From: Fluviicola sp.
GTDB lineage: Bacteria; Bacteroidota; Bacteroidia; Flavobacteriales_D; Crocinitomicaceae
Direction of reading: 5' to 3'
Assembly: GCA_002734085.1 (NCBI GenBank)
Contig: NVXV01000019.1
Location: 1 to 64,000, forward strand
DNA length: 64,000 bases
Under the pieces are notes generated by a model that made no database searches, was not told where the DNA came from, and saw nothing but the letters and a program-made list of their open reading frames with translations. Positions 1-64,000 of the stretch are shown in pieces (within the stretch, counting starts at the first letter, position 1; each line of letters opens with the position of its first letter). The position numbers and the translations under genes are program-made.

Positions 1-77
1 AATTTTAGTATATTCATCTTGCTTTTTTCTTCAAAACTAGACCGGCAGAACTTATTCTATTTACGTGCTGGTATTTT

Positions 78-344
78 GTGGGGGAATCAGTTTATTTTAT
101 TAGAAAAAATGAAATAGAAGATACATTCAAAATTGCAGAAATACTCGTAAACGACAAAGACGAATACGTACAAAAAGCAGTTGGAAGTTGGATTAGAGAA
201 GCTGGAAAACGGAGCGAAGAAAAATTAAAGAAATTTCTTAATAAATATGCAACTGAAATGCCAAGGATTACACTTCGCTATGCAATTGAGAAATTTGACA
301 AGGAAACGAGAGAATATTATTTAAGTTTAAAGAGTAGAAATTAA
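78..344 (+). pseudogene. C-terminal fragment of an AlkD-like DNA alkylation repair protein
   Basis: The 88 residues resemble the last third of HEAT-repeat DNA glycosylases of the AlkD family (usually about 230 aa), with the typical 'DTFKIAEILVNDKDEYVQKA' helix pair, 'REAGKR' and 'LRYAIEKF'. The N-terminal two thirds, which carry most of the DNA-binding surface, are missing. The frame is open upstream only to a TAG at positions 6-8, and the translated upstream residues do not look like AlkD. The listed start is a GTG with no convincing start context. I read it as a truncated, non-functional remnant; loss by deletion or recombination at this border is inferred. Confidence 0.7.
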
Positions 345-361
345 TAATACAAAAAGACGCA

Positions 362-952
362 ATGAATCAGAAAGTAGATTGGTTCTTCGACAAAGACAGT
401 AATTGGCAGAAGGAATATAGAAAACTTCGAGCAATCGTTTTAAGTTGTGGACTTATCGAAGAATTAAAATGGGGAGTTCCTTGTTATACATTTCAGAAAA
501 ATAATATTGTTTTAATCCACGGATTTAAAGGATATTGTGCACTTCTATTTCACAAAGGTGTATTGCTTAAAGACACCAATAATATTTTAATTCAACAAAC
601 CGAAAATGTTCAATCTGCTCGTCAAATTCGATTCATAAATTTTCAAGAAATAATTGATTTAGAACAAATTATAAAAACCTATATTTTTGAGGCTATTGAG
701 GTAGAAAAGGCAGGGTTAGAAGTAAAAATGAAGAAGACTTCCGAATTTAAAATGCCTGATGAATTTAAAAACGCATTGGAAAATAATTCCGATTTAAAAT
801 CTGCATTTTATGCTTTAACACCTGGACGACAAAGAGGTTATCTTCTGCATTTTTCACAAGCAAAACAATCCAAAACTCGGGAGTCGAGAATTGAAAAGTG
901 TACAGATAAAATCCTCAACGGAATTGGCTTGAACGATAAGTATAGTAAGTGA
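362..952 (+). CDS. YdeI/OmdA-family protein with N-terminal DUF1801 domain
   Basis: A 196-aa cytoplasmic protein with no signal peptide. Residues ~10-115 match the DUF1801 fold ('LKWGVPCYTF', 'KGYCALLFHKGVLLKD'), and the C-terminal part matches the YdeI/OmdA region ('FYALTPGRQRGYLLHF', 'KQSKTRESRIEKC'). This family has been called bacteriocin-protection or OmpD-associated; its biochemical role is not settled. It begins 17 bp after the alkD remnant and belongs to a run of small same-strand genes. Length and motifs look complete. The family call is secure; the function is not. Confidence 0.85.
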   Translation: MNQKVDWFFDKDSNWQKEYRKLRAIVLSCGLIEELKWGVPCYTFQKNNIVLIHGFKGYCALLFHKGVLLKDTNNILIQQTENVQSARQIRFINFQEIIDLEQIIKTYIFEAIEVEKAGLEVKMKKTSEFKMPDEFKNALENNSDLKSAFYALTPGRQRGYLLHFSQAKQSKTRESRIEKCTDKILNGIGLNDKYSK

Positions 953-1009
953 GAGCGAAAAAAAACGTTACACAACAATGTATACAAAACCGTTAAACGA
1001 AATATAAAA

Positions 1010-1297
1010 ATGGCAGACATGTACTATATTCTTTTTTACAAAACGATTGACAATTATATTGAAAAACGAGTTCCTTATCGTGGCGAACATTTGAAACATG
1101 CGAAAATGGCGGAAGAAAAAGGAACTTTAATTATGGCGGGAGCACTCGCAGAACCACCAGACGGAGCAGTTCTCGTTTTCAAAGGAGATAGCATTGAAAT
1201 AGCAAAAGATTTTGCAAAAAATGACCCTTACGTAAAAAACGGACTAATTACTGAATGGTATGTTCGCCCTTGGACAGTAGTTATTGGAAATAATTGA
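1010..1297 (+). CDS. YCII-domain protein (YciI-like)
   Basis: A 95-aa single-domain protein. It has the ferredoxin-like YCII pattern: an N-terminal strand 'MYYILFYKTIDNY', a His in 'RGEHLKHA', a central 'GTLIMAGALAEPPDGA', and 'FAKNDPYVKNGLITEWYVRPW' near the end. The conserved His/Asp pair seen in YciI proteins is present (H near residue 27, D in 'NDPYV'). YciI proteins are small, possibly catalytic, and of undefined function. It is 57 bp downstream of the YdeI-like gene and 11 bp before the thioesterase gene, so co-transcription is likely. Confidence 0.88.
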   Translation: MADMYYILFYKTIDNYIEKRVPYRGEHLKHAKMAEEKGTLIMAGALAEPPDGAVLVFKGDSIEIAKDFAKNDPYVKNGLITEWYVRPWTVVIGNN

Positions 1298-1308
1298 AAG
1301 AATAAATT

Positions 1309-1734
1309 ATGACAGAAACTGAATTTCCCGTAACGTTGCCATTGAGAATAGACTGGAGTGAATTAGATTACTTCGGACATGTAAACAATGTTTCATTCTT
1401 TAAATATGTACAAGCTTCTAGAGTTAATTATTGGGATCATATTGGCCTGACAAAATCTCACAGAGAAACGAATATTGGACCAATGCTAGTATCTTCAAAG
1501 TGCGATTTCAAAAAGCCATTGTTCTACCCTGGGCAGGTAAAAATACTTGCTCGTGTAGAATTTATTAAGAATACTAGCTTTAGTATTTTTCATAGGCTAT
1601 TAAATGACAAAAAAGAAATTGCTGCAGAAGCGCAAGATATTATGGTTATGTACGACTTTAATCAAAACAATAAAATTCAGTTTCCGACAGACTTAAAAGA
1701 AAAGATAGAGCATTTGGAAAAAAGAATATTTTAA
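1309..1734 (+). CDS. Acyl-CoA thioesterase, hotdog (4HBT) family
   Basis: A 141-aa hotdog-fold thioesterase of the 4-hydroxybenzoyl-CoA thioesterase/YbgC type. The motif 'DWSELDYFGHVNNVSFFKY' holds the catalytic Asp and the conserved 'GHVNN' at residues ~15-30, followed by the usual central helix and β-sheet. It probably hydrolyses a short or medium acyl-CoA; the substrate cannot be told. It starts 11 bp after the YCII gene and ends the small-enzyme run. The ATG start fits the family N-terminus. Confidence 0.88.
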   Translation: MTETEFPVTLPLRIDWSELDYFGHVNNVSFFKYVQASRVNYWDHIGLTKSHRETNIGPMLVSSKCDFKKPLFYPGQVKILARVEFIKNTSFSIFHRLLNDKKEIAAEAQDIMVMYDFNQNNKIQFPTDLKEKIEHLEKRIF

Positions 1735-2117
1735 AACGAATATAAAGCGTATTCGCCCAACAAAGGCTAAAAAAACATACGGGCTGAAAGGATAAGATGA
1801 AATTTAGTGTACAATAGCTGTTATTGTCCGTAAGAAAGAGATAATAATATCTATTTACTTACTGAGGGTAATCTTGCGGGCATAACTTGTTTTTTAATGC
1901 TAAACGATATAAAATTGCACTTTCAACTAATAATTTAAAGTGTTTGTTTTATTTCTGATGAATTTTACAACTGCCCAAAATAGCAGACTTTTTCCAGTTA
2001 AGATGAATAAATAATTCTTTGTTATAGTTTGATTATATTTGATAATAATAAATATCAGCTATAAACTATGACACAAAACTATCTCGTACTTCTATTCCTA
2101 ACTATACATATATAAAG
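1735..2117. other. Intergenic stretch, AT-rich, with one candidate promoter
   Basis: No supported gene in 383 bp. A -7 box of the Bacteroidota type (TATATTTG, 2034-2041) lies 77 bp before the DUF2071 gene, but no TTTG sits at the usual 19-bp distance upstream, so it is only a candidate. The first part contains words such as 'cgcccaacaaaggc' that recall recombination-site remnants, but I found no paired sites. Confidence 0.4.
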
Positions 2118-2864
2118 ATGAAATTCGGAGAAATATTAAAAAAGACTGAACACCGCCCCTGGAAAATACCAAGTGGAAGTGGTAAGTTTTATCAAGAATG
2201 GAATAACGCTATATTTTTGCATTGGCAAGTAGATTTACCTACATTAAAAAAGTTTGTTCCGGAAGAATTAGAAATAGATTTGTTTGAAGGCAAGCCATGG
2301 GTGTCATTAGTTGCTTTTACTGTGGAGAAAATTAGACCAAAAAATCTACCTTCCTTTTCGCCAATTTCAAATTTTGATGAAGTTAATATTCGTACATATA
2401 TAAAATCAGGGGAAAAGTCTGGGGTTTATTTTCTTAGTATTGAAGGAGGTAAACGATTATCTTGCAAGGTAGCCAAGGGAATTTCTGAACTTCCATACCG
2501 CTTTTCCTCTATTAAACGATCAAAAAAAGCATTTGAAAGTTCAAACGTCGAATTTAGAGATCAACTAAAAATTCAGTATCAGCTTGGAAAACCAAATAAC
2601 AATAAAGACGAATTGGATAAATGGCTCACGGAGAGATACGCGCTTTTTCAAGACACCCCCAACAGCATCAACGAATTTGAAGTGCATCATTTAGAATGGA
2701 ATATCAATGAGATCCAAATAGAAGACTTAACAGTCAATTATCCAAGGTTTAGTAAGTTAATTAAAAACAAACCGAATAAAGCACATTATTCAAAAGGGGT
2801 AAAAGTCATTGCTTGGGGTAAAATAAAAAAGAAGAGAGTTATAGCTTATCGAAGAAAGATTTAA
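2118..2864 (+). CDS. DUF2071 (YqjF-like) protein
   Basis: A 248-aa protein of the YqjF/DUF2071 family, related to the acetoacetate decarboxylase fold. Characteristic parts are 'FLHWQVDLPTLKKFVPEELE' near residue 35, 'GKPWVSLVAFTVEKIRP', 'NFDEVNIRTYIKSGEKSGVY' and 'YRFSSIKR'. The C-terminal half includes 'LTERYALFQDTPNSINEFEV', common in this family. No signal peptide is present, so it is cytoplasmic. Function is unknown; binding of a small acid is inferred only from the fold. It is preceded by a 380-bp gap and appears monocistronic. Confidence 0.85.
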   Translation: MKFGEILKKTEHRPWKIPSGSGKFYQEWNNAIFLHWQVDLPTLKKFVPEELEIDLFEGKPWVSLVAFTVEKIRPKNLPSFSPISNFDEVNIRTYIKSGEKSGVYFLSIEGGKRLSCKVAKGISELPYRFSSIKRSKKAFESSNVEFRDQLKIQYQLGKPNNNKDELDKWLTERYALFQDTPNSINEFEVHHLEWNINEIQIEDLTVNYPRFSKLIKNKPNKAHYSKGVKVIAWGKIKKKRVIAYRRKI

Positions 2865-2895
2865 AATCTAAACACCTCTATTTCAAAATATTATT

Positions 2896-2903
2896 TACTT
2901 TTG
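2896..2903 (+). promoter_or_regulatory. -7 promoter element (TACTTTTG) for the 2956-6155 gene run
   Basis: An exact match to the Bacteroidota -7 consensus TAnnTTTG, 52 bp before the start of the 2956 gene. No clear -33 TTTG is seen, so strength is uncertain. Confidence 0.4.
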
Positions 2904-2955
2904 CCGACAATAAGTATCTACTACTATAGATTGACCTAAAAAAGATTAAAGATTC

Positions 2956-3357
2956 ATGAAGTATTTGATAGTTATACCCCTAATGCTTACGATTGCATCG
3001 TTTACAGGACTCGGGCAAAAAGAAAGTCCCATACCAACAATGATTTTTAGCTACGAAAAAATAACGGAATTCAAATTTGATAAAGATGTTCAAGATTTTG
3101 TAGCTATAGATTCAATCGTATTTTCTGATTCAATTATGATTAGTGAAAGCGAAGTTTTTGTTAAAGGCTATTCAAATAAACCAGACAAATCACTAATGGT
3201 TATAAATGTTGGAAAGAAAAGGGGTTCAAGTAAAAAGAGGTACACCTGTCAAAATGGTGAAGAATTATACGCTGTAGTTGTTTCGCCAGATAAAAAATAC
3301 ATTTCCATAATTGGAGTTCATAATAAGTATATTTACGAAATAAAAGCAAGTAATTAG
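2956..3357 (+). CDS. Exported protein of unknown function
   Basis: 133 aa with a clear N-terminal signal peptide ('KYLIVIPLMLTIASFTGLGQ', cleavage likely after GLG or nearby). The mature part is β-rich and includes 'VVVSPDKKYISIIGVHNK', which resembles one blade of a WD40/TolB-like propeller but is too short to be a full propeller. I do not recognise a family. It is followed after 17 bp by a lipoprotein gene, suggesting co-transcription. Confidence 0.7.
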   Translation: MKYLIVIPLMLTIASFTGLGQKESPIPTMIFSYEKITEFKFDKDVQDFVAIDSIVFSDSIMISESEVFVKGYSNKPDKSLMVINVGKKRGSSKKRYTCQNGEELYAVVVSPDKKYISIIGVHNKYIYEIKASN

Positions 3358-3374
3358 AAGAACAATTAAAAGAA

Positions 3375-3809
3375 ATGAATTCTATAAAGCAAAATTATTT
3401 CATTATTCTAATCTCTATTATCACACTTACTATCCTCTTATCCTCTTGTGGATTTAATACACAAAGATCTTCGAAGGCAAAGGGTAAACAATGGGTTTAT
3501 ATAGAGTTAACCACCGTAACAACATCTGACACAACAAACTATTACTATTATGGACAGGTAAAGAAATCTTTAATTCGAGATATTGATTCTAATGCTGGAT
3601 TAACGGGTTTATTTACGTTGTCTAATATTAGATATTGGAATGATAATGATTTATTAGAAGTCTACGAGGATGAAGACTTAGAAGGAAGTCTTGTATTCAG
3701 TATACAAGACATTAAAGAAATTGTATTATACAAAGTTGATCCAGTATATTCGTTTGAAATAGATGAATTACATGCAACATGCAAAGCTATAAGAGCCAAA
3801 AAGAAGTAA
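3375..3809 (+). CDS. Lipoprotein of unknown function
   Basis: 144 aa. The N-terminus is a hydrophobic helix ending in the lipobox 'LLSSCGF', so it should be lipidated on the Cys and held in the envelope. The mature domain is short and acidic ('EVYEDEDLEGSLVFSIQDIK') with a tract of Tyr residues ('TNYYYYGQVKK'). No known domain was recognised. It lies 17 bp after one exported gene and 45 bp before the CAP-domain gene. Confidence 0.72.
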   Translation: MNSIKQNYFIILISIITLTILLSSCGFNTQRSSKAKGKQWVYIELTTVTTSDTTNYYYYGQVKKSLIRDIDSNAGLTGLFTLSNIRYWNDNDLLEVYEDEDLEGSLVFSIQDIKEIVLYKVDPVYSFEIDELHATCKAIRAKKK

Positions 3810-3854
3810 CTCATCACATATGCGATTCAAAACCAACACGTTAAAATCATTAAC

Positions 3855-6155
3855 ATGGCGAATAAAAATGTATTCTTTCTACTGCTTTTCCTACCAGTAA
3901 TTGGCTTATCTCAACTTTCGGAGAAGGATAAAGAATTTATTCGTCAGGAACTATCTGAAAAAATTAATGGTCTTCGAGTTAGTTTAGGCGTAAAACCACT
4001 GAAATTGAACGACACGCTTCAAAAAGCGGCAGCATTTCATAGCGAGTACATGGCGAAATATGATGTACTTAGTCATGATGAAACAAGGTCAAAGTATAGA
4101 ACACCTAAGAAACGTGTAAGCGAATTTGAAGGTGATATTTTTGATATTGTGGGCGAAAACATTCTCTACTCTACTCCACAATCTTTCCCGCTAAAAAAGA
4201 AAGAACTCGTTGCTCTGGCTAATGAAATGTTTACGAGTTGGAAAAATTCACCACCTCATTATGCCAACATGATCGACCCAGAATACGTATTTGCTGACTT
4301 AGGTTTTAAGACAGAAATAAAGAAAGATATCGTCTATGCTACTCAGGTTTTTGGAAGAAAAGGACATGTATTTGAAAATCAAATTTCAGACAATGCTTAT
4401 GGATTGGTTCAGGCTCCAAAAGATTGTGAAAAAGAATACAGTACTTTCTCTAACCTTATCATGAGTATGGGGAATAATCTAGAAATTAAAGGAAATGAAG
4501 TAATCTTGTATTATCATAATATCGACTATTTCAAAAAAATGTTTTCAAACCCTACCGATGGAGTTGCGATAGACTTGATTTCAAAAAATCAAATGGCGTG
4601 TGGTAAACCAAATGAACTAGATGTTAGTCCTGTCTATGATGGTATTTTATTAAAACCCATTTACTCACAAGAAATGCTCGCAAACAATACAGCTAAAAGT
4701 GATTACCGCGTAATTACAAAAGTGGGCGAAATTCCGGCTGAATATCTAGATAAAGACTATACTCCATCCATTGTTCTTATAAAAAATGGAAAGGCTTGCA
4801 AGTACCTCTACCCTTCCCAAACCCTCAGTAAAGCGTATGATTTGAGGCCCATTGAGCCTATAACCAAAGACGAACTCTCGGTTGAACTACTCAGAGAAGG
4901 TATTGTACAGTCACAAATTGTGAATTACGATTTTAAAACGAACGTTACCAGAGCGGTTACAAATCCAACTATCTATAATTATTCTGAACCTATTCATTCT
5001 ATTCGAATCCTCTCCTATAGTTCAGTTGAAGGTGATTCGATTAATAATGATAGACTTCACAAAGCAAGGGCGGATTATATTCAAAATCAGCTAACGCGTA
5101 AACTAAGTGTTCCTAATGAGAAAATTGAAATTGATGCTCGAGAAAACTGGAGTATGATGGATTTTCAGCTGAATTACTTCGAACGAGAGGAACTCACCTC
5201 TATTCCCCATGATTCGCTTAAATCAATTCTTGCAACCGATGATAAATCTCTTCCGTGGGACTCTTTACTCTTTAGTCAGCGAAGAGCAACAGCAATAATT
5301 AATTATGAAGGACAATTTAACGATAGTCTTTCTTTAGAATCATTGGGTGCATTTAATCTAAGAACAGCTGTTGCATACAACGATCCTGACCTTGCCAACA
5401 AAGCACTTTATAATATGTACAATTCAAAAAACTACAATCCATACATATTATTCGAACCACAAATTCGAGAATTCATCGAGTCCAACCCAAAGACAATTTG
5501 TAATTATTCAGCGCTGTTGTCATCCAACTACTCAATAGATCCCTATGCCGTTTCTAGCTTTATTCACAATTGTTTAGTCAGCGTAAAGAAACTTGATTTA
5601 GACACTCGTACAAACTTACTTCACCTCTACACGCTCGTTGGAAAATATCTTTTGGATAACTGGGACGTACCTTCTGAAAGACTTTCAAATGTCATTCATC
5701 CATTAAAAATTAAAAAATTTAGTTCAACTGAAATCAAGAATGAACTTATTTTGAATCTGCACTTAACATTCATCGATTATTTCGGGCAGGTAAATGATGG
5801 ACCAAATATCTCCAAGTCCTTTTATTTCATTGCCGACTACTTTAAAACACGCTCTTTAGAACCAGAAGACGATGTAGATCTCGCACTCTTTTTCAATAAG
5901 TGGAGCATGTACACAATGGCTATAAAACACCTACTTCCAAGATTTGAAGAGAATAAATTAAATGAAGACGGTGTATTTGTACTTGCAAAAACAATGAATT
6001 TTACGAATTATGGCGACGAAACCGGTGAGTATATTGAAATCCATCAAAAAGCACTTGAAGTCAACCAGAAAAGATGGTGTAGATGGATCAATATTGACTT
6101 TCAAGTAAAGAGAAATCACAAAATTAAAAGGCTTTACTGTGAATCGTGTGAGTGA
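3855..6155 (+). CDS. Secreted CAP-domain protein with OmpA-like segment and helical C-terminus
   Basis: 766 aa with a signal peptide ('FFLLLFLPVIGLSQ'). Residues ~30-170 form a CAP (SCP/PR-1) domain: 'INGLRVSLGVKPLKLNDTLQ', 'AAFHSEYMAKYDVLSHDE', and the conserved 'SPPHYANMIDPEYVFADLGF'. Around residues 380-480, 'IRILSYSSVEGDSINNDRLH' followed by 'KARADYIQNQL' resembles an OmpA-type peptidoglycan-binding segment. The last 250 residues look like helical repeats and end with a Cys-rich tail ('WCRWINIDF', 'RLYCESCE'). CAP domains in bacteria are often secreted and of unknown activity. Envelope anchoring through the OmpA-like part is inferred. Confidence 0.75.
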   Translation: MANKNVFFLLLFLPVIGLSQLSEKDKEFIRQELSEKINGLRVSLGVKPLKLNDTLQKAAAFHSEYMAKYDVLSHDETRSKYRTPKKRVSEFEGDIFDIVGENILYSTPQSFPLKKKELVALANEMFTSWKNSPPHYANMIDPEYVFADLGFKTEIKKDIVYATQVFGRKGHVFENQISDNAYGLVQAPKDCEKEYSTFSNLIMSMGNNLEIKGNEVILYYHNIDYFKKMFSNPTDGVAIDLISKNQMACGKPNELDVSPVYDGILLKPIYSQEMLANNTAKSDYRVITKVGEIPAEYLDKDYTPSIVLIKNGKACKYLYPSQTLSKAYDLRPIEPITKDELSVELLREGIVQSQIVNYDFKTNVTRAVTNPTIYNYSEPIHSIRILSYSSVEGDSINNDRLHKARADYIQNQLTRKLSVPNEKIEIDARENWSMMDFQLNYFEREELTSIPHDSLKSILATDDKSLPWDSLLFSQRRATAIINYEGQFNDSLSLESLGAFNLRTAVAYNDPDLANKALYNMYNSKNYNPYILFEPQIREFIESNPKTICNYSALLSSNYSIDPYAVSSFIHNCLVSVKKLDLDTRTNLLHLYTLVGKYLLDNWDVPSERLSNVIHPLKIKKFSSTEIKNELILNLHLTFIDYFGQVNDGPNISKSFYFIADYFKTRSLEPEDDVDLALFFNKWSMYTMAIKHLLPRFEENKLNEDGVFVLAKTMNFTNYGDETGEYIEIHQKALEVNQKRWCRWINIDFQVKRNHKIKRLYCESCE

Positions 6156-6337
6156 AGGTGTTAAGTTGCTTACAACGAGCTTTGAATTACAAACGCAAAG
6201 AATCAATTCAAAGATGAAAAACATCCATTATCAAATGTTTCATCGTTTTTGATAACTAAGAGCATGTAACTGAGGAACATTATTATAGATAACCTTAGAA
6301 GCATAATGAATCGCTATGACGAATCATAAAAAAACAG

Positions 6338-6345
6338 TAACTTTG
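6338..6345 (+). promoter_or_regulatory. -7 promoter element (TAACTTTG)
   Basis: An exact TAnnTTTG match about 104 bp upstream of the preferred ATG at 6449. No matching -33 box was seen. It would give a leader of roughly 95 nt. Confidence 0.35.
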
Positions 6346-6448
6346 AGTGGATATACATCACTAAAAAGTATCATTAGCATGACAACGGGTGTTGGATAAT
6401 GATCAAAAAGGTGTTGTTATAAGCAAGTTATGTTTAATATATCATGAG

Positions 6449-7828
6449 ATGAGAATTACTACAATAATTTTATTACTCGTATCATTTAATTTAAATGCTC
6501 AGGATGAATTGTCCGTTGAGCAAAATTGGAGTAACCCTAAAGAATTACCGTTTCAGATTATGAGCAGTGCGCTGTATTTTACTAAAGTTGATGGTGAGCA
6601 TTATGCGGAGTTTGAAATTCGAGAAAATGATAGTGTTTCATCAACTTTTTATATGAACATTGATGATGGATTAAAGCATGCTAGTTTTCTTAAAATAGAT
6701 AAGAACTTGTCTTTAGTTCCTGTGACAAATCCCGAACTTACGAAAGAACTTTTTTTTAAAACAGATTACCGCACAGAATGGAGTACGAAAATTTTCGAGG
6801 GAAATTATGATCGAATTAAAAATTCAGACGGTACTCTTTCTTTCACTCGTGAAATCATATGTAGTTACAAAGGAAACAACTATAAGACGCAGGTATCATA
6901 TACGAAAAAGCCATTTGAATGGAATTTAATCACATCATCAATTATTTCTAATGAAAAGGGGTTAGATGCGATCTATCTTTGCCCTGTAAATATTGGAGAT
7001 ACATTTGCTAATGTTTTTTTTATTCATTTTTCTTCCGAATTGAAGGATTTTGAAATTATAAAAAAGAACATATTATATAGCGATTTTGGTTTTAACGCCA
7101 ACGAAATTACGCCTATAACAAATTATGGCGACTACGAATTTTTGTTCAAAGACACTCCTGGTTTATTATTCAGGTTTAACTTGAACAATTCTTCTTCATT
7201 AGGTCTTAGTACTGTCCTATTTGACCTTGAGAAAAATGAGATTAATATTAATTCAAAACAATTTGATAATAAAGAAATTAACCTCATACCAGACTTCAAC
7301 GAAGCACAAGCCAAAATAAAGTCAAGCGGAGAGTTTTTGGATTACTTTATTAATCTGTCTCGAACAAAAATGTCTAAAGGCAACAAATCCAATACAGGAT
7401 TTGATGCTGATTCTGGAGAAGATGTATTATATGTCAGATTGAAAGATAAAGAATACAGTGAAGCAAAAGGATTTAAAAATGTCCGTAAAAATTATCATTT
7501 ATTAAAAACGTCTAGATTAAATGAAGATTTTTATTTCATATATGATGAATTTCCTGAAGAAATAAGTTATGATGACAAAATAATCCTCGGTAAGGATAGT
7601 TCTTTTAAATTATGGATTATTCAATTTTCGAAGAATAAAACAATTCTATATGAGATTGGATTTGACTATTCCGAGATTGATAGTTCAATAAATGATAATT
7701 ACATAAGTTTTGATCAAATAGATAACTCCACAATAAACATAGTTTTGTACCTCAGTGGTAGTATGTTCAAACCAACTAATAAGTACTTAATCGGAAAAAT
7801 AAACATAACAGCAAATAAGCGGCACTAA
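6449..7828 (+). CDS. Exported protein of unknown function
   Basis: The track starts at 6389 with TTG, but residue 21 is an ATG that opens a good signal peptide ('MRITTIILLLVSFNLNAQ'), so I place the start at 6449 (459 aa). The mature protein is rich in β-strand-like segments and acidic turns, with no recognised domain. It lies in a cluster of exported proteins of unknown role; the next gene follows after 32 bp. Confidence 0.68.
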   Translation: MRITTIILLLVSFNLNAQDELSVEQNWSNPKELPFQIMSSALYFTKVDGEHYAEFEIRENDSVSSTFYMNIDDGLKHASFLKIDKNLSLVPVTNPELTKELFFKTDYRTEWSTKIFEGNYDRIKNSDGTLSFTREIICSYKGNNYKTQVSYTKKPFEWNLITSSIISNEKGLDAIYLCPVNIGDTFANVFFIHFSSELKDFEIIKKNILYSDFGFNANEITPITNYGDYEFLFKDTPGLLFRFNLNNSSSLGLSTVLFDLEKNEININSKQFDNKEINLIPDFNEAQAKIKSSGEFLDYFINLSRTKMSKGNKSNTGFDADSGEDVLYVRLKDKEYSEAKGFKNVRKNYHLLKTSRLNEDFYFIYDEFPEEISYDDKIILGKDSSFKLWIIQFSKNKTILYEIGFDYSEIDSSINDNYISFDQIDNSTINIVLYLSGSMFKPTNKYLIGKINITANKRH

Positions 7829-7860
7829 CGCGACCGCCTATTTGCAAACCGTTTCAGTTA

Positions 7861-8436
7861 ATGCGAGTATTCTTAATCATATGGATTTTAATCAGCTTAG
7901 TTTTTATTTGGGTTTCATACGAAACTGAGGAATCTAATGACTTTTATGATATTAAGGGGCTTAATTCAGACCTGAAGAGAAAGCTTGATATAGACTTGCT
8001 TGAAATCAAGAAAAATACAGACTCAGTACACGAAGTTTACAAAAACTTTTATGACGACTTTCTAAAAGCACCGTATGAAAGTTTTTCTACTGACTATTTT
8101 GAATTGGCAAACATTCCGTTTGATCTAGTTAACTCTAATGGGTTGAATTTAAGCGAAACTAAGGACTCAGATTCTTTAGCTAAAATTATGATGTTGAGTT
8201 TGGCTGATAATCTCAAAGATGATAATTGTAGCAGAAAATCTACAGACTCACTTTGCATTTATAAACTTGAACTGAAAAGAATTTTACAGGAACGAAATCC
8301 AATGGAGGAGCAAACATCATATATGTACTTTACTTCATTACTAAAGCCTTTAATGGACAGAGATTATTTGTCCGAAGAGGAGTTAAACTATCTGATTCTT
8401 TATAATCATTATTTGGTAACTTTAATAGGGGAATAA
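7861..8436 (+). CDS. Membrane-anchored or exported protein of unknown function
   Basis: 191 aa with an N-terminal hydrophobic helix ('FLIIWILISLVFIWVS') followed directly by acidic residues, fitting a membrane anchor more than a cleaved signal. The rest is helical and strongly charged ('KRKLDIDLLEIKKNTDSVHE'). No family was recognised. It sits between two exported proteins on the same strand. Confidence 0.62.
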   Translation: MRVFLIIWILISLVFIWVSYETEESNDFYDIKGLNSDLKRKLDIDLLEIKKNTDSVHEVYKNFYDDFLKAPYESFSTDYFELANIPFDLVNSNGLNLSETKDSDSLAKIMMLSLADNLKDDNCSRKSTDSLCIYKLELKRILQERNPMEEQTSYMYFTSLLKPLMDRDYLSEEELNYLILYNHYLVTLIGE

Positions 8437-8472
8437 ATGTAACATTCCTATCTAGTAAACTGTTTAACTAAT

Positions 8473-8874
8473 ATGATGAAATGGTTTTTAATGTTACTTC
8501 TTGTTGTATTATATTTCAATTGTACTTGTCAAGAAAAGCTAAATACTTCTAATATCGAACTAGATAGTACAAGTTTTAAAAAAATAAAAGAGCAATTAAA
8601 TGGGTGTTGGAAAACCAAGTACTATCAATTTAAATATCAAAATAATCTTGGTGGTGAATATAAAAGTCGTGTTCATTCATCCGCTCCTATATTTAAATTA
8701 ATCATTAAAGATGGTGAGGTTTTCCTCGAATGGATTGAACTCACAGGAGGAGGGTCTTTTCAAAAAGTAATCTCAATTAATAAGAATAAGTTAATTGTTG
8801 AAAACGAAGATAACCTAAAAGTCATTTATAAGAGAAATAAGAATTGTTCTTCCCAAGTTAGAGGTATTAAATAA
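8473..8874 (+). CDS. Exported single-domain protein; domain also found fused to OmpA in this window
   Basis: 133 aa with a signal peptide ending near 'YFNCTCQEK' (a Cys at this point may serve as a lipobox, but the motif is weak). The mature domain ('LNGCWKTKYYQFKY', 'EYKSRVHSSAPIFKL', 'WIELTGGGSF') has a lipocalin-like feel. It aligns by eye with the C-terminal ~90 residues of the OmpA protein at 11956-12747: both share GxW, GExKS, APxFKL, W(I/L)(E/D)LTGG and a terminal hydrophobic strand. Function unknown. Confidence 0.68.
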   Translation: MMKWFLMLLLVVLYFNCTCQEKLNTSNIELDSTSFKKIKEQLNGCWKTKYYQFKYQNNLGGEYKSRVHSSAPIFKLIIKDGEVFLEWIELTGGGSFQKVISINKNKLIVENEDNLKVIYKRNKNCSSQVRGIK

Positions 8875-8974
8875 TCCAGACAAATAAAAACAATAAGAAA
8901 ATAGACGGTTGGGGATTGAAGAAGACAAAGAAAATTCTTAACGAATACAATCTAACTATAGACTAAATCTGTCA

Positions 8975-9349
8975 CTAAAAATCCAAATCCTCCTTCCCCT
9001 TGGTCTGAATCGTCTGCAGCTCCATAATTGACAGGATAAAGTACATGATTAGGATAATAATCGAGAAAGGCCAAAAGAAGAAGTTTACTTTAGCTACTTT
9101 ACCGCCAGAGACAATAAACAGTCCTGCGACCAAAGCTAGTAACGCATAAATGCTCCAAACTACAATTCGATAAGCTCCTATTTTTTGTTTCGAAATCAAG
9201 TGAAGTAAGGAGCTCACAATAATCCAACCTGTTAAGCCAAGAAGTATCCAATAAAGATAACCTGTCGTTCCGAAAAACAATAACAGAATGATGCCAGTCA
9301 TAAAGGCAACGGCTTGTAAAATCGTATCTAAGAGTTTAATTGGGTACAT
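8975..9349 (-). CDS. Small integral membrane protein, four predicted helices
   Basis: 124 aa with four hydrophobic segments ('AVAFMTGIILLLFFG', 'LYWILLGLTGWIIVSSLLHL', 'IVVWSIYALLALVAGLFIV', 'WPFSIIILIMYFILSI') and a charged C-terminus. I do not recognise a family with certainty. It begins 3 bp after the symporter gene, so it is almost surely in the aroC-symporter transcript. Its role may be tied to the membrane, but nothing more can be said. Confidence 0.7.
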   Translation of the reverse strand: MYPIKLLDTILQAVAFMTGIILLLFFGTTGYLYWILLGLTGWIIVSSLLHLISKQKIGAYRIVVWSIYALLALVAGLFIVSGGKVAKVNFFFWPFSIIILIMYFILSIMELQTIQTKGKEDLDF

Positions 9350-9352
9350 ATT

Positions 9353-10729
9353 TTATAGTTTTCGTTTAGGATATTCATCGTCCCAATCCAGAACGTTTGG
9401 TTCGCCTACTTTTCCAACGGATTTTCCCACAATCATAGAAACTGCAGCGTCTCCTGTAACGTTTACAGTTGTTCGTAGCATGTCGAGCGGTCGATCAATG
9501 GCAAAAATCAAAGCCAAACCAGCTTCTGGGATTCCCGCTTGTGCGAGGACGATCACTAACATTACCATTCCAGCTCCAGGAACAGCTGCCGAACCAATAC
9601 TTGCGAGTGTAGCAGTCGCAATTATTCCCAATTGGGTACCAAAATCGAGATCCATTCCGAAAGCTTGAGCAATAAATATAGCTGCTACGGCTTGATACAA
9701 ACTTGTTCCATCCATATTGATGGTTGCACCAATAGGCAGTACAAAGCTCGTTACCTCTTTACTGACTCCCAGGTGTTCCTCTACCCTTTCCATTGTTACA
9801 GGAAGCGTTGCTGCTGATGAACTTGTACTAAACGCTAAAAGCTGTGCTGGAGAAATACCATTCAAAAAGAACCTTGGAGATTTCTTTGTGATCAGGCTTA
9901 CTAAAGTAACGTAGAAGATAATCATGATTAGTAAACCCAGGACAACACTCACAGCATACCATAAAAGCGCCACAAATAGGTCTTTACTGGGTGATTCGAC
10001 CACCAGGGAGGCTAGCAGTGCGAAAACACCGTAAGGAGCCGCTAACATGATTAAATCGATCAATTTCAAGATGACTTCATTAAATCCATCAAAAAAGGCT
10101 TTGACAGGTTTGGAGCTGGATTCGGGAATCAGAATTAAACCGATACCAAAGAAAATGGCAAAAACGATTACCTGCAACATGTTTCCATTATCCGACGCAG
10201 CGAAGAATATGTTGTCTGGAATTAAATCTTCCAACGCTTGTAATGGGCCGTTCTCCTTTTGTTTCGCCGCATTGTCAATATTTTTTTGGGCGTCGCCCAT
10301 ACTACTTTCTACAAGGTTTGTTCTAGTTTCTTCATCAATTGATTTCCCAGGTTGGATAATGTTTACAATAGTTAAACCAATACAAACAGCTATTACAGTC
10401 GTTCCCAGATAAGTTAAGATTGTTCTAAGTCCCATTTTAGAGAGCTTTGAAATGTCTTTTAAATCAGAAACACCTTTGATTAAGGAAGCAAGAATCAAAG
10501 GGACTGCTATCAACTTTAACGCATTGATAAACATGTTTCCAAAAGGCTTAATCCAGTTACGTACGAATAATCCAGCACGTGTTATATCGACTTCTTTTCC
10601 ATCAACGGTTATTGAGGTCATACTTGCCCCCCAAGAAGTACTTAAAAGCACCAAACTAAAAATCACACCGACAGCCATTCCAATCAGTATCTTCCAATGT
10701 AATGCTACCCCCTTTTTCTTTTTTGACAT
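9353..10729 (-). CDS. Dicarboxylate/amino acid:cation symporter (DAACS, GltP/DctA type)
   Basis: 458 aa, a full-length member of the glutamate/aspartate:sodium or proton symporter family in the inner membrane. It shows the hallmark motifs: the serine-rich re-entrant loop 'AFSTSSSAATLPVTM', 'GATINMDGTSLYQ' (cation-binding NMDGT) and 'DRPLDMLRTTVNVTGDAAVS' near the C-terminus. The insert between helices 3 and 4 is charged and periplasmic-like ('KSIDEETRTNLVESS'). It would import aspartate, glutamate or C4-dicarboxylates; the exact substrate is not visible. It starts 4 bp after aroC, with which it probably shares a transcript. Confidence 0.93.
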   Translation of the reverse strand: MSKKKKGVALHWKILIGMAVGVIFSLVLLSTSWGASMTSITVDGKEVDITRAGLFVRNWIKPFGNMFINALKLIAVPLILASLIKGVSDLKDISKLSKMGLRTILTYLGTTVIAVCIGLTIVNIIQPGKSIDEETRTNLVESSMGDAQKNIDNAAKQKENGPLQALEDLIPDNIFFAASDNGNMLQVIVFAIFFGIGLILIPESSSKPVKAFFDGFNEVILKLIDLIMLAAPYGVFALLASLVVESPSKDLFVALLWYAVSVVLGLLIMIIFYVTLVSLITKKSPRFFLNGISPAQLLAFSTSSSAATLPVTMERVEEHLGVSKEVTSFVLPIGATINMDGTSLYQAVAAIFIAQAFGMDLDFGTQLGIIATATLASIGSAAVPGAGMVMLVIVLAQAGIPEAGLALIFAIDRPLDMLRTTVNVTGDAAVSMIVGKSVGKVGEPNVLDWDDEYPKRKL

Positions 10730-10733
10730 AAAA

Positions 10734-11801
10734 TTATAGTTGCGTTGTTTTACTTCGTAATAAATGGTCTAACAGCGTCATAGCAGCCATAGCCTCAACA
10801 ATTACTACAGCTCTTGGAACTACACAGGGATCATGTCTCCCTTTTCCTTCGACCGTAACTTCTTCACCTTTATTATTGATGCTTTTTTGATCGCGCATAA
10901 GCGTGGCCACAGGTTTAAATGCTATACGCATATTAATCTGTTCACCGTTAGATATTCCACCTTGTACACCTCCACTATTATTTGAAGTAGTTCTATTATT
11001 AGCCTTAATTAAATCGTTGTGTTCGCTACCAAACATTTCAGAGCCAGCGAATCCAGAGCCAAATTCAAATCCTTTAACAGCATTGATCGAAAGCATTGCT
11101 TTTCCGAGATCAGCGTGTAATTTATCAAATACAGGTTCTCCGAGTCCAATAGGTGTTCCCATTACTTGACATTGAATCACGCCTCCAACGGTATCGCCTT
11201 GTTTTCTAACCTCTTTCAGAAAAGTTATCATCTCCTCCGCCACTTTCGGATTTGGGCAACGAACAATGTTCTGTTCCGCAACTGAGTAATCTATGTCTTC
11301 AACTGAAAGCATTTTTATTTTCCCCACCTGTTCAACAAACGCATGGATTTCGATTCCTTGTGCTTTTAAAAATTGTTTGGCAATTGCACCCGCTACAACT
11401 CTAGAAGCTGTTTCACGAGCACTTGAACGCCCTCCTCCTCTATAATCACGGTGACCATACTTTTTATCATAAGTGAGATCAGCATGAGAAGGACGGTACT
11501 TATCTTTTATATGCGAATAGTCTTTCGATTTCTGATTTTCGTTGTGAATGACAAATCCGATGGGAGCTCCTGTCGTTTTTCCTTGAAAAATTCCCGATAA
11601 GATCTGAACTGTATCCGATTCCTTGCGCTGTGTCACAATCTCTGACTGACCCGGCTTTCTTCGGTCTAATTCCTTCTGGATTTCAGCTTCATCAATCTCG
11701 AAATTCGCAGGTACTCCATCAATCACTCCCCCAATAGCGACTCCATGAGACTCACCAAAAGAAGTTAATCGAAAAATTTGACCAATTGAATTACCTGCCA
11801 T
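10734..11801 (-). CDS. aroC: Chorismate synthase
   Basis: 355 aa, the usual length. It converts 5-enolpyruvylshikimate-3-phosphate to chorismate using reduced FMN, the last step of the shikimate pathway. All three family signatures are visible: '[17 protein letters not shown]' at the N-terminus, '[20 protein letters not shown]' in the middle and '[16 protein letters not shown]' plus '[20 protein letters not shown]' near the end. It is first in a tight minus-strand operon with a DAACS symporter and a small membrane protein. A -7 box sits just upstream. Confidence 0.97.
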
Positions 11802-11805
11802 ACCA

Positions 11806-11813
11806 CAAAGCTA
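11806..11813 (-). promoter_or_regulatory. -7 promoter element (TAGCTTTG) for aroC
   Basis: On the minus strand, TAGCTTTG matches TAnnTTTG and ends only 4 bp before the aroC ATG (11801). If used, the transcript would be leaderless or nearly so. Position relative to the start is seen; use is inferred. Confidence 0.4.
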
Positions 11814-11955
11814 ACGTTTTCGTAAAAATAATGAAATTTGTATTGGAGTGGTTTAAAATGATGGAATGTTATGAACTTGTTGGTTTAGCACATTCAAATT
11901 TATCGCATGCTAAAATAACGAGAAGTGTAGCGACCAGAAATAATTACTTCATAGT

Positions 11956-12747
11956 TTAATCTTTTTTTAAATATTGAATCTTTGCTCCTTCATGCTGAAC
12001 AATCATACTACTGGATGTCAACCCAAGAATTATAAAATCAAATTCTCCACCCGTTAGATCTAGCCAACGTATTATTGTTACCTCATCTTGTCTCATTAGC
12101 TTAAACACTGGCGCTGTTGAAATATACTCTTCAGATTTACACTCTCCTTGAAAGGTGTCCTCAATGAATCTAAAATTTTCAACTATAGTGTCGTTCTCCC
12201 AATACCTAAACCACTGCCCTTTCATTGAGTTTTTGACATCAGAAAGATTTGATAAATCGATAGTATCTGACTCATAATCGGTGCTTAATATTTTAAATTC
12301 AGTTCGTCGATTCGTTTGATGAGCTTTTTCCACTTCTTCCAACGATTTTAATTTATTAATTTTTTCTTCAGGTATAAGTGGTTCTGAATCGTTATAACCT
12401 TTGGAAATAATTCGATCGGGGGCTACTTCTTTGTAGATTAAATAAGTCCTAACAGCCCTTGCACGTTTGCAAGTCAAACACATTGAATATTTATCTGACC
12501 ACCTTGTATCAGTGTGTACCCCTACTTCAATTACCAGTGATTTGTTTCTTAACAAAAAACTAGCAAGACTGTCGAGGTAAGTATAAGATTCCTGTTGAAT
12601 AATTGCATCAGCTAAAGAAAACCTAATTGGATGCGCAGAAAGCTTGTCCCCTTTTTTAAAAATCGTGTCTTTAAAAATGACGGTCTGCCCATTGATCAAA
12701 AAAGGGCAAGTAAAAAACAGTACTATGATGAATACAAGTTGTCTCAT
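11956..12747 (-). CDS. OmpA-family protein with C-terminal accessory domain
   Basis: 263 aa with a signal peptide ('LVFIIVLFFTCPFLINGQ'). Residues ~40-155 form an OmpA C-terminal peptidoglycan-binding domain: 'ESYTYLDSLASFLLRN', 'IEVGVHTDTRWSDKYSMCLT', 'CKRARAVRTYLI' and the closing 'NRRTEFKIL'. The remaining ~90 residues form a second domain ('MKGQWFRYW', 'GECKSEEYISTAPVFKL', 'WLDLTGGEF') that also occurs alone in the exported protein at 8473-8874. There is no visible β-barrel. It is likely anchored to peptidoglycan in the periplasm; the accessory domain has no known role. Confidence 0.85.
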   Translation of the reverse strand: MRQLVFIIVLFFTCPFLINGQTVIFKDTIFKKGDKLSAHPIRFSLADAIIQQESYTYLDSLASFLLRNKSLVIEVGVHTDTRWSDKYSMCLTCKRARAVRTYLIYKEVAPDRIISKGYNDSEPLIPEEKINKLKSLEEVEKAHQTNRRTEFKILSTDYESDTIDLSNLSDVKNSMKGQWFRYWENDTIVENFRFIEDTFQGECKSEEYISTAPVFKLMRQDEVTIIRWLDLTGGEFDFIILGLTSSSMIVQHEGAKIQYLKKD

Positions 12748-12792
12748 TCAAATCTTTTCTACAAAAATAAATATTAATCGAATCGGAAATTT

Positions 12793-13776
12793 TTACAACA
12801 AAAAGCCCATTTTATCTTCAACAGGAGCAGGAATATCGGTATCATTAATCATTTCTCTCAGGTCAATCTCAATTCCAGTAGAAATAGATGTTATAGGAAC
12901 ATCATTATACGTTCCTTCAAAAGGGTTTTCCGAATAATCACCAATTTTCTCCATTAAAAAGAATACCCAAATAATCATGCCCGACACAATTGGACATAGC
13001 ACTTGTGATAAAATATCGCCTTTGAAGATATCAATCAAACCAAAAGGAACTATAGCACAAAAAACAAATGTCAACCAAACCGCTGTTGACGCGTATTGTC
13101 GAGGAAAAGGAAAGTTTTTTATACGCTCTGCCTTACCTTGCCCAGCGTATAAATTATTGATATGGTGATGAAACTCCATGTGTCTAAAGTCATCAAAGTA
13201 GTCTTTGTAATTTAATTCTTGAAGTCTTACTGATTGATTCTTTAATAGTTGTGTAGCAGGATTCGACTTGCTTTTTATCTGTTCAATCTCTTCAGCTGTG
13301 AGGTATTTCTTAAGGTCGTTAATGAGTTGATTTTCATACTCTTCGCAAACAGTCGGTGCAAAAACTCCTTTCAACCTTTCCTCCTTATGTTCCCAGGGTT
13401 TACTTAACCTTAATTGATATCGAAGACAAGTAAGCCAGGCAATATGTCTATAAAGAATTTCTTTTTTAATGTCATCTGAATGATCCCCTTTTATAAAAGC
13501 AACAGTGGCAACCCCCATTGATCTGCTATCATTCACAATACCCCCATAAATTTTACGCGCTTCCCAGGTTCTGTCGTAAGAACTATTGTTTTTAAAACCA
13601 AGGTAAAAAGCAACAGCAATACCGATCACACCAATAGGTTGCCAGGGCAAAGAAAAATGAAATTCAAAATAGTATGCAGCGAAACATATAGCTCCTGCAT
13701 AAAGAATTCCTAATAAAAAAGGCCATTTTGACCAATTAAAGGTCATCCAAAAGCTATAGTTCTTTTTTATATACAT
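12793..13776 (-). CDS. Bestrophin-family (RFP-TM) chloride channel-like protein
   Basis: 327 aa. The N-terminal 'SFWMTFNWSKWPFLLGILYA', 'GVIGIAVAFYLGFKNNSSYD' and 'RTWEARKIYGGIVNDSR' are the core of the bacterial bestrophin/YneE family, which forms pentameric anion or cation channels in the inner membrane. Further helices near residues 230-280 and the charged C-terminus ('NPFEGTYNDVPITSISTGIE') fit the family, including the conserved 'NPF'. It stands alone, 109 bp downstream of the MscS gene. Confidence 0.9.
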   Translation of the reverse strand: MYIKKNYSFWMTFNWSKWPFLLGILYAGAICFAAYYFEFHFSLPWQPIGVIGIAVAFYLGFKNNSSYDRTWEARKIYGGIVNDSRSMGVATVAFIKGDHSDDIKKEILYRHIAWLTCLRYQLRLSKPWEHKEERLKGVFAPTVCEEYENQLINDLKKYLTAEEIEQIKSKSNPATQLLKNQSVRLQELNYKDYFDDFRHMEFHHHINNLYAGQGKAERIKNFPFPRQYASTAVWLTFVFCAIVPFGLIDIFKGDILSQVLCPIVSGMIIWVFFLMEKIGDYSENPFEGTYNDVPITSISTGIEIDLREMINDTDIPAPVEDKMGFLL

Positions 13777-13885
13777 CAGTCTGAATAATAATTATGTATT
13801 TGATTAACAATTAGTAAATATAGATATTAATATTATTACAAATAATCCAACTCTTTTATTTTTAAAAAGATCAACTTTAATGTTT

Positions 13886-14761
13886 TTACTCCTTATTAAC
13901 ATCAACTTTTAAAGGAGCATTAGACTCATAATTTTTTACCTCGATTATAGTCGCAGGCATACTGTAGTCATTAGCTACTAACCTAGCTATTACATCATTC
14001 ATAACTTGCGATCTAATTGTTCTATGCTCTGAACTTCTGGTGGTTTTAAAAGTATCTACCCAGAACTGCACTTTAATATTAATGGTATTTGTGGACAATT
14101 CATCAATCGTAACAGAAGGCTTTTTATCCCCTTGAAGCACACCTTCGATCTTAATGAGCTCTTCAGAAATAAGATGAACGGCCTTTGTTGCATCATTTTC
14201 ATACGCAATTCCCACCACAAATTCATACCTTAAAAAACCATCTATCGTATAATTTTGTAAAGGATTTTTGAGGATAATTGCATTTGGCAAAAAAACATCC
14301 TTTCCATCCCGCGTTTTAATAAGTGTTTCTCGTATGCTTATGTCCTTTACAAATCCGATGATATCATTGACTTCAATCAAATCATCTAATTTAAAAGGGC
14401 TTTTAAATGCGAGAATTATCCCGGCTAAAAAATTCTCTCCAATATCTTTAAGTGCGAATCCTATAACAAAAGTTAAAAGTCCTGCTCCAGCTAATATTTT
14501 GTTTGTGAAAGAGTCGAGACCAATCAAGTACAGACTTATTAAAATCACAATTGTTTTTATAACAAAACTGACAATTTGAGATATGAAAGTAGATGTAATA
14601 TAGTTCGGTGACTTATTAGCTAAGTGCTTCCTAACTCTACGTTTTATGAAATTGGCAATAATAAACCCTAAAACAATAAACAGAATGGTTAATCCAAGAT
14701 TGATATAGTTTATTTTCAAATATTGAACGACATCGTTGTAAAATTGAACTGTCTTATCCAT
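13886..14761 (-). CDS. Small-conductance mechanosensitive channel (MscS family)
   Basis: 291 aa. An N-terminal helix pair is followed by the pore-lining TM3 and the MscS β-domain: 'KILAGAGLLTFVIGFALKDI', 'ENFLAGIILAFKSPFKLDDL', 'GFVKDISIRETLIKTRDGKD' and 'VFLPNAIILKNPLQNYT'. It opens on membrane tension and protects cells from hypo-osmotic shock. Length matches the short MscS form of E. coli (286 aa). It is followed by the bestrophin-like channel on the same strand, so two ion channels sit together. Confidence 0.92.
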   Translation of the reverse strand: MDKTVQFYNDVVQYLKINYINLGLTILFIVLGFIIANFIKRRVRKHLANKSPNYITSTFISQIVSFVIKTIVILISLYLIGLDSFTNKILAGAGLLTFVIGFALKDIGENFLAGIILAFKSPFKLDDLIEVNDIIGFVKDISIRETLIKTRDGKDVFLPNAIILKNPLQNYTIDGFLRYEFVVGIAYENDATKAVHLISEELIKIEGVLQGDKKPSVTIDELSTNTINIKVQFWVDTFKTTRSSEHRTIRSQVMNDVIARLVANDYSMPATIIEVKNYESNAPLKVDVNKE

Positions 14762-14822
14762 TTCTCGTTATCTATTAAATAGATTTTTTTAATATACAGA
14801 CGAGTTTCTCGCAACTAGAAGC

Positions 14823-15119
14823 TCAGTACATTAAATGCTGTTTTGATTTATCTTTCCAACCTGCTTTATAATCGGAATCAACAAAATATATTTTTTTATC
14901 TGCCTTGTAATCTGAATCCGTAAAGTACCATTTACCATCATTTCCATCGGCTTTGTAGTCAGAATCAACTTTGTAAACCAATAGATCAGCTTTATAATCC
15001 GAGTCCACAACAAAGACTTTAACATCCGCTTTATAGTCAGAGTCTACGGCATAAACCTCTTGGGCTTTGAAACTACCTATTATAAATAAAATTGAAAGAA
15101 TTGCAAATGCTTTTTTCAT
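14823..15119 (-). CDS. Exported SDYKAD-repeat protein (DUF6150-like)
   Basis: The track starts at 15152, but the in-frame ATG at 15119 opens a signal peptide ('KKAFAILSILFIIGSFKAQE'), giving 98 aa. The mature part is five near-perfect repeats of 'VDSDYKAD' spaced by 5-10 residues, each consisting of a short strand and the Asp/Lys motif. This matches small Bacteroidota proteins annotated as DUF6150. The repeat is visible at DNA level too. Function unknown; export to the periplasm or beyond is inferred from the signal. Confidence 0.8.
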   Translation of the reverse strand: MKKAFAILSILFIIGSFKAQEVYAVDSDYKADVKVFVVDSDYKADLLVYKVDSDYKADGNDGKWYFTDSDYKADKKIYFVDSDYKAGWKDKSKQHLMY

Positions 15120-15185
15120 GTTGTTTTGGTTATTTAAGAAAACCATTCTCATTTCTATCCAAATGTAATAAAAAACTAAGAATAA

Positions 15186-15947
15186 CTAGTTATATGCTTT
15201 TCTGACAGTCTCAGGAATACTAGGATCATCTATTTTATAAATATGATTTAATTTATATTCATAAGTATTCTCTCCAATCGTTCTTTTATAGTAAATCATC
15301 CCGATCCCTTTAGCATAATAAGAGTACTGATCATAAACAGTCGTTTCTATTATATTTTCAAATTTTGTTCTAGTAATCAAATATTTATCTCTGAAGACTA
15401 ATGCTTCAACTTTTTTATTTTCAAAATCTATCTCAACAGCATTTCCAGTATAAGTTCTTGTTCGTTGCATTTGTTCTTTTACCCCTTCCGTATTTGCAAC
15501 AGTCATCGTATAGCTCCAAATAAAGCTATCATCCTTTTCTAGTTGCCCTTCAAATACAACATCCGATTTTATATGAGAACGCATTGGAACTTCAGAGCCT
15601 TGATAGCCATGATAAATCATTGTATAATTTTCAACATAAGCTGATTGGCGTGTGACCCTTTCCTTTAACCATTCAATATGCGAGACCTTACCTTTAGAAT
15701 CTAAAGAATAAGAATCTGTAATCAAAAACTCCTCACCTTGTGAGCTTTCAGCATATAACAACCAATACATGTCCGGTTCATTTGAGTCTGCAGGCTTATA
15801 ATGATAAACCTTGGGTTGTTTTAAATCATCAATTGGAAAGTAATATTCCATTCCATCACCTACTTTACCCTTGGGCTCTCCAGGAGTTTGATTACAGCTC
15901 AAAAGCATTACTAAGAAAATACAAATTGTTAAAAGTAACTTTCTCAT
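15186..15947 (-). CDS. Lipoprotein of unknown function
   Basis: 253 aa with a signal peptide and lipobox ('FLVMLLSCNQTPGEP'). The mature part is β-rich: 'GDGMEYYFPIDDLKQPKVYH' near the start and 'GIGMIYYKRTIGENTYEYKL' near the end. No recognised domain. It begins 1 bp after the oligopeptidase B gene stop, so the two are probably co-transcribed and translationally linked, and both products are lipoproteins. Confidence 0.72.
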   Translation of the reverse strand: MRKLLLTICIFLVMLLSCNQTPGEPKGKVGDGMEYYFPIDDLKQPKVYHYKPADSNEPDMYWLLYAESSQGEEFLITDSYSLDSKGKVSHIEWLKERVTRQSAYVENYTMIYHGYQGSEVPMRSHIKSDVVFEGQLEKDDSFIWSYTMTVANTEGVKEQMQRTRTYTGNAVEIDFENKKVEALVFRDKYLITRTKFENIIETTVYDQYSYYAKGIGMIYYKRTIGENTYEYKLNHIYKIDDPSIPETVRKAYN

Positions 15948-15948
15948 A

Positions 15949-18120
15949 CTAATTCTTTATTCCTTCAAGATCTAATAAAAATGCATATTCTAAAGCAACT
16001 TCTTTGTAGCGCTCAAAACGACCCGAAGCTCCACCATGACCGACATCCATATTACAATACATGTAAAGTTGATTGTCGTTTGTTCTCAAGTCTCGCAGTT
16101 TCGCTATCCATTTTGCTGGCTCCCAATATTGCACTTGACTATCCCAATACCCGGTTGTAATCAGCAAGTTCGGGTAATCTTTTTCTTCAATATTATCGTA
16201 TGGTGAATAAGACTTGATATAATGATAATAGGTCTCATCTTTTGGGTTCCCCCATTCATCAAACTCACCAGTTGTTAGCGGAATACTTTCATCAAGCATT
16301 GTAGAAACAACATCTACAAAAGGTACAGCTGCTATAACACCATTCCAAAGCTCCGATCTCATATTGATTACAGCCCCCATTAATAGTCCTCCTGCACTAC
16401 CCCCTTGCGCATACAGGTGAGATTTATTAGTGTAGTTTTCTTCAATTAAATATTCTCCACAAGCTATAAAGTCAGTGAAAGTATTTTTCTTCTTCAATAG
16501 TTTACCATCTTCATACCATTGACGTCCCATTTCTTGTCCTCCACGGATATGAGCAATTGCAAAGATAAATCCTCGGTCGAGTAAACTGAGACGAACAGAA
16601 CTAAAATAAGGATCCATAGAGGCACCATAAGAACCATAGCCATACAGCAAAAGTGGCTGCTGACCATTCTTTTCTATTCCTTTCTTATAAACAATTGAAA
16701 TTGGTACTTGTACCCCATCGGAAGCCGTCGCAAAAAGTCTTTCAGATCGATAATTCTCAGGAGAAAAATCGTCGTCAAGTACTTTTTGTTGCTTCATCAA
16801 TGTACGGTCCTTTGATTTCATATCGTAATCATAGACACTGGAAGGAGTGGTTAAAGAAGTATACCCAAATCTCAGAACATCTGTATTAAACTCTGGGTTT
16901 TGACCAACATTCGTCGTATATGTAGGATCATTAAATGAAATGTAATGCTCTTCAGAGTTATCCCAAGACATCACTCTAATTTGGGTTAGACCGTTATTGC
17001 GTTCTTCCACCACTAAGAAGTTCTTGAAAATTTCAATATCTTCGAGTAAAACATTGTCTCTATGCGCGATAACTTCTTTCCAATTTGATTTTTCTGTTTG
17101 ATTAACTGGTGTTTTCATTAAACGAAAGTTTTTCGCGTCTAAATTTGTTACAATGTAAAAGTGATCGCCGAAATGCTCCACGTCATACTCTAAATTCCGC
17201 TCTCTCGGTTGAATTACTTTCCACTCTCCATCTGGAGTATTTGCATCCAGAACTCTCAACTCTGAGGAAAGTGTCTGGTAACTCCCTATCATAATATAGT
17301 CATTGGATTTTGATTTTTTTACTCCACAGTTAAAAGTCTCCTCTGTCTCTTCAAAAACGAGTTCATCATCTTCTGGATTTGTTCCCAAAACATGTTTATA
17401 CACACGGTATGAACGCAACGTAACAGGATCTTTACGGGTATAGAACAACGTTTTATTATCGTTCGCCCAAACAGCACCACCTGTTGTGTTTCCTATAACA
17501 TCGTCTAAAACTTCACCTGTTTCTAAGTTCTTTATAGACAACGTATATTGTCGTCTAGACACAGTATCTATTCCGTACACTAAGAAATTATTATCTGGAC
17601 TCACTGAACGTCCAGCAATATTGAAATAGGCATGACCTTTTGCCATTTTAGGACCATCTAGCATGACTTCTTCTTTTTGTGGACCTTCATCTGCCTTTTT
17701 TCTCAAATATTTGGGGTAATCATCGCCTTCATCAAACTTTTGATAGTACACGTAGCCATTTTTCTCGACAGGCACGGACTCATCTTTCTGTTCTATTCGA
17801 CCGACAATTTCTTCGTAAAGCTTATTTTGCAATTCATCCGTATGCTTCATTGATTCTTTTAAGAATTCATTTTCGGCATTGAGGTAATCTACTACTTTCT
17901 GTGTTTGTTTATCAGGCTGAACAGCTTCCTTTTGTTCATCAGACAGTCTCATCCAAAAATAAGGGTCAACTCGAGTATCACCATGCGTAGTAATTTCATG
18001 ATCTACCTTCTCAGCTCTAGGTTCAGTTAATTTATTTTGTACTGGATTATCTTCCTTCATATTTTCATTACAACTTAAAAGCAGCGTCAGAGCTCCTCCA
18101 AATATTAAAATTTGTTTCAT
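15949..18120 (-). CDS. S9 family peptidase, oligopeptidase B-like, lipoprotein
   Basis: 723 aa. An N-terminal lipobox ('GGALTLLLSCNENM') predicts an envelope lipoprotein. Residues ~40-440 form the seven-blade propeller that gates the active site, opening with 'HGDTRVDPYFWMRLSDEQKE'. The C-terminal α/β-hydrolase has 'YGYGSYGASMDPYFSSVRLS', the nucleophile in 'YAQGGSAGGLLMGAV' and the catalytic His in 'MDVGHGGASGR'. Oligopeptidase B cuts short peptides after basic residues; the 'RGGQEMGRQWYEDGKL' region is typical. It lies upstream of a lipoprotein gene on the same strand and diverges from the histidine phosphatase. Confidence 0.92.
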   Translation of the reverse strand: MKQILIFGGALTLLLSCNENMKEDNPVQNKLTEPRAEKVDHEITTHGDTRVDPYFWMRLSDEQKEAVQPDKQTQKVVDYLNAENEFLKESMKHTDELQNKLYEEIVGRIEQKDESVPVEKNGYVYYQKFDEGDDYPKYLRKKADEGPQKEEVMLDGPKMAKGHAYFNIAGRSVSPDNNFLVYGIDTVSRRQYTLSIKNLETGEVLDDVIGNTTGGAVWANDNKTLFYTRKDPVTLRSYRVYKHVLGTNPEDDELVFEETEETFNCGVKKSKSNDYIMIGSYQTLSSELRVLDANTPDGEWKVIQPRERNLEYDVEHFGDHFYIVTNLDAKNFRLMKTPVNQTEKSNWKEVIAHRDNVLLEDIEIFKNFLVVEERNNGLTQIRVMSWDNSEEHYISFNDPTYTTNVGQNPEFNTDVLRFGYTSLTTPSSVYDYDMKSKDRTLMKQQKVLDDDFSPENYRSERLFATASDGVQVPISIVYKKGIEKNGQQPLLLYGYGSYGASMDPYFSSVRLSLLDRGFIFAIAHIRGGQEMGRQWYEDGKLLKKKNTFTDFIACGEYLIEENYTNKSHLYAQGGSAGGLLMGAVINMRSELWNGVIAAVPFVDVVSTMLDESIPLTTGEFDEWGNPKDETYYHYIKSYSPYDNIEEKDYPNLLITTGYWDSQVQYWEPAKWIAKLRDLRTNDNQLYMYCNMDVGHGGASGRFERYKEVALEYAFLLDLEGIKN

Positions 18121-18174
18121 AAGTAATCTGTTTTGAACGAAAATACTATTTTTAAAGAAACAAATTTATTTTCC

Positions 18175-18672
18175 ATGCGATTAATTCAATATCGACTTAT
18201 TATACTCTTCGTTTCTGCCCTATTTAGCTGTAAAAATGACAAGGATAAAACCACTATATTCCTTGTGCGACACGCTGAAAAAGATACGACAGTAGATCAA
18301 TATGATCCTCCATTAATTAAGGAAGGATATGAAAGAGCTGATAAGTTAAGGGATGAATTAACTGATAAAGAAATCAAATATATTTTTTCGACTAAATTCC
18401 AACGAAACAAAAACACTGTCGGTCCTTTAGCTAACCACATAAGCAAGAAGATTCATATTTACGAATACCATAAATGGCAAACTATGCTGGATTCAGTAAA
18501 AACCATTCCAGAAAATCACCTCATTTGCGGACACAGTGATAATTTACTTCCAATGATAGAATACCTCGGCGCAGATGTTGGGAAAGAAAAATTAGGGTAC
18601 CTTGAATATGATAATTTGTTTAAGGTGACTATTGACGAGGAGACCGTTAACGGGGAAATTATTAAGTATTAG
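18175..18672 (+). CDS. Histidine phosphatase family lipoprotein
   Basis: The track starts at 18133, but the ATG at 18175 opens a signal peptide with a lipobox ('LIILFVSALFSCKNDKD'), giving 165 aa. The histidine phosphatase motif is 'TIFLVRHAEKD' (RHxE), the second His is in 'LICGHSDNLLPM', and the substrate-handling 'STKFQRNKNTVGPLA' lies between. This is the short SixA/PhoE-like form located in the envelope. The substrate is unknown. It diverges from oligopeptidase B with a very short shared upstream region and converges with the M61 gene. Confidence 0.83.
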   Translation: MRLIQYRLIILFVSALFSCKNDKDKTTIFLVRHAEKDTTVDQYDPPLIKEGYERADKLRDELTDKEIKYIFSTKFQRNKNTVGPLANHISKKIHIYEYHKWQTMLDSVKTIPENHLICGHSDNLLPMIEYLGADVGKEKLGYLEYDNLFKVTIDEETVNGEIIKY

Positions 18673-18681
18673 AATTGATTT

Positions 18682-18774
18682 GTTTGCGACAATGCGATTT
18701 CCCGCCTAAAAGCTCGAAATGACGCATTAGTTTATTAGTAATTCGAGTAAAATGAGAAATCGCATGTCGCAAAC
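18682..18774. repeat. Long inverted repeat between convergent genes
   Basis: The left arm 'gtttgcgacaatgcgatttc' (18682-18701) is the reverse complement of 18756-18774 except for one extra base. The arms are separated by 54 nt that hold an inner imperfect repeat (ctcgaaa...attcgag). It lies between the ends of the phosphatase (+) and M61 (-) genes. It has no T-run, so a simple intrinsic terminator is less likely than a hairpin element or factor-independent 3' end stabiliser. Confidence 0.75.
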
Positions 18775-18793
18775 CAAGGAGCCAAGCATATCT

Positions 18794-20536
18794 TTATACA
18801 CGCAATTCCTTCGTCCCTCTACCCCCTAATTCAGTATTTCTCCAACCGTCAAATGCGTTGACTTGATTTTTGTCCGCTTTCTCAACAGTAGAGAGCCAAT
18901 AACGTTGATAAAAAGGTCTATTCGTAACGGGAATCGTAAATGTAACCACCTCCCCATTTCTCTCTACTATAAATTCCTTAATGTCTTCTAAAAAATAACC
19001 TACCCATCGATGTAGGTCTGAATTCACTTTTACACCATTTATAGCCAGTACCTCATCTCCTAACATTCCTCCTGCTAAGTCATAAGCACTTCCTGGGTAG
19101 ATAGCAACAACTTTAGTTTTACCATCTTGGATAACTTTTGCTCCAAGCCATGCTGCTATAGGATCCTTAACGGGTTCGTGATTCATTTCTAGTCCGATTG
19201 TTTCGAAACAATCTAATAAAAGAGAAGCGTATGCTTTGGTACCATGCACATATTCTTCGAAAAACCAATCAAAAGAATCCCCAGCCACATTTTTAATAGC
19301 ATCCTTATAATCAGATTCTGAAACTCCAACACCTCTTTTACCGAAGTTAAAATAAAGGCTGCGCATAACATCGTCTAACCCTTTCTTGTTTTTAGTTGCT
19401 TTCAAAATGAGAATATCTGTAATAAAAGCAATCAAACAGCCTTCTGTATAGATTGATACTTTTCTACCCGGAGCACCTAACTCATACCCATCAAGCCAAG
19501 TATCCCAAGAGGACTCAGCTACAGAATAATTAAATCGTCCAAAATTGTCAAAGTGTCTTTGCAGTTGAGAATTCATCTCATTTAAGTATTGATCGAGATT
19601 AAATACCCCACTTTTATAGAGCATCAAGTCTCCCATGTAAGTAGTAATCCCCTCAGCAATATAACCGAGTTGACTAAAATTCTCTTGTGTGAAATCATAA
19701 GGCATCATCTCGATTGGACGTATCGATTTTACATTCCAAGTGTGATACAGTTCATGTGAACTCACCCCCAGCAACTCTTTATACAACTCTTCAAACACAG
19801 CGTAGCTTGGTCCAAGTGTAATGACCGTACAGTTTTTATGTTCTACACCATGATAAGCTTTATACGGTAGGATTTGAAAGAAGAAATGATACTCTTTAGT
19901 TGGAAACTCAAGGAATTTTTCAATTTGTTTGTCAGTGAACTTTACAAAATCGCTGATGAGCATATCCCAGTCCGGTTTTACTGTTCCATTAAACCAAAGG
20001 TTGAATTTTGTTCCTTTCACTTCGTAAAAAGCATGTTGAAGCTGATTGGAACAAATAAAAGGGCTGTCTACTAATTCATCAAAGTTCTGCGCTTTGAACT
20101 TATTCTTCTTTGTTTCTAGAGAATTTGCCACATCCCAGTCCTCTGGAATATCCAATTCAACCGTAATCTCCTCCTCTATTTGATCCGGATTAAAAATACA
20201 ACAGTTCACGGGGTTGACATATAATTGTGATGCATCGAGGAAGGTCGAACCAGCATTCAATTCGTTTGCATAAAAATGATAATCGACAACAAGGCTATCC
20301 ACTCCTTTTGTTTCCACTTCCCAAGTGCTTTTACCAATCTTATTAAAGTTTAAGCGACTTCCTCCCTTTTCAAACACTTGAAAATGCTTTATTTTTTTAG
20401 CAAAATCAGCCGTTTGATATCGACCTGGACGCCAAGTTGGAAACTCTAAAACTGTAACGTCTTCAGTTGCTTTGAATGTTACTTTTAAGTGAATGAATTG
20501 TTGTTGAGGAGATTTTACGCTGAATTGGTAATGCAT
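18794..20536 (-). CDS. M61 family glycyl aminopeptidase-like metalloprotease with PDZ domain
   Basis: 580 aa. It has the N-terminal β-domain of the M61 family ('VLEFPTWRPGRYQTADFAKK'), a zinc site 'GVSSHELYHTWNVKSIRPIE' (HExxH with the downstream family signature), 'AEGITTYMGDLMLYKSG' giving the third ligand Glu, and a PDZ domain near residues 455-540 ('AWLGAKVIQDGKTKVVAIYP'). No signal peptide is evident at the listed start, so it may be cytoplasmic. M61 enzymes release N-terminal glycine or alanine from peptides. It is monocistronic and ends next to the long inverted repeat. Confidence 0.93.
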   Translation of the reverse strand: MHYQFSVKSPQQQFIHLKVTFKATEDVTVLEFPTWRPGRYQTADFAKKIKHFQVFEKGGSRLNFNKIGKSTWEVETKGVDSLVVDYHFYANELNAGSTFLDASQLYVNPVNCCIFNPDQIEEEITVELDIPEDWDVANSLETKKNKFKAQNFDELVDSPFICSNQLQHAFYEVKGTKFNLWFNGTVKPDWDMLISDFVKFTDKQIEKFLEFPTKEYHFFFQILPYKAYHGVEHKNCTVITLGPSYAVFEELYKELLGVSSHELYHTWNVKSIRPIEMMPYDFTQENFSQLGYIAEGITTYMGDLMLYKSGVFNLDQYLNEMNSQLQRHFDNFGRFNYSVAESSWDTWLDGYELGAPGRKVSIYTEGCLIAFITDILILKATKNKKGLDDVMRSLYFNFGKRGVGVSESDYKDAIKNVAGDSFDWFFEEYVHGTKAYASLLLDCFETIGLEMNHEPVKDPIAAWLGAKVIQDGKTKVVAIYPGSAYDLAGGMLGDEVLAINGVKVNSDLHRWVGYFLEDIKEFIVERNGEVVTFTIPVTNRPFYQRYWLSTVEKADKNQVNAFDGWRNTELGGRGTKELRV

Positions 20537-20690
20537 GATGCTTATTTGTTTGAAAACAAAATTAATATTTTAATCTTGTTTTCAACTCCAATGTGTATTA
20601 ATACTGAAGACGATTGGCAAAGATGCTTTCTGTCACGATTTTTGAAACAAAAATACGCGCCATAAAGGTGATGATGTGTTTTCTACAACT

Positions 20691-20746
20691 ACGGGTTGAA
20701 ACCCGTGGTTATAGATATTATGTAATCCCTACGGGATTTATTACAT
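20691..20746. repeat. REP-like pair of hairpins
   Basis: Two palindromes in a row: ACGGGTTgaAACCCGT (20691-20706) and ATGTAATCCC-tac-GGGATttATTACAT (20720-20746). The 'acgggttgaaacccgt' word resembles repetitive extragenic palindromes mobilised by REP-associated (RAYT) transposases. No RAYT gene is in the window. The rest of the 20537-20851 gap holds only the glnN terminator. Confidence 0.6.
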
Positions 20747-20789
20747 AGCAACTCAAATGAATTTATCAAAAGTTTAATTCATCTGCTTT

Positions 20790-20823
20790 AAAAAAGAAAA
20801 AGGCTGTACCAAGTGATACAGCC
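20790..20823 (-). terminator. Intrinsic terminator of glnN
   Basis: Hairpin GGCTGTA...TACAGCC at 20802-20823, with an A-rich run on the plus strand just below it (T-rich on the minus strand). It lies 28 bp after the glnN stop and fits a Rho-independent terminator. Confidence 0.85.
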
Positions 20824-20851
20824 TCTTCATTATAATGATTGAACTCATTTA

Positions 20852-23035
20852 TTAGCTTGTAAACAACATTTCTCTTAATTTTGGGAAAGGCCAAAGTTCA
20901 TCATCTACAAATACCTCGAGTTTATCACAGTGGTAAGCTATTTTGTCAAAGTGAACTTTAACAGTGTCGCGATAAGCTACCGATTTCTTTGCTATGTCTT
21001 CTATTGCATTTGCTTTCTTTCTGCATTCTAACATTTCAATAGCATGTGCTTGCATATCATTCATGTGAGAAGAAAGTTTTTGTAAAATGTAACGTTGCTC
21101 TTTTGTTCCTGCCTCAGCATTCTTACCAAGTAAGTTATTCAGTCCTTCGATATTCTTTATCAGTTTGTTTTGATAGTTAACTACAGCAGGAATAACGTGG
21201 TTTTGTGTCAAATCTCCAATCAAACGAGATTCAATTTGTACACGCATGATATACTTTTCGTATTCAATCTCTTGCCTTGCCAACAACTCTCTTTTTGTAA
21301 AAACATTCATCTTTTCGAAAAGATCAATTGATCTTTTTTCTTCCCAAACTTTAAGTGCACTTGGCGTATCTTTTAAGTTTTTCAGGCCTCTTTTCTTAGC
21401 TTCTTTCACCCATTCCTCACTATAACCATTTCCTTCAAATCGAATATTTTTAGATTCTTTAATGAGTTTTTGAAGTTCTTTAAGGATTGCTTCGTCTTTA
21501 CCGTCTCCTTTCTTTATGCGCGTATCAACATCCTTTTTAAAAATCTCTAGCTGATTCGCCATGATTGTATTCAACACGATCATAGATTGTGCACAGTTTG
21601 CAAGTGAACCTACTGCTCGGAACTCAAATTTATTTCCTGTAAATGCAAAAGGTGAAGTTCTATTACGATCAGTATTATCCAAAAGGATTTGAGGAATTTT
21701 ACCGATGTTTAATTTCAATTCTGTTTTATCCTTAGGTGTCATTTTTCCAGCCTTGATGTTCTCCTCAAGATCATCTAACACTTTTGTCAACTGAGAACCG
21801 ATAAATGCTGAAATGATTGCCGGAGGTGCTTCATGTCCGCCTAATCTGTAGTCATTCGTTGCACTTGCAATTGAAGCTCTCAATAAGTCTGCGTTATCGT
21901 GAATGGCTTTAATCGTGTTCACGAAAAATGTCAAGAACTGAAGATTGCTTTTTGGATTTTTACCCGGCGCTAATAAGTTCACCCCAGTATCCGTAGCTAA
22001 CGACCAGTTATTATGTTTTCCAGAACCGTTTAATCCAGGGAAAGGTTTTTCGTGAAGAACTATTCTGTAGTCATGTTTACGAGCTACTTTTTCCAGCAAA
22101 TCCATCAAAAGAAGGTTGTGATCATTTGCAAGGTTACATTCTTCAAAGATAGGTGCACATTCAAACTGATTTGGTGCTACTTCGTTGTGTCTGGTTGTAA
22201 CAGGAATTCCCAAACGAATTGCTTCGCGTTCAAAATCACGCATAAAAGCAGTTGCTCTTTCAGGTATAGACCCAAAATAGTGATCATCTAACTGTTGTCC
22301 TTTAGCTGGTGCATGTCCAAAAAGAACTCTTCCCGTCATCATTAAATCAGGTCGTGCATTGTAGAATGCTTTATCTACTAAGAAGTACTCTTGCTCCCAA
22401 CCTAATGTAGCGCTAACACTAGTAACATTCTTATCAAAATATTTACAAACCGCTATAGAAGCGTTTTCAACAGCATTCAAAGCTTTCAATAAAGGCATTT
22501 TATAATCGAGTGCCTCACCTGTATACGCGATAAATATTGTAGGAATACAAAGTGTATTTGCAATAACAAATGCTGGCGAAGAAGGATCCCAAGCTGTATA
22601 ACCACGTGCTTCGAATGTATTTCTTATTCCACCATTAGGAAATGAAGAAGCATCAGGCTCTTGTTGCACTAATAATTCACCACTAAATTGTTCTATCGCA
22701 TGCCCCGGAGAAACTGGTTTAAAAAATGCATCATGCTTTTCAGCGGTTGCCCCTGTCAATGGTTGAAACCAGTGTGTATAATGCGTTGCTCCTTTATCCA
22801 ACGCCCACTCTTTCATTGCCGAAGCAACTTGATCAGCTACTCTTCTTTCGATACGTGTACCTTTAGAACTAGCTTCCTTGATAGATTTATATGCTTCATC
22901 TGGCAAATACTCACGCATTACTTCAAGATGAAATACATTTTCACCAAATACTTTAGAAATTTTACCTGATTGTTCAATTTGTTTTGGAACTCGGTGCAAA
23001 ACATCTTGATACGCTTGCTTACGGACTGTTGACAT
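20852..23035 (-). CDS. glnN: Glutamine synthetase type III
   Basis: 727 aa, the length of GSIII enzymes, much longer than type I (~470 aa). It makes glutamine from glutamate, ammonia and ATP in the cytoplasm. Typical GSIII parts are the N-terminal 'RVADQVASAMKEWALDKGAT' and 'YTHWFQPLTGATAEKHDAF', the catalytic core 'VSATLGWEQEYFLVD', 'TTRHNEVAPNQFECAPIFEE' and 'HEKPFPGLNGSGKHNNWSL', and the long helical C-terminus. A -7 box lies upstream and an intrinsic terminator downstream, so it is a single-gene unit. GSIII is the usual assimilatory enzyme in Bacteroidota. Confidence 0.96.
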   Translation of the reverse strand: MSTVRKQAYQDVLHRVPKQIEQSGKISKVFGENVFHLEVMREYLPDEAYKSIKEASSKGTRIERRVADQVASAMKEWALDKGATHYTHWFQPLTGATAEKHDAFFKPVSPGHAIEQFSGELLVQQEPDASSFPNGGIRNTFEARGYTAWDPSSPAFVIANTLCIPTIFIAYTGEALDYKMPLLKALNAVENASIAVCKYFDKNVTSVSATLGWEQEYFLVDKAFYNARPDLMMTGRVLFGHAPAKGQQLDDHYFGSIPERATAFMRDFEREAIRLGIPVTTRHNEVAPNQFECAPIFEECNLANDHNLLLMDLLEKVARKHDYRIVLHEKPFPGLNGSGKHNNWSLATDTGVNLLAPGKNPKSNLQFLTFFVNTIKAIHDNADLLRASIASATNDYRLGGHEAPPAIISAFIGSQLTKVLDDLEENIKAGKMTPKDKTELKLNIGKIPQILLDNTDRNRTSPFAFTGNKFEFRAVGSLANCAQSMIVLNTIMANQLEIFKKDVDTRIKKGDGKDEAILKELQKLIKESKNIRFEGNGYSEEWVKEAKKRGLKNLKDTPSALKVWEEKRSIDLFEKMNVFTKRELLARQEIEYEKYIMRVQIESRLIGDLTQNHVIPAVVNYQNKLIKNIEGLNNLLGKNAEAGTKEQRYILQKLSSHMNDMQAHAIEMLECRKKANAIEDIAKKSVAYRDTVKVHFDKIAYHCDKLEVFVDDELWPFPKLREMLFTS

Positions 23036-23057
23036 GACTAAAATTTTATATTTTAGG

Positions 23058-23065
23058 CAAATGTA
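23058..23065 (-). promoter_or_regulatory. -7 promoter element (TACATTTG) for glnN
   Basis: Minus-strand TACATTTG, an exact TAnnTTTG match, 23 bp upstream of the glnN ATG. No clear -33 TTTG at the usual distance. Confidence 0.45.
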
Positions 23066-23266
23066 GAGAATTTTTAAGGGGTATTATTAATAATTTTATA
23101 CATTTTATTAACAACACCCTATTTATTTCAGGGGTAGTCTAAAAATATTTGAATAATTTAAAACAAACACCCCCACATAACAGTTTCTATAAATTTAAAA
23201 TCAAAAATAAAGTAGCGCTTTTTTTCGTAGTTTAACGGTTTAACTATCATTTATAAGTAACAAAAT

Positions 23267-23803
23267 ATGACAAAAAGAGAATTTTGGACCATTCTAATCA
23301 AAGCTTTAGGACTTTATGCATTAATAAACTTAATATTCTTTCAGTTTATTGATGATATCTGGTATTTAATTTTTAGCATCTCGACTTATAGCATCATTTC
23401 TTTAATTGTAAAAACAGTTTTACCTACCATTCTATTTATTGCTTTATATTCCAATGTAGACAATATAATAAGACTCCTAAAACTTGATAAAGGATCTGAA
23501 GAAAAGAAAATTGAATTTGGAAATATAAACGCTTTTGACATTGTGAGAGTAGCTGTATTCATTATTGGAGGTTTATTAGTTATAGAAAACACACCTTCAT
23601 TTATAAACAATGCTCTCGTTGCGTTTAGTGATAAAGAATTGGGAGACGGGTTTCTACAACCCAAAAGTTACAGTTGGGCAGTTTGTGCAACAAACATAGT
23701 AATAGGTTCTTTACTCATGATGTATAAAGACACCATTTCTAAGGTCTTTATAAAGAAGAAAGAAGAGGTTGATGAAGATATTATTGATGAATTAGAAAGT
23801 TAA
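23267..23803 (+). CDS. Membrane protein of unknown function, about four helices
   Basis: 178 aa with hydrophobic segments near residues 12-30 ('ALGLYALINLIFFQFI'), 38-62 ('IISLIVKTVLPTILFIALY'), 90-108 ('IVRVAVFIIGGLLVIE') and 135-152 ('VCATNIVIGSLLMMY'). The C-terminal tail is very acidic ('EEVDEDIIDELES') and probably cytoplasmic. No family recognised. It has its own intergenic space on both sides. Confidence 0.7.
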   Translation: MTKREFWTILIKALGLYALINLIFFQFIDDIWYLIFSISTYSIISLIVKTVLPTILFIALYSNVDNIIRLLKLDKGSEEKKIEFGNINAFDIVRVAVFIIGGLLVIENTPSFINNALVAFSDKELGDGFLQPKSYSWAVCATNIVIGSLLMMYKDTISKVFIKKKEEVDEDIIDELES

Positions 23804-23881
23804 TTATAATTAAAAATTACTATATTTCTATCCTTAAAAGCCTACAAAAGTTATGAAGTGGCTCAAAATAAAAACATTACT

Positions 23882-24346
23882 ATGTCAAAAGAAATCAATA
23901 AAAAACAAGAACCAACAAAGTCTTCAAATCTAGAACCTAAAGTAACAGGTATAGGGGGAATATTCTTCTTTTCAGACAACCCAGAAAAAACGAAAAATTG
24001 GTACGCCGAGAATTTAGGATTAGCTGTGAATGAATGGGGCTCAAGTTTTGAAACGCGCAATGCCAATCGTCCTAACGAGATTAACTACACCCAATGGAGT
24101 CCTTTTAAAACAGGTTCTGAATATTTTGACCCATCGAAAAAAGAGTTCATGATCAACTACCGTGTTCAAAACATCGAGGGATTAGTTGAGAAGCTGAAGA
24201 AAAATGATGTAACTATTTTGGATAGTATTGAATCCTATGAATACGGTAAATTTGTTCACATCATGGATGCTGAAGGGAATAAAATTGAACTTTGGGAACC
24301 CGTTGATAGCGTTTTTACTGAGATGGGCGGTGAAACTACAAAGTAA
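23882..24346 (+). CDS. VOC superfamily (glyoxalase/bleomycin-resistance fold) protein
   Basis: The track uses a GTG at 23858; an ATG at 23882 ('MSKEINKKQEPTKSS') is preferred, giving 154 aa. The core starts at 'VTGIGGIFFFSDNPEKTKNW' and 'YAENLGLAVNEWGSSFE' and ends with 'HIMDAEGNKIELWEP', the usual second βαβββ module with a metal-binding Glu. Function cannot be assigned; small VOC proteins bind small molecules or metals. A second VOC gene follows after 18 bp, so the pair is likely co-transcribed. Confidence 0.85.
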   Translation: MSKEINKKQEPTKSSNLEPKVTGIGGIFFFSDNPEKTKNWYAENLGLAVNEWGSSFETRNANRPNEINYTQWSPFKTGSEYFDPSKKEFMINYRVQNIEGLVEKLKKNDVTILDSIESYEYGKFVHIMDAEGNKIELWEPVDSVFTEMGGETTK

Positions 24347-24364
24347 ATTATAAAAAAATAAGAT

Positions 24365-24736
24365 ATGAAATTAGGAGCATTTTCGGTGAGTTTAAGTGTA
24401 AAAGACATAAATAAGTCAAAAGCGTTTTATGAGAAACTAGGGTTTGAAACATTTGGTGGCGATATAGATAAAAATTATCTCATCATGAAAAATGAAAGCA
24501 CTTTAATTGGGTTGTTTCAAGGAATGTTTGAAGGCAACATTTTAACTTTTAATCCTGGCTGGGATTCAAATGCAAACAACCTTGAACAGTTTGATGATGT
24601 CAGAAAAATTCAAGAACATTTAAAAGCGAACGACATCAAATTAGAAAACGAAACTGATTCAAATAAAACTGGACCTGGTAGTATAGTGTTGACTGATCCA
24701 GATGGCAATAGTATTTTGATTGATCAACATGTTTGA
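24365..24736 (+). CDS. VOC superfamily protein
   Basis: 123 aa. The two βαβββ modules are seen in 'SVSLSVKDINKSKAFYEKLG' at the N-terminus and 'GSIVLTDPDGNSILIDQHV' at the end. It resembles glyoxalase-like proteins of the Bacteroidota with the fixed 'FQGMFEGNILTFNPGW' segment. It is the second gene of a VOC pair, possibly acting on related ligands; no substrate can be inferred. Confidence 0.87.
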   Translation: MKLGAFSVSLSVKDINKSKAFYEKLGFETFGGDIDKNYLIMKNESTLIGLFQGMFEGNILTFNPGWDSNANNLEQFDDVRKIQEHLKANDIKLENETDSNKTGPGSIVLTDPDGNSILIDQHV

Positions 24737-24895
24737 TAAAAGTCGTGACATTCTCACAGTTTCTAAACGAATGTTAGGATATTCAACAAGCCTGCCTGAC
24801 GGCTTACAGAGGAAAGAGAACTTTGAATGTGCGACTTCTTAAATCTGCGGTTCCATATTCGATATTCTGCAGTTCATTTTTTTTTAAATAAAAAA

Positions 24896-24917
24896 ACTCT
24901 CCGTGTGGTCGGAGAGT
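24896..24917 (-). terminator. Intrinsic terminator of the tmRNA gene
   Basis: ACTCTCCG-tgtggt-CGGAGAGT stem, with an A-run on the plus strand (T-run on the minus strand) immediately below. It starts 21 bp downstream of the tmRNA 3' end. Confidence 0.88.
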
Positions 24918-24937
24918 CTCATTTCACTCTTCATTTG

Positions 24938-25339
24938 TGGAGCTGGAGGGGTTCGAACCCTCGTCCAAACAATGAAATTGTTAGCTTTCTACATGTTTAG
25001 TTTGTGATTGGGTTTTCGATTACGGAACGGACACAAACACCCTTACCGTAACTTATCTTCGTTAAGTTTCACTTGCAAACAGAAGCCGTTTACAAGCTAT
25101 CCTCATTTTGTTGATTTCCCAGAGTCCAGTTCTCATGAGGCGGGAGATCTGGTGGGAAACTCGTCCATCTTACTGTTCTTCAGATTGGATTAAGCACAGT
25201 CAGTTTGACTGACTACGCTGCGAGGTTATATGACGTGTTGTCAATTATCGTTTGTGACCAGAGATTTACGAGACTCACCACATGGCTCGACATGCTTACA
25301 CTAACCATCCGCAATTGCTGTCAAATCCAAGTCAGCCCC
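24938..25339 (-). ncRNA. ssrA: Transfer-messenger RNA (tmRNA)
   Basis: On the minus strand the RNA begins GGGGCTGACTTGGATTTGAC and ends GGTTCGAACCCCTCCAGCTCCA, giving the paired tRNA-Ala-like acceptor arm (GGGGCUG/CAGCUCC) and T-arm that define tmRNA; length ~402 nt. CCA is not encoded (CAA follows the discriminator). The tag reading frame that ends in a stop reads DNTSYNLAA-stop (25213-25239 region), close to the usual YALAA-type degradation tag. The resume codon is not certain. It rescues stalled ribosomes with SmpB, which is not in the window. Confidence 0.95.
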
Positions 25340-25356
25340 AAATGTTTAATGTGTTG

Positions 25357-25364
25357 CAAAGATA
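25357..25364 (-). promoter_or_regulatory. -7 promoter element (TATCTTTG) for tmRNA
   Basis: Minus-strand TATCTTTG, an exact consensus match, 17 bp before the tmRNA 5' end; the spacing allows a short leader removed by processing. Confidence 0.6.
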
Positions 25365-25452
25365 CGACATGTTTTTCGATGAATGGAATATATTAACAGA
25401 ATTTAAACAAAAAATGGATGGAACCTAAGATTATTCTTGAATACAGCAAACA

Positions 25453-26151
25453 TCACTTTGTAAAACCTTTCAAGTTCCAGTAGAAACTAATTTTACACCA
25501 TAGTCTATGTCTATCAATATCGGGAAAGTACGGATCTGTTCTATAATCAAAGCTTAATTCTAATTTCTTAGTTCTGTTAAAGAAATGACCCATACCGACC
25601 ACCACTCTATTCTCTATTGAAGACTCACCTTCTTGGAGTGCATATATCACTTCGTTCGATAATAAAAAGTATTTCTCACCATCATCAAGCTTATCACCTT
25701 GTAAAGGAATATCTGTTGAAGCTCTATACCTTAAACGATACTCTGGACTAATACTCGGTGAAAACTTTTGATCTGCGCGAAGCCTGCTTCCGAGACGAAA
25801 AATCCTGAATTGATTCAACCAAGTGAGTTGCTGGATACTTCGATGGCTGTTATCACCGTCTTCAATTCTATACTGATAACCAATTGCTGTTTTAATTCGT
25901 GTAGTAAGTTTAAACTCTAGAAAAGACTGTAAATCCGTTTGGTTGTGGTAATAACTCCAATCTTTATTATGTGTGGCATCGTTTCTGAATAATCCGTTTT
26001 GAGATTCGATTTTAGCTGTAAACTTCAATTTACTACTCAAAGGCACATTAACCCCTAACTCGGGGAAAATTCCTGCATACAGTCTATCATTCTGAGCACT
26101 AACAAAAGTACACGATATTAAAAGAAAGCCCGATATCAGTAGGAGTCTCAT
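25453..26151 (-). CDS. DUF2490 outer-membrane β-barrel-like protein
   Basis: 232 aa with a signal peptide ('LLLISGFLLISCTFVSAQN'). The mature part alternates hydrophobic and polar residues in strands ending in aromatic residues ('TRIKTAIGYQYRIEDGDNSH', 'FSPSISPEYRLRYRASTDIP', 'KLELSFDYRTDPYFPDIDRH'). This fits DUF2490, a family of small outer-membrane barrels with no fixed function. Its ATG overlaps the stop of the preceding gene, so both are translated from one message. Confidence 0.8.
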   Translation of the reverse strand: MRLLLISGFLLISCTFVSAQNDRLYAGIFPELGVNVPLSSKLKFTAKIESQNGLFRNDATHNKDWSYYHNQTDLQSFLEFKLTTRIKTAIGYQYRIEDGDNSHRSIQQLTWLNQFRIFRLGSRLRADQKFSPSISPEYRLRYRASTDIPLQGDKLDDGEKYFLLSNEVIYALQEGESSIENRVVVGMGHFFNRTKKLELSFDYRTDPYFPDIDRHRLWCKISFYWNLKGFTK

Positions 26152-26741
26152 TAATAATTTAAGTTATCAGTTGGACGCAATTGAATTTCTCGTTTCATCA
26201 AAATCTCTCCGTTTGGGCTCAAAAGTAACTCATACATTTTCCATCCATCCTCGCTCGACTTCCCCTCTAATTCAACCTCAAAATTATGTGGAATAGTTTC
26301 ATTGGTATCAGTAATCAATTTATTGAGTTCACTATTAGTTCCTTTGAATTGCCTCTGAATTTTTACCCATTTGAATTTTTCGAATTCCTTTAAAATTCCA
26401 CTTTCGAGACTTCTTAATTCTTCTTGAGTTAGCTTTCGTTTTTTTACCAACACCTCTATATCCTCAATGACTCCAAGTGTATCAAACTCTACACTATAAA
26501 ACTTACTATTCGCTTTAAATTTGCATTCATAACTATCTCTACCTGAAGTTCTTTCTTTATACCACTTCGTTTTATTCTTCAACCCTAGTTCACTCACAAA
26601 TGTTAGTGCTTTTTCAGGAACCACGTCTTCCGATACACGAGACTCTTCTTCAATTTTCTGCGCAAAAGAGGAAAATTGAAAAAAGAAAATAAGAATTAAA
26701 AAGAATACTTTTTTACTCGACATTAATACAAATTTATTCAA
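26151..26741 (-). CDS. Exported protein of unknown function
   Basis: 196 aa with a signal peptide ('KKVFFLILIFFFQFSSFAQ'). The mature domain resembles a PepSY-like α/β fold in outline ('KFYSVEFDTLGVIEDIEVLV', then a helix, then 'NFEVELEGKSSEDGWKMYEL') but the match is too weak to name. It overlaps the DUF2490 gene by 1 bp and is the first gene of the pair. A link to an outer-membrane barrel is suggested by position only. Confidence 0.7.
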   Translation of the reverse strand: MNKFVLMSSKKVFFLILIFFFQFSSFAQKIEEESRVSEDVVPEKALTFVSELGLKNKTKWYKERTSGRDSYECKFKANSKFYSVEFDTLGVIEDIEVLVKKRKLTQEELRSLESGILKEFEKFKWVKIQRQFKGTNSELNKLITDTNETIPHNFEVELEGKSSEDGWKMYELLLSPNGEILMKREIQLRPTDNLNY

Positions 26742-26901
26742 ACATTTTGGTTTGATTTGCTAGCCTAAGTTAACAAATCAATAATTATAAGGTCAAGTTT
26801 AATTTTGATAGCTTAAAGTTAATTTTCCATCTAACCAATAATCCCAATCTACAACCGTTTTAAGAAATAAAATAGTACATTCGCAACTGAAAAATCGTTT
26901 C

Positions 26902-28419
26902 GTGAAAAAACTGAGCATTTTCTATATAAAATCATTTATTGGGCCGTTTTTAGCGACCTTCTTTATTTCCATGTTCATGCTTGTAATGCAGTTTTTATGG
27001 AAATATATAGATGATTTAATGGGAAAAGGATTAGAGCTAAATATAATTATAGAATTGCTTTTTTATGTATCCGCTAGTTTACTTCCATTAGCTCTACCAT
27101 TGGCCATCTTACTTTCTTCACTTATCGTTATGGGGAATCTTGGGGAATACAACGAACTCACAGCACTTAAATCTAGTGGTTTATCGATTTATCGAATCTT
27201 AAGACCTCTCTCTGTAATTATCGTTATTATATCAATTAGCACATTTTATTTCTCAAACTACGTGATCCCAATCGCAAATTACAAGTGGCATTCAATTATC
27301 TGGGATATTCAGGAAACTAAACTCACCTCCTTTTTAAATCCTGGCTCCTATACACAGGAGATTGATGGATTCAGTATTAAAATAAATGAAGGGAACGGGA
27401 ACTCATTCAATGGTATTATTATTCACGACAGAAGAGATCCAAAAGTATTAAAAACCATTGTAGCTGATTCTGGAGAGTTTTACAGATCAAATAATGGTGA
27501 TTACCTTTACTTTAAGTTGTACAATGGTAATGTTATCGAAGAACTGGCTGAAGGACCTAATTTTAATGACGAAAAAAGACAAAAAAGTACTCATCCCGGA
27601 AGAAAATCCACATTTGGGACTGCTACTTACAAAATGAACTTAACTGGTTTCAAAATTCAAAGATCTGAAGACGATCTATTTAAAAACAATTATGAAATGC
27701 TTAATGTATTTCAGATTGAAGAAACCGTTGATTCTTTGCAAAAAAACTATAAGGAAGTTTCGCGAAGCTTGTCTTTCAATACGAAGTCAAAACATCAATA
27801 CTTTGAATCGCTACATTATGCTAATCAACTTAAAAATGACTCTATACAACGTCAAATAAATATAAAGAAATCCGAAAAAGATTCCTTAAAGCCTCGAGAT
27901 TCTCTGTCTTCAGAAGGTAAGGTAAAGATAAGAGAAGATTCAGTTCAGATCTTTGACATAAACGATATGACTTCTAATGAGGAGAAAAAAGCTTATGTAC
28001 ATTTAAAAACTACACTTCGAACCAAGATTAACTCAACCGAACGACAAATTGAAATTAAAGAGTCTCGTTATAAAGCCTTAAGAAAATTTGAGATTGAGTT
28101 CCACAGAAAATTTTCTTTGTCCTTTTCTATCATTATACTTTTCTTTATTGGCGCACCACTCGGAGCTATTGTAAAAAAAGGTGGTTTTGGTGCTCCTGTA
28201 GTCATTGCTGCATTATTGTTTATGATTTATTTCGTTCTGATCTCTCTTGGCGATGGCATGGCTCAAAAAGAAGTTATTTCACCGTTCTTTGGTATGTGGG
28301 GACCCAATTTTGTCCTCACTCCTTTTGCCATATTTCTGATGGTTAGCGCTGCAAATGACAAAAGTGTCGTCGACTTAAATAAGTTTATAAGTAGGTTTAA
28401 AAAGAAAAAGAATGATTAA
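26902..28419 (+). CDS. LptF/LptG family permease (YjgP/YjgQ)
   Basis: 505 aa. It starts with GTG, as the conserved N-terminus 'KLSIFYIKSFIGPFLATFFI' requires. Three helices at each end ('LPLALPLAILLSSLIVMGNL', 'FSLSFSIIILFFIGAPLGAI') flank a β-jellyroll region; this is the membrane part of the LPS transport ABC exporter LptB2FG. The jellyroll is followed by an extended charged helical segment (~residues 265-400) that makes it longer than E. coli LptF/G (~360 aa). Bacteroidota often carry this insertion. The next gene overlaps it by 8 bp, linking LPS export with glycosyltransferases. Confidence 0.88.
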   Translation: MKKLSIFYIKSFIGPFLATFFISMFMLVMQFLWKYIDDLMGKGLELNIIIELLFYVSASLLPLALPLAILLSSLIVMGNLGEYNELTALKSSGLSIYRILRPLSVIIVIISISTFYFSNYVIPIANYKWHSIIWDIQETKLTSFLNPGSYTQEIDGFSIKINEGNGNSFNGIIIHDRRDPKVLKTIVADSGEFYRSNNGDYLYFKLYNGNVIEELAEGPNFNDEKRQKSTHPGRKSTFGTATYKMNLTGFKIQRSEDDLFKNNYEMLNVFQIEETVDSLQKNYKEVSRSLSFNTKSKHQYFESLHYANQLKNDSIQRQINIKKSEKDSLKPRDSLSSEGKVKIREDSVQIFDINDMTSNEEKKAYVHLKTTLRTKINSTERQIEIKESRYKALRKFEIEFHRKFSLSFSIIILFFIGAPLGAIVKKGGFGAPVVIAALLFMIYFVLISLGDGMAQKEVISPFFGMWGPNFVLTPFAIFLMVSAANDKSVVDLNKFISRFKKKKND

Positions 28420-29584
28420 AGTTTTACATTTTTCGAATAAACCAGCATTTCCAATGGTAGATGGCGGATGTGTAGCTATATCGAGTGTTCTAAAGTCATT
28501 ACTTTCCAGTAAAAATATAGACGTTTTTCATTTTGCCTTGTCTACACACAAACATCCATTCGATGCATCTAACTATCCTGAAACATGGTGTTCTCGAATG
28601 AAAATGGATGCTCAATTCATTAACACTAAAACAGACCTCTTCGGAGCTGTTTTCCACTTATTTAAAAATAAATCGTACAACATTTCAAGGTTTTACGATA
28701 AAAAGGTTTCTGCTAGAATTGAAGAGATCATTAAAGAGCAAAATATTGAAGTCGTTTTTTGTGAGAGTATTTATACCCTCCCTTACATAGATTTATTCAA
28801 AAAGTATAAGCTTAAAATTATTTTACGTGCCCATAATGTGGAGCATGAAATTTGGAAGCAGTTAGGTGAACAACCCGGCTTCCTACTAAAGAAATGGTAT
28901 TATAACAAATTATCAAATCAGTTAAAACGTTACGAACTGAAACAACTCAAAAGAGTTGATGGAATTATTGCTATATCTGAAGAGGACGCTTTGTTTTTTC
29001 AACAGTTTGAGCCAAATGTTCGTGTGACGGCAATTCCAACAGCGGTTAAAACCAATTTTTCTGAACCCGATTACAAATTAAATGACTTTTACTTTTTAGG
29101 GGCAATGGATTGGAAACCGAATCAGGAAGGAGTAGATTGGTTGTTAAAAGAAGTCTTACCAGAAGGAATAAAAGGTTCTACACTTTCTATCGCTGGCAAA
29201 TCCTTAGCAAAAAATGAAATTGATCACCCCTCTGTGATTTGTGAAGGAGAAGTACAAAACGCATTAAATTTCATACAGTCTCATGGAATATGTCTCATCC
29301 CCATGCATTCTGGAAGTGGAATAAAAATTAAACTTTTGGAAAATCTGGCGATGGGCAAACCGATAATCACAACATCTGAAGGTGTTCGAGGTGTGGATGT
29401 AGAACACAACAAAGAAGTAATGATAGCAGATGACCCTGAATCATTTAGAGAAGCTATGTATACAATGCACATGGAAAGTAGTAAAAGAAAAGTCCTGGGT
29501 CAAGCTGGGAAGAAGTTTGTAATAAATAATTTTGGAGAAGAAAAAATAACTAGAAGACTCATTGCATTCATCGAAGAAATATAA
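28412..29584 (+). CDS. Glycosyltransferase, GT-B fold (GT4-like)
   Basis: 390 aa. The N-terminal half has the GT-B start 'KVLHFSNKPAFPMVDGGCVA' and 'LKIILRAHNVEHEIWKQLG'; the C-terminal half has 'FYFLGAMDWKPNQEGVDWLL' and the nucleotide-sugar site 'PMHSGSGIKIKLLENLAMGK' followed by 'PIITTSEGVRGVDVE'. It probably adds a sugar to a lipopolysaccharide or surface polysaccharide; donor and acceptor are not visible. It overlaps lptF/G by 8 bp and the next glycosyltransferase by 23 bp, a compact three-gene unit. Confidence 0.88.
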   Translation: MIKVLHFSNKPAFPMVDGGCVAISSVLKSLLSSKNIDVFHFALSTHKHPFDASNYPETWCSRMKMDAQFINTKTDLFGAVFHLFKNKSYNISRFYDKKVSARIEEIIKEQNIEVVFCESIYTLPYIDLFKKYKLKIILRAHNVEHEIWKQLGEQPGFLLKKWYYNKLSNQLKRYELKQLKRVDGIIAISEEDALFFQQFEPNVRVTAIPTAVKTNFSEPDYKLNDFYFLGAMDWKPNQEGVDWLLKEVLPEGIKGSTLSIAGKSLAKNEIDHPSVICEGEVQNALNFIQSHGICLIPMHSGSGIKIKLLENLAMGKPIITTSEGVRGVDVEHNKEVMIADDPESFREAMYTMHMESSKRKVLGQAGKKFVINNFGEEKITRRLIAFIEEI

Positions 29585-30737
29585 AAAACTCGTCGTCTTT
29601 ACTTCGCGATTCCCCTACCCTTTGGAAAAGGGCGATAAACTTCGTGCATATCATCAAATCAAAGAACTTTCTTCTTATTTTGAAATTCACTTATTCTCAA
29701 TTTCCGAACAGAAAGTTCAACGAGCTCATTTAGATGAATTAAAAAAGTATTGTTCCGAAGTACATACATTCTATCTTTCACCGATTAAAAAATGGTCTGG
29801 AGCATTTTTCAATGTATTTGGAAAAAAGCCTATTCAAGTAGGTTACTTCTACAACTGGTCGATTCATAAAAAAGTGAAGAGGTTGATTGAAAAAATAAAG
29901 CCAGATCACATCTATGCACAACTCATACGTTCTAGTGAATATGTTAAGCACTATCATGATTGTCCAAAAACGATAGACTATATGGATGCTTTATCCAAAG
30001 GATTAGAAAGAAGATCTGAAACTGCTACAGGGCTTAAAAAATGGATCTTTCAGATGGAATTTAAGCGATTAATGGACTATGAGAATTCAATTTTTGAATA
30101 TTTTGAAAATCATACTATTATTTCAGAGCAAGATAGAAAATACATTTTTCATAAACATAGGGATCAAATTGAAATTGTTCCGAATGGTGTTAATACAGAT
30201 TACTTTAAGATATCTACGAAAGAAAAACGAGCAGATTTAGTATTTACTGGAAACATGAGTTATCCACCTAATATTACTGCGTCAAAATATATAGTTCAAG
30301 AAGTATTACCTTTATTAAATAAGAATATAAAAATTATTTTGGCTGGAGCAAACCCGTCAAAGGAAGTACTTGCATTACAATCAGATCAAGTTGAAGTAAC
30401 AGGTTGGGTTGATGATATTCGAACTTGTTATACCGCAGCAAAAGTTTTTGTTGCCCCTATGTTTATTGGAACAGGATTACAAAACAAACTATTGGAAGCT
30501 ATGGCTATCGGTGTGCCTTGTGTGACTACAACATTAGCAAACAATGCTTTGGGTGCCGAAGTAAACGAAGAAGTTTTACTTGCGAATGATGCGGAAAGTT
30601 TTCGGGATAAAATAATGGAACTTCTCAACAATGAAACTAAAAGTCAATATATTTCTAAAAATGCAAAACGATTTGTACAGGACAATTATGATTGGAAACC
30701 TGTAACGAGAAAACTTATTGAGTTGATTGATTTTTAA
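29562..30737 (+). CDS. Glycosyltransferase, GT-B fold (GT4-like)
   Basis: 391 aa. No ATG precedes the conserved 'KLVVFTSRFPYPLEKGDKLR', so a TTG start at 29562 (inside the previous gene) is used. 'HTIISEQDRKYIF', 'IVPNGVNTDYFKIS' and the C-terminal 'VAPMFIGTGLQNKLLEAMAI' place it with GT4 enzymes of the EpsH1/exosortase-associated type. It shares the fold of its neighbour but they are not close copies. It ends the lptF/G-glycosyltransferase unit. Confidence 0.87.
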   Translation: MHSSKKYKKLVVFTSRFPYPLEKGDKLRAYHQIKELSSYFEIHLFSISEQKVQRAHLDELKKYCSEVHTFYLSPIKKWSGAFFNVFGKKPIQVGYFYNWSIHKKVKRLIEKIKPDHIYAQLIRSSEYVKHYHDCPKTIDYMDALSKGLERRSETATGLKKWIFQMEFKRLMDYENSIFEYFENHTIISEQDRKYIFHKHRDQIEIVPNGVNTDYFKISTKEKRADLVFTGNMSYPPNITASKYIVQEVLPLLNKNIKIILAGANPSKEVLALQSDQVEVTGWVDDIRTCYTAAKVFVAPMFIGTGLQNKLLEAMAIGVPCVTTTLANNALGAEVNEEVLLANDAESFRDKIMELLNNETKSQYISKNAKRFVQDNYDWKPVTRKLIELIDF

Positions 30738-30871
30738 CCTGCTCGAAATAAAATATTATTCTTGAAAATTTTTAAATGTTCGAGATTAACCCGTTTATTG
30801 TCTCAAAACACAGCACCACACAAGATCAAATGATATTTTCATTACTGTCATTATGAAATAGTCGGGTTAAC

Positions 30872-30902
30872 TTTATGAAACACATTTAATATCGTATCTT
30901 TG
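30872..30902 (+). promoter_or_regulatory. Promoter of ribBA (TTTA, 19 bp, TATCTTTG)
   Basis: TATCTTTG (30895-30902) matches the -7 consensus and a TTTA (30872-30875) stands 19 bp upstream where TTTG is expected. The ATG is 17 bp downstream. Directly upstream, CGGGTTAA (30863-30870) is the inverted copy of TTAACCCG (30786-30793). No FMN riboswitch fold is present in this short leader. Confidence 0.55.
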
Positions 30903-30919
30903 CACAAGAATTTATAGTT

Positions 30920-32134
30920 ATGTCAGATAAGTTAAACACGATAGAGGAAGCACTGGAAGACATCAAAGCAGGTAAAGTTGTTATTGTTGTGGATGATGAA
31001 GACCGTGAGAATGAGGGGGATTTCGTTACAGCAGCGAGGAATGTTACTCCAGAAATTATAAACTTTATGGCTACGCATGGACGTGGATTAATTTGCGCGC
31101 CATTAGTTGAAGATAGATGTGATGACTTAGGCCTAGGTTTAATGGTTCAGTCTAATTCAGCAGCGTATGAAACTCCTTTTACTGTTTCTGTGGACTTGAT
31201 CGGACATGGCTGTACTACGGGTATTTCTGCTAGCGACCGTTATAAAACGGTTAAAGCATTAATCGATCCTGAAACAAAGCCTGAAGAATTAGGGAAGCCT
31301 GGTCACATATTTCCTTTACGTGCAAAAAAAGGGGGTGTTTTAAGACGAGCTGGTCACACAGAGGCTTCCATTGACTTAGCTAGACTTGCGGGGTTTGAGC
31401 CAGCAGGTGTTATTGTTGAAATCTTGAATGAAGATGGGACAATGGCTAGACTTCCAGAGTTAATGAAGATTGCAGAAAGATTCGATCTTAAAATTGTAAC
31501 CATTGAAGACTTAATTAAATACCGTCTTTCAAAAGAAACATTAGTTGAAAGAGAAGTGAAAATTAAGTTACCTACCGAATTTGGTGATTTTGATATGATT
31601 GCGTATACCGATAAAAATAGCGGTGAAGAACATTTAGCTATTATAAAAGGCGAATGGAAGGAAGATGAACCTGTTTTAACGCGTGTACATAGCTCATGTA
31701 TGACAGGTGATATTTTTGGTTCTTGTCGCTGTGATTGCGGTCCTCAATTACACGAAGCGATGCGAATGATTGAAAAAGAAGGTAAAGGTGCTATCGTTTA
31801 TATGAATCAGGAAGGTCGTGGAATTGGAATGATGAATAAATTGAAAGCCTACAAACTTCAAGAGGAAGGATACGATACTATTCAAGCGAACGAAAAACTT
31901 GGTTTTAAAGGTGATCATCGTGATTACGGAATCGGAGCACAAATCTTAAGAGATATCGGCATTCGAAAAATGAGGTTAATGTCTAATAACCCAACAAAAC
32001 GTACAGGATTAGTTGGGTACGGTCTTGAAGTTATAGAAAACGTTGCATTAGAAATCAAAAGTAATAAGCATAACGAGTTTTATCTTGAAACGAAGAGAGA
32101 TAAGATGGGGCACTCCATTAAGGTGGATAAGTGA
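30920..32134 (+). CDS. ribBA: Bifunctional 3,4-dihydroxy-2-butanone-4-phosphate synthase / GTP cyclohydrolase II
   Basis: 404 aa. Residues 1-~200 are RibB ('[20 protein letters not shown]', '[20 protein letters not shown]'), making the four-carbon unit of riboflavin from ribulose-5-phosphate. Residues ~205-400 are RibA, with the zinc site '[20 protein letters not shown]' and '[20 protein letters not shown]', opening GTP to start the pathway. Both active sites look complete. It is monocistronic here with its own promoter and no FMN riboswitch, so control is not obvious from sequence. Confidence 0.97.
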
Positions 32135-32384
32135 CAATAGTGACCAGTGACATCACCTCGCGTTGCAAGGTTTAGTGACGAATTTTTAGTACTTGGTTTT
32201 ACGTCACTGGCTATTTCATTTTTTGATGAGTGTGAATTATGGAGACAAAAATAATTAATAAGAATTTTCCTATGTCCCGTATGAGTTAAATAACCACTAA
32301 CTCGTCGTGTATACTTGATTAATAAAAATTAGAAAATATAATGTCTAACTAATTAGTCACTAAAACTTGGCTTACCAAGTAGAT

Positions 32385-32417
32385 GTCACTCGTCACTCGT
32401 CACTCGTCACTCGTCAC
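32385..32417. repeat. Heptamer microsatellite (GTCACTC)~4.7 across a stop codon
   Basis: Four perfect copies of gtcactc and a partial fifth. On the minus strand this is GAGTGAC repeated, and the NlpC-CapA gene terminates inside it (the stop is TGA within GAG-TGA). Because 7 is not a multiple of 3, gain or loss of a unit would move the reading frame and the stop. Confidence 0.9.
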
Positions 32418-34010
32418 TTCCTTTTTCTTAACCACAGTTCCGTCTTCTGATATTAAAAGTTCACACTCTGGTAAATCTGTTGTCGTTAGTTTTATAATTT
32501 CTTTTATAACTTCGTTTGATTCGTCAATTTGTGGTCCGCCCTCTCCTACTTGTTTAACAGAAATAATCTGAGCTTTCTCGAAAACACCTTTATCATCAGT
32601 GGTTACTTTAATGATTGGCGCTATTCCATTTATTCCTCTAAGATTAAAACGACCATAGGTGGCAAAATTCCCAAGACTATATGAAATGAATCGATCTTTG
32701 TACAAATCAATTGCTCTGGTAACATGCGGTCCATGCCCAAAAACGATATCCGCTCCAGCGTCAATAACTAATCTTGCAAATTCATGTGGGTTTCCTCTAT
32801 TTTCACCAAGGAATATTTCTCTCTTCTTGTTGATGTGACTATGACTCGACCCTTCCGCACCTCCGTGAAACGATACAATAACAATATCAACAATGGTATC
32901 CAAATGCGATACAATTTCTTTTGCGCGGTCATATTCATTGATTCTTACTGTACCTGTGTTAGGAGAAAATGCGACAAAACCATAGGTCAATCCTCCTTTT
33001 TCAAAAGTCGTGTATGGATAATCTAATAGTCCTGCAAAAGCAATCTCTTCTTCCTCTAGGCGCTTCACAGTATTTTTACGTCCCGTATCACCAAAATCAC
33101 CAACATGGTTATTGGCAACACTCAAAACATCAAAACCAGCAGATTTTAGGTAACTCAAATAGTGGTCAGGACTTTTAAAAGCGTAGCAATTTTTGGGGTC
33201 GCCACATTTTTTAACATTCCCATCTCCAGTTAAAATTACACCTTCGAGGTTTCCGAAAGTTATATCCGCATCATTTAAAATAGAATCAACGGGCTTTAGA
33301 AGATCTTTCCCATCATTTGGTGGTAAATAGCTATCGGAAGGAAAGTTAGTCCCTAACATGATGTCTCCTACACCAATAATATTGACAGATCGTTTTACTG
33401 GAGTAACTGTATCGTCTTCCACTATTAACTCTCTTATCTGAGCTCTTGACAGCGTTGTATCAGGAGGTGCTTGAAAAGAAACTTCATTTTTTATCGGTAA
33501 TCTTCCCGCAAATAAAAAACGTTGTTCATAGTAAGATCTCGGAAACTCATCAATTACAATACCTCTTCGGCAGCTGTGCATCATTTTTAATCCAATGGAG
33601 TCACAACCAATAACAACTGCAATATGACCTACAGTATTGACAGAAGTATTACGACCTTGGAAAAACAAAAAATCTCCTTCTTGAACTTCATCAATATCGA
33701 CTTTATTTACAAACTGCCCTATGGAGCGAGATGTTCTTGGGATTTCTATAGAATGACTATTAAAAATATGCTGTAAGAAGCCACTACAGTCAAACATGAC
33801 ACCTGACTGTGGGCGATATCTGTATGGCTTCCCCAGAAAGTTTTTACCGTAATCGATCACTTCATAAATAACAGAATCGATAAAATCCGGAGTAATATGA
33901 GAAGAAAAGAAACTACTACTAGCCGTATTCATCTGACTAAATGCTTTAGGTGAAGCAAGTAGAAATGATATTCCAATGAATAAAATAGATTTCTTTACTA
34001 ATGTTATCAT
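32400..34010 (-). CDS. Exported NlpC/P60 endopeptidase fused to a CapA-like (poly-γ-glutamate) domain
   Basis: 536 aa with a signal peptide ('SILFIGISFLLASPKAFSQ'). Residues ~45-165 are an NlpC/P60 cysteine peptidase: 'FLGKPYRYRPQSGVMFDCSG' (catalytic Cys), 'QEGDFLFFQGRNTSVNTVGH' (His). Residues ~205-480 are a CapA-type metallophosphatase-like domain: 'INIIGVGDIMLGTNFPSD' type start, 'ADITFGNLEGVIL', 'VLSVANNHVGDFGDTG', 'GADIVFGHGPHVTRA'. NlpC/P60 cuts peptidoglycan peptides; CapA proteins are tied to poly-γ-glutamate capsules or similar amide chemistry. The fusion suggests both halves act on γ-glutamyl bonds in the envelope. The C-terminal end lies in a microsatellite. Confidence 0.9.
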   Translation of the reverse strand: MITLVKKSILFIGISFLLASPKAFSQMNTASSSFFSSHITPDFIDSVIYEVIDYGKNFLGKPYRYRPQSGVMFDCSGFLQHIFNSHSIEIPRTSRSIGQFVNKVDIDEVQEGDFLFFQGRNTSVNTVGHIAVVIGCDSIGLKMMHSCRRGIVIDEFPRSYYEQRFLFAGRLPIKNEVSFQAPPDTTLSRAQIRELIVEDDTVTPVKRSVNIIGVGDIMLGTNFPSDSYLPPNDGKDLLKPVDSILNDADITFGNLEGVILTGDGNVKKCGDPKNCYAFKSPDHYLSYLKSAGFDVLSVANNHVGDFGDTGRKNTVKRLEEEEIAFAGLLDYPYTTFEKGGLTYGFVAFSPNTGTVRINEYDRAKEIVSHLDTIVDIVIVSFHGGAEGSSHSHINKKREIFLGENRGNPHEFARLVIDAGADIVFGHGPHVTRAIDLYKDRFISYSLGNFATYGRFNLRGINGIAPIIKVTTDDKGVFEKAQIISVKQVGEGGPQIDESNEVIKEIIKLTTTDLPECELLISEDGTVVKKKEVTSDE

Positions 34011-34052
34011 ATTACAAATATCTCATTATTAGCACTGCAAAGATACACAATT

Positions 34053-34982
34053 TCAAGAAGTCACAAACAAAAGTTGATCGCTCCATTTTTTTGCTCCTTG
34101 AATTCCGCCAGTATGTATAAATAAGCATTTATCATCTTTTGAGATAAGTCCCTCCCTATAATCCTGAAGCATAGCATACATTGCTTTTCCAGTATAAACA
34201 GGGTCTAGCGGAATATCAGTTTGTTGATAAAACGTATTAATAAAATTGATAAGCTCCTGATTTACTTTGCCATAACCTCCAAAATGGTGGTTTGTATTAA
34301 GAATCAATTGTTTGTAACTTGAATGGGACTCAGCTTCATTATAGGAAAGATTCTGAAGTCCTTTTAGTACTTCATCTCCTAAAAAATCTCCTTTTAATGC
34401 AGAAACCAAGTGAATTTTAGTTACAGATGGGGCACTACTAATTACTCCAACTGCAGTAGTTCCTGTTCCTCCCGCTAGATAAACATGTTTAAAATCATTA
34501 GGGGTTTCTTGCAGGATCTCTTGACAACCAATCGCACCATAGAAATTTGCTCCTCCTTCTGGCACAATAAAAAATTGCGAGAACTGGTCCCTCAGCTGAT
34601 ACAGGTAATCATATTCATATCTTTTTTTGTAATCTGAACGCGAGACAAACTGTAATTCCATTCCAAACTCAGTACACTTCTTTAAAGTAGCATTACTTTC
34701 ATTTGTCAATTCATCACCACGAACTACACCAATTGAATTTAGACCATTTAATTTACAAACTTTAGCTGTTGCAATTAAATGATTTGAAAAAGCACCACCA
34801 AAAGTTAAAATACCTTTTGATTTTTGGTGCTTTGCCTTTTCGACGTTGTATTTTAGTTTACGCCATTTATTACCCGATACAACTGGGTCAATTAGGTCAT
34901 CACGTTTTATCCAAAAAGTAAAAGGTTCGCAATTCTCGAGAGAAAAGCGAACCTTTTGAAGTATTGATCGACTTGTATCCAT
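34053..34982 (-). CDS. PLP-dependent ACC deaminase / D-cysteine desulfhydrase family enzyme
   Basis: 309 aa. The fold-type II PLP motif is 'DPVVSGNKWRKLKYNVEKAK', with the Schiff-base Lys in GNKxRKL, followed by 'GILTFGGAFSNHLIATAKVC' and the phosphate-binding 'VYLAGGTGTTAVGVI'. It ends with 'CLFIHTGGIQGAKKW', as in this family. The reaction could be deamination of ACC or desulfuration of D-cysteine; sequence alone does not decide. It lies 12 bp after the FKBP gene stop. Confidence 0.85.
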   Translation of the reverse strand: MDTSRSILQKVRFSLENCEPFTFWIKRDDLIDPVVSGNKWRKLKYNVEKAKHQKSKGILTFGGAFSNHLIATAKVCKLNGLNSIGVVRGDELTNESNATLKKCTEFGMELQFVSRSDYKKRYEYDYLYQLRDQFSQFFIVPEGGANFYGAIGCQEILQETPNDFKHVYLAGGTGTTAVGVISSAPSVTKIHLVSALKGDFLGDEVLKGLQNLSYNEAESHSSYKQLILNTNHHFGGYGKVNQELINFINTFYQQTDIPLDPVYTGKAMYAMLQDYREGLISKDDKCLFIHTGGIQGAKKWSDQLLFVTS

Positions 34983-34994
34983 AGATACTACAAT

Positions 34995-36437
34995 CTAATT
35001 CCCTTGTTGCTGCTGTTGTTGCTGCATTTGTTGTTGAATTTGCTTCATTTGCTCTTCAGTGATCTGAGGTTGCTGTTGTTGCCTTGGCTGAACTAATGTT
35101 CCAGGCTCACCAAAATCCAATATTTCCATCTCGAAAGATAGTGTTTCAAACGGTGGAATACTTCCATTTCCTTGTTCGCCATACGCTAATTGATAAGGTA
35201 GCACTAATTTATAACGACCACCTTTCTTCATCATTGGAACAGCTTTTTGCCATCCATCCACAACTCCATTCAAAGAGAACTTAGGAGGCTGTTGACCTTG
35301 TTCCATAGACATCATGTAACTATTCTCAACCATTTCTCCTTTAGAATTTGAAAGAATGTAATGTGCTTGTACATCACTACCTTCAGGCACTTTAGCACCT
35401 TCTCCTTTTTCTAAAGTTATTAATACAAATCCAGACTCATCTACATAAGCCCCCGGTGTATTTTTCGCCTCTTCCAATACTTTTTTACCGCGCTCCTTAG
35501 CTACAGTGTTTAACTCATATTGACCCAATACTTTTGAATATACTTTCAATGCAGAAAATGGAGGTATCACATAGCTAGAAGACTGTTGATTCATCAAACC
35601 TTTCTCGCCAAAACCGAGTTCATAAGGAATGTAGAGAGTATACTCTGCACCAACTTTCATATCTTTTGCCGCCATTTTCCATCCTTCTGGAAGAACTATG
35701 TCTGTTGCATTAATAACCTGTGAATTTTCTAAGTCTGAAAGACTAGGATCAATTGTAGTAGAAATAATTGTATCACCTACCACATTTGTCATGGTATAAA
35801 CGATCTCATATTCCTTATTTAAATCAATTGGCGCTCCATCTGAACCTTCTGTTTCTACTAGAATATAGCCTGAATCATCAAATCCTTCAGTGTTTTCATT
35901 TGCTGCGTCAGAAATAAACTCTTCACCTACAAGCTTATTCAAATCATTATTAAAGTCAACAATCATTTGTTTACGTTCTTCTTTTGGAATAAGCGTATCT
36001 GCTTTAATCAATGCATCTTTAAAACCAATCTTTGCTATATCAGCGTTAACTTGATCTAGCGCTTTTTTAGAAGTCAATGATTTTCTCATCATTTCTCCAA
36101 AAATAGATCCATAGCAATGTGAAATTTCTTTCATACTGTGATCAGTCGTGTCTATACCTTGTCTTGAAGCGAATGCTGTTCTTAAAATGTCCTGACAGTC
36201 TTCTGATTTTTTATCTTCAGAAGTCAAAAACTCATAAAATCCATCTTCAAGTGCTTGTTTATCCAATACACTGTATATGTCTTCAGGAATATTTGCGAAA
36301 TTTGCCCCCATATCAGCACCTAAAGCGTAGGAGATTCTTTCTTCGAAGTTTTCTAAATCAATTTCAGAAGCATCTTTTGGATCTCCTCCACAAGCGAAAA
36401 GCAGAGCTGAAAGTGGTATAATAAATAACTTTTTCAT
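34995..36437 (-). CDS. FKBP-type peptidyl-prolyl isomerase lipoprotein with two FKBP domains
   Basis: 480 aa. It has a signal peptide and lipobox ('IIPLSALLFACGGDPKD'). Residues ~30-165 are the helical dimerisation region of FkpA/Mip-like proteins ('ERISYALGADMGANFANIPE'). Two FKBP domains follow: ~200-310 ('YTLYIPYELGFGEKGLM') and ~340-450 ('RYKLVLPYQLAYGEQGNGSI'). The tail is a Gln-rich stretch of about 25 residues. It should speed proline isomerisation of envelope or secreted proteins. Two domains in one lipoprotein is more than the E. coli relatives have. Confidence 0.9.
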   Translation of the reverse strand: MKKLFIIPLSALLFACGGDPKDASEIDLENFEERISYALGADMGANFANIPEDIYSVLDKQALEDGFYEFLTSEDKKSEDCQDILRTAFASRQGIDTTDHSMKEISHCYGSIFGEMMRKSLTSKKALDQVNADIAKIGFKDALIKADTLIPKEERKQMIVDFNNDLNKLVGEEFISDAANENTEGFDDSGYILVETEGSDGAPIDLNKEYEIVYTMTNVVGDTIISTTIDPSLSDLENSQVINATDIVLPEGWKMAAKDMKVGAEYTLYIPYELGFGEKGLMNQQSSSYVIPPFSALKVYSKVLGQYELNTVAKERGKKVLEEAKNTPGAYVDESGFVLITLEKGEGAKVPEGSDVQAHYILSNSKGEMVENSYMMSMEQGQQPPKFSLNGVVDGWQKAVPMMKKGGRYKLVLPYQLAYGEQGNGSIPPFETLSFEMEILDFGEPGTLVQPRQQQQPQITEEQMKQIQQQMQQQQQQQGN

Positions 36438-36518
36438 AAATTAATTTTGCTTAAATTTTTTAATTTTTACGAACTTAATAAATAGTATTGGATTTATAAG
36501 TTTGAAAATGAGAAAATA

Positions 36519-37475
36519 CTATTCTCCGAAGAGTGAATCTACAAAGGCTCTTTTATTGAACGCTTGTAAATCAGTCATTTTTTCACCCACACCAATATAT
36601 TTTACTGGAATTTTCATTTGATCAGAAATACCAATCACTACTCCCCCCTTAGCTGTTCCATCTAACTTCGTAATTGCTAGGGCATTAATCTCTGTAGCTA
36701 ATGCAAATTGCTTGGCTTGTTCAAATGCATTTTGTCCAGTTGAACCATCAAGCACCAATAAAATCTCATGTGGTGCGTCAGGTACTACTTTATTCATCAC
36801 TCGTTTGATTTTACTCAACTCATTCATCAAATTCACTTTATTGTGGAGTCGACCAGCAGTATCAATAATTGCCACATCTGCACCTTGCGCCTTTGCTGCT
36901 TCAAGCGTCTCAAAAGCTACAGAAGCGGGATCGGCTTGCATTCCTTGTTCAACAATTGGTACGCCTACTCTTTCGGACCAAATAATAAGTTGATCTACGG
37001 CAGCAGCTCTAAAAGTATCTGCAGCACCAAGAATTACCTTTTTATTCATTGACTTAAATTGATGCGCAAGTTTTCCGATGGTTGTTGTTTTACCCACACC
37101 ATTCACTCCAACAACCATAATCACGTGAGGATTTCCATCTGGATGTGTAGGAATATCGTAATCAATATCGCTCGTATTATTTTCTTCCAATAACGCTGCA
37201 ATCTCGCTTCTAAGGACTTCTTGTAATTCCGAAGCATTAACGTATTTATCTTTCGAAACACGCTCTTCAATTCTATCAATTATTTTAAGCGTTGTTTGCA
37301 CCCCTACATCTGAAGTTAGAAGCACTTCTTCCAATTCGTCAAGAACTTCGGCATCCACTTTAGATTTACCAACAACTGTACGCGTTAATTTTGATAAAAA
37401 AGACTCCTTCGTCTTTTCCAGACCTTTATCCAGGTCTTTCTTTTTATCCTTATTAAATAATCCAAATAGTGCCAT
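36519..37475 (-). CDS. ftsY: Signal recognition particle receptor FtsY
   Basis: 318 aa. It is the SRP receptor GTPase that docks ribosome-nascent chain complexes at the membrane. The NG domain is complete: N-domain helices, G1 'VVGVNGVGKTTTIGKLAHQF', 'GAADTFRAAAVDQLIIWSER', G3 'VAIIDTAGRLHNKVNLMNEL', G4 'AITKLDGTAKGGVVIGI' and the closing 'KYIGVGEKMTDLQAFNKRAF'. The acidic A domain is short, as is usual in this phylum. It follows rpmB-rpmG-DUF4295 in the fixed Bacteroidota order. Confidence 0.97.
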   Translation of the reverse strand: MALFGLFNKDKKKDLDKGLEKTKESFLSKLTRTVVGKSKVDAEVLDELEEVLLTSDVGVQTTLKIIDRIEERVSKDKYVNASELQEVLRSEIAALLEENNTSDIDYDIPTHPDGNPHVIMVVGVNGVGKTTTIGKLAHQFKSMNKKVILGAADTFRAAAVDQLIIWSERVGVPIVEQGMQADPASVAFETLEAAKAQGADVAIIDTAGRLHNKVNLMNELSKIKRVMNKVVPDAPHEILLVLDGSTGQNAFEQAKQFALATEINALAITKLDGTAKGGVVIGISDQMKIPVKYIGVGEKMTDLQAFNKRAFVDSLFGE

Positions 37476-37490
37476 ATATTAAACTACAAA

Positions 37491-37517
37491 GAGCTTCCTA
37501 CCGATGGTAAGAAGCTC
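37491..37517 (-). terminator. Hairpin between DUF4295 and ftsY
   Basis: GAGCTTC-c-TACC-gat-GGTA-a-GAAGCTC forms a strong hairpin. On the minus strand it is followed by TTTGTAGTTTA, a weak U-run. It could be an attenuator that lowers ftsY expression relative to the ribosomal protein genes, or a processing site. Confidence 0.55.
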
Positions 37518-37543
37518 AAAAATATAATTAAAGGTTGCAAACA

Positions 37544-37696
37544 TTATTTATTTGCGAACCACTCTTTTACTTTATCGTTGTGAACAATTTCTTCACGAAA
37601 AGAGTAAGAACCTTTTTCGTTCTTGACCATCTTTACTACTTTCGTGTGGATTTTACCACCTCCTGTTTGTAATGTTGCTACTGTCTTCTTAGCCAT
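37544..37696 (-). CDS. DUF4295 small protein
   Basis: Missing from the ORF track because it is only 50 aa. It starts 'MAKKTVATLQTGGGKIHTKV' and ends 'DKVKEWFANK', with a central 'NEKGSYSFREEIVHN'. It is basic, and lies 7 bp after rpmG. DUF4295 is conserved in Bacteroidota exactly between rpmG and ftsY. A ribosome-linked role is suggested by this position, not by any activity known to me. Confidence 0.9.
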   Translation of the reverse strand: MAKKTVATLQTGGGKIHTKVVKMVKNEKGSYSFREEIVHNDKVKEWFANK

Positions 37697-37703
37697 AACT
37701 TAA

Positions 37704-37886
37704 CTATTTAATTTCTTTGTGAATTGTATATTTCTTAAGAATAGGGTTGTACTTTTTGATCTCTAAACGATCTGGAGTATTTTTTCTATTCTTAGTACTG
37801 ATATAACGAGAAGTTCCAGGCATACCTGAATCTTTGTGCTCAGTACACTCTAAAATAACTTGAACTCTATTTCCTTTCTTAGCCAT
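37704..37886 (-). CDS. rpmG: 50S ribosomal protein L33
   Basis: 60 aa. Typical L33 sequence '[20 protein letters not shown]', '[20 protein letters not shown]' and the C-terminal '[16 protein letters not shown]'. This copy lacks the four zinc-binding cysteines (only one Cys, in 'LECTEH'), so it is the zinc-independent form. It lies between rpmB and the DUF4295 gene and is co-transcribed with them. Confidence 0.96.
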
Positions 37887-37924
37887 TTTTTTATTAATTT
37901 CCTAGTGCGAATGCACGTGGTATT

Positions 37925-38161
37925 CTACTTTAAAAATCCTTTTGCTCTAGCTTCTTTCACGCATGCTGTAATACCATTTTTATTGATAGTACGCAATGCA
38001 GATGTTGAAACACGAAGCGTTAAAAACTTATCTTCTTCTGGAAGATAAAATTTCTTTGTTACTAAATTAGGGTAAAACTTTCTCTTAGTTTTAGCGTTTG
38101 AGTGAGAAACATGATTCCCAACCATTACCTTTTTTCCTGTTAACTGACAAACTCGTGACAT
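37925..38161 (-). CDS. rpmB: 50S ribosomal protein L28
   Basis: 78 aa. The N-terminal 'SRVCQLTGKKVMVGNHVSHS' and 'NAKTKRKFYPNLVTKKFYLP' with the C-terminal 'LRVSTSALRTINKNGI' are diagnostic. It is the first gene of the rpmB-rpmG-DUF4295-ftsY unit. Upstream on the minus strand a TTTCTTTG sequence near 38199-38206 resembles a -7 box. Confidence 0.96.
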   Translation of the reverse strand: MSRVCQLTGKKVMVGNHVSHSNAKTKRKFYPNLVTKKFYLPEEDKFLTLRVSTSALRTINKNGITACVKEARAKGFLK

Positions 38162-38354
38162 AATTAAATAGTTTTTGCTAATTACAAAAGCGGGTGCAAA
38201 GAAACGTATTATTTCTAAATATACAAAGGTTTCAAAGGTTTTTTTAATTATTTTTTTTCTCCAAAGTCAAACTAAGAACTATACAAATACAAATCTATGT
38301 AAAACCCTTTAATAATCAAACATTTAATGAAATATTGATAATCGAGACGTAAAC

Positions 38355-39017
38355 TTATTCTACACCATAGTCTCGAAGAGTGTAATGCGTCTCCCATCCA
38401 TTTTGAATATCAGTGGTATCAAAGTTTGATATTTCTAAATTTTTAAATGAACGGTGTACTAAACCTATATTTTTCGCGTAAACTTCGTACTTTCGATCGT
38501 AGTCTATCAAAGTAACATAGTCTTCATACTCCACCCTGGCAGTTGATTCCAACGAAAACCCATTAATCGAATAGGGTTCATCAATGGATTCATAGTAAAC
38601 CTCTTGTTCTTCTTCTGGGTTAAAAGCATTTACATCCCATATTTTATCAATTGTTACGGCAAATACCATTCTGATTTTTCGCTGATTCTCCTCTACAACC
38701 TCTCCTCTACCTTGATCAATGATTGATGTCCACACACGCTCATCTATGAGCTCTTCAGTTTGTGAATCATAGGCGTAACGGTATAATTTCTTAGCTGTTC
38801 GACCTTCATTATCTATTATGTTTTCCCCGACAACTGTTTTTAGAATATATTTAACTGTATCTGAATTACCATCATGAGAAATCTCCATCACATCATAAGA
38901 TACAAAACGACCTTCAGTCAAACCAAAATATTCATATCCAAAATCGACTGATTCGTCACTCTTTTTACAAGCACCCAACAATAGGATAGCGAAAACAATA
39001 ATTAATACCTGTTTCAT
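38355..39017 (-). CDS. Lipoprotein of unknown function
   Basis: The track starts at 39056, but the internal ATG at 39017 opens a signal peptide and lipobox ('IIVFAILLLGACKKSDE'), giving 220 aa. The mature domain is β-rich with 'YFGLTEGRFVSYDVMEISHD' at the start and 'VYAKNIGLVHRSFKNLEISN' near the end; similar lipoproteins are common in this phylum without assigned function. It is last in the GT2-HAD-MORN operon, with a 40-bp spacer. Confidence 0.75.
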   Translation of the reverse strand: MKQVLIIVFAILLLGACKKSDESVDFGYEYFGLTEGRFVSYDVMEISHDGNSDTVKYILKTVVGENIIDNEGRTAKKLYRYAYDSQTEELIDERVWTSIIDQGRGEVVEENQRKIRMVFAVTIDKIWDVNAFNPEEEQEVYYESIDEPYSINGFSLESTARVEYEDYVTLIDYDRKYEVYAKNIGLVHRSFKNLEISNFDTTDIQNGWETHYTLRDYGVE

Positions 39018-39057
39018 ATAAACATAACGTGAGTTCACACTAAATAGTTGTGCCAAC

Positions 39058-39816
39058 TTAATTATTAGGATTAATTCCTTCTTCTTTGAATTTCTCCATC
39101 ATATTCTCAAGTTCTTTTCCCTCTATTTTTTCACCTTTGTAGTAATACGTTCTTCCTGTCTCTTTTCCTGATGCATCGTAAGAAATCCACCAACCATGCT
39201 TACGGCGATTTTTCCACCTTTCTAAAATCATCAAACGCCCATTAGGGTGATATCTTTTAGCGGTTCCATCAAATCGACCATCTTTATAATTGCCTTCAAG
39301 TTTAGTTCCGCCGCCTGGGAAATATTCTTTTACAGGACCATTTAGTCTACCATTCACATAAATTGCCTCGCGCATCACTTCAACTCTTGTGTCTTCCAAT
39401 AACTCAGGAACATAGTAAGTTATTCTCTTACCATGCAAGACATCTTCTTTGTAGGTTTCTTTGAAGCTAATTCTACCAGAAGGACCGTAGTGTGTCCAAA
39501 CACTGTCTTTTTTAAAGTTCTTATATATTCCGAATGCCAGTAAGTTTTTATTCTCGTGATAAAAGTAGGCTTCACTTCTGGGACTATCCTCCTCATGAAT
39601 TATGATACTTTTTATTTTGTTTGAAGGATAATAATACACAAATTTACCAACAGGCTTATCATTCTCAAATTGACCTTTGTATTGAGGAACATTAGAACTT
39701 TCATAATACTTTATCCATTCTCCTTGTTTTCTCCCTTGTTTATCCACTTGATTTACTTGTGCGAAAAAAGTTAGTGGAAATACTACTATCACTAATATGT
39801 TTAAAATTTTCATCAT
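39058..39816 (-). CDS. MORN-repeat (YwqK-like) exported protein
   Basis: 252 aa with a signal peptide ('ILNILVIVVFPLTFFAQVN'). It contains about seven MORN-type repeats, for example 'DKQGRKQGEWIKYYESSNVP', 'QYKGQFENDKPVGKFVYYYP', 'LEGNYKDGRFDGTAKRYHPN' and 'ERWKNRRKHGWWISYDASGK'. Such proteins were annotated as YwqK-type antitoxins, but in Bacteroidota they are mostly exported and of unknown role. It overlaps the HAD gene by 4 bp. Confidence 0.85.
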   Translation of the reverse strand: MMKILNILVIVVFPLTFFAQVNQVDKQGRKQGEWIKYYESSNVPQYKGQFENDKPVGKFVYYYPSNKIKSIIIHEEDSPRSEAYFYHENKNLLAFGIYKNFKKDSVWTHYGPSGRISFKETYKEDVLHGKRITYYVPELLEDTRVEVMREAIYVNGRLNGPVKEYFPGGGTKLEGNYKDGRFDGTAKRYHPNGRLMILERWKNRRKHGWWISYDASGKETGRTYYYKGEKIEGKELENMMEKFKEEGINPNN

Positions 39817-40376
39817 TTTATTTCATTCAAAATTAAAGCGAATTCCTTTAAGCTTTCTACAGTTAGATCAGGTTTTTCAGTAACAACCTCTTCAGAGTTT
39901 ATCAATACTGTCTTCATTCCAAGATTTGTTCCAAATTTAATATCACTATCGGTATCTCCAATCATAATGGATTTTTCAAAGTCTATATCTGGATCTATTT
40001 CTTTTGCTTCTAAAGCCATGGATTTATTTGGCTTCCTTCTATCGTTCTCTGCACCTCGCCTATTTATTGCTGTAAATATTGCATCAAATTCAAAATTTAT
40101 ATTTGATTTTAGTTCTTGGGACATATAACGATGAACTTCATCTAGGTTACGCTTAGACATGATTTTTTTTGCTACACCTTGTTGGTTCGTAACTAGAATT
40201 TTCTTATCAAATAAACCATTAAATATTTTTAAAGCATCAAAAACGCCTGCTTTGAACTTAAATTGATTTGGTGAGGTTATGTATCCTTCAAAGTTTCTTT
40301 CGTTAATTACACCGTCACGATCTAGAAACAGTGTCCATGATTTATCAATACGCCATTCTTTAACGATCAATGTCAT
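39813..40376 (-). CDS. HAD-IIIA family phosphatase (GmhB/HisB-N like)
   Basis: 187 aa. HAD motif I is 'WTLFLDRDGVINERNFEGYI' (DxDG), motif II 'KILVTNQQGVAKKIM', and motif IV 'KSIMIGDTDSDIKFGTNLGM'. This is the group with D-glycero-D-manno-heptose-1,7-bisphosphate phosphatase and histidinol phosphatase. The Cys-rich zinc loop of classical GmhB is not evident ('NRRGAENDRRKPN' replaces it). Neighbouring glycosyltransferase genes favour a sugar-phosphate substrate. It overlaps both neighbours by 4 bp. Confidence 0.85.
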   Translation of the reverse strand: MTLIVKEWRIDKSWTLFLDRDGVINERNFEGYITSPNQFKFKAGVFDALKIFNGLFDKKILVTNQQGVAKKIMSKRNLDEVHRYMSQELKSNINFEFDAIFTAINRRGAENDRRKPNKSMALEAKEIDPDIDFEKSIMIGDTDSDIKFGTNLGMKTVLINSEEVVTEKPDLTVESLKEFALILNEIK

Positions 40377-41335
40377 TCAAGGGTTTTTTCAATAAGATAC
40401 ACATTTCTCGAAGAAGAGTTACGACCTATCATTTCGGCAACAAAACCTGCCAAGAAAAATTGGGCTCCAATAATCATAGCCGTTAGCGCAACAAAAAATT
40501 CTGTTCGCTGTGCCAATAAAGGAGCTGGATTTCCAGAAAATAAGCTAACAGTTTTATCAACACCTAAATAAATAGCAAAACCAAATCCTATAATAAACAA
40601 TAGAGTTCCAATTGCTCCGAAAAAATGCATCGGTTTTTTTCCAAATTTCCCCATAAAAACAACAGAGAGTAAATCTAGAGGTCCATTCAAAAAACGATTT
40701 AATCCAAATTTTGTAGTACCGTATTTACGAGCTTGATGTTGAACTACTCTTTCTCCAATGCTAGAAAATCCAGCGTACTTTGCCAAGGGTGGAATATATC
40801 TATGCATATCACCATACACCTCTATACTTTTGACAACTGCAGATTTATACACTTTTAGACCGCAATTAAAGTCATGCAAATGAATCCCTGTCAATCTTCT
40901 TGCTGTCCAATTATATAATTTTGTTGGAATTGTTTTAGATAGAGGATCATATCTCTTTTTTTTCCATCCAGAGACTAAATCAAGGTCTTGGTCTTTCATC
41001 ATTTCAATCATAGGAGGAACTTCCTCTGGAGAATCTTGTAGATCAGCATCCATTGTGACGACATAATCACCAATAGCCATTTCAAACCCTTTCTGTAGTG
41101 CAGCTGATTTACCATAATTCCTTTGAAACTTAATGCCTTTCACATTTTCATTACGTCCTCTCAATTCCTCAATAACCGCCCAAGACTTATCTTTAGATCC
41201 ATCATCAATAAAAATAACTTCGTATGTAAAGTTGTTTTCTTTCATCACTCGAACAATCCAATCATGAAGCTCTGGCAACGATTCATCCTCATTAAACAAA
41301 GGAATCACTATTGATATCTCTATATTTTTATTCAT
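40373..41335 (-). CDS. Glycosyltransferase family 2 with two C-terminal membrane helices (DPM1/GtrB-like)
   Basis: 320 aa. GT-A core: 'ISIVIPLFNEDESLPELHDW', 'VIFIDDGSKDKSWAVIEEL', 'FQRNYGKSAALQKGFEMAIG' and the metal/nucleotide site 'DYVVTMDADLQDSPEEVPPM'. Two helices at the end ('HFFGAIGTLLFIIGFGFAIY', 'FVALTAMIIGAQFFLAGFVA') anchor it in the inner membrane. Such enzymes load a sugar from a nucleotide onto undecaprenyl phosphate. It opens a tight operon with the HAD phosphatase and MORN genes. Confidence 0.92.
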   Translation of the reverse strand: MNKNIEISIVIPLFNEDESLPELHDWIVRVMKENNFTYEVIFIDDGSKDKSWAVIEELRGRNENVKGIKFQRNYGKSAALQKGFEMAIGDYVVTMDADLQDSPEEVPPMIEMMKDQDLDLVSGWKKKRYDPLSKTIPTKLYNWTARRLTGIHLHDFNCGLKVYKSAVVKSIEVYGDMHRYIPPLAKYAGFSSIGERVVQHQARKYGTTKFGLNRFLNGPLDLLSVVFMGKFGKKPMHFFGAIGTLLFIIGFGFAIYLGVDKTVSLFSGNPAPLLAQRTEFFVALTAMIIGAQFFLAGFVAEMIGRNSSSRNVYLIEKTLE

Positions 41336-41536
41336 GCTACAACAAAACTACATATTTTTTTCATGTTTCAACATGGAGTTATAACCAGAAACTATTAAAA
41401 ATCGAATTCACCAACCACAATTAATGTTTAATTCTTTAAAATTTAATTTTAATTCAAAAATCACTTTAACCAGCCATAAATAACACATATCCCATAAAAC
41501 AAAAAAGTCAATTAACTAATTATTAACGTTTTTCAA

Positions 41537-41645
41537 TTTGTTACTTCAAAATATTTTAATAATTTAGCCCTGATTTAGGTGGTTAGGTTAGGTTGATTAG
41601 AAAGAGGGATAAAGGACGCTCGTCCACGTCCCTCTTTCGTTTTTT
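41537..41645 (+). ncRNA. Candidate small RNA, unit 1 (promoter, ~75-nt RNA, terminator)
   Basis: A TTTG (41537-41540), 19-bp spacer and TAATTTAG (41560-41567) form a Bacteroidota promoter. The predicted RNA begins near 41573 with an unpaired stretch (GATTTAGGTGGTTAGGTTAG), then a nested hairpin: GAAAGAGGGA/TCCCTCTTTC outside, GGAC-gctc-GTCC inside, then T6. There is no credible ORF. A near-identical unit follows 184 bp later. I interpret it as a free-standing sRNA; expression is inferred. Confidence 0.65.
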
Positions 41646-41720
41646 ACGCTACCTAATACTACTCTCATTATCAAATACTTGATATCTATTTGTGTTTTCA
41701 AGACAATTATGATTTATTCT

Positions 41721-41829
41721 TTTGATTATTTAAAATATTTTAATAACTTAGCCCTGATTTAGGTGGTTAGGTTAGGTTGATTAGAAAGAGGGATAAAGGA
41801 CGCTCGTCCACATCCCTCTTTCGTTTTTT
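41721..41829 (+). ncRNA. Candidate small RNA, unit 2 (tandem copy)
   Basis: TTTG (41721-41724), the same 19-bp spacer and TAACTTAG (41744-41751), then the same RNA. Over ~98 bp only two bases differ from unit 1: one in the -7 box and one in the unpaired internal loop of the hairpin (cacgt to cacat), so all stem pairs are kept. It ends 25 bp before the cyanophycinase-like gene; with the terminator it is more likely a separate RNA than a leader, though attenuation of the next gene is possible. Confidence 0.65.
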
Positions 41830-41853
41830 ATAAACTTTTAATTATTGAATAAA

Positions 41854-43140
41854 ATGAGTTTGAAATTTCTGCTTGCATTACTTTTGGTAAGTCCATATTG
41901 TATATCGCAATCCTACGACTACTATTATAATGGTGACACTTCAGATGTAACCACTTCACCTTCTTACGGCATTTGTCTTATGGGCGGTGCATCGGAAAAC
42001 GACCTTGGGGCGGAATGGTTTTTAAATCGCGCTGATGGCGGCAACATTTTAGTACTTAGAGCAAGTGGCTCTGATGGTTATCAAAACTATTTTTATAATG
42101 ATTTAGGTGTTACAGTACAGTCTGTTGAAACGATTGTCTTAAATAACGCTTCAGCAGCAAGTGACCCTTTCGTATTGAGCAGAATAGAAAATGCAGAGGC
42201 TATATGGTTAGCAGGCGGAGATCAATATTTATACGAATTGTATTTTAAAACAACTATGATTAAAACTCTTCTCAACGCACATATCAACACTAAAGGCGCA
42301 CCAATTGGAGGTACAAGTGCTGGAATGGCTGTTTTGGGAGAATTCTATTTTAACGCAGAAAACGGAACCATAACATCTAGTGATGCATTAAACAACCCCT
42401 ACCACACAAATTTAACAGTGGAATCAGATTTCATAAATATTCCTATTCTAGCGAACACAATTACTGACACACATTATGACAATCCTGATAGAAAAGGAAG
42501 ACATATTACATTCTTATCACGCATGCAAGAAGGTGATGTCAATGCAGATTACTTCGGAATAGCTTCGGATGAATTTGTAGCCATATGTATTGATGGCAAT
42601 GGAATTGCTACCGTTTATGGCGAATACCCAGACTATGAAGATAATGCGTACTTTATCAGAACAAATTGCGAAAGAACTCAACCTTCAGTCCTCCAGAGTA
42701 ACACACCTTTATCTTGGAATGGAAACGATCCAGCTATTTTAGCCTGTAACATAAAAGGGGCGGCGAATGGTCTAAATCAATTTAACTTAAATACATGGTT
42801 AGACATAAATGGTGGTAGCTGGGAAGGCTGGTCTGTAGATCAAGGTCAATTAATTACTGAGCAAATCCAGCATTCTGGATGTATTTCAAATGTTGGTGAG
42901 GTCAACATTGATAATACAACTACCGTGCTCTACCCCAACCCTGCGACAGATAAATTTTCTATCAATAGTAATCAAGATATAGTGAAAATTGAGATGTATG
43001 ATTTGAAAGGAAAACTTCTTTTGTCTAAACACAGTAGTAACTCTTTATCAATCAGTGAATTTAACAAAGGAGTCTATCAAGTTAAAGTATATTTATTGAA
43101 TAAAGAAACGGTCAATAGAAAATTAATGATCATAGACTAA
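41854..43140 (+). CDS. Secreted cyanophycinase-like S51 peptidase with T9SS sorting domain
   Basis: The ATG at 41854 opens a signal peptide ('KFLLALLLVSPYCISQ'), giving 428 aa. Residues ~25-260 are peptidase family S51: 'GICLMGGASENDLGAEWFLN', 'AEAIWLAGGDQYLYELYF' and the nucleophile in 'GAPIGGTSAGMAVLGEFYFN'. Family members cleave Asp-peptide bonds or cyanophycin. The last ~75 residues ('TVLYPNPATDKFSIN', 'MYDLKGKLLLSKHSSN', 'GVYQVKVYL') are a T9SS type A signal, so the enzyme is exported. Degradation of external cyanophycin-like polymer is inferred. Confidence 0.92.
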   Translation: MSLKFLLALLLVSPYCISQSYDYYYNGDTSDVTTSPSYGICLMGGASENDLGAEWFLNRADGGNILVLRASGSDGYQNYFYNDLGVTVQSVETIVLNNASAASDPFVLSRIENAEAIWLAGGDQYLYELYFKTTMIKTLLNAHINTKGAPIGGTSAGMAVLGEFYFNAENGTITSSDALNNPYHTNLTVESDFINIPILANTITDTHYDNPDRKGRHITFLSRMQEGDVNADYFGIASDEFVAICIDGNGIATVYGEYPDYEDNAYFIRTNCERTQPSVLQSNTPLSWNGNDPAILACNIKGAANGLNQFNLNTWLDINGGSWEGWSVDQGQLITEQIQHSGCISNVGEVNIDNTTTVLYPNPATDKFSINSNQDIVKIEMYDLKGKLLLSKHSSNSLSISEFNKGVYQVKVYLLNKETVNRKLMIID

Positions 43141-43255
43141 CGACATATTTAACAAAAAACGGATTAAAACTTATTTTTATTAAAAAAAACTTAATTCAGG
43201 TAATAAAGTTTTATATATTTGCTTTAATCTTACTTAAGAATTGAAATTCAATCAA

Positions 43256-43741
43256 ATGAAATTACAGTATATCTTTATTTTCGCATTATTATTGACTGCC
43301 TCATGTGACAATACTGAGAAGGAGCAAGTTGATTCAGATAAAAAAACTAGTGAAAAAGTCATTAGTAATGATGAGGAACAAACTCCAGCAGAAAAGTTAT
43401 CAAAAAGATGGGTTCTTGTAAAAAGAACAAGCATCGACGGAGAAAAAGTTATTGAATTTGATGAGAATAACTCTTCAATCATTACTTTTTTTGAAGACAA
43501 TGGTTATTTCAGAGTGTATGACTCTTTAACTGATCACGACAAATCGCACGGAGTTAAGAAAATCGAACAACGTCAGTCAGGACAGTGGGAAATTACAAAC
43601 GACAAATTAATTTTACGTTATACACTTCCAGATACTGTTATTATTGAAGAACACATCGTTGAAAAATTAGAAGATTCAGAACTAATTTTAAAATCTACTG
43701 ATAAAGAACAGATTAACAAATACATTGTTAAACCTGAATAA
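43256..43741 (+). CDS. Lipocalin-like lipoprotein
   Basis: The ATG at 43256 gives 161 aa; the track TTG at 43241 adds five residues. The lipobox is 'IFALLLTASCDNTEK'. The mature domain has the small lipocalin-like pattern: 'LSKRWVLVKRTSIDGEKVIE', 'SIITFFEDNGYFRVYDS', 'SGQWEITNDKLILRY', 'IVEKLEDSELILKST'. Such proteins are common in Bacteroidota and have no fixed function. A strong terminator follows. Confidence 0.78.
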   Translation: MKLQYIFIFALLLTASCDNTEKEQVDSDKKTSEKVISNDEEQTPAEKLSKRWVLVKRTSIDGEKVIEFDENNSSIITFFEDNGYFRVYDSLTDHDKSHGVKKIEQRQSGQWEITNDKLILRYTLPDTVIIEEHIVEKLEDSELILKSTDKEQINKYIVKPE

Positions 43742-43764
43742 AATAATTAATACCGAATTGAATT

Positions 43765-43799
43765 AACATCGTTCTGAATTAATGAACGGTGTTTTTTTT
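43765..43799 (+). terminator. Intrinsic terminator
   Basis: AACATCGTTC / GAACGGTGTT, ten base pairs with one G-T pair, followed by seven T. It ends the lipocalin-like gene transcript. Confidence 0.9.
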
Positions 43800-43819
43800 A
43801 TCCCATTAATTTCGTTCTA

Positions 43820-44026
43820 TTGAACTTCGATAAGCTAAAACTATATTTAAGAAGCCTACAGGGACCAACTAAATTCTTTGTTCGTTTAGTCTACCCTATT
43901 GTATTGTTTCTAATCATGTATTTTGTTTTCATCTATGGTTTGGGCATTGAAGCGTCTACCATTCAACTCGTATTTATCTTGATTTGGGCATTTTTAGAGT
44001 GGAAATTTTTTCTTAGTAATAAATAA
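43820..44026 (+). CDS. Small membrane protein, two predicted helices
   Basis: 68 aa starting at TTG (43820), with no ATG near. It has two hydrophobic segments ('LVYPIVLFLIMYFVFIYGLG' and 'IQLVFILIWAFLEWKFFL') and a basic N-terminus ('KLKLYLRSLQGPTKFFVR'). The composition looks like a real membrane protein. It lies just downstream of a terminator, without an obvious promoter box. Confidence 0.5.
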   Translation: MNFDKLKLYLRSLQGPTKFFVRLVYPIVLFLIMYFVFIYGLGIEASTIQLVFILIWAFLEWKFFLSNK

Positions 44027-44180
44027 TCAAAATAAGTACATAACGACCAAACTACACAACCTGTCAAGGTCATTCTCAAATAGTATAAAGTAACTTCAAT
44101 TGAATTTCTTTAAGCTTTATAGCATATTCAATTTAAAGCAGTTTCAAAACAAACTGAGAGGAGTTATTCCAATCAGCTCA

Positions 44181-46523
44181 CTACTGTTTTATAACTTTAT
44201 GCTTTTCAGTCCCAATCTGCAGTACATATATACCGTTAGTCAGTCTATCCGTATTTATAATTGTTAAATTGCCAGAAGTAGATGTCTCGACTTTCATAAT
44301 TTTTCCATTGAGATCAAAGAGGAAAATATCTCCTTCATATTCACCTTCAATAGTCAGTTTATCGTTAAATGGATTTGGATATACTGTGTGGCTTATCAAC
44401 TCATCCTTTTGCTCATCAATACTTAAAATATCCCCTTCTGAAACTCTGAAGTTATCAAATCCAGCCTCCGTAATATTTGAATAAGAGAAGAAATCTGAAG
44501 TACTAATAAACAATTGCATCGTTGAAGTTGGAGTTATAAAATCATTCACTTTTACAGATACAGGCACCCACTGTTCAAATAGAGATTCATCACTACCTTG
44601 GGCGTCAATCTCTACAAAATCTGAACCATTTGACAGAATAACTTTTAACGTATCGTTAAACGGAGTTTGCCCATAATAACAATAGAACCAACGCTCATAA
44701 TAAACGTGCGGATCACTCATTCCAGTCATATCAAATATGGGAGAAATAAGTGTTACCGTTCCATCAGAAACATTACCACTAATTCCGGGTTGATTATCTG
44801 TCACAAAAGCGTATTCACCACAATCTAGAGGAGAATCAACATTTGGGTTGGCATAATAATCTCCAACTTGCTCTCCTTGGGGAACACCTCTTTCCCATTG
44901 ACCAGAGGAAGCGTCAGAAGTTGTGGACCAACCAAAGTCAAAAGAAAAGTCATCATAATAACCATCTGGCAGCACGACTGTTATAGATACATTGTTTTCA
45001 TCAATAAAAATATCTTGACAACTCGTAACATAGCCCCACTTTCCAACGACCACATTATAGTTGTCGTCAAATACCAATGAAAAATCGGCAACACCTAAGC
45101 CATCTGTTGTTTGATTAAATTCATTGATACCGTGATCGAGTCTAACATCAGCATCTAAAATCGGATTACCGTTTTCATCTTCCACATTTACTGTAAAATC
45201 AAAATCTGGAATTGGAGTCAATTGAACATCTTGAATCACTGTATCTCCCGCAGTAAGTGTAGTTGAAATAGTTTGAGCTTCGTACCCATATTTCTCATAC
45301 AAAACATCGTAAGTACCAGATGCACCTACTCCAGTTTTATAGTCACCTCCCAAACTTGTTACTTCAACCTGAGGACTTCCAACGACTGTAACATCAACAC
45401 CTTGTATAGGATTACTTGTACTTGAATTTGTTACATTGCCTTCAAGTTTCGCACCATACGTATAGTTCGGACCTAAAACAAAAAGTCCGTTATCGATATC
45501 AGTGGCTAACAAAGTGCCTGAAGGAAAAAATGGATATGCTCCCCAATTACCAGTAGTTGAAGTAGAGGTCCCTGGATAAGTATCATACCTTCCGATTTCA
45601 ACCATATTAGACGGGTCTGAAACGTCGTGAATCACTACACCATCTGCATAATAAGAAGTCACTAGAAAATCACCTAGAACATGTGCGTTATGAGGAACAA
45701 CTGCATCCCCTGGACTCGATTGAATACGGTCAACTTCAAAAATATTATTTGGATCAGTCACATTGTACGCCGTGATGTACGCATCAGAAACTTCATCTGT
45801 AGTAAAAACATAATCACCATCTTCGCTTAACCAAATATTATGAGCGAAACTAGATGGGGTCTCTTTTGTACCCAAAAGGACAGGATTCGACTTGTCGGTA
45901 ACATCAACCATTGAGATAAACCCGTCATATACGTGTGCTAAATACATAATATCATTTTCAACAAAACCATCATGTACATACCAGTCCTCAAAAGAGCCTA
46001 CTTCGATTGGGTTCATAGGATCAGTGAATAAATCCAAGATAATTACACCTCCTTCGTCTCTACTTGAACCAAAAATATATCCGTAACCATTCTCGTCTAT
46101 ATATAAATTATGTGCTGAAGTCCACATACCTCCAGACGGTCCATAGTAGTTTGTAGTATTTGTAATAGTTCCTCCAGGCAGTGGAGACAAATCGATAATT
46201 TGCAAACCATCATTTCCTTCCGTTGTTATATATGCGTAATCTCCATTCACTTTTAAGTCTCTCCAAGTACTATTTGAACCCGACAGCCAAAAAATTTCAG
46301 TTGGATTTGTTGGGTCCGTAACATCAAGTACTGAAACACCTTTTTCAGCACCGACTAAAGCATATTCATTTCCATCTTCATCTACATATCCCCAAACGTC
46401 ATTCAATGCTGTATTGTGGAGAGATTGATAATTAACATGACTTAATAAGTCTATATTCACGCCTTGGCTGTTTACATTATAAGATGTAAATAAAATCAGT
46501 ATAAAAATTAAAGTATTCTTCAT
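44181..46523 (-). CDS. Choice-of-anchor B (LVIVD-repeat) secreted protein with T9SS sorting domain
   Basis: 780 aa with a signal peptide ('TLIFILILFTSYNVNSQG'). Residues ~30-370 are LVIVD/propeller-like repeats ('GVSVLDVTDPTNPTEIFWLS', 'GVIILDLFTDPMNPIEVGSF', 'GFISMVDVTDKSNPVLLGTK'), as in the choice-of-anchor B family. Two carboxypeptidase-regulatory-like domains follow (~375-530), then a β-sandwich region, and a T9SS type A domain at the end ('HTVYPNPFNDKLTIEGEY', 'DLNGKIMKVETSTSGNL'). It is exported to the surface or medium. Repeats of this kind carry binding, not catalysis, as far as known. Confidence 0.9.
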   Translation of the reverse strand: MKNTLIFILILFTSYNVNSQGVNIDLLSHVNYQSLHNTALNDVWGYVDEDGNEYALVGAEKGVSVLDVTDPTNPTEIFWLSGSNSTWRDLKVNGDYAYITTEGNDGLQIIDLSPLPGGTITNTTNYYGPSGGMWTSAHNLYIDENGYGYIFGSSRDEGGVIILDLFTDPMNPIEVGSFEDWYVHDGFVENDIMYLAHVYDGFISMVDVTDKSNPVLLGTKETPSSFAHNIWLSEDGDYVFTTDEVSDAYITAYNVTDPNNIFEVDRIQSSPGDAVVPHNAHVLGDFLVTSYYADGVVIHDVSDPSNMVEIGRYDTYPGTSTSTTGNWGAYPFFPSGTLLATDIDNGLFVLGPNYTYGAKLEGNVTNSSTSNPIQGVDVTVVGSPQVEVTSLGGDYKTGVGASGTYDVLYEKYGYEAQTISTTLTAGDTVIQDVQLTPIPDFDFTVNVEDENGNPILDADVRLDHGINEFNQTTDGLGVADFSLVFDDNYNVVVGKWGYVTSCQDIFIDENNVSITVVLPDGYYDDFSFDFGWSTTSDASSGQWERGVPQGEQVGDYYANPNVDSPLDCGEYAFVTDNQPGISGNVSDGTVTLISPIFDMTGMSDPHVYYERWFYCYYGQTPFNDTLKVILSNGSDFVEIDAQGSDESLFEQWVPVSVKVNDFITPTSTMQLFISTSDFFSYSNITEAGFDNFRVSEGDILSIDEQKDELISHTVYPNPFNDKLTIEGEYEGDIFLFDLNGKIMKVETSTSGNLTIINTDRLTNGIYVLQIGTEKHKVIKQ

Positions 46524-46548
46524 AGTTTCTTTGTGATTACTGCAGTAA

Positions 46549-46653
46549 TTATAAAAAGAAAATTGCAGCTATTATAAAAATTAATATTATTACTAAGTAT
46601 TGCCAAATATCAACAAAGTAAGGATGATATTTCTTAAACAACTTCTTAACCAT
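46549..46653 (-). CDS. Candidate 34-aa single-helix membrane protein
   Basis: The track shows a longer out-of-frame ORF; the in-frame ATG at 46653 gives 'MVKKLFKKYHPYFVDIWQYL' followed by a hydrophobic end ('VIILIFIIAAIFFL'). It begins 10 bp after the stop of the 46664-47428 gene. A basic N-terminus and one clean helix suggest a small membrane protein, but the size makes chance possible. Confidence 0.4.
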   Translation of the reverse strand: MVKKLFKKYHPYFVDIWQYLVIILIFIIAAIFFL

Positions 46654-46663
46654 TACGTGCAAT

Positions 46664-47428
46664 TTAGTGATTTCGTTTGAATTCTGAGAAATTCTGGAAG
46701 TTAATATGTTTAAGTGTAGCTTTGGTTGAGTTAAAAACTGATTTTGCTGATTTCTTTGTAGGAGTTGGATACACACAAATCAATTTATAATCGTTTAGTA
46801 CTTCAGCAATCGTTTCTAATTCATACTTTTTCTTTGAAATATTTGCATCAGATAAATTAAAATCAATTGTTTTAACTGCAGTTTTCTTTGAATGATTAAC
46901 CAAATCCACTTTAAAACTTAACTTGATCTTTTCGCTCAACTGGTTGATTGGAAGATCTCTGTCCCAATCCAGAAATCTGTTTGACTGGTAAAGTGCTTTC
47001 CATTTTAAGTGAAATACAGGTCGATTTCGACTTGATTTAGCAATTTTCTCGCCCAATATTTTTTGTACAAGTTGTTCGTAAAAAGCTTCATTCAACCATT
47101 CGTTTACGGATACAGGATCTGAATATTTAATCGCTCCCTTTGTGAGTTTACTCAGTCTAGCAAACTCCTCTTGCGAGTAATGCGGGTTAAAAAGCATTAA
47201 TTCATTATTGCTCTTTCTATAATTCTCAATTTTTTGCTTTAATGATTTCAAATGTCTTTGGAGCGCTAAAAACGTATTTTTATGAACACTGTGCTTCAGT
47301 AATTTCAAACGCTGATCAGAAAGATAAAAGAATGGTCCCTCTCCTCCACCAAGGAACAATCCAACTGCAAGGTGCTCGTCTGTTATTGAATTTGTTTTAA
47401 CATAAATAATTGAATAAAAAGTTTCCAT
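46664..47428 (-). CDS. Protein of unknown function in the pcm operon
   Basis: 254 aa, no signal peptide. The start 'METFYSIIYVKTNSITDEHL' and 'AVGLFLGGGEGPFFYLSD' resembles the N-terminus of DUF3037-like proteins, but only loosely. The middle is helical with charged residues ('HLKSLKQKIENYRKSNNELM'), and the end is basic. Its ATG immediately follows the stop of the previous gene (TAAATG), so the two products are probably made in a fixed ratio and may form a complex. Confidence 0.65.
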   Translation of the reverse strand: METFYSIIYVKTNSITDEHLAVGLFLGGGEGPFFYLSDQRLKLLKHSVHKNTFLALQRHLKSLKQKIENYRKSNNELMLFNPHYSQEEFARLSKLTKGAIKYSDPVSVNEWLNEAFYEQLVQKILGEKIAKSSRNRPVFHLKWKALYQSNRFLDWDRDLPINQLSEKIKLSFKVDLVNHSKKTAVKTIDFNLSDANISKKKYELETIAEVLNDYKLICVYPTPTKKSAKSVFNSTKATLKHINFQNFSEFKRNH

Positions 47429-48130
47429 TTACAATTTCAATATATAGTTTTTAAGTTCTGCGTTTGTATAATTCATGAATTCGGGATCAAAACATTTCTG
47501 CATTTCATTCCAGTAGATATTTCTAACTTCAGGATACAGACTCACGCGGTACTTTAAATCTGCTTTTAATTTATTGTGATTTAACGCTTCAAAATCTTCC
47601 AAATAAACCAGTAAATCATTTTTCATGTGCTTAAAAAACGAACTAATTCCTGCTAAAGTCATTCCCAGTTGAGCTGGGGTGGTTGGTTCAAACGATAATA
47701 AGGTGAATTCGTTTTCAGGAACTGGGTGAATAGCAAATTGATTCTTTTTTCCTGCTAGGATATATCTTTTACTTCCATTAAACAAAGGAAAGTACAAATC
47801 AACGAGAAAACTAGAGAATAAAGTCTTAGGAGACAAAAACTGATTGAACTTTCTTTTTGAATCCCAGAGAAATACATTCCACGAATCAAATTCTGCTGCT
47901 CCGTCTATTTCCTGGTAACAATAGTACTTTTTACCTTTCAAATTAAAAACACCAACTTTTAATCGATCAATTTTAAAATGCTTAGACAAAAAATCTAGAA
48001 TCTCATTAGAAGTTCTAATATTATTATCTACTGGTCGATATAAAGTATAGGTTTCTAAATCTTTGGTTAATAGTACGGTTGGGTCACCTAAAACACTATT
48101 AGAAATTGTCAAAGGACTCAACTCTTCCAT
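47429..48130 (-). CDS. Protein of unknown function in the pcm operon
   Basis: 233 aa, no signal peptide or membrane helix. I see no known motif. Notable segments are 'FNLKGKKYYCYQEIDGAAEF', 'SFLVDLYFPLFNGSKRYILA' and 'TPAQLGMTLAGISSFFKHMK'. The start overlaps the pcm stop by 1 bp (TAATG), and the next gene starts right after its own stop. The order pcm, this gene, and the 46664 gene suggests linked function, not otherwise known. Confidence 0.65.
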   Translation of the reverse strand: MEELSPLTISNSVLGDPTVLLTKDLETYTLYRPVDNNIRTSNEILDFLSKHFKIDRLKVGVFNLKGKKYYCYQEIDGAAEFDSWNVFLWDSKRKFNQFLSPKTLFSSFLVDLYFPLFNGSKRYILAGKKNQFAIHPVPENEFTLLSFEPTTPAQLGMTLAGISSFFKHMKNDLLVYLEDFEALNHNKLKADLKYRVSLYPEVRNIYWNEMQKCFDPEFMNYTNAELKNYILKL

Positions 48131-48780
48131 TACTTTACTGTTTTCTCTAACATGGGAACAAAACTGAAGTCACCATAAGTATCTTTGGTGATTTCATCAT
48201 TTGAAACTTTTATGTATCGTGTCATAATTTGAGAATCACCTTCTCCTATTGGAATCACCAAGATCCCACCTACTTTTAATTGACTCATTAATTCTTCAGG
48301 AAGAAATGGAGCTCCACAAGTAACGAGAATTCTATCATAAGGAGCATAAGAAGGCTGACCTTTATAACCATCTCCATAAAACAATTTTGGATTATAGCCC
48401 AGACCATAAATAATTCTTTTTGCTTTTAAATAGAGTTCTTTCTGTCTTTCAATCGAATATACTTTCGCTCCCATAGCAGCGAGAATAGAGGTTTGAAAAC
48501 CACTACCCGTTCCAATTTCCAATACTTTATTCCCTTTAGAGACATTGAGTAATTCAGACTGAAAGGCTACTGTATAAGGGTGTGAAATCGTTTGTCCTGC
48601 TCCTATTTGAAAAGCCACGTTTGAATACGCTTGGTTCGTAAAAGCTAAGTCGAGAAAAAAGTGGCGTGGAACCTTATCAAATGCATCCAAAACATTTTTG
48701 TCGCTAATTCCTCTACTACCCAACTCCTCTATAAGTTTTCGGCGCATTCCTTTATGTCTGTAGCTATCTTCCATCGTCAC
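48130..48780 (-). CDS. pcm: Protein-L-isoaspartate O-methyltransferase
   Basis: 216 aa, the usual length. It repairs isoaspartyl damage by SAM-dependent methylation. It has the PCMT start 'DSYRHKGMRRKLIEELGSRG' and 'VPRHFFLDLAFTNQAYSNVA', the substrate region 'QTISHPYTVAFQSELLNVSK' and SAM motif I 'VLEIGTGSGFQTSILAAMGA'. It diverges from fahA. Two unknown genes are translationally coupled downstream. Confidence 0.95.
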   Translation of the reverse strand: MTMEDSYRHKGMRRKLIEELGSRGISDKNVLDAFDKVPRHFFLDLAFTNQAYSNVAFQIGAGQTISHPYTVAFQSELLNVSKGNKVLEIGTGSGFQTSILAAMGAKVYSIERQKELYLKAKRIIYGLGYNPKLFYGDGYKGQPSYAPYDRILVTCGAPFLPEELMSQLKVGGILVIPIGEGDSQIMTRYIKVSNDEITKDTYGDFSFVPMLEKTVK

Positions 48781-48865
48781 AAATTTAAGTTTATCTCTTT
48801 GAACTATGATCAGTAGAACTGTTTTTTAATCACCAAACGAATGTTAAATGAATATGAGAGTACTT

Positions 48866-48960
48866 TAAGCAAGTGACATCTGGTGAGTGACATCATCTTA
48901 CTACGTGAGATTTATTTACGAATAGCTCGTCCAATCGACACCACTCGTAACTCGTTACAT
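48866..48960. repeat. GTGACATC-type repeat words in the pcm-fahA intergenic region
   Basis: The sequence 'gtgacatctggtgagtgac' repeats GTGACATC/GTGACATCAT and then shows 'actcgtaactcgttac'. Similar words (gtgaccagtgacatcacc, agatgtcactcgtcac) occur around 32135-32417 near another gene end. I interpret this as a loosely conserved dispersed repeat. Confidence 0.4.
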
Positions 48961-49036
48961 TAATTTTAGTAAAAAATACTTTTAAAATTTTGAGGGATTG
49001 AACGCCAAATACCAACCCTAAATCAAAAGACTTTCT

Positions 49037-49044
49037 TATTTTTG
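49037..49044 (+). promoter_or_regulatory. -7 promoter element (TATTTTTG) for fahA
   Basis: Exact TAnnTTTG match, 28 bp upstream of the fahA ATG. No clear -33 box. Confidence 0.5.
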
Positions 49045-49072
49045 TTAGACATAAAAAAAAACATATTTAACG

Positions 49073-50344
49073 ATGATAAAAGCAAATGATCCATCTATAC
49101 AATCTTGGTTAGATGTACCAGAAAATTCAGACTTTCCAATTCAAAACATTCCATTCGGGGTTTTTAAATCAGAAAATGTATCAGCGAGAGTTGGAACACG
49201 TATTGGAGATCATGTGATTGATCTAAATGCGTTATTCATTTTGGGTTACCTTGACAATTTGCCATTCGCAAATACAGACTTCAATACAGACTCTTTGAAT
49301 AAAATAATGAAGAAAGGAAAGAAAGCCACAACGGACTTAAGAAATAGAATTTCTAAACTATTCAATAAAGAGAATAACGACCTTAGTAGTAACGCTCACC
49401 ATGTTCAACAAGTAATATTTCCTGTTGAGCGAATTGAAATGTGTATGCCTGTTCAGGTTGGAGATTATACAGATTTTTATTCGTCTAGAGATCATGCCAC
49501 AAATGTTGGAACAATGTTTCGTGACCCAGACAATGCATTACTTCCTAACTGGTTATGGATACCAGTTGGATATCATGGTCGCGCAAGTTCAATAATTCCT
49601 TCAGGAACGGCCATTAGAAGACCGAAAGGACAACAAAAACCTTCTGAAAATGAAGCCCCAGTATTTGGTCCTTGTAAACTGTTAGACTTTGAGTTGGAAA
49701 TGGCGTTTGTCACTTTTGATGGCAAACCATTAGGCGATTCAATTTCAACGAAGGAGGCAAAAGATTACATTTTTGGAATGTGCATCATGAATGACTGGTC
49801 GGCAAGAGACATTCAAAAGTGGGAATATGTACCCTTAGGACCATTCTTAGCAAAAAGTTTTGCTTCTTCCGTTTCACCTTGGATCGTTACAATGGACGCA
49901 CTTGAGCCTTTTAGTATTGAAGGGCCAAAACAAGAGCCTGAAGTGCTTCCTTATTTAAAATATGAAGGCAATCATCATTACGATATTAACCTGGAGGTAG
50001 GAATTATTCCAGAGAAAAGCGAAGAAACAGTAGTTTGTAAGTCCAACTATAAGCACATGTACTGGAATATGGCTCAACAGCTAGCACATCATTCAGTGAA
50101 TGGGTGTAATATCCGATGTGGTGACATGATGGCTTCCGGTACAATTTCAGGACCTTCACCAGAATCATTTGGTTCGATGTTGGAAATCTCTTGGAAGGGA
50201 ACAAAACCTGTTAAACTAAAAGATGGTTCGGAACGCAAATTTATACAAGATACTGATACAGTAGTTATGCGCGGTCATTGTAAAAAAGATGGTGTTCGCA
50301 TAGGTTTTGGAGAAGTTTCTACAAAAGTGTTACCAGCAAATTAA
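49073..50344 (+). CDS. fahA: Fumarylacetoacetase
   Basis: 423 aa, full length for the family. It cleaves 4-fumarylacetoacetate to fumarate and acetoacetate, the last step of tyrosine and phenylalanine breakdown. Conserved parts are 'QVGDYTDFYSSRDHATNVGT' (catalytic His region), 'WIPVGYHGRASSIIPSGTAI', 'GPCKLLDFELEMAFVTFDG' (metal-binding Glu residues), 'IMNDWSARDIQKWEYVPLGP' and 'GDMMASGTISGPSPESFGSM'. It precedes rsh with a 12-bp gap, so the two probably share a transcript. Confidence 0.96.
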   Translation: MIKANDPSIQSWLDVPENSDFPIQNIPFGVFKSENVSARVGTRIGDHVIDLNALFILGYLDNLPFANTDFNTDSLNKIMKKGKKATTDLRNRISKLFNKENNDLSSNAHHVQQVIFPVERIEMCMPVQVGDYTDFYSSRDHATNVGTMFRDPDNALLPNWLWIPVGYHGRASSIIPSGTAIRRPKGQQKPSENEAPVFGPCKLLDFELEMAFVTFDGKPLGDSISTKEAKDYIFGMCIMNDWSARDIQKWEYVPLGPFLAKSFASSVSPWIVTMDALEPFSIEGPKQEPEVLPYLKYEGNHHYDINLEVGIIPEKSEETVVCKSNYKHMYWNMAQQLAHHSVNGCNIRCGDMMASGTISGPSPESFGSMLEISWKGTKPVKLKDGSERKFIQDTDTVVMRGHCKKDGVRIGFGEVSTKVLPAN

Positions 50345-50356
50345 GTAGAATAATAA

Positions 50357-52615
50357 GTGGAGAACGAAGGACATCAGGAAATCGATTTAGAGCAAGAGCG
50401 TAAAGAAATTCTCAACGCTTTCAAGGGATTATTGCGTGTAACTAAAGACATTCGATCGGCCAAGGATACAAAAATGATCCGTAAGGCATTTGATGTTGCA
50501 GTTGAAGCGCATAAAGATATGCGTCGAAAATCAGGGGAACCTTACATTTATCATCCAATAGCGGTTGCTAAAATATGCGCTGAAGAAATGGGTTTAGGTC
50601 CAACAGCTGTTATTTGTGCTCTACTTCATGACACCGTTGAAGACACATACATCACTTTAGAAGATATTGAAGAATTGTTTGGTGACTCAGCCTGTCAAAT
50701 AATTGACGGTCTAACCAAAATTCCTGAGGTATTTGACGAAAACATCTCGATACAAGCAGAGAACTTCCGTAAAATGATCTTAACCATTTCGGATGACCTT
50801 CGTGTTGTGTTAATAAAATTAGCGGATCGCTTGCACAACATGCGAACACTGAGCAGTATGCGCTCTGATAAGCAGTTGAAAATTGCTTCCGAAACTAATT
50901 TTCTTTATGCCCCGCTCGCCCATCGTTTAGGACTCTATACAATTAAAAGTGAGTTAGAAGACTTATGCTTGAAATACATGAATCCGACAGCTTATGAAGA
51001 GGTTGAATCAAAACTGAAGTCCACGAAAGCAGTCAGACAACGTTTTATCCGTCGTTTCATGAATCCAATAAAAGATGCATTGAATAATGAAGGATATGTT
51101 TTTGACATTAAAGCGAGGACAAAATCTGTATCTTCTATTTGGCGTAAGATGAATTCAAAAAAGATTCCTTTTGAGGAAGTCTTTGACCTTTTTGCGATTC
51201 GAATTATACTTGACACACCCGAAGAGTTGGAAAAACCTGACTGTTGGCGGGTATATAGCATTGTTACAGACTTTTATCAACCCAACCCGAATAGACTACG
51301 TGACTGGATTTCTACTCCACGAGCAAATGGTTATGAATCGTTGCACACAACCGTTATGAGTCCGAATGGCAAATGGGTAGAAGTACAGATTCGATCATTA
51401 CGCATGGATCAAATCGCTGAAAAAGGACTAGCTGCTCATTACAATTACAAAGAATCCAAAAATGGAGAAAATAAATTCGACCGTTGGATTGGCGAAATCC
51501 GTGACTTGCTAGAGAATCCATCTCAGGATGCTATGGATTTTGTAAATGAATTCAAACTCAACCTATTCAACGAAGAGATTTATGTATTTACTCCAAAGGG
51601 CGAATTACGTGTCCTTCCAACAGGTGCAACAACCCTAGATTTTGCTTTTGATATACACACCGATATTGGTCTGCAATGTATTGGTGCAAAAGTGAATAAC
51701 AAACTCGTCCCATTAAGTCATGAGTTAAAGAATGGCCATCAGGTTGAAATAATCACTTCTAGCAAGCAAAAGCCAAATGAAGAATGGTTGAAGTTTGCCA
51801 TCACGGCTCGTGCTAAGCAAAAAATTAAAGGCGCTTTAAATGAAGAGCGCAACAAAATTGCAGACGACGGAAAAGAGATCTTAGATCGAAAATTCAAGCA
51901 ACACAATATTCGTTTCATTAGTGAGAATATCTCCCTGTTGGAGAAATATTACAATGTTTCTACAGCGACTGACTTATACATCAGGATAGCAAAAGGAAAA
52001 GTAGACTTAGCCAAACTGAGACAAATAAAAAATGTTGGAGGGGTTCTAAAGTTAGAAGAGGAAAAGAAAAAACCGAAGAAGCTTAGAAATCATAAGGATG
52101 TCAATAAGCGAATAGATAAGAAAAAAGACACCCTTATTATTGGTGACGATTTTAATAATATCGACTACCAATTTGCCAAATGTTGTAATCCACTTCCTGG
52201 TGATTCAGTTTTTGGTTTTATCACCATTAATGACGGAATCAAGATTCACAGAACGGATTGTCCGAATGCGGAGAATATGATGTCAAAAATGGCTTATCGC
52301 TGTATCAGTGCTCGCTGGAAGGCAAAAGAAGTTAAGGAACACATTGCCAAATTGAGAATCATTGGGATTGATGATATCGGAATAGTAAATAAAATCACTG
52401 AAATCATTTCATTTCAGCACAACGTGAACATGAAATCGATTAGTTTCGAATCGTTAGATGGTTTATTTGAAGGACGCATAGAAGTTTATGTCATGGACCG
52501 ATACCATTTGGAAGAATTGATTGAAAAGTTTGAAATTTTGGAAGGCGTTAAGCGCGTTGAAAGGTGGGATGACAAAGAAATTGAAGAGAACGAAGATTTT
52601 GAACAACATTTTTAA
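50357..52615 (+). CDS. rsh: RelA/SpoT bifunctional (p)ppGpp synthetase/hydrolase
   Basis: 752 aa starting at GTG. It controls (p)ppGpp and the stringent response. Hydrolase: 'GEPYIYHPIAVAKICAEEMG' and the HD motif 'VICALLHDTVEDTYITLED'. Synthetase: 'FDLFAIRIILDTPEELEKPD', 'DWISTPRANGYESLHTTVMS' and 'VEVQIRSLRMDQIAEKGLAA'. TGS domain: 'IYVFTPKGELRVLPTGATTL'. Regulatory zinc-finger/helical region with 'YQFAKCCNPLPGDSVFGFIT' and a C-terminal ACT domain ('KLRIIGIDDIGIVNKITEII'). Both catalytic halves look intact, as in Rel-type enzymes. Confidence 0.96.
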   Translation: MENEGHQEIDLEQERKEILNAFKGLLRVTKDIRSAKDTKMIRKAFDVAVEAHKDMRRKSGEPYIYHPIAVAKICAEEMGLGPTAVICALLHDTVEDTYITLEDIEELFGDSACQIIDGLTKIPEVFDENISIQAENFRKMILTISDDLRVVLIKLADRLHNMRTLSSMRSDKQLKIASETNFLYAPLAHRLGLYTIKSELEDLCLKYMNPTAYEEVESKLKSTKAVRQRFIRRFMNPIKDALNNEGYVFDIKARTKSVSSIWRKMNSKKIPFEEVFDLFAIRIILDTPEELEKPDCWRVYSIVTDFYQPNPNRLRDWISTPRANGYESLHTTVMSPNGKWVEVQIRSLRMDQIAEKGLAAHYNYKESKNGENKFDRWIGEIRDLLENPSQDAMDFVNEFKLNLFNEEIYVFTPKGELRVLPTGATTLDFAFDIHTDIGLQCIGAKVNNKLVPLSHELKNGHQVEIITSSKQKPNEEWLKFAITARAKQKIKGALNEERNKIADDGKEILDRKFKQHNIRFISENISLLEKYYNVSTATDLYIRIAKGKVDLAKLRQIKNVGGVLKLEEEKKKPKKLRNHKDVNKRIDKKKDTLIIGDDFNNIDYQFAKCCNPLPGDSVFGFITINDGIKIHRTDCPNAENMMSKMAYRCISARWKAKEVKEHIAKLRIIGIDDIGIVNKITEIISFQHNVNMKSISFESLDGLFEGRIEVYVMDRYHLEELIEKFEILEGVKRVERWDDKEIEENEDFEQHF

Positions 52616-52645
52616 AGACTACACACTCAAATTAATAACAGAATA

Positions 52646-52679
52646 AACAAAGCAGGTACTAAATCGCACCTGCTTTGTT
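52646..52679 (+). terminator. Intrinsic terminator of rsh
   Basis: A 12-bp perfect stem, AACAAAGCAGGT / ACCTGCTTTGTT, followed by a short T-rich tail (gttttat). It separates rsh and the convergent hsp20 gene and may serve both. Confidence 0.85.
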
Positions 52680-52694
52680 GTTTTATGTTTCAGC

Positions 52695-53114
52695 TTATTT
52701 CAAGGTAATCTTCTTTACCTTTTTCTTTTTGGAATCTGGTTTTGGTATTGAGATATTCAGCACACCATCATTGCTCGAGGCATTGATTTTATCTACATCT
52801 ACTTCTCTAGGCAAAGTAAAAGAACGCGTAAACGACCCATAAGAGAACTCTCTTCTAGTATAACGATCTTTTGTTTCATCAGTTTCGTAAGAAGTTTCAG
52901 CACTTACAATTAATTTGTTTCCATCAATTTCAATGTTAATGTTTTCCTTCTTTACTCCAGGAATTGCCATTTCGATTACAAAATCGTCGTCGCATTCTTT
53001 TATATTAACCGCCACATTAGTAAAGCGATCCAGACGTTCGTCGTTGAACAAATCACTCTCGAAGTTCCCGAAAAAAGAGGGTAATAAACCGTTATTTTTT
53101 CTTATGATATCCAT
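52695..53114 (-). CDS. Small heat shock protein, Hsp20/α-crystallin family
   Basis: 139 aa. It has the α-crystallin domain 'VAVNIKECDDDFVIEMAIPG', 'INIEIDGNKLIVSAETSYE', 'YTRREFSYGSFTRSFTLPRE' and the C-terminal 'DGVLNISIPKPD' with the oligomerisation-type tail of lysines. It binds unfolding proteins without ATP. It is alone and convergent to rsh. Confidence 0.94.
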   Translation of the reverse strand: MDIIRKNNGLLPSFFGNFESDLFNDERLDRFTNVAVNIKECDDDFVIEMAIPGVKKENINIEIDGNKLIVSAETSYETDETKDRYTRREFSYGSFTRSFTLPREVDVDKINASSNDGVLNISIPKPDSKKKKVKKITLK

Positions 53115-53292
53115 AGCATTTTGTTTTTTAAGTTTTGATAATTAATCATCAAACTAAATACCAATGGAAATAACTGTCAAAATGAAAGAGATTTCAAAAA
53201 TTTAAAAATAAAAAACTGTCAAAAAGACATAAACAACTGTTTACTAATGACATAAATACACATTTTCAGTCTTTAACTGCAAGAACACGAGA

Positions 53293-54804
53293 TTAATTCT
53301 GTAGTTTATTTCCTGACAAACCTTGAATATTATCCTTTTTACTACTTTTTGAAAGTACTAGTAACCCTATAAAACAAAGCACCCCATTCACACCAAGGAT
53401 TTCGTGTCCCGACTGATAACCATCAAACCAGTAGGATTCATAGGTTTTAAAAATATAGATTAAGACGGGCACCACCAAACATACAACCCAAGTTAAATGA
53501 TCTGCCACTTTTCGTTTTGATAAAATTCCAAAGAAAAACAGCCCAAGTAATGGGCCATAGGTATATCCTGCGAGTGTGAACAGTGTATTTATTACGTCCT
53601 TCTCTTTGAATTCATTAGCTAATAATATAACAATAAACAAAACAGCAGTCATTCCTACGTGAATCCATTTTCTAACCTTTTCCGCTTTTTGCGTGTCTTT
53701 CCATTTATCTAATTTAAAAAGATCGACACTTGTAGAGGTTGTCAATGATGTTAATGCCGAATCTGCAGAAGAATAAGCTGCTGCCACTAATCCCAGTAAA
53801 AAAGTAATTCCAACAAACACACCTAATCCTCCGTTTAGTGCTATCAATGGAAACAACCTATCTGATTGTTTATTAACAGGCATTTTTTCAAGTGCTGAAA
53901 GTATTTCCGTATGCTCCTGAGCGTATAAAAATAAAAGTCCACCTAGAATTAAAAACACAAAGTTTACAACGAACAATACCACAGAAAACCAAATCATATT
54001 TTTACGCGATTCCTTCTCATTTTTACAACTCAGGTTTTTCTGCATCATATCCTGGTCAAGACCAGTCATACCCAGTGTAATAAACAAACCACCTAAAATT
54101 CCTTTTAACCAGTAATTATTTGCTTTTGGGTCTGAAGTAAAGAACCAATCGGTCATTCCAAGTGATTTTAGACCTTCGGTAGAAGTTTCTGTACCAATGG
54201 CATTACTAATAAGAATGACACTAACTACAAGCGCAACAAGCATAAACAAAGTCTGGAGAGTATCTGTCCAAACAATTGTTTTTATTCCACCTCTATAGGT
54301 ATATATATATATAAGAATCAACGTAAGTAAAACAGAGAATTCAAACGAAACACCGTATTGTCTAAGCACAAAGAAGTCCAGAATGTCTGCGACTAAAAAG
54401 AGCCGTACTGAAGCTCCTAAAACCCTTGAAAGAATAAAAAATGAGGCACCGATCTTATGGGTTGTTTCGCCATACCTTCTCCCCAAGTAGGAATAAATTG
54501 ATGTAAGGTTAAGTTTATAATACAGCGGAATAAGCACAAAAGAGATAATTGCATAACCGATCATATATCCGATTACAATTTGCATGTAAGTGAACCCTGA
54601 TTTCCCTACTAATCCAGGTAATGAAATAAAAGTAACACCTGAAAGTGATGCGCCAATCATTCCGAAACTAACCAAATACCATTTTGACGAACGATTTCCT
54701 GTAAAAAAAGTATCATTTTTAGCGCCTCTGGAGGTCAAGTACGATATCGTCAACAAAATAGCAAAATACCCTACAATAACAGATAAAATAAACAATCCAC
54801 TCAT
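53293..54804 (-). CDS. Sodium:solute symporter (SSS family)
   Basis: 503 aa with about 13 membrane helices. Family marks are 'GNRSSKWYLVSFGMIGASLS' and 'GVTFISLPGLVGKSGFTYMQ', 'GRRYGETTHKIGASFFILSR' and 'LVAAAYSSADSALTSLTTST' with 'FKEKDVINTLFTLAGYTYGP'. This group includes transporters for sugars, amino acids and carboxylates. The substrate cannot be deduced. It is a single-gene unit. Confidence 0.92.
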   Translation of the reverse strand: MSGLFILSVIVGYFAILLTISYLTSRGAKNDTFFTGNRSSKWYLVSFGMIGASLSGVTFISLPGLVGKSGFTYMQIVIGYMIGYAIISFVLIPLYYKLNLTSIYSYLGRRYGETTHKIGASFFILSRVLGASVRLFLVADILDFFVLRQYGVSFEFSVLLTLILIYIYTYRGGIKTIVWTDTLQTLFMLVALVVSVILISNAIGTETSTEGLKSLGMTDWFFTSDPKANNYWLKGILGGLFITLGMTGLDQDMMQKNLSCKNEKESRKNMIWFSVVLFVVNFVFLILGGLLFLYAQEHTEILSALEKMPVNKQSDRLFPLIALNGGLGVFVGITFLLGLVAAAYSSADSALTSLTTSTSVDLFKLDKWKDTQKAEKVRKWIHVGMTAVLFIVILLANEFKEKDVINTLFTLAGYTYGPLLGLFFFGILSKRKVADHLTWVVCLVVPVLIYIFKTYESYWFDGYQSGHEILGVNGVLCFIGLLVLSKSSKKDNIQGLSGNKLQN

Positions 54805-54896
54805 TCCCTCTGATTAATTTAGGATAAAAATAGAATTTTAAGTGGTAGCTATAAGTTTAAAATAGAGAAGTAATAAAACCTGACTTGTTGAAAAGA

Positions 54897-55286
54897 CTAC
54901 GCCCCAATCACTCTTTTAAGATCGTTGATGGTGTTTTCCCAATAGAGTTGAACTTCTTCAAGCTCATCTTCATCAGCGAAACTAGTTAGGTTGAGTACAA
55001 CAGCTTTGGTCATAGGATCGACTTTAAACCTGATTTCAACATAAGTATCTAAGTCCTCCTCTTCGTCTTCCAACCATTGAAACTTAATATATTCATTCGC
55101 TTTTTTTCCAAGTAAACGTGCTTGCTCTTCACTTCCATTCCAGTAAAAAGTATAGACATCATCTTTTATATTCACATCATCTGAAAACCACTCACTCAAC
55201 CCACTCGGCGACATCAACATCGAGTTAAGTACTTTTGGAGAAGTTTTCAAAAGGTACTCTTGCTCAAACTTAATTTTTTCTGACAT
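54897..55286 (-). CDS. START-like (SRPBCC) domain protein
   Basis: 129 aa. The helix-grip fold is suggested by 'FEQEYLLKTSPKVLNSMLMS', 'SGLSEWFSDDVNIKDDVYTF', 'YIKFQWLEDEEEDLDTYVEI' and 'FADEDELEEVQLYWENTIND'. It is very acidic. This is a conserved Bacteroidota protein annotated START-like; ligand and function are unknown. It is divergent from the ICMT-type gene. Confidence 0.85.
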   Translation of the reverse strand: MSEKIKFEQEYLLKTSPKVLNSMLMSPSGLSEWFSDDVNIKDDVYTFYWNGSEEQARLLGKKANEYIKFQWLEDEEEDLDTYVEIRFKVDPMTKAVVLNLTSFADEDELEEVQLYWENTINDLKRVIGA

Positions 55287-55308
55287 GTTCGAATATATTA
55301 ATTATTTC

Positions 55309-55316
55309 TATCTTCG
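55309..55316 (+). promoter_or_regulatory. -7 promoter element (TATCTTCG)
   Basis: TATCTTCG, one base from TAnnTTTG, 41 bp upstream of the methyltransferase-like gene. Confidence 0.4.
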
Positions 55317-55357
55317 CCAAGGAAGAATTATAAACTGCAATATACAAAAACTTTTAA

Positions 55358-56107
55358 ATGGCTCTAATACATTCCCTTGAAAAATCTGGAAATACCTTAT
55401 TTAAGTACCGAGGACAGATACCAGTGATTTTATTTATTCTTGCTGTCCCTGTTATTTACTTTACTGATTACAGTTTTATTTTCAGCGAAGATATCACCTA
55501 CTGGATCTTAATGGGGGTAGCAGTACTCCTGTCTCTATTAGGGCAGGTAATACGCGCCATTGCAATTGGAACAGCCAACAAGAATACTTCAGGAAGAAAC
55601 ACCAAAGAACAAGTTGCAGAAGCGTTGAACACAAAAGGCATCTACTCCACTATGCGCCACCCTCTTTATGTAGGTAATTATTTCATGTGGATAGGTATTG
55701 TTGTCTTTACAGCGAATATTTGGTTTGTTTTAGCAGTAAGTTTAGCGTTCTGGTTATACTATGAGCGTATTATGTTTGCTGAGGAAAGATTTCTTGAGAG
55801 AAAATTTGGACAAGACTATCTTGATTGGTCTTTAAAAGTACCTGCTTTTTGGCCTTCGTTCAAGAATTATATCCCTTCACCGATTTCTTTTTCAATGAAA
55901 ACGATCTTAAGAAGAGAATACTCTGGAGTAACAGCAACAATAATAGGGTTTCTATTTGTGGAGGTGTTAAGAGATGTTTTTACGACTGGAACCTTTGAAT
56001 TTAAAATTCATTACATTGTAATACTGGCAGTGGCCTTGTTTATTTCATTGTTTTTAAGAACATTAAAGCATCACACAAAAATTTTATTCGAAGAGGATCG
56101 TTCTTAG
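55358..56107 (+). CDS. Isoprenylcysteine methyltransferase-like (ICMT/PEMT) membrane protein
   Basis: 249 aa with about six helices. The hallmark segment is 'GIYSTMRHPLYVGNYFMWIG', then 'FAEERFLERKFGQDYLDWSL' and 'KVPAFWPSF', the SAM-binding part of the ICMT/phospholipid methyltransferase family. The substrate is unknown in bacteria. Its last ~65 bp are also present in decayed form 322 bp downstream (56363 onward), showing that its 3' end was duplicated together with the tRNA promoter. Confidence 0.88.
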   Translation: MALIHSLEKSGNTLFKYRGQIPVILFILAVPVIYFTDYSFIFSEDITYWILMGVAVLLSLLGQVIRAIAIGTANKNTSGRNTKEQVAEALNTKGIYSTMRHPLYVGNYFMWIGIVVFTANIWFVLAVSLAFWLYYERIMFAEERFLERKFGQDYLDWSLKVPAFWPSFKNYIPSPISFSMKTILRREYSGVTATIIGFLFVEVLRDVFTTGTFEFKIHYIVILAVALFISLFLRTLKHHTKILFEEDRS

Positions 56108-56171
56108 GTCTAGAATTTAAAAAAACTTCTAAATCTGCACCTTCAAAACCAACAAATCGTTTGTTTTAATT

Positions 56172-56321
56172 GTGTGTTGGCTCAGGATACTAACAAAATC
56201 GTCAGTATTAGAGCGCAGGATTCATAACCCTGAGGTCGGGAGCCTTGACGAAATGAATTTTTCAAAATTCTTTTGTCAAGATACTGATCAGAGCATCAGC
56301 ATTCAAATCTCCCTCGCGCCA
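56172..56321 (+). pseudogene. Interrupted tRNA-Met copy with hairpin insertions
   Basis: It contains an unaltered anticodon arm ('gcgcaggattcataaccctg') and 3' acceptor/T-arm half, but has two insertions. One in the D-loop (ATACT...AGTAT ends) replaces 'gtt'. The other, 59 nt, is at the T-stem/T-loop junction between 'gtcgggag' and 'ttcaaatctccc' and folds as two hairpins. Its 5' acceptor strand is damaged (gtgtgttgg for ggcgtggtag). The -7 box upstream is also decayed (TAAATCTG). It is unlikely to give a working tRNA. Confidence 0.85.
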
Positions 56322-56451
56322 TACAGTCTTACCTCTAAATAATTCAATCCTTTTCAAGTTATTATTTCATTGTTTATAAGTGCTTTGAAGTTTCGTTTCA
56401 AAATTTTATGCGAAGATGATCATTCATAAGTACAGAATTAAAAAAAACTTC

Positions 56452-56459
56452 TATATTTG
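56452..56459 (+). promoter_or_regulatory. -7 promoter element (TATATTTG) for tRNA-Met
   Basis: Exact TAnnTTTG match, 34 bp upstream of the tRNA 5' end. The duplicated copy upstream has TAAATCTG at the same place. Confidence 0.6.
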
Positions 56460-56493
56460 CACCCTCAAAACCAACAAGTAGTTTGTTTTAATT

Positions 56494-56567
56494 GGCGTGG
56501 TAGCTCAGTTGGTTAGAGCGCAGGATTCATAACCCTGAGGTCGGGAGTTCAAATCTCCCTCACGCCA
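56494..56567 (+). tRNA. tRNA-Met (anticodon CAT)
   Basis: 74 nt with all arms: acceptor GGCGTGG/TCACGCC, D-arm GCTC/GAGC, anticodon loop TTCATAA, T-arm GGGAG-TTCAAAT-CTCCC. CCA is not encoded. The 1-72 pair is G-C, so it is the elongator type rather than the initiator. The closing pair of the anticodon stem is A-C, which also occurs in the damaged copy. It is followed by an intrinsic terminator. Confidence 0.95.
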
Positions 56568-56578
56568 CTAGAAAGAAA

Positions 56579-56624
56579 AGAGAATGAGAGACAGAGTGAG
56601 AGCGATGACTCTCATTCTCTTTTT
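56579..56624 (+). terminator. Intrinsic terminator of tRNA-Met
   Basis: AGAGAATGAGAG / CTCTCATTCTCT stem followed by TTTT, starting 12 bp after the tRNA. The same terminator with small changes follows the tRNA fragment at ~57006-57050. Confidence 0.88.
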
Positions 56625-56661
56625 ACTTAATTCTCACCTCTCCTTCCCTATCTAACCTATA

Positions 56662-56925
56662 ATGAAATACTACACTTACATTTTTAAATCTATTAATCAT
56701 GATGAGTATTATATTGGTCAAACCAACAATATAGTTAATCGTCTCGAAAGACATAATAAAGGCTACGAAAAATATACTAGCAAATATAAACCTTGGGAAA
56801 TAGCTTTGAAAATCGAAAAAAACAGTCGCTCTGAAGCTATTATACTTGAAAGAAAGCTAAAGAACTTAGGGGGTAAAAGACTTAAACAATTTATTGAAAA
56901 GTATAGCCGAGGTCGGGAGACTTGA
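56662..56925 (+). CDS. GIY-YIG nuclease family protein, tail read from a tRNA fragment
   Basis: 87 aa. The GIY-YIG core is 'YYTYIFKSINHDEYYIGQTN' with 'NIVNRLERHNKGYEKYTSKY' and the catalytic Glu region 'SEAIILERKLKNLGGKRLKQ'. This small form is common in Flavobacteriales beside tRNA genes. The normal protein end is 'FIEKYS'; the last five residues 'RGRET' and the stop are encoded by the 3' half of a damaged tRNA-Met and its inserted hairpin. It lies between an intact tRNA with terminator and that fragment. Cleavage of DNA is known for the fold; the role here is inferred. Confidence 0.88.
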   Translation: MKYYTYIFKSINHDEYYIGQTNNIVNRLERHNKGYEKYTSKYKPWEIALKIEKNSRSEAIILERKLKNLGGKRLKQFIEKYSRGRET

Positions 56926-56999
56926 CGAAATGAATTTTTGAGAAATTCTTTTGTCAAGATGCTGATCGGAGCATCAGCATTCAAATCTCCCTCACGCCA
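56909..56999 (+). pseudogene. 3' half of tRNA-Met with the same T-loop insertion
   Basis: It starts at 'gaggtcgggag' (variable loop and T-stem), carries a 60-nt insertion that is over 85% identical to that of the copy at 56172-56321, and then resumes 'ttcaaatctccctcacgcca'. The 5' half of the tRNA is replaced by the GIY-YIG ORF. The inserted hairpins are CTTGAC...GTCAAG (long stem) and TGCTGAT-cggagc-ATCAGCA. Confidence 0.88.
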
Positions 57000-57084
57000 C
57001 TAAAAAGAGAGTGAGAGACAGAGTGAGAGCGATGACTCTCATTCTCTTTTTACTTCATCCTCACCCCTCCTTCTCTACTCCATA

Positions 57085-57129
57085 ATGAAATTCTACACCT
57101 ACATTCTAAAATCCATAAATCATCAGTAG
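57085..57129 (+). pseudogene. Start of a second GIY-YIG ORF, broken
   Basis: After the tRNA fragment and a copy of the terminator, 'MKFYTYILKSINHQ' restarts the same GIY-YIG N-terminus but hits a TAG after 14 codons; nothing recognisable follows. It shows that the tRNA-terminator-nuclease unit was repeated and then decayed. Confidence 0.85.
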
Positions 57130-57202
57130 TATTACCTAAATGCTGTGACTTTGTGGCTTTTTAAATTTTCAACCATTATACTGAAATATCTTTTTTATCA
57201 TT

Positions 57203-57937
57203 TCAATAATTTTCAAGATTTTCACCCAATAAGTAGCCATCAATAAGTAAAGGTAAGGTATCACTTGCTAATTCAAAAAACGATAATTCTCCAGTTTCAA
57301 TCTTGTGGTTCAGTTCATCCTTGGGTAGAAAATGATTGGCGTGGTCTAAATAAGTTCCTTTCATCAAGTGTCTGAATTCATGTTGGAATATTACCGCGGC
57401 GAATCCATCTAATCTCCCACGTTGAATCTCACCTTTTTTATTTTGACACTCATATTCAATCCATTTAAATGTTGCTACATTCCCTCTTTTTTCTCCCTGG
57501 GCACTTAAGCATCCATGCCAGAAGTTCTTACGTTCCTTAGAAACATTGGTGATTTTTGGATTAATAAAAACCTGTTTTTCAACGGGCCCTAAAACTTTAT
57601 ATCTTGGATTACCAACCTTAGCTTCTATAATAAATATTTGCAATCTCTTCCCTAGTTGATTGGCCGCAATCCCTACTCCCTCCTTTCGCAGCATAATTGT
57701 GTACATACTATCTATAAAAGTGTTAAGCTCAGAAGAATTGAACTCTTCTTGTTTGATTCTTCTTGGATCTAAGTATAGTGCATTTTGGTCTCTTCCTACA
57801 GCGTCCATGGGAATATTTTGGACTACCTCAAATCCTTCTTTAGGAATTTTTAATGTGAGTGACACGTCTTCTGAACAGCCTGTTTGGAATAGCGCTATCA
57901 TAAGTATAATGATATAAATAAAATGATTTCTAATCAC
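57203..57937 (-). CDS. Peptide-deformylase-like lipoprotein with altered motifs
   Basis: The track start (58027) has no signal peptide, but a GTG at 57937 opens 'RNHFIYIIILMIALFQTGCS' with a lipobox, giving 244 aa. The remainder is a deformylase fold: motif 1 'GVGIAANQLGKRL' (normally GxGxAAxQ), motif 2 'HGCLSAQG' (EGCLS in true enzymes, so Glu is replaced by His but the metal-binding Cys is kept), motif 3 'QHEFRHLMKG' (HExDH, with Asp replaced by Arg; both His and Glu kept). A lipid-anchored envelope location is odd for a deformylase, since formyl-Met peptides are cytoplasmic. Likely a divergent paralog with a changed role. Confidence 0.75.
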   Translation of the reverse strand: MIRNHFIYIIILMIALFQTGCSEDVSLTLKIPKEGFEVVQNIPMDAVGRDQNALYLDPRRIKQEEFNSSELNTFIDSMYTIMLRKEGVGIAANQLGKRLQIFIIEAKVGNPRYKVLGPVEKQVFINPKITNVSKERKNFWHGCLSAQGEKRGNVATFKWIEYECQNKKGEIQRGRLDGFAAVIFQHEFRHLMKGTYLDHANHFLPKDELNHKIETGELSFFELASDTLPLLIDGYLLGENLENY

Positions 57938-58036
57938 AAAATTTTCGATTAAGAACAAGCTTTGACACGAGCCTAAAGCCTTAATCATATTACTAATTCG
58001 CTTATTTTTTGTATACATTTTTACCACACGTTTTTA

Positions 58037-58756
58037 TTAATTATAGTAAATATAATAAGTTAAAATAATTGCAGTCATATTGTAAATTCCGTGAGCCACT
58101 ATTGAAGCTGTTAATCGTTTGGTAGTTATGAATAATAAAGTATACATAATAGTCGGAATAAGAATATCAAACCAATCTAATGCAGAAACTGGCATATGAC
58201 CGAATGAAAATATTACAATAGATGAAATTGCAGAAAACCATAATCCTATTTTTGAGTTTTTAAAGACATCTTTAAGCACATTAATGAAATATCCTCTGTT
58301 AAAGAGTTCCTCAGTAATTCCACCTCCTATTACTCCCAATGTAATAAATGAAATTGTTCCAATTAAACTTCCATCATACATTCCCAACATCCCATTAATG
58401 TCTGGACGATTTACTCCACCTGTATTTGGTATTATGAGTAAAAACTGAAGAATAGTCCATAAAGCTCCAAAAACAAAACCTAGCGCGATGTCTTTTTTTA
58501 AGTTCTCAAACTTAAGACCGATATAACTAAAGTCTTTTTTTAATATTTTAAGTGAAGCATAAAGTAAAGCTATGATAGATAAAAATTGAAATATAGCAAT
58601 GAAGAATAAATTAACACCAATCTTTCCTCCATTGATTTTTGTAACTCCAAAGAAAATATCTGGAATAATAAAAAGCGTATAACCAATTATAATAGTAAAA
58701 ATAAAAACAAGAATTGTCTTTGTTTTACTAACTGTTCTTCGATTTGTTTCTGTCAT
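58037..58756 (-). CDS. CPBP family intramembrane metalloprotease (Abi/CAAX-like)
   Basis: 239 aa with about seven helices. Motif 1 is 'GGGITEELFNRGYFINVLKD' (EExxxR) and motif 2 is 'SIVIFSFGHMPV' (FxxxH); a third His is in 'SIVAHGIYNM'. These are the glutamate/histidine residues of CPBP (CAAX protease and bacteriocin-processing) enzymes. Substrate not known. It is 99 bp upstream of the preferred start of the deformylase-like gene on the same strand. Confidence 0.9.
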   Translation of the reverse strand: MTETNRRTVSKTKTILVFIFTIIIGYTLFIIPDIFFGVTKINGGKIGVNLFFIAIFQFLSIIALLYASLKILKKDFSYIGLKFENLKKDIALGFVFGALWTILQFLLIIPNTGGVNRPDINGMLGMYDGSLIGTISFITLGVIGGGITEELFNRGYFINVLKDVFKNSKIGLWFSAISSIVIFSFGHMPVSALDWFDILIPTIMYTLLFITTKRLTASIVAHGIYNMTAIILTYYIYYN

Positions 58757-59066
58757 TTTGTATTATTTATGTAAGTTCTCATTTATGACGATTAACTTGT
58801 CTTTTTGTTACACTTCAAATGTATGTTAACGTTCTAGATGAGCAATAACGGGTTTTAAGTGACTCCTTTTCAGTTTACAATATACTTTAATTTAATGAAA
58901 AATAGTTCGAGTTAGCACTCTAACCATTATTGTTTATATCTGTCATAAAACTGTGTATACCCAACAATCTGTATGTAGACATAAGAGCTTTTTGGATCAT
59001 TATTCAATCAGAAATAGTCTTTTTAAATTACAATTCAAGGTTAGCTACTTATCTCTATTAGTATTT
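58757..59066. other. Intergenic stretch without a recognised feature
   Basis: 310 bp between the CPBP gene start and the end of the M24 gene. I see no ORF with coding character, no clear terminator and no matched promoter boxes; there is a short 'aacgttctag...gcaataacg' word of unknown meaning. Confidence 0.4.
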
Positions 59067-59747
59067 TCAAACCATCAGTTGTTCATAGAACCCACCTGTC
59101 TCCTCTTCTTCATCTATAAAATGAATTTCATAAATCCAGTGACGTGGGTTTCCATGCCGATCTTTTGCAGACATAGGGGTATGATTGTCAGGATGAATAT
59201 AATTTGTTACTTCTTCTCCCTGAATCTTTTCATGTGGGAAATTACCTATGAGATGACCACAGTGTTCGTTGCCATAAGACCAGTTATATGATTTTGCCAG
59301 CTTTGAAGTATAATCGTAAAACTGAGCTCCAGTAATTGTCTCTTGATGTGTTAAAAAGAATTCCTTCCCTTTCTTCCAGGCTTCAGCGATATCGCATACC
59401 AATTGTTTCTTTTTAGGATTATCACCTATTACATAAGTCCGACCAAAATCAGCTTCCCATTCTTCAAAAACGGGACCGAAATCCAGAAATAAAATATCAT
59501 CCTCTTGTAAAATTAAATCAGGCGGATTTTCACGGTAAGGCAACAAAGTATTTTTGCCAGCACGAACAATTCTTTTATGCCAGTACTTGCGAATACCATA
59601 AAGTTCTTCAGCTAAAGCATAGACCGATTTATTTAATTCCTTTTCAGTGATTCCAGATTTAATTAACCCGCGTGATTCTATCATTTGGAAAAGGTGTGCA
59701 GCTTTCTTTTCGGCTTCAATTAATTGTGTTATCTGGTTTTTAATCAT
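59067..59747 (-). CDS. M24 family metallopeptidase (creatinase/aminopeptidase P fold)
   Basis: 226 aa, only the catalytic domain. Metal ligands are visible: Asp in 'DDILFLDFGPVFEEWEADFG' (two Asp), His in 'EHCGHLIGNFPHEKIQGEEV', Glu in 'HWIYEIHFIDEEEETGGFYE' and the terminal Glu. It lacks the N-terminal domain of aminopeptidase P. The substrate is likely an N-terminal Xaa-Pro or similar bond. It begins 25 bp after the acyl-CoA dehydrogenase stop. Confidence 0.88.
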   Translation of the reverse strand: MIKNQITQLIEAEKKAAHLFQMIESRGLIKSGITEKELNKSVYALAEELYGIRKYWHKRIVRAGKNTLLPYRENPPDLILQEDDILFLDFGPVFEEWEADFGRTYVIGDNPKKKQLVCDIAEAWKKGKEFFLTHQETITGAQFYDYTSKLAKSYNWSYGNEHCGHLIGNFPHEKIQGEEVTNYIHPDNHTPMSAKDRHGNPRHWIYEIHFIDEEEETGGFYEQLMV

Positions 59748-59772
59748 GTTTAACTGAAATTGAAATGTTTCT

Positions 59773-61476
59773 CTAAATTTTCCATCCGATCAAACCATCC
59801 ACTTCCTCCTTTGAAAGCAAGAAGTCTGTCTTCTTTCCTTCTAATTGCATAGATAGATATCTTTTAGTTGGATTCATCCAGCTTTCGTTGTTTGTACTCG
59901 TTTCGTTGATACAGATTACCAACTGATACAACGTTGTCAGTTCATTGAATATATGTTTAGCTGTTAATTCCATTTCATCGCGCTCTAAGTTTGCAATTTC
60001 TTCGGCTGAAGATGAAATTTTATTGTGCTTAGATTTTATAAGGTTGCTGTATTCACTATTAGATGAAGCCGTTTTCTGAATCTCCGAGAACATTGCTTTG
60101 AGTCCTTCTGATTTGAACGAAGCTCTTAGCATATCTAGGGTCATTATGTTTCCAGCACCTTCCCAAATTGGTAAAACCATCACATCGCGCATGATTTTAG
60201 GCAGTACACCATCTTCAATGTATCCCATACCACCCATCAGCTCCATGCTTTCTCGAACAATATAAACTGATTTTTCAGCCGACCATTTTTTAACCATGGG
60301 TGTTAGGATTCTCGAAAGGTTCGTTGCGTGTTCGTCGCCGTTGTCTGCTTCATCTAAGCACTCAATCGCTTTCCATGTCAAATAGAAATTAGCCACATTT
60401 AAACTACCTAGTTCAAAAAATTTATCTCGAATTAATGCGTGATTGATGGCTTGTTTACCAAAACTTGTGCGATGAACATTGAATGTATACACTTCAATCA
60501 ATGCTCTACGAGCTCCAGACAACGCCGCTACTGAGTTATAAAGTCGGGATAGGTTAATCATATCGGTCATGATCTTAAAGCCTTTAAACTCCTCTCCTAT
60601 CCGCCTTCCAATTGTTCCATCGAGCAAACACTCAGCACTTGCCATAGAGCGTACTCCGAGTTTTTCTTTTAACCGAATGATTGGTAATGGGTTTTTCTCT
60701 CCATTTGGAAGGTGTTTTTCAATTAAAAAAATAGACAGTCCACGTGTTCCTTGAACTTCTTTATTGGTTCTCGCCAATGCAAAGATTATATCTGCATTTA
60801 CGTTACTACAAAACCATTTTTCACCACTCAATGAATATAAGTCATCCGTACCCTCTAACTTTTCAGCTTTTACAATATTTCGACCTACGTCAGAACCACC
60901 TGATTTTTCTGTTAGAAACATTGCACCTGTGGATAGTTCTTCAATTTGCTTGGTTGCGATTTTAGGAATTAATCGTTGTTTATCTTCCTCCGTACAATAG
61001 ATGTCAATTAAACGGGCTACACCGTCTGTCATGCAAAGTGGACAATACTGCCCCAGTTCACCCATTGCGTAAATGTACCCGCTAGAAAAGCCTAATTTGT
61101 GTAAGTCCTTTTGAAACTTATTCTTCAACTCTGGATCCCATTTCACCGTAAACATTTCAGAATCGATGGCAATCTGCAGTAAACTATCGTAAGCAGGATG
61201 GAACTTTATCTCATCAATGGTTTCTCCCAGGTTATTACGTTTGATTAAAGTCGGACCATTTTGGTCAGCATCTAATGATAATTCATCCATCACCAAAGCG
61301 GCAGCTGAACCAACCTCTTCCCACTTGTCTGACATATAGTCTTTAGCAGCTGTACTAAGCTTCCTCTCCAGATATTCTTTGAGAACAAGATCGCTCTCGA
61401 AGAAGTTGTGACTTTTGGATTGGTTTTCAGACAATACTTGGTTTTTTATTGCCTCCTTAGCTTTCGTTTCGGACAT
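59773..61476 (-). CDS. Acyl-CoA dehydrogenase
   Basis: 567 aa, longer than the 380-aa core, as in the long-chain or AidB-like group. FAD/substrate parts: 'GMFLTEKSGGSDVGRNIVKA' type 'TGAMFLTEKSGGSDVGRN', 'LYSLSGEKWFCSNVNADIIF', 'LKEKLGVRSMASAECLLDG', 'HRTSFGKQAINHALIRDKFF' and 'SMELMGGMGYIEDGVLPKIM'. It oxidises acyl-CoA esters. The extra C-terminal helices could form another dimer interface. The substrate chain length is not visible. Confidence 0.92.
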   Translation of the reverse strand: MSETKAKEAIKNQVLSENQSKSHNFFESDLVLKEYLERKLSTAAKDYMSDKWEEVGSAAALVMDELSLDADQNGPTLIKRNNLGETIDEIKFHPAYDSLLQIAIDSEMFTVKWDPELKNKFQKDLHKLGFSSGYIYAMGELGQYCPLCMTDGVARLIDIYCTEEDKQRLIPKIATKQIEELSTGAMFLTEKSGGSDVGRNIVKAEKLEGTDDLYSLSGEKWFCSNVNADIIFALARTNKEVQGTRGLSIFLIEKHLPNGEKNPLPIIRLKEKLGVRSMASAECLLDGTIGRRIGEEFKGFKIMTDMINLSRLYNSVAALSGARRALIEVYTFNVHRTSFGKQAINHALIRDKFFELGSLNVANFYLTWKAIECLDEADNGDEHATNLSRILTPMVKKWSAEKSVYIVRESMELMGGMGYIEDGVLPKIMRDVMVLPIWEGAGNIMTLDMLRASFKSEGLKAMFSEIQKTASSNSEYSNLIKSKHNKISSSAEEIANLERDEMELTAKHIFNELTTLYQLVICINETSTNNESWMNPTKRYLSMQLEGKKTDFLLSKEEVDGLIGWKI

Positions 61477-61568
61477 AGTATAATAAGTTATTCAGTTGTT
61501 CTAAATATAATAAATTAAAGCAACTCAGAATTCTAAAACGAAATATTAAACAAGTTTGATATATATGG

Positions 61569-62429
61569 TTATATAAACTTAAAATCTACCCTACGATTAC
61601 GTTGTTTTCCATCAGGTGTATTATTTGAATCTACGGGTTCTCGTTCTCCTTTAAAATCAATCTCTAACTTGTCTGGTTCAATTCCCTGAGATTTAAAGTA
61701 ATCTTTGATTGCCTTTGCGCGTCGTTTTGATAGACCTACGTTGTATTCGTCTGTACCAACAGCATCTGTATGACCGATAACCTCTACACGCAAATCGTAA
61801 ATTCCATCGAGTATTCGGGCCATTCTATTTAAATAGTCGTAATGTTCCGGGCGTATCTCAGATTTATCGTGATCAAAATATATGGGCTCAAATTCAAAAT
61901 TTTCTCGCTCCTTTTCTCTGATTTCAGGTGCTGGATATCCTTTATTGTAATCTCTTATGAATCGCTGTTTCCAGTAATGAGTAGCAGTGAATTTCTCTTC
62001 ATCGTTAAACTCCTCGTCCACTCTAAAAAGAATGATCTCCCCTATTTTGTTACGACAATCAGTACTCCTGAAGTTTCCCTTGAAGTATCCAGTCGAGTCA
62101 TCGTAAACCATCTCATAAACTAATTTACACTTAGGGGCAACACGAGAGTGAGTGGATGATTTAAGATATTCCTCAGAAAGAGTTATATGGTTGTTTTTAA
62201 GTTTTCCTTCTACCGTTTTTACGGCAAAATCTTCTGTATTTAATATTTCAATTCTAGATTTTCCTTCGACTTTATCTGCACTACCAGAAAGCGTAAAGAA
62301 AACAACGTCAGCCTCCCCTAAACTTTGATAAGAGAACTTTAATATCCCTTTCCATTCTCCTTTGAAATCAATTTGAGAAAATGAGAAAAATGTACAACTC
62401 AATAAAATAAAAAATACTAAATACTTCAT
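61569..62429 (-). CDS. OmpA-family protein with N-terminal β-domain
   Basis: 286 aa with a signal peptide ('YLVFFILLSCTFFSFSQ'). Residues ~22-130 are a β-rich domain ('FKGEWKGILKFSYQSLGEAD', 'FTLSGSADKVEGKSRIEIL') also found in other Bacteroidota OmpA proteins. Residues ~175-285 are the OmpA peptidoglycan-binding domain: 'FEPIYFDHDKSEIRPEHYDY', 'VEVIGHTDAVGTDEYNVGLS', 'KRRAKAIKDYF' and 'NRRVDFKFI'. The conserved Asp/Arg pair that binds diaminopimelate is present. It likely tethers the envelope. Confidence 0.92.
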   Translation of the reverse strand: MKYLVFFILLSCTFFSFSQIDFKGEWKGILKFSYQSLGEADVVFFTLSGSADKVEGKSRIEILNTEDFAVKTVEGKLKNNHITLSEEYLKSSTHSRVAPKCKLVYEMVYDDSTGYFKGNFRSTDCRNKIGEIILFRVDEEFNDEEKFTATHYWKQRFIRDYNKGYPAPEIREKERENFEFEPIYFDHDKSEIRPEHYDYLNRMARILDGIYDLRVEVIGHTDAVGTDEYNVGLSKRRAKAIKDYFKSQGIEPDKLEIDFKGEREPVDSNNTPDGKQRNRRVDFKFI

Positions 62430-62641
62430 GCTTATTACTTATTCGTATAAAACCAAAAAATGTTCCAAATATATTGTTTTGATATTGTGTTAGACATTAG
62501 ACTTTAGATTATAGACTTTGAAAGTTGGACGTGGTAGGATTTAAGATGAATATTGATTCTATTTTTGAAGGATTTTACTTTTTATTGTATTAGTAAATTT
62601 GATTGGATATGATTTAAATTAAATCTATCTCAATTGATTCT

Positions 62642-62649
62642 TATATTTG
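62642..62649 (+). promoter_or_regulatory. -7 promoter element (TATATTTG) for the GT9 gene
   Basis: Exact TAnnTTTG match ending 4 bp before the ATG at 62654; transcription from it would start at or inside the start codon, giving a leaderless message. As at aroC, this closeness is notable. Confidence 0.4.
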
Positions 62650-62653
62650 CTGA

Positions 62654-63631
62654 ATGAAGCAATTCTTAATCATACAAACTGCTTTTCTGGGTGATGTTAT
62701 CTTGTGTACACCTGTTGTATCGGAGTTAAAACGCATTTATCCCGATGCTTTAATAGATATAGTGGTAAGAAAAGGAAATGAGTCTCTGCTTCAAAACAAT
62801 CCAAAGCTGAACGAAGTCTTTATCTGGAATAAAAAACAAGGAAAATACAAATCACTTGTTTCAATCATCAGGCAGATAAGAAAAAAAAAATATGACGAAG
62901 TGATCAACCTTCAACGTTTTACATCTGCAGGTTTAATGTGTCTTCGCGCAAAAGCAGACTCAAAAATTGGTTTTAATAAGAATGCTTTTGGTTTTATATA
63001 CAGCAAAAAACTTCAGCACAACATAGGCGATGGAAGACATGAAGTGGAAAGAAACCTTTCGACAATTGCTCATCACGGAGCACGTAAATTAATCAGGCCC
63101 GAGCTGTTTCCTTCTAAAGAAGATTACTCATCTGTTGAACGCTGGAAAGAATCAAACTACTTCTGTTTAGCACCAGCATCTGTTTGGGAAACCAAAAAAT
63201 TACCCTTCAAAAAATGGATTGAACTAATTGAATTATTAAAGAGCAAAGGAAATATCTATTTGCTCGGTGGACCAGATGATTTAGACTTATGTACCAAGAT
63301 CAAGAAACGCTTTACTGGAAATATAACTATTCTTGCCGGTCAGTTAACCTTACTTCAAAGTGCTGCGTTGATGAAAGATGCAGAAATGAATTTCGTAAAT
63401 GATTCAGGTCCCTTACACTTAGCTTCTGCTATGAATGCGCCGACAAGAGCGTTTTTCTGTTCAACAATAAAAGACTTTGGATTTGGACCTCTGGCAGAAA
63501 ACAGTAAAGTAGTTGAGATCAATTATGACCTCGATTGTCGTCCCTGTGGTTTACATGGTTATCATTCCTGTCCAAAAGGACACTTTAAATGTGGGAATGA
63601 TATTGATATTAAAACTTCAATACTTTCATAA
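62654..63631 (+). CDS. Glycosyltransferase family 9 (heptosyltransferase-like)
   Basis: 325 aa. N-terminal 'FLIIQTAFLGDVILCTPVVS' and the C-terminal 'NFVNDSGPLHLASAMNAPTR' with 'CRPCGLHGYHSCPKGHFKCG' are typical of GT9 enzymes such as WaaF/WaaC. It would transfer a heptose or related sugar to lipid A-core. It is a single gene ended by a bidirectional terminator. The neighbouring HAD phosphatase at 39.8 kb could supply a heptose pathway but is far away. Confidence 0.92.
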   Translation: MKQFLIIQTAFLGDVILCTPVVSELKRIYPDALIDIVVRKGNESLLQNNPKLNEVFIWNKKQGKYKSLVSIIRQIRKKKYDEVINLQRFTSAGLMCLRAKADSKIGFNKNAFGFIYSKKLQHNIGDGRHEVERNLSTIAHHGARKLIRPELFPSKEDYSSVERWKESNYFCLAPASVWETKKLPFKKWIELIELLKSKGNIYLLGGPDDLDLCTKIKKRFTGNITILAGQLTLLQSAALMKDAEMNFVNDSGPLHLASAMNAPTRAFFCSTIKDFGFGPLAENSKVVEINYDLDCRPCGLHGYHSCPKGHFKCGNDIDIKTSILS

Positions 63632-63637
63632 AAAGAA

Positions 63638-63666
63638 AAAGACACCTAGATAATCTAGATGTCTTT
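63638..63666. terminator. Bidirectional intrinsic terminator
   Basis: AAAGACA-c-CTAGAT / ATCTAG-a-TGTCTTT stem with A-rich sequence on the left and T-rich on the right, placed between the GT9 gene (+) and the T9SS protein gene (-). It fits both directions. Confidence 0.8.
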
Positions 63667-63694
63667 CTTGCATGTTCAATAAGTAGTTTAATCT

Positions 63695-64000
63695 TTATTT
63701 TAGAACATTCACAAACCCTTTAAATTCGTATTTATTATCATTTTCAGCATCTCTTGCACTAATTTTCCAGACGTATGTACCATCTTTCACTAGTCCCATA
63801 CCGCTGTAAGTTCCATCCCAAGCTCCATCTGGATCAAACGATTCGAAAATCAATTCTCCCCATCGGTTAAAGACTTCTAAATGAAAACTACTAACATCAA
63901 TTCCTTGAATGTATACTCTCCATTTGTCATTAAACCCATCAGTATCTGGAGTAAATGTGTTTGGAGCAAAAATCAATACTTCATTTTGTATTCTTACTAG
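63695..64000 (-). CDS. C-terminal end of a T9SS type B (gliding-motility-associated C-terminal domain) protein
   Basis: Partial: the frame is open to the window edge, so the track start at 63976 is not real. The visible ~100 residues are a CHU_C domain: 'IFAPNTFTPDTDGFNDKWRV', 'FHLEVFNRWGELIFESFDPD', 'GAWDGTYSGMGLVKDGTYVW' and a final β-strand. This is the sorting signal of a large secreted or surface protein of the type IX system. The functional part lies outside the window. Confidence 0.92.
   Translation of the reverse strand, partial: LVRIQNEVLIFAPNTFTPDTDGFNDKWRVYIQGIDVSSFHLEVFNRWGELIFESFDPDGAWDGTYSGMGLVKDGTYVWKISARDAENDNKYEFKGFVNVLK

Follow-up and report, generated by a model that had tools for sequence, protein, structure and literature searches.

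Integrative elements that encode a tyrosine recombinase and target tRNA genes carry the tRNA 3' end, leave the gene rebuilt and may accrete into arrays. The double-hairpin elements of mitochondria are organellar and, to our knowledge, have no nuclease unit, no fixed tRNA T-loop site and no regenerated tRNA. They were described from fungal and other mitochondrial DNA as two adjacent hairpins, are proposed to be mobile and also occur in RNA genes (PMC2800124). CGTC-tagged REPs are found in the Bacteroidetes and Chlorobi with no known transposase (PMC3733652). The free-standing GIY-YIG endonucleases of the SegB type from phages T4 and T6 are encoded among tRNA genes and have a cut motif that resembles the T-loop (PMC13096335).

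In the window (the whole 64,000-nt stretch of DNA that was analysed), a methyltransferase-like gene (PEMT/ICMT, 55358-56107) comes first and all of the tRNA-Met parts lie downstream of it. On the + strand it is followed by a damaged tRNA-Met copy with an insert (56172-56321), a partial repeat of the upstream region, an intact tRNA-Met (56494-56567) and a terminator-like hairpin (56576-56625), and then by a GIY-YIG gene, a tRNA-Met 3' fragment with an insert, a second copy of the terminator region (57003-57077, 93%) and the decayed start of another GIY-YIG gene. The damaged copy has inserts in both its D-loop and its T-loop; its acceptor 5' strand is degraded, and 35 nt around the anticodon arm equal those of the intact tRNA-Met. 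Its T-loop insert, a double hairpin of 59 nt (56243-56301, model score 59 bits), is preceded by GGTCGGGAG at 56234-56242 and followed by TTCAAATCTCCCTCGCGCCA. The D-loop holds a probable remnant of a second-hairpin insertion at 56187-56208 (TACTAAC AAAAT C GTCAGTA, before TTAG), which looks like half of the double-hairpin element and matched the insert model weakly (56181-56209, E 0.48). The intact tRNA-Met(CAT) was detected by ARAGORN and by Rfam (69 bits) and may be read as a regenerated target.

The GIY-YIG nuclease ORF (56662-56925, 87 aa; Pfam PF01541, E 3.9e-14) has intact catalytic residues, and its stop codon lies inside the first hairpin of the second insert. This insert, a double hairpin of 60 nt (56920-56979, model score 60 bits), stands between a copied variable loop and 5' T-stem strand (GAGGTCGGGAG, 56909-56919) and TTCAAATCTCCCTCACGCCA, where positions 54-73 of tRNA-Met begin (56980-56999). 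Its stems are CTTGAC-G-..GTCAAG in hairpin 1 and ATGCTGAT..ATCAGCAT in hairpin 2. The remnant of the second GIY-YIG gene (57085-57134; tblastn match of 59% over 22 aa) was read as a decayed distal unit. The segment 56040-56172 was also found at 56362-56494 (81%), a tandem duplication of the end of the methyltransferase gene and the promoter region that precedes each tRNA-Met copy. Since the locus has also been tandemly duplicated in this way, the two inserts in the window need not be independent insertions.

The original prediction had described identical inserts of 59-60 nt exactly between the 5' T-stem strand and the T-loop of two damaged tRNA-Met copies. The position was correct: both inserts have GGGAG before them and TTCAAAT after them, which places them at tRNA-Met 53/54, and their lengths are 59 nt in copy 1 and 60 nt in copy 2. 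The intact tRNA was likewise confirmed to lack the insert, with GGGAG joined directly to TTCAAAT. The inserts do occupy the same base; they are not identical, matching at 55 of 60 positions with one gap. The segment 56172-56321 is indeed a damaged tRNA-Met copy, and 56909-56999 proved to be a 3' fragment that starts at the variable loop, right behind the GIY-YIG gene. The proposal of a mobile hairpin element, small and precise in its target, received strong support, given that the insert lies at the same 53/54 site in tRNA-Gly and, elsewhere, beside at least 15 isoacceptors. It has to be revised in one respect: the insert in the window is not a free-standing 60 nt, and instead forms the right end of a larger unit with a GIY-YIG gene, a copied tRNA 3' end and a terminator. 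The prediction would have been abandoned if the insert occurred nowhere else, or only away from tRNA genes; it was found in tRNA-Gly of the same genome and beside other isoacceptors. A local accident spread by duplication was rejected as the whole story, because other tRNA genes, genera and orders have the insert.

Covariation of both stems had been proposed as a check, and both stems were found to covary. In an alignment of 16 T-loop examples that covered the T-stem, hairpin 1 and hairpin 2, pairing was kept through changes on both sides in 16 of 25 consensus pairs. In an alignment of the insert only, 95.1% of cells paired and 12 of 22 pairs had double compensatory changes, values that were reached by none of 500 shuffles. 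When folded as single-stranded DNA, copy 2 beat all 200 dinucleotide shuffles (z -5.5) and copy 1 beat 198 of 200. In related sequences hairpin 1 has a conserved unpaired G after GAC (GAC-G) and hairpin 2 has an unpaired C before GTC (C-GTC), so that hairpin 2 is an inverted hairpin 1. The G-U share was 2.4% of pairs among 59 distinct hairpin-1 sequences, compared to 11.4% in the intact tRNAs of the same loci, folded in the same way, and 16% in shuffled hairpins. This rarity argues for constraint on the DNA and suggests selection at that level, but templated repair, acting on palindromes, could have the same effect on the number of G-U pairs. Rfam searches at gathering and relaxed thresholds gave significant matches only to tRNA, 5S, LSU and tmRNA, with no intron or other RNA family, and a known RNA family was therefore rejected as the identity of the insert. 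A hammerhead-like CUGANGA in hairpin 1 was also rejected, since those bases pair and covary and there is no GAAA partner.

The GIY-YIG genes linked to the element encode proteins of 79-87 aa, in which the catalytic residues Y6, Y17, R27 and E63 were invariant among 37 sequences. Synonymous differences between the proteins from the window and from another genome of the same genus (G008) were saturated and the nonsynonymous value was 0.11, as expected of genes under strong purifying selection. The AlphaFold2 model of the nuclease (pLDDT 92.8) matched UPF0213 BH0048 with the best E-value and then Slx1, which acts on branched DNA (TM 0.65-0.69), ahead of I-TevI (about 0.5); in this predicted structure the 87-aa protein is a single catalytic domain with no separate DNA-binding region. 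It matched no NCBIfam family. In a tree of 63 proteins, based on a short alignment and with many weak forks, the window nuclease grouped with that of G008, apart from other tRNA-Met elements. The 13 isoacceptor labels required 19 changes on this tree (minimum 12, shuffled mean 30.9), which indicates that target switching has happened but has not been free. Because isoacceptors cluster on the tree, much of the spread of the element may have been vertical.

A deeper second clade of nucleases includes genes that are followed by tRNA copies in which a hairpin replaces the anticodon arm, not the T-loop (L079, L083, L085 and L086). This correlation, of T-loop changes with the clade of the window and anticodon-arm changes with the second clade, suggests that the choice of loop lies with the nuclease. 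The genome of the window has a second, distantly related GIY-YIG gene of its own (G000:C3:206601-206831; L041, 1403-1731, - strand). It is followed by a full tRNA-Val-like copy with its anticodon arm replaced by the hairpin TCCCGACTTTACGTCGGGA, and the tRNA-Val upstream of it has no 5' half.

Within the genus, the methyltransferase gene was present in eight of ten genomes. In G008 the same tRNA-Met is followed by at least two GIY-YIG units with the same insert; in the six carriers of the methyltransferase gene besides G008 and the window genome, an ordinary tRNA-Met comes next, and neither a GIY-YIG gene nor an insert follows it. Overall, seven congeners had a plain tRNA-Met without a GIY-YIG gene there, or no sign of the unit, and the carriers were the window genome and one congener.

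The nuclease was searched for in 240 genomes of the family, where GIY-YIG genes were found directly behind tRNA genes for Met, Asp, Val, His, Ala, Leu and Arg. Most of them were followed by a 3' copy of the same tRNA, with the double hairpin at 53/54 for Met, Val and Ala. The insert was turned into a covariance model (R1), which matched in 30 of the 240 genomes and in 7 of 24 genera, and the nuclease was carried by 21 of these 30 genomes compared to 31 of the other 210 (Fisher 9.5e-10). In a sample of the phylum under strict filters only 3 of 396 genomes matched, so that this model underestimates distant types. The window's own genome had three good matches, namely the two copies in the window and one in a tRNA-Gly fragment (G000:C27:98325-98374), again at 53/54, with no GIY-YIG gene. 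In the same genome a tRNA-Gly 5' fragment (L120, about 1278-1350) lies upstream of an intact tRNA-Gly and has a long structured insert behind the 5' strand of its D-stem.

Other R1 matches lay in D-loops (tRNA-Asp, L117; a tandem array of tRNA-Ala, L113; tRNA-Asn, L123), near position 10/11 (Arg, L116; Asn, L127), at T-loop position 59/60 (His, L070; Ala, L129) and in 3' copies of 5S rRNA (L110, L111, L114 and L132). The orientation was always sense where a host gene could be recognised, as it could for all but a few matches (among them L115, L126 and one in L130). Copies in D-loops usually preceded the intact tRNA and those in T-loops followed it; either way, the duplicated piece is the piece needed to keep the gene intact. 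Tandem arrays were seen in L161, L170 and G008, and L204 has four units without a nuclease gene. At the 5S rRNA loci (L110, L111, L114 and L132) 3' fragments that carry hairpin replacements form arrays, with the double hairpin standing before TAAGTCG. The tRNA-Met fragments of L065, L073, L075 and L081 have an extra hairpin in the acceptor 3' strand, between TCTC and GCTAC. The tRNA-Asp elements (L059-L063, L066 and L067) have the same bulged double hairpin (CCGACG..GTCGG, CAGAC..CGTCTG), placed not in the T-loop but in a hairpin that follows tRNA-Asp, at ATGG|CTG of the hairpin loop.

The pattern TGCTGAC-N(2-16)-GTCAGCA-TTCRANTC was scanned over 85,462 prokaryote genomes and was found at 84 places in 76 stretches. 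By our estimate about four matches were expected by chance, and four (in Pantoea, Dickeya and Savagea), which lack both hairpin 1 and any matching tRNA, were taken as such. The remaining 80 T-loop insertions were from Bacteroidota, including a few records named only as uncultured bacterium, and from one contig labelled Chlorobiota. Near-identical units occur in a Chlorobiota MAG and in a Bacteroidales MAG (L143 and L145), which reflects either cross-phylum transfer or a binning error. Several features were not required by the pattern. A C before GTCAG was present in 78 of the 80 insertions, a hairpin-1 candidate in 75, the GAYG bulge motif in 63 and full T-stem pairing in 53. In 40 of the 80 a GIY-YIG gene lay just upstream, mostly ending 40-57 nt before hairpin 2. 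For 52 insertions a parent tRNA was found; each time it was intact, had a matching 3' end and lay on the same strand, upstream of the insertion, at about 90-146 nt without the nuclease gene and mostly 380-450 nt with it. The isoacceptors beside insertions numbered at least 15, including Met, Asp, Arg(CCG), Arg(CCT), Leu(GAG, TAA, CAA), Gly(GCC, CCC), Val(TAC, GAC), Thr, Lys, Pro and Phe, with a few assignments resting on 70-76% matches. Because the pattern demanded a T-loop in the sense orientation, the evidence for both the T-loop site and the orientation comes from the R1 search. Among 2.9 million viral contigs none matched the pattern, and a phage origin was rejected on that basis.

What can be read from the sequences is the anatomy, the site and the association, repeated across genera and isoacceptors, together with covariation in the bulged hairpins, a nuclease under purifying selection and congeners whose sites are unoccupied. 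From these we infer that the units probably represent a family of small mobile elements that targets tRNA genes. The proposed unit would be bounded by the T-loop on its left and the double hairpin on its right, and would comprise tRNA positions 54-76, the terminator of that tRNA, the GIY-YIG gene, a copied 5' T-stem strand and two inverted hairpins with one-base bulges. It would enter a tRNA gene between position 53, the end of the 5' T-stem strand, and position 54 in the T-loop; the 5' part of the host gene and the element's own 54-76 would then form an intact tRNA upstream, and the displaced 3' end would lie behind the hairpins. Further units could enter the same rebuilt site and so produce tandem arrays. 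The arrays of L161, L170, G008 and L204 fit such repeated entry, and the decayed distal unit of the window fits older units lying further away. The GIY-YIG protein may nick DNA at a three-way junction of the T-stem and the double hairpin, or at the T-arm of the target gene, and host recombination would complete the insertion. Short derivatives that lack the gene, among them those in D-loops and in copies of 5S rRNA, could be moved in trans. Two leads bear on the DNA form that the predicted nuclease would cut: the Slx1-like fold with a possible three-way junction, which would explain the hairpins and the non-T-loop sites, and the phage SegB motif, which would explain the exact T-loop position.

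Against mobility it has to be counted that half of the insertions have no adjacent nuclease gene, that the nuclease is a bare catalytic domain and that the target site persists in the rebuilt tRNA, a feature for which a simple homing model has no explanation. That model, in which a free-standing GIY-YIG homing endonuclease breaks both strands at the T-loop of an unoccupied tRNA gene, repair copies the element from an occupied allele and the double hairpin is a by-product or regulator, is in our judgement unlikely. In its favour, SegB, a GIY-YIG homing endonuclease, cuts within tRNA genes with the preferred motif RAWTSGAAC and drives tandem amplification of tRNA and segB (PMC13096335). By our reading, the reverse complement of this motif, GTTCSAWTY, equals the T-loop consensus; a cut at G53|T54TCRA would fit the exact point of insertion, element-free congeners exist and the active-site residues of the GIY-YIG family are intact. 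If the insertion site is taken as the target, however, G53|T54 was intact upstream in 52 of 52 cases, and the element would cut itself. Moreover, the protein has no DNA-binding region beyond its 80-aa catalytic domain and a fold nearer Slx1 than I-TevI, the insertions in D-loops, 5S rRNA copies and the tRNA-Asp terminator hairpin share no T-loop sequence, and the conserved hairpins are left unexplained.

Retention of the altered tRNA and 5S copies for an RNA function, as decoys or as cis-acting 3' structures of the nuclease mRNA, would account for the sense orientation of all inspected insertions with a recognisable host gene, for their location in loops of structured RNA genes and for the tRNA copies with a hairpin in place of the anticodon arm that accompany the second nuclease clade. 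We regard it as improbable, as G-U pairs are scarcer than one would expect of structured RNA, a promoter or 5' half is missing from many fragments, the copies are patchy, tandem and decaying, and no Rfam family corresponds to them. Passive spread, with tandem duplication and gene conversion alone carrying one old hairpin insertion from tRNA gene to tRNA gene and no dedicated machinery, agrees with the duplication in the window and with the common arrays, but is very improbable in view of insertions beside unrelated isoacceptors with differing T-stem sequences and in 5S copies and D-loops, of differing hairpin sequences with the same bulges and of the fixed linkage to a nuclease gene.

The putative mobile element resembles homing endonucleases, REP/RAYT systems, mitochondrial double-hairpin elements and tRNA-integrating elements without having all of the defining features of any of them. 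Like SegB, it places a GIY-YIG gene among tRNA genes and shows tandem amplification of the tRNA and nuclease gene; unlike SegB, it resides in bacterial chromosomes, encodes a single catalytic domain nearer Slx1/UPF0213, is inserted exactly at 53/54 and has a conserved double hairpin, a rebuilt intact tRNA and nuclease-less derivatives. With REP/REPIN and RAYT systems it shares short inverted hairpin pairs, non-autonomous copies and a CGTC motif. In contrast to them it is confined to RNA-gene loops rather than dispersed between genes, its recurrent linked gene encodes a GIY-YIG protein, where RAYT systems have a Y1 (HUH) transposase, and its CGTC, made up of the bulged base and stem of hairpin 2, lies inside the stem with no GTAG/CGTC terminal tag outside the palindrome. 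The nuclease unit, the fixed T-loop site and the rebuilt tRNA set it apart from the mitochondrial double-hairpin elements as these have been described. Unlike the tyrosine-recombinase elements it has no integrase: units of about 100-400 nt contain only the GIY-YIG ORF or no ORF, and the crossover is marked by a folded double hairpin.

No description of the element was found in Rfam, NCBIfam or the open-access literature, where work on GIY-YIG proteins with tRNA genes, on T-loop insertions and on Bacteroidota palindromes was covered; on this open-access basis priority is not certain. These results point to an undescribed family of tRNA-gene mobile elements that does not destroy its host gene. 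A broader proposal, towards which we lean slightly less than away, is that they represent a class of transposable elements with a stand-alone Slx1-like GIY-YIG protein as sole enzyme. It would recognise an extruded, bulged double hairpin, choose hairpin loops in tRNA and 5S rRNA genes for insertion by their structure and not their sequence, carry the piece that saves the host gene and move short derivatives in trans. If the mobile-element reading is true, it would give a role to the small GIY-YIG genes beside Bacteroidota tRNA genes and would mean that DNA can move with a GIY-YIG nuclease and folded hairpins, not a transposase or recombinase. It would also explain why tRNA and 5S rRNA fragments occur in strings, which one might readily put down as pseudogenes, and would provide a minimal system, of about 100-400 nt, in which structure-directed integration could be tested.
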